A stretch of 14,201 nt of DNA from Candidatus Zhuqueibacterota bacterium (lineage in GTDB: Bacteria > SM23-31). Location: positions 1 to 14,201 of the forward strand of contig JADFON010000010.1 of assembly GCA_022562855.1 (NCBI GenBank). The letters are read 5' to 3'. Of this stretch, positions 1-14,201 are shown one piece after another (position 1 is the stretch's first letter; every line of letters starts with the position of its first letter). Made by a program: the position numbers and the translations under genes. Under the pieces are notes generated by a model. It ran no database searches and was not told the origin of the DNA. It worked only from the letters and a program-made list of their open reading frames with translations.

Positions 1-395
1 TAATTAACCTGAGCAAGTACAAGTACGATGTGATTTGGACTTCGATTTTATCACTACCAATTGCTCTTTCATTGACAGCAATAATACAGCATAACTTATT
101 AAACAGATTGGGGAAAAAATTATGTGTTACACAAAAATTTGGAAACATTGATGTTTGGAATTATATAACTGATAACCCTGAAGTTATTTGGGTTATTGTG
201 AGAGACATAAACAATGACTTAATGTATTACGGTTATATTGAGGCTTATTCTGATACTTCTTCTAATATTGAAGTATTTCTTCGGAACGTTTCAGTATATA
301 AAAACCTATCAGGTGTAAAATTGTATGATACTGATGGATTATATATACAAAGGGATAGAGAAAATTTAATAATCGAATTTCCAAAAACGCAATAA
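1..395 (+). CDS. C-terminal part of a membrane-associated protein of unknown function (DUF6338-like by eye)
   Basis: The frame is open to the left edge (in-frame codons from base 3 read INLSKYKYDVIWTS), so this is the 3' part of a longer gene; the GTG at 30 is probably not the real start. A moderately hydrophobic stretch (about residues 1-20 after that GTG) could be the last membrane segment. It is followed by a soluble domain with the pattern WNYI...EVIWVIVRD, then GYIEAYSD, then LYDTDGLYIQRDR and a closing IIEFP. From memory this resembles the C-terminal domain of DUF6338-type membrane proteins, whose function is unknown to me. It lies 19 bp upstream of the next small gene, so the two are probably co-transcribed and share the terminator at 750-792. 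The family assignment is a recollection, not a search result. Confidence 0.6.
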   Translation, partial: INLSKYKYDVIWTSILSLPIALSLTAIIQHNLLNRLGKKLCVTQKFGNIDVWNYITDNPEVIWVIVRDINNDLMYYGYIEAYSDTSSNIEVFLRNVSVYKNLSGVKLYDTDGLYIQRDRENLIIEFPKTQ

Positions 396-414
396 TAAAA
401 TTGAGGACATAATT

Positions 415-660
415 ATGGCAGAATTCAAAAAACTCCATGAAGGGTTGGTTAAGAAAGGTGGGGTTAATGACCCACCGAAATCCGAAAAACCTGACATTCA
501 ACCTCCAGGTCAAGGCTCGAATCAATGCACAGATCAAGACTCGAATCAAGGCACAGGTCAAGACTCGAATCAAGGCACAGGTCAAGACTCAAGTCAAAAC
601 CAAAACCAAACCAACACTTCAAGTAACCAAACCAATAATCAGAATTCTAATTCAGATTAA
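415..660 (+). CDS. Small Q/N-rich low-complexity protein with an 8-residue tandem repeat
   Basis: 81 residues, ATG start with a good ribosome site (GAGGA at 403-407, 7 nt before the ATG). The first 36 residues are charged and proline-containing (GLVKKGGVNDPPKSEK). The rest is Gln/Asn/Ser/Thr-rich with the octapeptide DSNQGTGQ tandemly repeated, then Q/N tracts to the end. There is no signal peptide, membrane segment or known fold, so it is probably disordered. It follows the upstream gene by 19 bp and appears to be the last gene of that transcript. A second, overlapping frame at 437-664 is a shadow: it has no ribosome site, and the tandem repeat reads as a clean polar octapeptide only in the chosen frame. 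No function can be assigned. Confidence 0.6.
   Translation: MAEFKKLHEGLVKKGGVNDPPKSEKPDIQPPGQGSNQCTDQDSNQGTGQDSNQGTGQDSSQNQNQTNTSSNQTNNQNSNSD
514..597 (+). repeat. 24-bp in-frame tandem repeat, about 3.5 copies
   Basis: Unit GACTCGAATCAAGGCACAGG plus TCAA (24 bp). Copies are at 514-537 (diverged), 538-561 and 562-585 (identical to each other), then a half copy at 586-597. It encodes GSNQCTDQ, DSNQGTGQ, DSNQGTGQ, DSSQ. The identity of the two central units suggests recent slippage expansion, and the length of the unit (a multiple of 3) keeps the frame open. Confidence 0.9.
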
Positions 661-749
661 TTAGCGATAATATTTCAGGTATTTTCTTTTTAACATAAGA
701 TTCAAAAAATAATATTGGTTTTTTGATAAGATCAGATATTAATTTTTAG

Positions 750-792
750 GGCAAATGTTTTGAAAAATAGTTCAAAAAACATTTGCCTTTTT
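750..792 (+). terminator. Rho-independent terminator
   Basis: A perfect 12-bp stem, GGCAAATGTTTT (750-761) against AAAACATTTGCC (776-787), with a 14-nt loop and followed at once by TTTTT (788-792). It lies about 90 bp after the stop of the Q/N-rich gene and ends that transcript before the transketolase. There is no matching A-run on the left, so it acts in one direction. Confidence 0.88.
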
Positions 793-871
793 CGTTGTAA
801 GGATTATATTCAGGGTGCGCTATTTCCTAACTAAAATTTCCCATATTCTAACCTGACAGGCAGCGATAAAC

Positions 872-2776
872 GTGATATTTCCAATTGATTTCAGCAAATA
901 CAAACCCCTCGTTTTCAACCTTGACCAAGACAAGCTAACACCGGATTTAAAAGACCGGCTTATTACCAATATCGATCTGGTCCGGGACGCCATTATCTTT
1001 TTTACCGCTTATGCAAACGCAAGAGGTCTTGGCGGACACACCGGCGGCGCGTATGATATTGTGCCGGAGGTGTTGATAGCCGACGGTTTTATGCGCGGCA
1101 GCGACAAGGTCTACCCTGCGTTATTCGATGAAGCGGGTCACCGGGTAGCGATACAGTATTGCATGGCGGCGTTGGACGAAGGGGTTCCGGGGATGTCGCT
1201 TGAGGACCTTCTTCATTACCGTGAACACGGCAGCGGTCTTCCCGGTCATCCCGAACTCGACCTCAAACGGGGAATTAAATTCAGTTCCGGGAGATTGGGT
1301 CATCTTTTCAGCCACGTGAACGGGGTCGCCGAGCAGTTCCCCGGCAAACACTTCGTACTATTCGGTTCCGACGGCGCTCAGCAGGAAGGAAACGACGCCG
1401 AATCCGCCCGTTATGCCGTTGCGCATCAGTTGAACGTAACGCTCATTATCGACGATAACGATGTTACAATCGAGGGAAACCCGAGTTCGTATCTGCCCGG
1501 TTTTGACGTAGGAAAAACGCTTGCGGGTCACGGCATGACCGTGGATACCGGAGACGGCGAAGATATCGACGGGTTGTATTCGAGAATCGTCAAAGCATTT
1601 CGTACCGACGGTCCCGTCGCCCTTATCAACAAACGGAAAATGGCGCCGACCGTCGCGGGTATAGAGAGTTCTACAAAAGGTCATGACGCCATCCCGGTTC
1701 CGGCAGCCATCGATTACCTGAGGAAGAAAAACCTGGATGAGGCGGCGTCGATGCTCGAATCTGCGCGAAAGCTTTCCTCAACGGAGGTATATCTCGGCAG
1801 TACACCGGAGTTCGATAAAAACAGGGTGCAGTTTGGCAAGACAGTCTGCAGCATTCTCGAAAAACTGGAGCCGGAAGAAAGAAAGAAAACGCTGGTCATC
1901 AGCAGCGATCTTGGCGGTTCATGCGGTTTGAATTTGATCGGTGATCAATTCCCCGAAATCTACCGGCTGGGCGGGGTTATGGAACGGAACAACTATTCCA
2001 CCGCAGCCGGGTTTGGATCACGCTCCGGGTACCAGGGGATTTTCGGTACGTTTTCCGCATTTAGTGAAATGGTGGTCTCCGAAGTCACCATGGCGCGTCT
2101 CAATAACGCGAACGTTCTGGCGCATTTCTCCCATGCGGGTGTGGACGATATCGCCGACAATACGTGCCACTTCGGGATCAATATATTTTCGGTTGACAGC
2201 GGTCTGCCGGAAGGAGACACCACACGTCTTTATTTCCCCGCCGACACATTGCAAATGCAGGCAGTGCTGGAAAAAATATTCCATGAGCCGGGGCTGAGAT
2301 TTGTATTCTCGACCCGGTCTGCCGTTCCTTTTATATTGAAAGAAGACGGCAGCAGGTTTTTTGAACCGGATTCGGGTTACCGGTTCGACCCGGACAAGGA
2401 TGAGATAATCAGATCCGGGACGGCGGGTTATGTCGTTTCGTATGGCGAAATGCTGTACCGGTCACTGGACGCGGTTGAAAAGTTGAGGAAGGAAAACATC
2501 GACATCGGTCTTATCAATAAACCTACCTTAAACCACGTTGACGAAAATGCAATGAAAACCGCCGGCAGTTCCGGCGCAGTTCTTGTTGTCGAGAGTCAGA
2601 ATGCCAAAAACGGGCTTGGCGTCCGGTATGGAAGCTGGCTGCTTGAACGGGGATACTCTCCAAAGTACGCATTCCTGGGCACAGTCAGGCAGGGAGACGG
2701 CGGCATCGCCGAACAAATCGGGTATCAAGGTCTCTCCCCTGCTGATATCGTTGCTAAAGTCAAGTCGCTTTTGTAA
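872..2776 (+). CDS. tkt: Transketolase (divergent, full-length)
   Basis: 634 residues, close to the usual length of about 660. Transketolases are TPP-dependent enzymes that move two-carbon ketol units between sugar phosphates in the non-oxidative pentose phosphate pathway (cytoplasm). All three domains are visible. The N-terminal TPP domain has HTGG (56-59), GHPEL (125-129), SSGRLG (138-143) and the metal/diphosphate motif GSDG (165-168) ending in DDND (194-197). The central pyrimidine-binding domain starts near 318, with the presumed catalytic Glu371 in VMERNN. The C-terminal domain runs from about 515. The metal motif reads GSDG instead of the usual GDG, and the pre-motif loop (HLFSHVNGVAEQ) is unlike E. 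coli TktA, so this is a distant clade and substrate choice is open. The start is GTG 872, preceded by a weak AGG (858-860). An in-frame stop lies at 854, so no much longer protein is possible. It looks monocistronic and is convergent with the amidohydrolase. Confidence 0.88.
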   Translation: MIFPIDFSKYKPLVFNLDQDKLTPDLKDRLITNIDLVRDAIIFFTAYANARGLGGHTGGAYDIVPEVLIADGFMRGSDKVYPALFDEAGHRVAIQYCMAALDEGVPGMSLEDLLHYREHGSGLPGHPELDLKRGIKFSSGRLGHLFSHVNGVAEQFPGKHFVLFGSDGAQQEGNDAESARYAVAHQLNVTLIIDDNDVTIEGNPSSYLPGFDVGKTLAGHGMTVDTGDGEDIDGLYSRIVKAFRTDGPVALINKRKMAPTVAGIESSTKGHDAIPVPAAIDYLRKKNLDEAASMLESARKLSSTEVYLGSTPEFDKNRVQFGKTVCSILEKLEPEERKKTLVISSDLGGSCGLNLIGDQFPEIYRLGGVMERNNYSTAAGFGSRSGYQGIFGTFSAFSEMVVSEVTMARLNNANVLAHFSHAGVDDIADNTCHFGINIFSVDSGLPEGDTTRLYFPADTLQMQAVLEKIFHEPGLRFVFSTRSAVPFILKEDGSRFFEPDSGYRFDPDKDEIIRSGTAGYVVSYGEMLYRSLDAVEKLRKENIDIGLINKPTLNHVDENAMKTAGSSGAVLVVESQNAKNGLGVRYGSWLLERGYSPKYAFLGTVRQGDGGIAEQIGYQGLSPADIVAKVKSLL

Positions 2777-2782
2777 TTTCAA

Positions 2783-2802
2783 GGGCACGGCTCGCCGTGC
2801 CC
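2783..2802. repeat. Perfect GC-rich palindrome after transketolase
   Basis: GGGCACGGC (2783-2791), a 2-nt spacer, then GCCGTGCCC (2794-2802), starting 7 bp after the transketolase stop. There is no T-run, so a canonical terminator is not supported. The form (AGGGGCACGG-type palindromes in spacers) is that of dispersed intergenic palindromic repeats; it may also stabilise the 3' end of the mRNA. Confidence 0.75.
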
Positions 2803-2810
2803 CTACGTAA

Positions 2811-3106
2811 TCATTATAGTTTCCTGCCTGATTTAAAATCCTAAGTTTTGCAACAATATTGTATTATTCTGAAATTTGACAAAAATTGTACTATGACAAA
2901 TTCAAGCATTTTTTTAGATATCAACGGAGAGATTGCCACACCGAATAAATAGGGGCAGGCGTCGCTAAGCTCCTCGTAACGCAAGCCATCCCTACCGGGA
3001 CAATGACAAAATGAGCATGTGCGGACCCCAAAAAAGGGGAAGGCTGAGTTTGGGAGTGTGATTAACGCCTAAAATCTTAAAATTTACTTAAGTTCAGTTA
3101 TATTAA
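2811..3106. other. Intergenic region between convergent genes, with repeat copy A
   Basis: Bases 2811-2927 are AT-rich with no feature I can support. Bases 2928-3040 hold a degenerate intergenic repeat. It opens with AGAGATTGCCACA (2928-2940). It then contains a block at 2981-3016 that matches 30 of 36 bases with 4920-4955, and closes with a CCCC-AAAAAA-GGGG hairpin (3026-3039). From 3041 to 3106 there is only AT-rich sequence, and no convincing terminator for the minus-strand amidohydrolase. Confidence 0.65.
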
Positions 3107-4790
3107 TTACTTCCCTCTTTCAAAAACTACCTTCCCGTTGAAGACGGTTATGTCTGCTTGTGTTTCGAGGATTTCTTCTGCGGGGATGGTCATGATGTCT
3201 TTCGACAGGACAACGAGGTCGGCAAATTTTCCGGGCGTGATCGAACCGAGAACGTCTTCTTCAAAACCCATATAGGCGGCGTCAAGCGTGTAACTTTTGA
3301 GCGCTTCTAAGCGTGTCAACCGTTGTTCGGGATACCATCCGCCTTCTGGGCTGCCTTCGCTGTTCTGCCGGGTCACTGCTGCATGGATACCCATAAACGG
3401 GCTGAATCTCCGTCTTCCTTCATCCGACCCGCCGACAATGCGGACACCTTCGTTTAAGAATGTCCTCCACGCATACCCGCCTTTTATCCTTTCCGGACCG
3501 ATGCGTCTTTCTGCCCAGGGCATATCGAGTGTTGCATGGATCCACTGGAACGAGGCGATCAAACCAAGTTCGGCAAACCGGGGGATGTCCTCAATGGCTA
3601 CGATCTGCGCATGTTCCACCCGCATCCTGTGGTCGCTGACCTGGACTTCCGCCAACGCTTTTTCGACAGCGTCGAGGACGATCCTGTTGCCCCTGTCGCC
3701 TATCGAATGCAGGGCGGCTGTGAAACCGTTTTCGAGGCACGCTATTAACACGCCGTAGACATTTTCCGGTGTAACGCGTATCACACCGATCGCCGGGTTC
3801 ATCGCTGTATGGTTCGAGTAACGCCGCGCCGCGTGCTCCAAGCGCTCCGTCGATGGACATTTTTACTCCCCGCGCGGTCAGGCGGTGGTTTCCTTCGGCT
3901 ATTACCGGACCGGCTGAAATAAAATCGTCGAGAATTTCACCCGTTTCCCATATCCGTATATATCCGTTTATCCTGAAATCGAACTCCCCCGCTTCTATCA
4001 ATTCCCGGTATGCATTTATTGTTGTCACGCTTGTTCCCATGTCGTGTGCGCCTGTGAAACCATACGAGTGTGGCAGTGCAACTGACTTTTTGATTTGTTC
4101 GGTCAGGGGTTCGCGCTGTCCCGCCGGGATAACAGCACGGACTATCCTCTGCGCATTTTCGATCAGGATCCCGGTCGGTTCCCCTGTTTCGGTATCGCGT
4201 TGTATGACCCCGTCGGACGGGTCGGCTCTATCGCGTGTAATTCCGGCAAGTTCGAGCGCTTTGCTGTTCATCCAGCTTGCGTGGCTGTGCATCCCGACAA
4301 ATGAAACGGGATTGTCCGGGGCAACCTCATCCAACGCCTCTTTTGTGGGCCAGACTTTGGTCACCCAGTTTTCGTAGTGCCATCCGCGTCCGGTGAGCCA
4401 TTCACCCGCAGGCAGGGCGTCGACCCGCCGTTTTATCAATGCAAGCGCTTCCTCGATACTGCGCGTGTCGTCAAGTTCCACGATACGGCTTACGTCGGAA
4501 CCGAGCCCGGCAAAGTGCAAATGCCCGTCGACAAGTCCCGGCACCACGGTCCTGCCGAGAAGGTTAATTGTTATAGTATTCTCCCCTTTGAGGGCGTTTA
4601 TTTCTTCATTACTGCCTACCGCCAGTATCTTCTCCCCTTTAATAGCGACCGCCTGTGCTTCGGGCTGATATTCATCGACGGTCACGATCTTACCGTTGAC
4701 GAGTATCAGGTCTGCGGTGTCCACAGTACCGCAGCCTATTGTTAGTGCACAGAGCATTAGTATGCTCATCACGCCTGCATATATTTTCAT
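3107..4790 (-). pseudogene. YtcJ-type amidohydrolase lipoprotein, interrupted by one frameshift
   Basis: Two overlapping minus-strand frames form one amidohydrolase (Amidohydro_3, YtcJ-like) of about 560 residues. The 5' part has a lipoprotein signal (hydrophobic stretch ending LTIGC), then the metal-site HLH in LVDGHLHF, and runs in frame to YSDEPGD. The reading then continues in the next frame as GVIRVTPENVYG, with the remaining expected ligand motifs LHSIGDRGN, RVEHAQ and GGSDEG, and ends in NGKVVFERGK. Restoring one base near 3787-3793 gives DEPGDRGVIRVTPENVY, as expected for the family. No other damage is seen, so a very recent mutation or a sequencing error is likely. The start ATG at 4790 has a strong site (GGGGAGG, 7 nt away). 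The product would be an envelope-anchored hydrolase of an N-acyl, amide or cyclic substrate; the substrate is unknown. Confidence 0.85.
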
Positions 4791-4893
4791 TGTATTTCCT
4801 CCCCTGTTACATGAAAATTACTGTTTTATGTAAATTTCATCGATATATAAAATTTTTGAAAGCACAAAGTAGTCTAGCACAGGTTTATAAGGA

Positions 4894-5004
4894 AGATATT
4901 GCCACGCTTCGCTCGTGGCGTGAGCCATCCCTCACGGGGCAATGACAAATTGAGCCGATCATGTCATTACGAGGACCCCGCAGAGCGGGAGACGTGGTAA
5001 TCTC
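4894..5004. repeat. Intergenic palindromic repeat, copy B (about 111 bp)
   Basis: Imperfect terminal inverted repeats: AGATATTGCCACG (4894-4906) against CGTGGTAATCTC (4993-5004). Inside are stem-loops GCCACG/CGTGGC (4901-4906 and 4914-4919), GTGAG/CTCAC (4920-4924 and 4931-4935), CAATGACA facing TGTCATTA (4962-4969), and CCCGC-AGA-GCGGG (4977-4989). It sits between the amidohydrolase start and the end of the second plsC. The same blocks recur in the spacers around 2928-3040 and 11461-11640. It has no coding capacity. It is probably a non-autonomous dispersed element that folds as RNA. Confidence 0.75.
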
Positions 5005-5048
5005 TTTTGGTAAAACATCACTAATATATACTAATAGTCGATAGTTAT

Positions 5049-5786
5049 TTAAATGGGCGCTTCTTCCGCATAAAATTGTTTTTCAATGACATCCTGAATT
5101 TTTTTTACAAGAGCGTTGCGGCTGGCAAAGTCGTATTCCGAGGTATCCACAGGTTTACCGATATAAATGTGAACATGTCCGGAATTTATTGTAAAAGAGT
5201 TTTTTGGCATTATTTTGTTGCTGCCCTTGATGGTGACCGGGACAATCTGTCTTCCGGAATTAATCGCCATGACAAATCCACCCTTTTTAAACGGGTGAAT
5301 TTTACCATCGGGAGAACGGGTTCCTTCCGCGTAGACCAGCGGCGAAATATTTTCTTTTTTCAATCTTTCCGCAGCTCGGTCAAGACTTTCTATAGCCTTT
5401 TCGCGGTTTTGCCTGTCGATTCTTATTACGCCCCCTGCCCATATAGCCCATCCAAAAAACGGAACCCGAAACAGTTCTTTTTTAGCAAGCATCCTGATAC
5501 TTGAAGGAATAGACGCGATACATACCGGAATGTCCATCGTGGACTGATGATTGGAAATAAACACATAGGACGTTTCGGGATCGATGTTGTCCACGCCTTC
5601 AACCGTTACTTTTATCCCACAGGTGAAAAGAACTAACCTCGCCCAGAAACGGGCTAATACATCGACAAGCCTGCCCCTTCCGAGAACCGGTACCAGCAAT
5701 ATGACCAGTATCGAGATCACTATCGTATAACCAGCGCCCAATACGACGAAAATTGCAGAACGAATATTTTGATAAATTTCTGTCAC
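5049..5786 (-). CDS. plsC: 1-acyl(alkyl)-glycerol-3-phosphate acyltransferase (PlsC family)
   Basis: 245 residues, typical length for PlsC/AGPAT. One N-terminal membrane segment (about 11-35) is followed by the acyltransferase domain. This has the catalytic HX4D as NHQSTMD (His80, Asp85), IRIDRQNR (121-128, the substrate-arginine region), EGTRS (154-158) and the late motif VPVTIKG. It transfers an acyl chain to sn-2 of a lysophosphatidate-type acceptor at the inner face of the membrane. As last gene of the ether-lipid operon it would make 1-alkyl-2-acyl-glycerol-3-phosphate. Ordinary phosphatidate synthesis is the alternative, and the two are not exclusive. It lies 76 bp after the SDR gene, the widest gap in the operon. 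The start is GTG with no clear Shine-Dalgarno; no in-frame ATG lies between it and an upstream stop. Confidence 0.85.
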   Translation of the reverse strand: MTEIYQNIRSAIFVVLGAGYTIVISILVILLVPVLGRGRLVDVLARFWARLVLFTCGIKVTVEGVDNIDPETSYVFISNHQSTMDIPVCIASIPSSIRMLAKKELFRVPFFGWAIWAGGVIRIDRQNREKAIESLDRAAERLKKENISPLVYAEGTRSPDGKIHPFKKGGFVMAINSGRQIVPVTIKGSNKIMPKNSFTINSGHVHIYIGKPVDTSEYDFASRNALVKKIQDVIEKQFYAEEAPI

Positions 5787-5828
5787 GAAACAATTACTTT
5801 GAAATCTCTATTAACAATTATTTTGATT

Positions 5829-5849
5829 AACCGGGGAAAAACACCGGTT
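5829..5849. other. Short hairpin in the SDR-plsC gap
   Basis: AACCGG (5829-5834) pairs with CCGGTT (5844-5849) across a 9-nt loop in the only sizeable gap of the operon. No T-run follows on the minus strand. It could be an RNA-processing or partial attenuation site, or chance. Confidence 0.3.
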
Positions 5850-5862
5850 TATTTCGTGGTTT

Positions 5863-6669
5863 TTATTTCCCCTGTTCACCTGTTTTTTTATTGATGATCC
5901 ATTCCAGTAATCCGGGACTGATCATGTTCAACCAGGGAAGGAGTTTGAGCTTTGGAGGAATTACGAGTTCTTTTTTACGTTTCTGCATTGCCTTGATAAT
6001 CTTTCTGCAGCATTCCTCTACGGTTATCGATTCACCCGTGTGTTTTTGCCTCGAATCTCCAAGGGTGCTGCCGTCTTTTCCGAAAGCGTTACTCCGCAAA
6101 TTCGTCCCCCTTATCCAGTGAGGAAGAACCATGAGAATATCGACGCCGGAACCGTCAAGTTCCATTCGAAGCGATTGAAAAAATCCCTGCAAAGCGAACT
6201 TCGAAGCGACATAACCGGTATGGTAAGGAACTCCGATTTTCCCCTGTATCGATGATATAACGACCATCATTCCCCTGTTTGCCTTGAGCATGGGAAGAGC
6301 ATAATAGAGGCAGTGAACGACTCCAAGATAATTAATATCCATCATTTTACGGTAGATATTGACATCTTTAATATCTTCGAATTTCGCCCACATACTGATC
6401 CCGGCGCACGCTACAACGTAATCCAGCGACCCGAATTTTGCACCGGCTTTTTTTACAAATTTTTCACAGTCTTCCGGGCGGGTTACGTCGCCTCCTTCTG
6501 TCAAAGTTTCGCTTCCAAGTTCACGGCACTGTTTACCGGTCTCCTCGAGTTTTTCCAGGTCTTTGTCAAATAGGGCAAGTTTAGCCCCTTTCCGGGCAAA
6601 CTCCAGCGACAACGATTTGCCGAGTCCCGACGAAGCACCTGTTATAATAATACTTTTACCGGTAAACAT
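5863..6669 (-). CDS. Short-chain dehydrogenase, probable acyl/alkyl-DHAP reductase (DHRS7B/Ayr1-like)
   Basis: 268 residues, classical SDR. Cofactor motif TGASSGLG (10-17), ACAG (87-90) where most relatives have NNAG, structural Asn113, and the triad Ser140, Tyr153 (YVASK), Lys157. The stretch SSIQGKIGVP (139-148), FFQSLRMEL, then TNLRSNAFGKDGS strongly recalls human DHRS7B (PexRAP), which has SSIQGK and a TNL..NA...DGS motif after the catalytic tyrosine. DHRS7B and yeast Ayr1 reduce acyl/alkyl-dihydroxyacetone phosphate to the glycerol-3-phosphate form with NADPH, the step right after alkyl-DHAP synthase. The C-terminus (SPGLLEWIINKK) could be a membrane-touching helix. The ATG immediately follows the TAG stop of the AGPS gene, so translation is probably coupled. 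The SDR fold is certain; the substrate is inferred from similarity plus context. Confidence 0.85.
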   Translation of the reverse strand: MFTGKSIIITGASSGLGKSLSLEFARKGAKLALFDKDLEKLEETGKQCRELGSETLTEGGDVTRPEDCEKFVKKAGAKFGSLDYVVACAGISMWAKFEDIKDVNIYRKMMDINYLGVVHCLYYALPMLKANRGMMVVISSIQGKIGVPYHTGYVASKFALQGFFQSLRMELDGSGVDILMVLPHWIRGTNLRSNAFGKDGSTLGDSRQKHTGESITVEECCRKIIKAMQKRKKELVIPPKLKLLPWLNMISPGLLEWIINKKTGEQGK

Positions 6670-8409
6670 CTATTTGTTGTTCTGTTCAAACTGCTTAATT
6701 TTTTCTTCAGGAAGTCCCCATCCGCTAAAGGGGTCTTTCGGCGGGATAATTTTGCCCGGATTCATTACTCCGTTCGGGTCCAGTCCTGATTTCAGGGCTT
6801 TTACGGCTTTTACACCGGTAGATGAAATGTCTTCTTCCAACCAGGGCAAATGTTCATAACCAACCGCATGATGGTGAGATAAAGTGGCGCCATTTTTTAT
6901 AAACGAATCTTCGACTGTTTTTTTCACATAGAGATATTCATCAAGTTCTCTTCCCGGTGTTTCGGTAAATCCGAACGTAAAATAAAGGCTTGCCCCGGAG
7001 TGATACGTATGGCTTATGTGACAGCCGAGAAACGGTTTGTTCCCGGTATTTTTTATAGCCTTCTCCAGTGATTCGAGTGTCGCGTAATACAGAGGGAGCA
7101 GCTTACTCCATACTGTTGTGGTTTCGCTGACATCTGCAACGATACCCCGCTCCATTGCATAATCCCGCAAATACGGAAAATCATATTTACTCCGCTCAAA
7201 TGACCTGCCGGGATCTGTTCCAAGATTTATCGCGCCAAATTTTTTGTATATGGCGTTTACCTTCTTTTTGTGTTCCCTGAATTTCTTTTTATCACCTTCA
7301 AAAGCCGCTATCATGAGGCATAATTTGTCGGAATCGAACCTCTTTACGTGTTTTATGTAAGCTTTTACTAATTTAGAGAGGAACGGTTTGATGCCGGTGG
7401 ATTTCGTTTTATATGCGAACGAAAGCGCAGTTTTTCCCGGGTCGCTGAGCCTGGTGATCATAGGAGGGCATTCTTTTTCGACGCACATGTTTACCGCTTT
7501 GACGCCGCTTTCAAAATCGGGGAACAAATAACCGTAGAAATCCCTGCATTCCGGGCGTCGGTGCACTTGCATCGTAGCTTCTGTTATTACTCCAAGAATC
7601 CCTTCACTTCCGATGCAAATATGGTTTATGTCTACCCCGTTCGATGATTTCGGAACTGTTCTCGTGACGATAGTCCCGGCAGGAGTGACCATACGGAGAG
7701 CGAGTACCATGTCCTCGATCTTTCCGTATTTATCACTCTGCATCCCGGCAGACCGTGTAGCTATCCATCCTCCCAGTGACGAATATTCAAATGAATCGGG
7801 AAAATGACCCAGCGTCATTCCGGCTGCGTTCAACTGTTCTTCCATATGCGGACCCATCACGCCCGCCTGGATACGCGCGGTACACGACTCGTCATCCACG
7901 CTGAGCACTTTATCCATCCGTTTCATATCGAGAGAAACTACCATTCGCCCGTTGTGTCCTTTTGCTTCAAGACATCCGGCGATGTTCGATCCACCGCCGA
8001 ACGGAATAATTATTACATTGAATTCCGAGGCGGCTTTTACAATTGAAGAGACATCATCCTCGGTTTCAGCATAAATTACACAGTCCGGCGCCGCATCGAC
8101 AATACCGCGTCTTATACGCCACAGGTCTCTAAAGCTTTTGCCGTAAGCATGGATTATCCTGTCTTTTTTGTCTGTATTGACCTGGTCTTCCCTGAGAACG
8201 GATTTTACAACTTCTGAAAATCGCGGATTGATATTCGGTTCGGATAACGCTATCTGTTCAAGGTCTACGGGCGGAATTATCTTTGGCTCCTCGGTTATCC
8301 CGAGAATTTTTTTCATGTAAGGCCAGAGTTCAGGTTTGCTTTCGATATCGAATTCGGTACCTTCAGCTCCCCATCCCCACCACTTCATTTGCGCGACGTT
8401 TTTTTTCAA
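6670..8409 (-). CDS. agps: Alkyl-dihydroxyacetonephosphate synthase (alkylglycerone-phosphate synthase), FAD-dependent
   Basis: 579 residues. It makes the ether bond by exchanging the acyl chain of 1-acyl-DHAP for a fatty alcohol. FAD is used without net redox. Visible motifs: N-terminal KWWGWG, FAD-binding PFGGGSNIAG (136-145), DSFEYSSLGGWIATRSAGM (205-223, much like human PDSLEFSTVGGW), GSEGILGVITEATM (267-280), Arg320 (the position of the human disease residue Arg419), TYHSGASLYF with the conserved Tyr469, and SHHHAVG (His512-514) of the active site. Together these separate AGPS from D-lactate or glycolate oxidases of the same superfamily. No peroxisomal signal is present, as expected. The frame opens with TTG at 8409, which has AGGGA 5 nt upstream and overlaps the previous gene by 47 bp. 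ATG at 8388 (MKWWGWG) has no ribosome site but matches where homologues usually start. Confidence 0.93.
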   Translation of the reverse strand: MKKNVAQMKWWGWGAEGTEFDIESKPELWPYMKKILGITEEPKIIPPVDLEQIALSEPNINPRFSEVVKSVLREDQVNTDKKDRIIHAYGKSFRDLWRIRRGIVDAAPDCVIYAETEDDVSSIVKAASEFNVIIIPFGGGSNIAGCLEAKGHNGRMVVSLDMKRMDKVLSVDDESCTARIQAGVMGPHMEEQLNAAGMTLGHFPDSFEYSSLGGWIATRSAGMQSDKYGKIEDMVLALRMVTPAGTIVTRTVPKSSNGVDINHICIGSEGILGVITEATMQVHRRPECRDFYGYLFPDFESGVKAVNMCVEKECPPMITRLSDPGKTALSFAYKTKSTGIKPFLSKLVKAYIKHVKRFDSDKLCLMIAAFEGDKKKFREHKKKVNAIYKKFGAINLGTDPGRSFERSKYDFPYLRDYAMERGIVADVSETTTVWSKLLPLYYATLESLEKAIKNTGNKPFLGCHISHTYHSGASLYFTFGFTETPGRELDEYLYVKKTVEDSFIKNGATLSHHHAVGYEHLPWLEEDISSTGVKAVKALKSGLDPNGVMNPGKIIPPKDPFSGWGLPEEKIKQFEQNNK

Positions 8410-9148
8410 TGATTTCCCTGTCTTTCAGCTTATGAATTCTTTTTTCAAGTTCTTTTGTCACTTTAGCATACGACCTAAAGTTTTTAGTTGTGCTTTCTTC
8501 GCCATTACTTAAATATTCCCCGGGGTGAATAGGTTCCCCGATAAAAATTTGGAGTTTGACCGGTTTCATGAGGTTCCTGCCCTTCGGCATTGCTTTGTAA
8601 GTACCATCGATATATGCCGGCAGAATCGGAATGCCAAGTTCGACTGAAACGATTGAAAGACCTCTTTTGAACGGCTGCAAATCACCCGTTTTTGAACGGG
8701 TGCCTTCCGGGTAAATAATCAAACATCTCTTGTCTTTATTGACAAATTCCCTGCATGCAACAAGATACTCGGTTATGGTTTTACGGTTCGATTTCCTGTC
8801 AACCGGTATGAGGTTCATCAGAATATTGAGAAAGAACTTTCGTATCTTGTTTTCAAAAAAATAGTCCTTTGCGGCAATCATTGCAAAGTTCTTAAAACCT
8901 TTGCCGGATGCCGTCATCAATACGCCGCTGTCCATATGGCTGTTATGGTTACTGCAGAAAATAAAAGGTGAATCGGGAATATTTTCCTTTCCATAGATAG
9001 TCAACGGACAGTAAAGCGAAAACAAAACCTTGCAATACAATTCGAACAATTTCTTTCCGAACCTGCCGAGTAACGTCTGGTCTGCAGTGATATGGGAGTA
9101 TTCCGGCGCCAGCTCGGTATTCTCAAGCGCCGACCGGAAGGTGCTCAT
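8363..9148 (-). CDS. PlsC-family acyltransferase, probable DHAP acyltransferase of the ether-lipid operon
   Basis: 261 residues. HX4D motif in SNHNSHMD (His68, Asp73), LIPVDRKSNR (113-122), YPEGTRS (146-152), and PILPAYIDGTYKAMPKG at 174-190. There is no clear long N-terminal membrane helix, only an amphipathic region (about 26-50). A charged helix lies near the C-terminus. It differs clearly from the other PlsC in this operon, so it is not a recent duplicate. Its place just before alkyl-DHAP synthase suggests it makes acyl-DHAP, the AGPS substrate. In animals that step is done by GNPAT, from another branch of the LPLAT superfamily, so this assignment is inference. The ATG directly follows the TAA of the upstream gene, with GGGAG 7 nt away inside that gene, and its 3' end overlaps the AGPS start. 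Confidence 0.85.
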   Translation of the reverse strand: MSTFRSALENTELAPEYSHITADQTLLGRFGKKLFELYCKVLFSLYCPLTIYGKENIPDSPFIFCSNHNSHMDSGVLMTASGKGFKNFAMIAAKDYFFENKIRKFFLNILMNLIPVDRKSNRKTITEYLVACREFVNKDKRCLIIYPEGTRSKTGDLQPFKRGLSIVSVELGIPILPAYIDGTYKAMPKGRNLMKPVKLQIFIGEPIHPGEYLSNGEESTTKNFRSYAKVTKELEKRIHKLKDREIIEKKRRANEVVGMGS

Positions 9149-10303
9149 TTATTGTCTCCCGTAATTTGCGTGCGAAATTGCGAATTCATCGCTTGCAATG
9201 GCACCACCAAGCGATAGTTCGAGAGCCATAGCGCATGCACAAATGATCTCAGCCAGTTTTTTGGATGAGTTTTTTCCGGTACAGCCCATCAATTTCAGGT
9301 TGTTTTTCTGTTGTTTCAACCGTGTTCCCCCGCCAACCGTTCCGACACTGATGGAAGGCATGGTAAGATTGACATAAAGATCATCGTCGTTCCGCACCTC
9401 ATAACTCATGATACCAAGCGCGTTTTCCGCAACACATGCCGCATCCTGACCCGTTGCGAGGTAGATTGCGGTAAGCGCATTAGCCACGTGCTTATTCGAA
9501 CCGACTACACCCGCCATTTGCGAACCGCAGTTTGCCTGTATCCATCCATCGGCAAATTCACGCGCAGACGCTCTGAACATTCTCGTCAATATCTTGTTCT
9601 TTACGAAAGCGCTTGCAATAACCTGGTGGCTTCTGCCGATAAGCAGTGTCTTATAAGCCGGATTCTTGTCGCCGCTGAAATTACTCTCAAGATAATAGCG
9701 GTAACCGCTTGAATCCTCAAATTTTTCTTTGATATATTTGCACGCAATGTACGTAGCGATCGTTACCATATTTTGACCGGCAGCTTCTCCCGTATCGTAA
9801 AGAAAATCGAGTATAATGCTATTTTGACTGGGATATTTATCGATTCTGAGGAGCTTTCCATGCTTTGTCGTTGATTCTGCGGCGCTTTTTATCTCATCGT
9901 AATGGTCTTCGATCCAATTCACAAACATCTTCGTTTTATCTATATCGTCAAAGATAAAGATAGGGCTGCGTGATATTTCCTGTTTAATGTGGACTGTTTT
10001 TATTCCCCCCGACAGGTACATAGCGAAAAGTCCCCGCGTCATGGACAAAGTCAGCGTCCCTTCCAATGTACACAATGGCACATAAAAGATGCCGTCGGCG
10101 TAGGTTCCGTGTATGAGAAGAGGTCCCGTTACCGACATCGGAATCCGGACATACCCTACGTGATTCTCTATTATTCCCTTTAATTCATCCGGTTCTTCGG
10201 GAACTCCGTCCAGAAACTGATATCCCGTTTTTTCTTTCAGCCATTCTCTTCTTTTTGCAGTATTCGACTTTTTGAAGCCTCCCGGTGGTCTTACTCGAAG
10301 CAT
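9149..10303 (-). CDS. Class I-like HMG-CoA reductase homologue, divergent; possible acyl-thioester reductase
   Basis: 384 residues, equal to the catalytic domain of class I HMG-CoA reductase with no membrane domain. Landmarks: ENHVGYVRIP (47-56), TGPLLI, the catalytic Glu81 in TLEGTL, Arg112, GEAAGQNM (172-179; human GDAMGMNM), catalytic Lys213 in GDKNPAY, Asn270, ATGQDAA with Asp287, TMPSISVGTVGGG (314-326) and His378 in ISHANYGR. All four catalytic residues of a four-electron thioester-to-alcohol reductase are therefore present. By eye alignment to the human cis-loop SGNYCTDKK, Ser684 becomes Glu206 and Lys692 becomes Asn214, two residues that contact the HMG carboxylate. Substrate is thus uncertain: HMG-CoA, or a fatty acyl thioester giving the alcohol needed by AGPS. 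First gene of the operon; ATG with AGGA 7 nt upstream. Confidence 0.87.
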   Translation of the reverse strand: MLRVRPPGGFKKSNTAKRREWLKEKTGYQFLDGVPEEPDELKGIIENHVGYVRIPMSVTGPLLIHGTYADGIFYVPLCTLEGTLTLSMTRGLFAMYLSGGIKTVHIKQEISRSPIFIFDDIDKTKMFVNWIEDHYDEIKSAAESTTKHGKLLRIDKYPSQNSIILDFLYDTGEAAGQNMVTIATYIACKYIKEKFEDSSGYRYYLESNFSGDKNPAYKTLLIGRSHQVIASAFVKNKILTRMFRASAREFADGWIQANCGSQMAGVVGSNKHVANALTAIYLATGQDAACVAENALGIMSYEVRNDDDLYVNLTMPSISVGTVGGGTRLKQQKNNLKLMGCTGKNSSKKLAEIICACAMALELSLGGAIASDEFAISHANYGRQ

Positions 10304-10678
10304 AAATGTTTCCTATATATTTTTTGAAATTTTACCGTGACAAATTTGCGGAGGTCATCGCATGTTTAATTTTCACAACTGCGGTACATCTTATATCTCA
10401 ATGTAGCGATCATTCTTAAATGTGGCTAATGTACATATCGCATAAAGCATATTAAAATACCTTAACGCCGCCAAAAAGTCAATATATTTTTGGCTGTAAA
10501 CATTTTAACAAACTGTTTTCCGGTCAAAGGAACTATCGTAATCTAATACCGGTTTAAAATAATATAATCATCCTAAAAAAATATTATTATTAATGAATAA
10601 TTTGATTTTTTATCGGTATGTTATCAATAAGCGGGTCAACTTCAATACAAATATATCAATTCGATTAAAGGATACTCT
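10304..10678. promoter_or_regulatory. Divergent intergenic region expected to hold two promoters
   Basis: 375 bp, very AT-rich, between the ether-lipid operon (leftward) and the TonB-like gene (rightward); both transcripts must start here. The rightward gene has AAGGA (10668-10672) 6 nt before its ATG. I cannot point to a convincing -35/-10 pair on either strand, and I see no operator, riboswitch or terminator. A TTGTCA/TATATA pair on the minus strand was rejected because it sits too close to the start codon. Confidence 0.5.
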
Positions 10679-11305
10679 ATGCGTCCTCTATACTATGTAA
10701 CCGGAAAAATCAAAAGTGTTCGTATTAAATCATATAAAGCTGCTGTAGCGGCTTCGGTTATACTGCACGCGATTTTTATAACCGCTTTGAGTTTTTTCGG
10801 AGCAGGTACATCCGATACGATCAATGTAGAAAATTCGGTTTATGAGGAAGATATAACGACAAAAGAATATGAAGTCTCGTATGTGAACCTCGAATCTGAA
10901 AACACAGAATCTTCTGCGCTTTCTGCTGCGCCAGCGCAGCCTTCTGTGGAAATTCAAGGTGAAGAACCAAGCCCAATGGAGCTTATTACATACAGGACAG
11001 AAACAACCGTTCTCACCAGCGCAACGGGTAAACCAAGAGGGTATATCAACGGTGCGGTTGTAGAAAATGTTGAGGTCACTTTCGCTTATCTTGTAGTTGA
11101 AGCCCCGCCCCCGCCGCCCGCAGAAGAGGAAAAAGATCTTTTTTACTATCTAATGGGAGGCAGCCAAAGTGGAGCCGGTTCGAGTAGATCGGGATATGGC
11201 GGTGGAGTTGGAAGCATCGCGATTGGAGACGGAATGGGAGGCTCATGCCCCAGTCCGAACATCATCAATATCAATAGAAGAAAACCGGTAAGAGGCAAAA
11301 ATTGA
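10679..11305 (+). CDS. TonB-like N-terminal anchor protein without a TonB C-terminal domain
   Basis: 208 residues. A basic N-terminus is followed by one membrane helix (about 21-42, AAVAASVILHAIFITALSF), whose pattern of small residues and a histidine resembles the anchor of TonB/TolA/AgmX proteins. The rest would be periplasmic: an acidic Ser/Glu region (50-100), a segment 101-140, a proline cluster PPPPP (143-147), a glycine/serine-rich stretch (160-189) with SRSGYGGGVGSIAIGDG, one Cys190, and a short basic tail. A TonB box-binding C-terminal domain is absent, so it is either a truncated TonB-family protein or an envelope protein that only shares the anchor. The ATG has a strong AAGGA site. 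It is monocistronic, with its own terminator at 11341. Confidence 0.65.
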   Translation: MRPLYYVTGKIKSVRIKSYKAAVAASVILHAIFITALSFFGAGTSDTINVENSVYEEDITTKEYEVSYVNLESENTESSALSAAPAQPSVEIQGEEPSPMELITYRTETTVLTSATGKPRGYINGAVVENVEVTFAYLVVEAPPPPPAEEEKDLFYYLMGGSQSGAGSSRSGYGGGVGSIAIGDGMGGSCPSPNIININRRKPVRGKN

Positions 11306-11340
11306 TAAAAATCCTGTAGATAAATAAACAAATAAATTGC

Positions 11341-11376
11341 AAGCCCCATCCCACGCTTCGGGACGGGGCTTTTTTT
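11341..11376 (+). terminator. Rho-independent terminator
   Basis: AAGCCCCATCCC (11341-11352) pairs with GGGACGGGGCTT (11360-11371) with one A-C mismatch and a 7-nt loop, followed by a run of T to 11376. It ends the TonB-like gene, 35 bp after its stop. Confidence 0.92.
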
Positions 11377-11460
11377 ATGCCTAAAATTCTAATGAAATTC
11401 AGTATTTCAACTTACAAGCAGTACTTTTGTATTTTAGCACTTGCCGGATGACACTTCAAT

Positions 11461-11640
11461 ACCGATCCCGCTAAGCGGGACGGGCTTAGAAAAAGTGATT
11501 CAATGCAAGATTGTGACACCCCCAAAAACAGGGACACGTAGTGACAGGCCCCAAATGAAGGAGCAGATAGGCTAAGTTCAGCATGACGCTTACTGGTACG
11601 GTCATTCCGAACAAATAATCTTTCTCTTTTATAACAGAGT
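11461..11640. repeat. Degenerate intergenic repeat, copy C
   Basis: It contains the palindrome TCCCGC-TAA-GCGGGA, the same design as CCCGC-AGA-GCGGG in copy B. It also has TTCAGCATGACG and a GTCATTCCGAAC block followed by AATCTTTCTCTTTT. The end of the window (14171-14201) carries a related piece ending CGGAATCTTTT. It has no coding potential. Confidence 0.5.
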
Positions 11641-11795
11641 AACTTGTTTTGGAATCTCTTTTAAAAAAATACAAAAGTCTTGTAAGTAGTTGTTTTATAT
11701 TCCAATGATTCTCATATTAACCGTGTCAGCATTTGCTTCATAGAAATACCTTTTCCAGAATTCAGTGTTGTCGTTGTTTTGGCAACCTAATGCCC

Positions 11796-11966
11796 AACAG
11801 AATATTTTATCCGTATAGGCATATAAACCAGGATTATGCGGGTGAAGGAATGGGCATGATCTATGTAAAAACGATTGTTAAACTACACGGAGGTATGATA
11901 AACATTCAACCGGAACCGGGTAAAGGTTCAATTATCATGTTCGTCATCCCGAAGAAACGGCCGTAG
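11796..11966 (+). pseudogene. Histidine kinase ATPase-domain C-terminal remnant
   Basis: The reading NRIFYPYRHIN, then GEGMGMIYVKTIVKLHGG, then EPGKGSIIMFVIPKK is the C-terminal third of a HATPase_c domain: the IF.P(F/Y) box, the G2 box, the LHGG turn and the final PGKGS..F..P strand. The N and G1 boxes and all dimerisation or sensor parts are missing. The sequence upstream in this frame (from 11733) does not look like kinase. It has no ribosome site and is best read as the relic of a decayed two-component sensor. Confidence 0.7.
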
Positions 11967-12179
11967 ATTTTACACATCGGACGGTATTTAGTTTTCTTTT
12001 TGCGGTGCATGAGAAGCGGAAGTTGTTGGATTTGGGTAATAGTGTGTAATTCAGATAATGACCAGAGTTATTTGCTCACCCTTAGAAAAACACCTTACTT
12101 ATTGTTATTTGGCAATTCATTTTACTATTCAAATCTGTTTATTTGAAAATTAAGGAGAAAAAATTCTTGTTGGTCTGCT

Positions 12180-12326
12180 TTATTCTCTCGGGAGAACAAC
12201 ATAAAAAATCGAACCAACACCAACTTCTGATTCAAAGTAGAATTTGCCCCTATGTTTTTCGATGATAATTTTACACTCAAATAATCCAAGCCCTGTACCA
12301 TCTGCTTTCGTCGTAAATGTCGTATC
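12180..12326 (-). pseudogene. Second histidine kinase C-terminal remnant, opposite strand
   Basis: Minus-strand reading DTTFTTKADGTGLGL, then IIIEKHRGKFYFESEV and GSIFYVVLP: the F-box/G2-box end of a HATPase_c domain (family form PFFTTK..GTGLGL...I.E.HGG). The frame is open up to 12431, but residues before the motif are hydrophobic and unlike a kinase. It differs from the remnant at 11796 (GTGLGL versus GEGMGM), so it came from another kinase. Confidence 0.68.
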
Positions 12327-12504
12327 CTGCTTTATAATAAAATTGCATTTACAGAGCTTTATTGTTATAATAAAACAAATCAATGACAGATGCTTAATTA
12401 AAATGTACTTTTGTATATGATAGAACTTCAACAGGGTTAAGAATCATCAACAGTTAACAGAAGAACGTTAAACTACGCTAATAATTTTCGATAGGAGAAT
12501 CACC

Positions 12505-13401
12505 ATGCGTCTTATAACGAGGGGAGATGCCGATGGTTTGGCATGTGCTGTTTTCATTACGATAACAGAAAAAATTGAATCTATCATATTTGCACATCCA
12601 AAAGATATGCAAGATGGTAAGGTAGAAGTTTTACAGAATGATATTATCTGCAATTTGCCATATCACCCTGATTGTTATTTGTGGTTTGACCACCATATAT
12701 CAGAAGAAACCCGGAACGAAAAGGTTAAGGTTGGAAAATTTAAAGGAAAATTCGGGTTAGCTCCCAGTACTGCCCGATTGGTCTATGAATACTATAATGA
12801 CATTAACTTAAAAAAATACGAAGATTTTTTATCGGCTGTAGATAAATTGGATAGCGCACAATTGGATAAAAGTGATGTAATAGACCCCAAAGGGTGGATG
12901 TTGTTGATGATAAGCCTCGATCCCAGGACGTCACTCGGGGATTTTGAATTTTATTTCTCCGAATTGGTCGATTGGATCAAAAAAGATTCTTTTGAGGAGA
13001 TTATGAAACAGCCGGAGGTGCAACTTCGGTGTGATTATGTTTTGTCGGAATTAGACGAATTTAAAAAAGCTCTGTTAAAATATACGACTTTGGAAAACAA
13101 TGTGATCGTGATAGACTTTCGTGATCTGGAATTGATCCCAATGGGTAACCGGTTTTATGAATATATACTTTTCCCGGAGAGGAATATCTCGATAAGATTA
13201 TTTTGGGGGAAAGACAAGCATAATATAATATGCGCTGTAGGACATTCAATTTTTAAGCGGGATTCTAAAACAAATATTGGGTTACTCCTTAAAAAATATG
13301 GTGGAGGCGGTCTTCGCGGAGCAGGTACATGCCAACTCGACCCGGAAACGGCGGATAAACAAATTTCTGAAATAATAGAGCAAATAAAACAAGATGGTTA
13401 A
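12505..13401 (+). CDS. DHH-family phosphoesterase
   Basis: 298 residues. The N-terminal DHH domain has RGDADGLACA (6-15, metal-binding Asp8 and Asp10), HPKDMQDGK (31-39), the signature FDHH (61-64) and VDKLDSA (112-118). The C-terminal DHHA1-like substrate domain ends with GGGGLRGAGTCQ (266-277). DHH proteins are Mn-dependent phosphodiesterases or phosphatases (RecJ, NrnA/oligoribonucleases, cyclic dinucleotide and polyphosphate hydrolases). This subtype is often annotated as exopolyphosphatase-like, but the substrate is not settled. The DHHA1 motif normally reads GGGH; here His is Leu270, which may alter substrate binding. It has a strong start (AGGAG 7 nt before the ATG). The stop overlaps the next ATG (TAATG). 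Confidence 0.85.
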   Translation: MRLITRGDADGLACAVFITITEKIESIIFAHPKDMQDGKVEVLQNDIICNLPYHPDCYLWFDHHISEETRNEKVKVGKFKGKFGLAPSTARLVYEYYNDINLKKYEDFLSAVDKLDSAQLDKSDVIDPKGWMLLMISLDPRTSLGDFEFYFSELVDWIKKDSFEEIMKQPEVQLRCDYVLSELDEFKKALLKYTTLENNVIVIDFRDLELIPMGNRFYEYILFPERNISIRLFWGKDKHNIICAVGHSIFKRDSKTNIGLLLKKYGGGGLRGAGTCQLDPETADKQISEIIEQIKQDG

Positions 13402-13604
13402 TGCTTTACCTTATGAAAGGTGACAATCTAACTTATATTTTTGATGATAAAACAAAAACATTTCTCGCAATTTCTTATTTTGAAAAAATACCTACTCGAA
13501 TTAGAAACGGATATGCATATTTTTTGAATCGAGAATACAAAAATGAATTCCCAAATGTCGAAATCCAAAGATTAGATCCTTCTCTTTACACTAAGTTCAA
13601 GTAA
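13401..13604 (+). CDS. Small conserved-context hypothetical protein
   Basis: 67 residues. The ATG shares one base with the DHH stop codon (TAATG), the usual sign of translational coupling, although an ATG at 13413 is also possible. The sequence is rich in aromatic and basic residues (TYIFDDKTK, RNGYAYFLNREYKNEF) and looks like a small folded basic domain, with no cysteines or membrane segment. I do not recognise the family. Coupling suggests a role linked to the DHH enzyme. Confidence 0.55.
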   Translation: MLYLMKGDNLTYIFDDKTKTFLAISYFEKIPTRIRNGYAYFLNREYKNEFPNVEIQRLDPSLYTKFK

Positions 13605-13648
13605 TTACAAAAGTTCAGATCATAATAGAAAACAGGAGAATTAATTGA

Positions 13649-14008
13649 ATGTATAATTCGTGTAATGTTACCGTAATGGTTTCTGATTTCGATAAGTCGA
13701 TAAAGTTTTATACCGAAACACTTGGTCTAAGCTTAAAAAACCGTTGGGGCAGCGAATTTGCCTACATAGAGGCGCCTGGATTGACAATCGGTTTGCACCC
13801 CTTTCCGGAGAAAGGTCCTAAACCGAAAGCGCCGGGAGGGTTGTCAATCGGTTTAGGAGTCAAAAATATTGAAGAATCGACCGAAATTCTCAAAGATAAA
13901 GGGGTAGAATTTTCTACCGAAATCAAGAACGATGGTTTTATCCGCATTATCCATTTCTCAGACCCCGACGCAAACCCACTTTATCTATGCGAAGTGGAAC
14001 AAAAATAA
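13649..14008 (+). CDS. VOC-superfamily (glyoxalase/bleomycin-resistance fold) protein
   Basis: 119 residues, a single VOC protein with two beta-alpha-beta-beta-beta modules: NVTVMVSDFDKSIKFYTETL (6-25) and GVKNIEESTEILKDKG (70-85). Of the usual metal ligands, His50 (IGLHP) and the terminal Glu115 (LYLCE) are present. The first-strand ligand position holds Asn/Thr instead of His or Gln. NPLYLCE matches the many uncharacterised VOC proteins annotated as glyoxalases, so the reaction cannot be named. The ATG has AGGAG 10 nt upstream. It lies 44 bp after the small coupled gene and may be co-transcribed with it. Confidence 0.82.
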   Translation: MYNSCNVTVMVSDFDKSIKFYTETLGLSLKNRWGSEFAYIEAPGLTIGLHPFPEKGPKPKAPGGLSIGLGVKNIEESTEILKDKGVEFSTEIKNDGFIRIIHFSDPDANPLYLCEVEQK

Positions 14009-14170
14009 TTTCAATTGTACGCAGCATTACAATTAGGTTACATCGACCATAAGTGTTATAAAGAATACGATGCAATGATATTCTCTTCATTTATTTGTAG
14101 TATTTTAATATTAAAACTTTTGTATTTTTCTAATTTGGACTTGACTCCACGACAAGCGGTTACTACGTGA

Positions 14171-14201
14171 AAACCCCAAATAAGGGGTTTCGGAATCTTT
14201 T
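14171..14201. repeat. Hairpin with repeat-like tail at the window edge
   Basis: AAACCCC (14171-14177) pairs with GGGGTTT (14184-14190) around a 6-nt loop, followed by CGGAATCTTTT. It could end the VOC transcript, though the T-run is short and displaced by 7 nt. The tail matches the 'CCGAA...GGAATCTTT' spacer-repeat style seen near 11611. The element is cut by the window end. Confidence 0.5.

Follow-up and report, generated by a model that had tools for sequence, protein, structure and literature searches.

The eukaryotic peroxisomal pathway for ether lipids consists of FAR1, GNPAT, AGPS and an acyl/alkyl-DHAP reductase (DHRS7B/PexRAP), while the anaerobic PlsA/PlsR and glycerol ester reductase (Ger) routes give bacterial ether-linked lipids via reduction of an existing ester. 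An AGPS operon has been described in Myxococcus xanthus (MXAN_1676-MXAN_1674), where AGPS is encoded together with a FAR-acyltransferase fusion and an epimerase/dehydratase; only a minor fraction of the ether lipids there depends on this operon, the main route being ElbD (PMC9131029). In 2025 a fatty acyl-CoA reductase derived from HMG-CoA reductase (HMGR) was described and named FcrA, which converts fatty acyl-CoA (C14 or longer, not HMG-CoA) and 2 NADPH to a fatty alcohol (PMC11948995). The characterised FcrA proteins, from Natronomonas pharaonis and Ca. Promineifilum breve, are tied to wax esters, and in P. breve an AGPS gene is found nine genes from FcrA (PMC11948995). That FcrA may feed ether-lipid synthesis has so far only been a suggestion in the latter report; in the locus described here an FcrA-like gene is the first gene of an AGPS operon, as it is in six genomes altogether.

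The analysed window is a stretch of 14,201 nucleotides from a Candidatus Zhuqueibacterota bacterium, and five genes are packed together on its minus strand between positions 5049 and 10303. In the order of the operon they are:

9149-10303, minus strand, HMGR-family protein read as FcrA-type, 384 aa, PF00368
8363-9148, minus strand, PlsC-1 acyltransferase, 261 aa, PF01553, with HX4D and EGTRS motifs
6670-8409, minus strand, AGPS, 579 aa from a TTG at 8409, with an alternative ATG at 8388
5863-6669, minus strand, short-chain dehydrogenase/reductase (SDR), 268 aa, PF00106, with TGxxxGxG and S-YxxxK motifs
5049-5786, minus strand, PlsC-2 acyltransferase, 245 aa, GTG start, TIGR00530

The ORF calls agree with the initial annotation on five minus-strand genes and on their junctions, which are 0 bp, an overlap, 0 bp and 76 bp. 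The overlap between PlsC-1 and AGPS is 47 bp if AGPS starts at the TTG and 26 bp if it starts at the ATG, and the true start may be the Met of a conserved “MKWWGWG” at 8388. In the family profile search HMG-CoA_red was found with an E-value of 2.7e-103, adh_short with 7.7e-46 and Acyltransferase PF01553 twice (3.9e-23 and 2.7e-32). Scans for promoters and terminators gave no greater signal than in shuffled sequence. AGPS operons have already been described in Myxococcus, there with FAR, and the present operon is therefore a variation on a known type.

It is highly probable that the five genes together specify a complete pathway for alkyl-ether glycerolipids, covering all steps from acyl-CoA and DHAP to an ether-lipid precursor. 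An ether-lipid pathway had been proposed in the initial annotation, and both the AGPS tree and the conservation of the gene set lend it support. Gene identities, catalytic residues, clade placement and gene order form the basis of the reading; the substrates assigned to FcrA, to the SDR and to both acyltransferases, as well as ether-lipid production itself, are predictions drawn from it. FcrA would reduce fatty acyl-CoA to the fatty alcohol needed by AGPS, PlsC-1 would acylate DHAP to 1-acyl-DHAP, and AGPS would replace the acyl group with that alcohol to give 1-alkyl-DHAP. The SDR would then reduce the ketone of 1-alkyl-DHAP to form 1-alkyl-G3P, and acylation at sn-2 by PlsC-2 would yield 1-alkyl-2-acyl-G3P (alkyl phosphatidic acid), which would enter normal phospholipid synthesis. 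The five genes form a portable set that should convert acyl-CoA and DHAP to alkyl phosphatidic acid. PlsY is encoded elsewhere in the genome, so that the operon would supplement the ester route.

The initial annotation listed the HMGR homologue without a role; its family stands, and residues, tree and neighbourhoods now allow a role to be added, most likely that of an FcrA-type fatty acyl-CoA reductase supplying the alcohol to AGPS. In the alignment the equivalents of the catalytic Glu559, Lys691, Asp767 and His866 are all retained. A presumed loss of the catalytic Lys in the DAMGMN region was rejected, as this residue belongs to the DKK motif, where it has been retained. FcrA is recognised by three pocket changes, human Ser684 to Glu, loss of the pocket Lys (that of human NINKNLVG, printed as Lys795) and Leu862 to a bulky residue (PMC11948995). 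All three are present in the window protein, with Ser684 changed to Glu, the pocket Lys to Ala and Leu862 to Phe. In the HMGR-family tree, where Lad-bearing, WS/DGAT-linked relatives stand in for the characterised FcrA, the window protein is placed on the non-mevalonate side with a support of 100/99. The Lad-bearing proteins on this side of the tree adjoin WS/DGAT (loci L045 and L046), an enzyme that requires fatty alcohol. The Lad domain (PF25653) was absent from the 384-aa window protein in a profile search, but this N-terminal domain is found in certain FcrA only and its absence does not exclude FcrA (PMC11948995). The operon FcrA group sits on a long branch (1.02) and has private changes, Lys692 to Asn and Asp653 to Glu, and its substrate could therefore differ from that of the characterised FcrA; two Verrucomicrobia members have a Lys at or adjoining the position where it is lost in FcrA, depending on gap placement.

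A further possibility is that the cluster makes ether lipids from an alcohol of other origin and that the HMGR-like protein, along with one of the PlsC enzymes, works in the synthesis of wax esters or other neutral lipids. The FcrA of other bacteria is indeed linked to WS/DGAT, both in the neighbourhoods and in the literature (PMC11948995). Against this, no WS/DGAT was found in the bacterium's own genome, a weak point as the control genomes gave none either, and a search of the same genome for a FAR-like gene (PF07993) gave only two weak, short SDR-type matches, which carries little weight as the search matches every control genome; the genome is 80% complete, which weakens all such absences. 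In related AGPS clusters FAR, and not WS/DGAT, takes the place of FcrA. A classical FAR (PF07993) is found near AGPS in Fluviispira, on a Streptomyces plasmid and in an Elusimicrobia protein that is a FAR-PlsC-SDR fusion (loci L059, L061 and L143); the first two of these strains are Fluviispira multicolorata and Streptomyces sp. NBC_01450. We consider the wax-ester role improbable.

A true mevalonate-pathway HMG-CoA reductase, placed by chance before the ether-lipid cluster and perhaps serving isoprenoid alcohols, is very improbable. The protein does match PF00368 at 346 bits and has the conserved Glu, Lys, Asp and His, but its 280.7 bits fall far below the cut-off of 441.8 for the NADPH HMGR equivalog, and the positions binding the HMG carboxylate are altered, including the Ser684 to Glu change. 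In the tree it lies away from those bacterial HMGRs that adjoin a mevalonate-kinase-like gene or IPP isomerase. HMG-CoA synthase was not found in its own genome (80% complete) or in class relatives, while DXR or GcpE is present in five of five class relatives, and the first position in the operon is conserved in five genomes across several phyla. A mevalonate role was rejected on the pocket changes, the tree, the missing HMG-CoA synthase and the presence of DXR/GcpE. With FcrA as the preferred reading, a set of bacterial proteins annotated as “HMG-CoA reductase” are likely fatty-alcohol enzymes.

The sequence comparisons make the third gene a solid call: it is AGPS, as first annotated. It has the architecture FAD_binding_4 plus FAD-oxidase_C (E about 1e-37 each) and is 42% identical to Dictyostelium AGPS, and in a phmmer search of solved structures the E-values were 3.4e-140 for the Dictyostelium enzyme (2uuu) and 3e-100 for guinea-pig AGPS. 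These two gave 472 and 340 bits, and the next flavoprotein, which is not an AGPS, gave 98. The active-site equivalents Arg419, Arg515, Tyr578 and His615-617 (guinea-pig numbering) are all identical. The window protein groups with the two eukaryotic AGPS at a support of 99/100, and across the trees it stands beside eukaryotic AGPS and a set of AGPS from bacterial ether-lipid cassettes. The myxobacterial side of these trees was represented by Nannocystis and Polyangiaceae homologues, which are mostly GlpD-linked and form a separate group. That the gene is another FAD-linked oxidase (glycolate, D-lactate or 2-hydroxyacid type) and the operon not for ether lipids is barely credible: GlcD is the best named NCBIfam model, but at 165 bits it is far under its cut-off of 567.9, and a GlcD-type identity was rejected on the roughly fivefold higher bit scores of the solved AGPS relatives, the retained Arg, Tyr and His triplet, and the rooted tree, where the protein lies outside the GlcD-type outgroup and does not cluster with non-AGPS oxidases.

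Other genomes carry the gene set as well. FcrA-PlsC-AGPS was found in the same order and on the same strand in five of them (L051-L054 and L057; 43-71% identity), belonging to Calditrichota, Verrucomicrobiota, Planctomycetota and one unclassified lineage, and the SDR comes next in four of the five (L051-L054). This recurrence of the first three genes shows that the operon is not a chance arrangement. At 8 of the 13 loci of the window AGPS clade, and at 0 of 67 others, an FcrA or FAR gene is found no more than 10 kb from AGPS (Fisher 4e-8, with loci that are not independent). Whole-genome co-occurrence gives no such support: genes of the HMGR family and AGPS are found together no more often than by chance (p 0.36; 2 of 385 genomes), as each family also has functions outside this pathway. 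AGPS of the window type was absent from five sampled relatives of the same class, and the cassette may therefore have been acquired horizontally.

The SDR assignment stood, and its description as DHRS7B-like is tentative: the nearest solved chain is 11-beta-HSD1 (E 1.6e-29) and the best NCBIfam model the general PRK06181 (294 bits). Its position directly after AGPS in L051-L054 (45-53% identity) is consistent with the proposed role of a candidate alkyl/acyl-DHAP reductase. Both acyltransferases have HX4D (NHNSHMD and NHQSTMD) and EGTRS, as initially described. With a score of 73.9, PlsC-1 stays below the TIGR00530 (LPAAT) cut-off of 102.95, and its counterpart adjoins AGPS in L051-L054 and L057; in Acidobacteriota a PlsC adjoins AGPS in the absence of FcrA and SDR (L055, L058) or lies 1.2 kb away (L056). 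We propose PlsC-1 as a candidate DHAP acyltransferase making 1-acyl-DHAP for AGPS. A 959-aa protein preceding PlsC-AGPS in Acidobacteriota was considered as a reductase and rejected, being PEP carboxylase. PlsC-2 is above the cut-off of TIGR00530 (1-acylglycerol-3-phosphate O-acyltransferase; 120.4 vs 102.95), and we propose it as a candidate sn-2 acyltransferase giving 1-alkyl-2-acyl-G3P; a PlsC is found at its place only in L054 (27% identity).

The operon should help to predict ether-lipid production in uncultured bacteria and to trace the origin of the eukaryotic pathway. It is possible, though unlikely, that the peroxisomal pathway arose from a bacterial cassette of acyl-CoA reductase, PlsC-type acyltransferase, AGPS and SDR, and that in one bacterial lineage the reductase slot is held by a dedicated HMGR subfamily and not by FAR. 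The window and the eukaryotic pathway share the proposed reaction sequence, and their AGPS group together in the tree; in the window, however, FcrA stands for FAR1, a PlsC-type enzyme for GNPAT and a generic SDR for the reductase, all in one operon. The distinction from the PlsA/PlsR and Ger routes holds, as the profile search assigned no gene of the operon to those families. The window protein resembles the known FcrA in its HMGR fold family, catalytic residues, HMG-pocket changes and non-mevalonate clade, and differs from them in having no Lad domain and in its location in an AGPS operon; FcrA and AGPS together in one compact operon make the earlier suggestion of a link to ether lipids (PMC11948995) directly testable. 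The M. xanthus operon likewise links AGPS to a reductase that forms fatty alcohol, to an acyltransferase and to a protein resembling NAD-dependent reductases. The window is not of the M. xanthus type. In its operon the alcohol would come from an HMGR-family FcrA and not, as proposed for M. xanthus, from a FAR domain; the acyltransferase is a separate protein, an SDR takes the place of the epimerase/dehydratase, and a further PlsC is present for the sn-2 step.

The ORF positions bear out the five minus-strand genes of the initial annotation, together with the junctions it gave:

9149-10303, minus, HMGR homologue, probably FcrA-type
8363-9148, minus, acyltransferase PlsC-1
6670-8409, minus, AGPS
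5863-6669, minus, SDR
5049-5786, minus, acyltransferase PlsC-2

In transcription order, Pfam assigns HMG-CoA reductase, acyltransferase, FAD_binding_4 with FAD-oxidase_C, short-chain dehydrogenase and acyltransferase, and homologies of this kind, with gene order, are the basis of the functional claims made here. AGPS could start at TTG 8409 or at ATG 8388, which opens a conserved MKWWGWG (MKWNGWG in guinea-pig AGPS).

Elsewhere in the window, a minus-strand amidohydrolase gene (PF07969, 3107-4790) is frameshifted into two overlapping frames, 3591-4790 (profile 2-254) and 3107-3841 (profile 254-472), being either a broken gene or an assembly error. A short piece of a histidine kinase ATPase domain (12180-12431, minus; PF02518, profile 66-109) is probably a gene remnant. 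The plus-strand 298-aa protein at 12505-13401 has DADG and DHH-like motifs that by eye suggest a DHH-type phosphoesterase, with no match in Pfam or NCBIfam, and a short Gln/Asn/Ser-rich protein with GTGQDSNQ-type peptide repeats lies at 415-660, plus.

In phmmer searches of the PDB the best match of the window AGPS was Dictyostelium AGPS (472 bits, 3.4e-140), followed by guinea-pig AGPS (340 bits, 3e-100) and then, at 98 bits, by a putative oxidoreductase. Its identity to the Dictyostelium enzyme (42%) exceeds that of guinea-pig AGPS (32%), and the alignment retains Arg419, Arg515, Tyr578 and His615-617 (guinea-pig numbering), which we take from structure work to be the active-site residues. 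Our trees were built without characterised FcrA sequences and without M. xanthus AGPS; in a 40-row tree a 99/100 branch, present in 200/200 bootstrap trees, sets apart a group made up of the window AGPS, its relatives from bacterial cassettes and both eukaryotic AGPS. When E. coli GlcD and further FAD oxidases serve as outgroup, every AGPS is separate from GlcD, the root being too weak to tell clade from grade for the ether/eukaryote group. Clustering with non-AGPS FAD oxidases, the outcome that would speak against the initial identification, was thus not found.

We sought a role for the HMGR homologue because the initial annotation gave it none and AGPS requires a fatty alcohol. FcrA, a fatty acyl-CoA reductase derived from HMGR, retains Glu559, Lys691, Asp767 and His866, and differs from HMGR by Ser684 to Glu, a pocket lysine to a small residue and Leu862 to a bulky one (Grossi et al., PMC11948995). 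The window protein keeps the catalytic Glu/Lys/Asp/His, and its three pocket positions are Glu, Ala and Phe, compared with Glu, Ala and Trp in WS/DGAT-linked, Lad-bearing homologues from two other genomes, and Ser, Lys and Leu in the mevalonate HMGRs of human, plant, Methanothermococcus and two bacteria (in which the HMGR has a mevalonate-kinase-like gene or IPP isomerase as neighbour). In the HMGR-family tree a 100/99 branch divides the FcrA-type set from the mevalonate set, and the six operon proteins group together (100/100) at the end of a long branch. They also have Asn in place of Lys692 and Glu in place of Asp653, so their substrate details could differ from those of other FcrA. One other genome (G087; L045, L046 and the L013 entry) has three HMGR-family genes, an FcrA-like one beside WS/DGAT, another whose neighbours are a ketosynthase-like gene and a possible ACP, and a true HMGR beside a mevalonate-kinase-like gene, a natural set for comparing subfamilies.

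An AGPS alignment scan, with a single genome for each species, gave 80 loci. Conservation of the gene set, expected from the initial annotation, was found: FcrA-like, PlsC and AGPS genes have the order and strand of the window in five other genomes, four with SDR next (identities to the window as FcrA-like/PlsC/AGPS):

L051, Caldithrix sp. MAG: 63/56/71%, SDR next
L052, marine MAG: 59/48/62%, SDR next
L053, Verrucomicrobiales MAG: 55/46/59%, SDR next
L054, Verrucomicrobiia MAG: 57/49/58%, SDR next
L057, Planctomycetota MAG: 60/43/54%

The SDRs are 45-53% identical to that of the window, and L054 has a PlsC as fifth gene (27%). Tight packing is retained, with PlsC and AGPS overlapping by a few bases in 5/5. 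On either side of the L051 operon (888-1280 and 7839-8858) lie what by eye resemble PIN-domain and reverse transcriptase genes, which would fit a mobile setting. Acidobacteriota loci have only PlsC and AGPS of the cassette, adjoining in L055 and L058 and 1.2 kb apart in L056. In L062, from a Chlamydiae MAG, SDR-AGPS lies 1.7 kb from an FcrA gene; as this FcrA is of a different subclade and on the opposite strand, FcrA may have joined AGPS on more than one occasion.

Members of the same AGPS clade that have no FcrA can carry a classical FAR:

L059, Fluviispira multicolorata: FAR, PlsC and SDR within 6.5 kb of AGPS
L061, Elusimicrobia MAG: 8703-11702, minus, one 999-aa protein with FAR (PF07993), PlsC and SDR domains, adjoining AGPS
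L143, Streptomyces sp. NBC_01450 linear plasmid (record almost without annotation): 3462-10656, FAR-HAD fusion, SDR, PlsC and AGPS

Reductase, PlsC, SDR and AGPS therefore make a recurrent four-part set, in which FcrA and FAR would thus occupy one slot. FcrA or FAR lies near AGPS in 8/13 loci of the window's clade versus 0/67 other AGPS-like loci, 51 of which lie close to GlpD instead (Fisher 4e-8 and 2e-7, guides only because the loci are related). The 67 (L064-L130; Mycobacterium, Nocardia, Chloroflexi, Myxococcota and others) are a large second group, with AGPS active-site residues kept almost throughout.

PlsC-2 passes the NCBIfam cut-off for 1-acylglycerol-3-phosphate acyltransferase and PlsC-1 does not; PlsC-1 is retained beside AGPS in all FcrA cassettes and, where FcrA and SDR are missing, in Acidobacteriota. 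From this we infer that PlsC-1 would acylate DHAP and PlsC-2 the sn-2 position. The SDR has the usual motifs, its nearest solved structure being 11-beta-HSD1, and the DHRS7B-type label of the initial annotation is tentative.

HMG-CoA synthase was not found in the window's genome or its five sampled class relatives. Among the relatives DXR is present in 4/5 and GcpE in 3/5, so that no relative lacks both, while the search of the window's genome (80% complete) gave neither. That genome has two weak, short PF07993 matches of SDR type and no WS/DGAT match (control genomes were silent too), and encodes PlsY, so ordinary ester phospholipid synthesis is separate from the operon. Window-type AGPS was found in 0/5 class relatives, and the genes flanking the cassette vary between genomes, which points to horizontal spread; the contig may be mis-binned.

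We found no description of an FcrA-AGPS operon in the literature searched, which mostly excluded subscription journals. FcrA feeding ether lipids has been a suggestion only, the AGPS of Ca. Promineifilum breve lying nine genes off (PMC11948995), and a survey of AGPS homologues in Black Sea MAGs does not include the FcrA operon context (PMC11868695). The M. xanthus operon, which plays a minor part in ether lipids, combines AGPS (MXAN_1676) with a gene fusing FAR to an acyltransferase and with a member of the epimerase/dehydratase family (PMC9131029).

Follow-up and report, generated by a model that had tools for sequence, protein, structure and literature searches.

A homologue of class-I HMG-CoA reductase as the probable fatty-alcohol source of AGPS in a four-gene bacterial operon

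The window analysed in this work, i.e., the whole stretch of 14,201 nucleotides of contig JADFON010000010.1 from a Candidatus Zhuqueibacterota bacterium, harbors an operon whose first gene, fcrA, belongs to the HMG-CoA reductase (HMGR) family and whose third gene codes for alkyldihydroxyacetone-phosphate synthase (AGPS). The lead gene very likely encodes a FcrA-type reductase feeding fatty alcohol to AGPS; for its clade, we infer both the activity and the substrate. An earlier reading of this DNA, made from the letters alone (the sequence-only reading), had proposed that an HMGR homologue was repurposed as the alcohol-forming reductase of AGPS. This idea is now strongly supported by the residue signature, the clade, the synteny, the co-occurrence with AGPS, and the lack of a detectable HMG-CoA synthase, and the mechanism put forward is very probably right. 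The enzyme type, however, was known already: a fatty acyl reductase of the HMGR family, taken in that reading to be undescribed, was published in 2025 as FcrA (PMC11948995), so that the gene represents a case of FcrA and not a new enzyme class. The fixed fcrA-plsC-agps-SDR operon, its spread in Neomarinimicrobiota, the distinct clade, and the swapped AGPS appear to be unreported in the searchable literature. The genes considered are the following:

9149..10303, (-) strand: fcrA, class-I HMGR homologue, predicted fatty acyl-thioester reductase yielding fatty alcohol (NADPH, four electrons), on the basis of PF00368, the model compared with 1dqa, the signature residues, and the clade
8363..9148, (-) strand: plsC1, PlsC/LPAAT-like acyltransferase (PF01553; directly after fcrA in relatives)
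6670..8409, (-) strand: agps, alkyldihydroxyacetone-phosphate synthase (FAD), Dictyostelium type (matches to 2uuu and 4bby)
5863..6669, (-) strand: SDR, candidate acyl/alkyl-DHAP reductase (DHRS7B/PexRAP step; PF00106; NF004825 above cut-off), fourth gene of the operon
5049..5786, (-) strand: plsC2, 1-acylglycerol-3-phosphate acyltransferase (TIGR00530 above cut-off)

Family, fold, and pocket residues of the lead gene

The fcrA gene codes for a protein of 384 aa, matched end to end by the Pfam profile PF00368 (HMG-CoA_red) with 346 bits. The protein consists of the HMGR domain alone, without an N-terminal Lad or ACP domain, and its score with the NCBIfam NADPH-HMGR equivalog (281 bits) lies below the cut-off of 442. 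The top sequence match in the PDB is an archaeal class-I HMGR (6hr7, 248 bits). The AlphaFold2 model of the protein (mean pLDDT 91.2; input alignment of 42 sequences) was compared with the human HMGR structure 1dqa, containing HMG, CoA, and NADP+, giving a Z of 45.5 and an rmsd of 1.6 Å over 345 aligned residues. The Z values were 43–45 with class-I HMGRs (human, Methanothermococcus) and about 34 with class-II HMGRs; hence, the fcrA product is a class-I HMGR by fold. The sequence-only reading had placed the gene in the HMGR family and suggested structure prediction as a check; both the profile match and the predicted class-I fold are in agreement with that assignment.

The published counterpart, FcrA from Ca. 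Promineifilum breve, is an HMGR homologue that others have expressed and purified for enzyme assays (Grossi et al. 2025, PMC11948995). With NADPH, it turns acyl-CoA with chains of at least C14 into the alcohol, whereas HMG-CoA is not reduced and 10 µM simvastatin does not inhibit the enzyme (PMC11948995). An N-terminal Lad or ACP domain is confined to certain FcrA and is, hence, optional (PMC11948995). The signature of the enzyme is printed as the replacement of S684 by Glu, the loss of "Lys795", and a bulky residue in place of L862 (PMC11948995). The offset between N. pharaonis and human numbering is 324 at Glu360/S684 and 326 at Asp441/D767 (PMC11948995); since Gly411 of N. pharaonis plus the offset of 324 of the neighbouring residues gives 735, the printed "Lys795" must be Lys735. 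All three features are present in the protein encoded in the window (Glu206, Gln256/Ala257, and Phe374). The codons of the pocket residues are located as follows:

9686..9688, (-) strand: Glu206, corresponding to human Ser684 (FcrA signature; alignments)
9662..9664, (-) strand: Asn214, corresponding to human Lys692 (alignment; variable position)
9536..9538, (-) strand: Gln256, corresponding to human Lys735, which phmmer pairs with Ala257 instead; loss of the carboxylate salt bridge
9182..9184, (-) strand: Phe374, corresponding to human Leu862 (bulky residue, FcrA signature; alignment)
9785..9787, (-) strand: Glu173, corresponding to Asp653 of the DAMGMN motif (alignment)

According to the family alignment, the catalytic residues Glu81, Lys213, Asp287, and His378 correspond to human E559, K691, D767, and H866. 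They are kept, as had been read from the letters, and the change of DAMGMN into EAAGQN was found as well. The by-eye pairing of Ser684 with Glu206 and of Lys692 with Asn214 came out the same in the profile, family, and structure comparisons, and the profile alignment restored neither a Ser684 nor a Lys692 equivalent. Two further changes were absent from the sequence-only reading, that is, the replacement of Lys735 (by Gln256 with one aligner and by Ala257 with another) and that of Leu862 by Phe374. Thus, the canonical HMG-carboxylate contacts Ser684, Lys692, and Lys735 are all replaced in this protein.

The conservation of these changes was evaluated in the operon clade, comprising 45 FcrA sequences. 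Glu occupies the 684 position in 45/45 members (and in 67/84 other homologues), and the 862 position harbors either F (28) or W (17). The 735 position is variable, with Lys in a single member out of 45 (L019, MAFFT column); in human HMGR, K735 forms a salt bridge with the HMG carboxylate, a role known from the human statin complexes. At the 692 position, K occurs in 36 members and N in only nine, so that Asn214 falls outside the conserved, diagnostic signature. The conserved pocket changes are S684E, the loss of K735, and a bulky residue at 862, K692N being excluded. Moreover, the position of Asp653, belonging to the DAMGMN NADP(H) motif, is occupied by N (36), E (8), or D (1) in the operon clade and by D in 83/84 other homologues; among the aligned homologues, its near-complete loss is restricted to this clade, which suggests that cofactor handling may differ there.

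Operon structure, distribution, and exchange of AGPS

The ATG of plsC1 directly abuts the fcrA stop codon. The listed start of agps, a TTG, overlaps plsC1, and an in-frame ATG lies at 8388. On sequence grounds, the gene at 6670–8409 can be firmly assigned to AGPS: its product scored 472 bits with the Dictyostelium ADPS 2uuu, 340 with the mammalian 4bby, and 98 with the next, non-AGPS family, and the catalytic Tyr and the HHH motif are present in all the aligned AGPS rows, including that of the window. The earlier statement that AGPS shares an operon with the lead gene is borne out by its position downstream on the same strand. The plsC2 gene, probably responsible for sn-2 acylation, lies outside the conserved core, as it is not kept downstream in relatives.

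Further features were observed in the rest of the window. An amidohydrolase-like frame at 3107–4790 (-) is split over two overlapping frames (3591–4790 and 3107–3841), which suggests either a frameshift by assembly error or a decaying gene. An ORF at 10679–11305 (+), of 208 aa and divergent from the operon, codes for a hydrophobic stretch near the N-terminus and for a run of prolines, and an ORF at 12505–13401 (+), of 298 aa, has a start (MRLITRGDADGLACAVFIT) resembling DHH-type phosphoesterases; neither had a match in Pfam or NCBIfam. A short ORF at 415–660 (+) contains repeated, Q/N/D/S-rich units of the GQDSNQGT type.

The scan of named genomes listed at least 80 fcrA homologues. In the six closest among the matches listed (48–65% identity), belonging to Neomarinimicrobiota (two), Caldithrix, Planctomycetes, a MAG, and Gammaproteobacteria, PlsC1 and AGPS are encoded directly downstream in all cases (6/6). 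The other 74 listed homologues (identity of 42% or less) had no such AGPS in the fetched flank, which reached up to 10 kb and was often shorter. Furthermore, we checked 245 Neomarinimicrobiota genomes, 52 of which harbor fcrA and 54 AGPS: AGPS occurs in 52/52 FcrA-positive genomes vs. 2/193 FcrA-negative ones (Fisher p 2e-51, ignoring kinship). Forty loci were fetched from this phylum, and one contig stops just after fcrA, leaving 39 readable loci. The order fcrA-plsC1-agps was found in 39/39 of these and in the loci from other phyla L019–L021 and L023, with the SDR gene next after agps in every Neomarinimicrobiota locus where the contig goes on. The same holds for the 45 members of the operon clade, each followed by acyltransferase and AGPS genes, and then by the SDR gene wherever the contig continues. 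Beyond this four-gene core, the clustering of neighbours revealed no additional gene with a constant position.

About a fifth of the sampled Neomarinimicrobiota carry the proposed four-gene pathway, which also turns up sporadically in Calditrichota, Planctomycetota, Gammaproteobacteria, and the lineage of the window. No fcrA homologue was found in five class-level relatives of the window genome; the operon is therefore patchy and may have been laterally acquired. According to passages of a Black Sea survey, 49/134 Marinisomatota MAGs harbor Agps homologues, and in these passages no alcohol source for Agps is named (PMC11868695).

In the phylogenetic tree, the operon FcrAs form a single clade (support 100/100), set apart from the canonical enzymes by a 100/100 branch that separates 61 rows from the human, archaeal, and three other canonical-side rows. 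The tree includes Caldilineaceae sequences from the phylum of the assayed Pb-FcrA in place of Pb-FcrA itself; the identity between the operon clade and the FcrA groups containing Caldilineaceae is only about 40%. The AGPS slot hosts two lineages about 30% identical, i.e., a Dictyostelium-type AGPS (window, L019–L021, and L023) and a mammal-type AGPS (Neomarinimicrobiota). Compared with the Neomarinimicrobiota locus L018, the window shares 65% identity for FcrA, 54% for PlsC1, and 30% for AGPS. Hence, at least one exchange has taken place in the operon, of either AGPS or its partners fcrA and plsC1 as a pair, with the function of the slot being kept. The AU tests of an FcrA split by AGPS type (p values of 0.154 and 0.054) did not decide on the fine FcrA topology, by which the exchange would be dated.

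These data also bear on the nature of the substrate. The replacement of D653 by N or E, specific to the clade, and the variability of the 735 position, together with the ACP domain of other FcrA relatives (PMC11948995), would be in line with an FcrA-like enzyme acting on a different acyl thioester (acyl-ACP, hydroxylated, or branched), or with one releasing an aldehyde, so that the operon lipid would not be a simple straight-chain 1-O-alkyl lipid. Since AGPS chemistry requires a primary alcohol and both the Dictyostelium-type and the mammal-type AGPS are found in the slot, we regard this reading as very unlikely.

Genome content and other possible roles

The FcrA enzyme was characterised in wax-ester synthesis, as in Natronomonas (PMC11948995), and one may ask whether the alcohol produced by the fcrA product goes chiefly to wax esters, AGPS being a secondary user. 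This is very unlikely, given that fcrA and AGPS go together in all the readable loci; moreover, no WS/DGAT match was retrieved from 30 operon-bearing genomes, although this search weighs little, the control being silent too.

A canonical FAR elsewhere in the window genome was also considered. PF07993 gave six matches, the better ones being NDP-sugar epimerases, and the same profile also matches in all 14 controls. As the matches that were read are NDP-sugar epimerases, we found no FAR in this genome.

As for the mevalonate pathway, the sequence-only reading had proposed looking for HMG-CoA synthase and for a separate canonical HMGR. The window genome, which is 79.6% complete, contains one PF00368 gene, as does each of the six relatives. 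No HMG-CoA synthase was found in the window genome (about 80% complete) or in the relatives (0/7). This result and the profile alignment described above count against most of the outcomes by which that reading would have been refuted. Neither of the MEP genes Dxr and IspH had a match in the window genome, and IspH is present in 5/6 relatives; given the completeness of about 80%, the absences from the window genome are provisional. It is hardly credible that fcrA encodes a genuine HMG-CoA reductase of the mevalonate pathway lying in a lipid operon by chance: in spite of a fold and catalytic residues that are wholly those of a class-I HMGR, and of the lack of detectable Dxr and IspH in the incomplete window genome, the loss of the HMG-carboxylate contacts S684 and K735, the score below the HMGR equivalog cut-off, the genome content (no HMG-CoA synthase in seven genomes and IspH in most relatives), and the strict synteny with AGPS speak against the canonical role, which we reject. 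Annotations that would call such genes mevalonate-pathway HMGR are corrected accordingly.

Proposed pathway and comparison with known systems

Returning to the FcrA-type reductase that feeds AGPS, we can depict the following scenario. A class-I HMGR, whose HMG-carboxylate pocket would have been remodelled for a long unbranched acyl chain, would convert acyl-CoA (or acyl-ACP) and two NADPH into a primary fatty alcohol through the kept Glu/Lys/Asp/His machinery. PlsC1, to which we assign a substrate from its context, would provide 1-acyl-DHAP, the acyl donor required by AGPS. The SDR, in its presumed role of acyl/alkyl-DHAP reductase, would reduce 1-alkyl-DHAP to 1-O-alkyl-glycerol-3-phosphate. 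The sn-2 acyl chain would then be attached by PlsC2 or a housekeeping LPAAT. The simplest reading is, thus, that four genes account for the four steps leading to 1-O-alkyl-glycerol-3-phosphate; in it, the functions of PlsC1 and the SDR are putative, as is the lipid formed. The family, fold, residue pattern, clade, synteny, co-occurrence, and AGPS identity were established in this analysis, and the reduction of acyl-CoA to alcohol without activity on HMG-CoA was established by others for a related FcrA (PMC11948995).

We lean towards the view that one branch of FcrA is dedicated to ether lipids and took the place of FAR in an AGPS pathway reduced to four genes, being tuned in a particular way for its cofactor or substrate (D653 changed into N or E). 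If true, this would account for the source of fatty alcohol in AGPS-bearing bacteria in which no FAR is recognised, many Neomarinimicrobiota among them, supplying the step missing from their pathway, and would predict alkyl ether lipids in them. The strict linkage, rather than a loose co-occurrence, points to the probable purpose of HMGR-derived reductases outside the wax-ester makers. Moreover, the compact four-gene cassette is directly testable in E. coli for the formation of alkyl ether lipids.

An ether-lipid role for some FcrA was already proposed in the paper describing the enzyme, from a looser co-occurrence: AGPS is found at a distance of nine genes from Pb-fcrA, and in Coxiella fcrA is adjoined by a PlsC-like gene (PMC11948995). 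The window protein and FcrA have in common the class-I HMGR fold, the catalytic Glu/Lys/Asp/His, the change of S684 into Glu, the loss of K735, and a bulky aromatic residue in place of L862, as well as the lack of a detected mevalonate pathway and a suggested link with AGPS. The window clade differs from the characterised FcrA in being a separate clade, lacking the Lad/ACP extension, and carrying E or N in place of D653; furthermore, it is fixed in a four-gene AGPS operon, whereas the published FcrA co-occur loosely with WS/DGAT or AGPS. The missing extension and the changed D653, together with the identity of about 40%, weigh against the FcrA-type reading. With the class-I HMG-CoA reductases (human, Methanothermococcus), it shares the fold and the catalytic residues, but the pocket residues S684, K735, and L862 are changed and no HMG-CoA synthase was found.

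In Myxococcus xanthus, the operon MXAN_1676-1674 codes for AGPS, a FAR/GNPAT fusion, and an oxidoreductase (PMC9131029). This operon and ElbD embed the same functions as that of the window, i.e., an alcohol-forming reductase, an acyltransferase, AGPS, and an NAD(P)-dependent oxidoreductase (PMC9131029); the Myxococcus reductase, however, is of the FAR-like (Rossmann) kind and forms one fusion protein with the acyltransferase, whereas that of the window is HMGR-derived and a separate protein. The mammalian peroxisomal pathway (FAR1, GNPAT, AGPS, and PexRAP/DHRS7B) comprises the same four reactions as those predicted for the operon, and the AGPS enzymes are homologous, with the catalytic Tyr and the HHH motif kept; in the window, the place of FAR1 is taken by a non-homologous HMGR-derived enzyme, the acyltransferase is PlsC-like, and the genes are organized in a bacterial operon.
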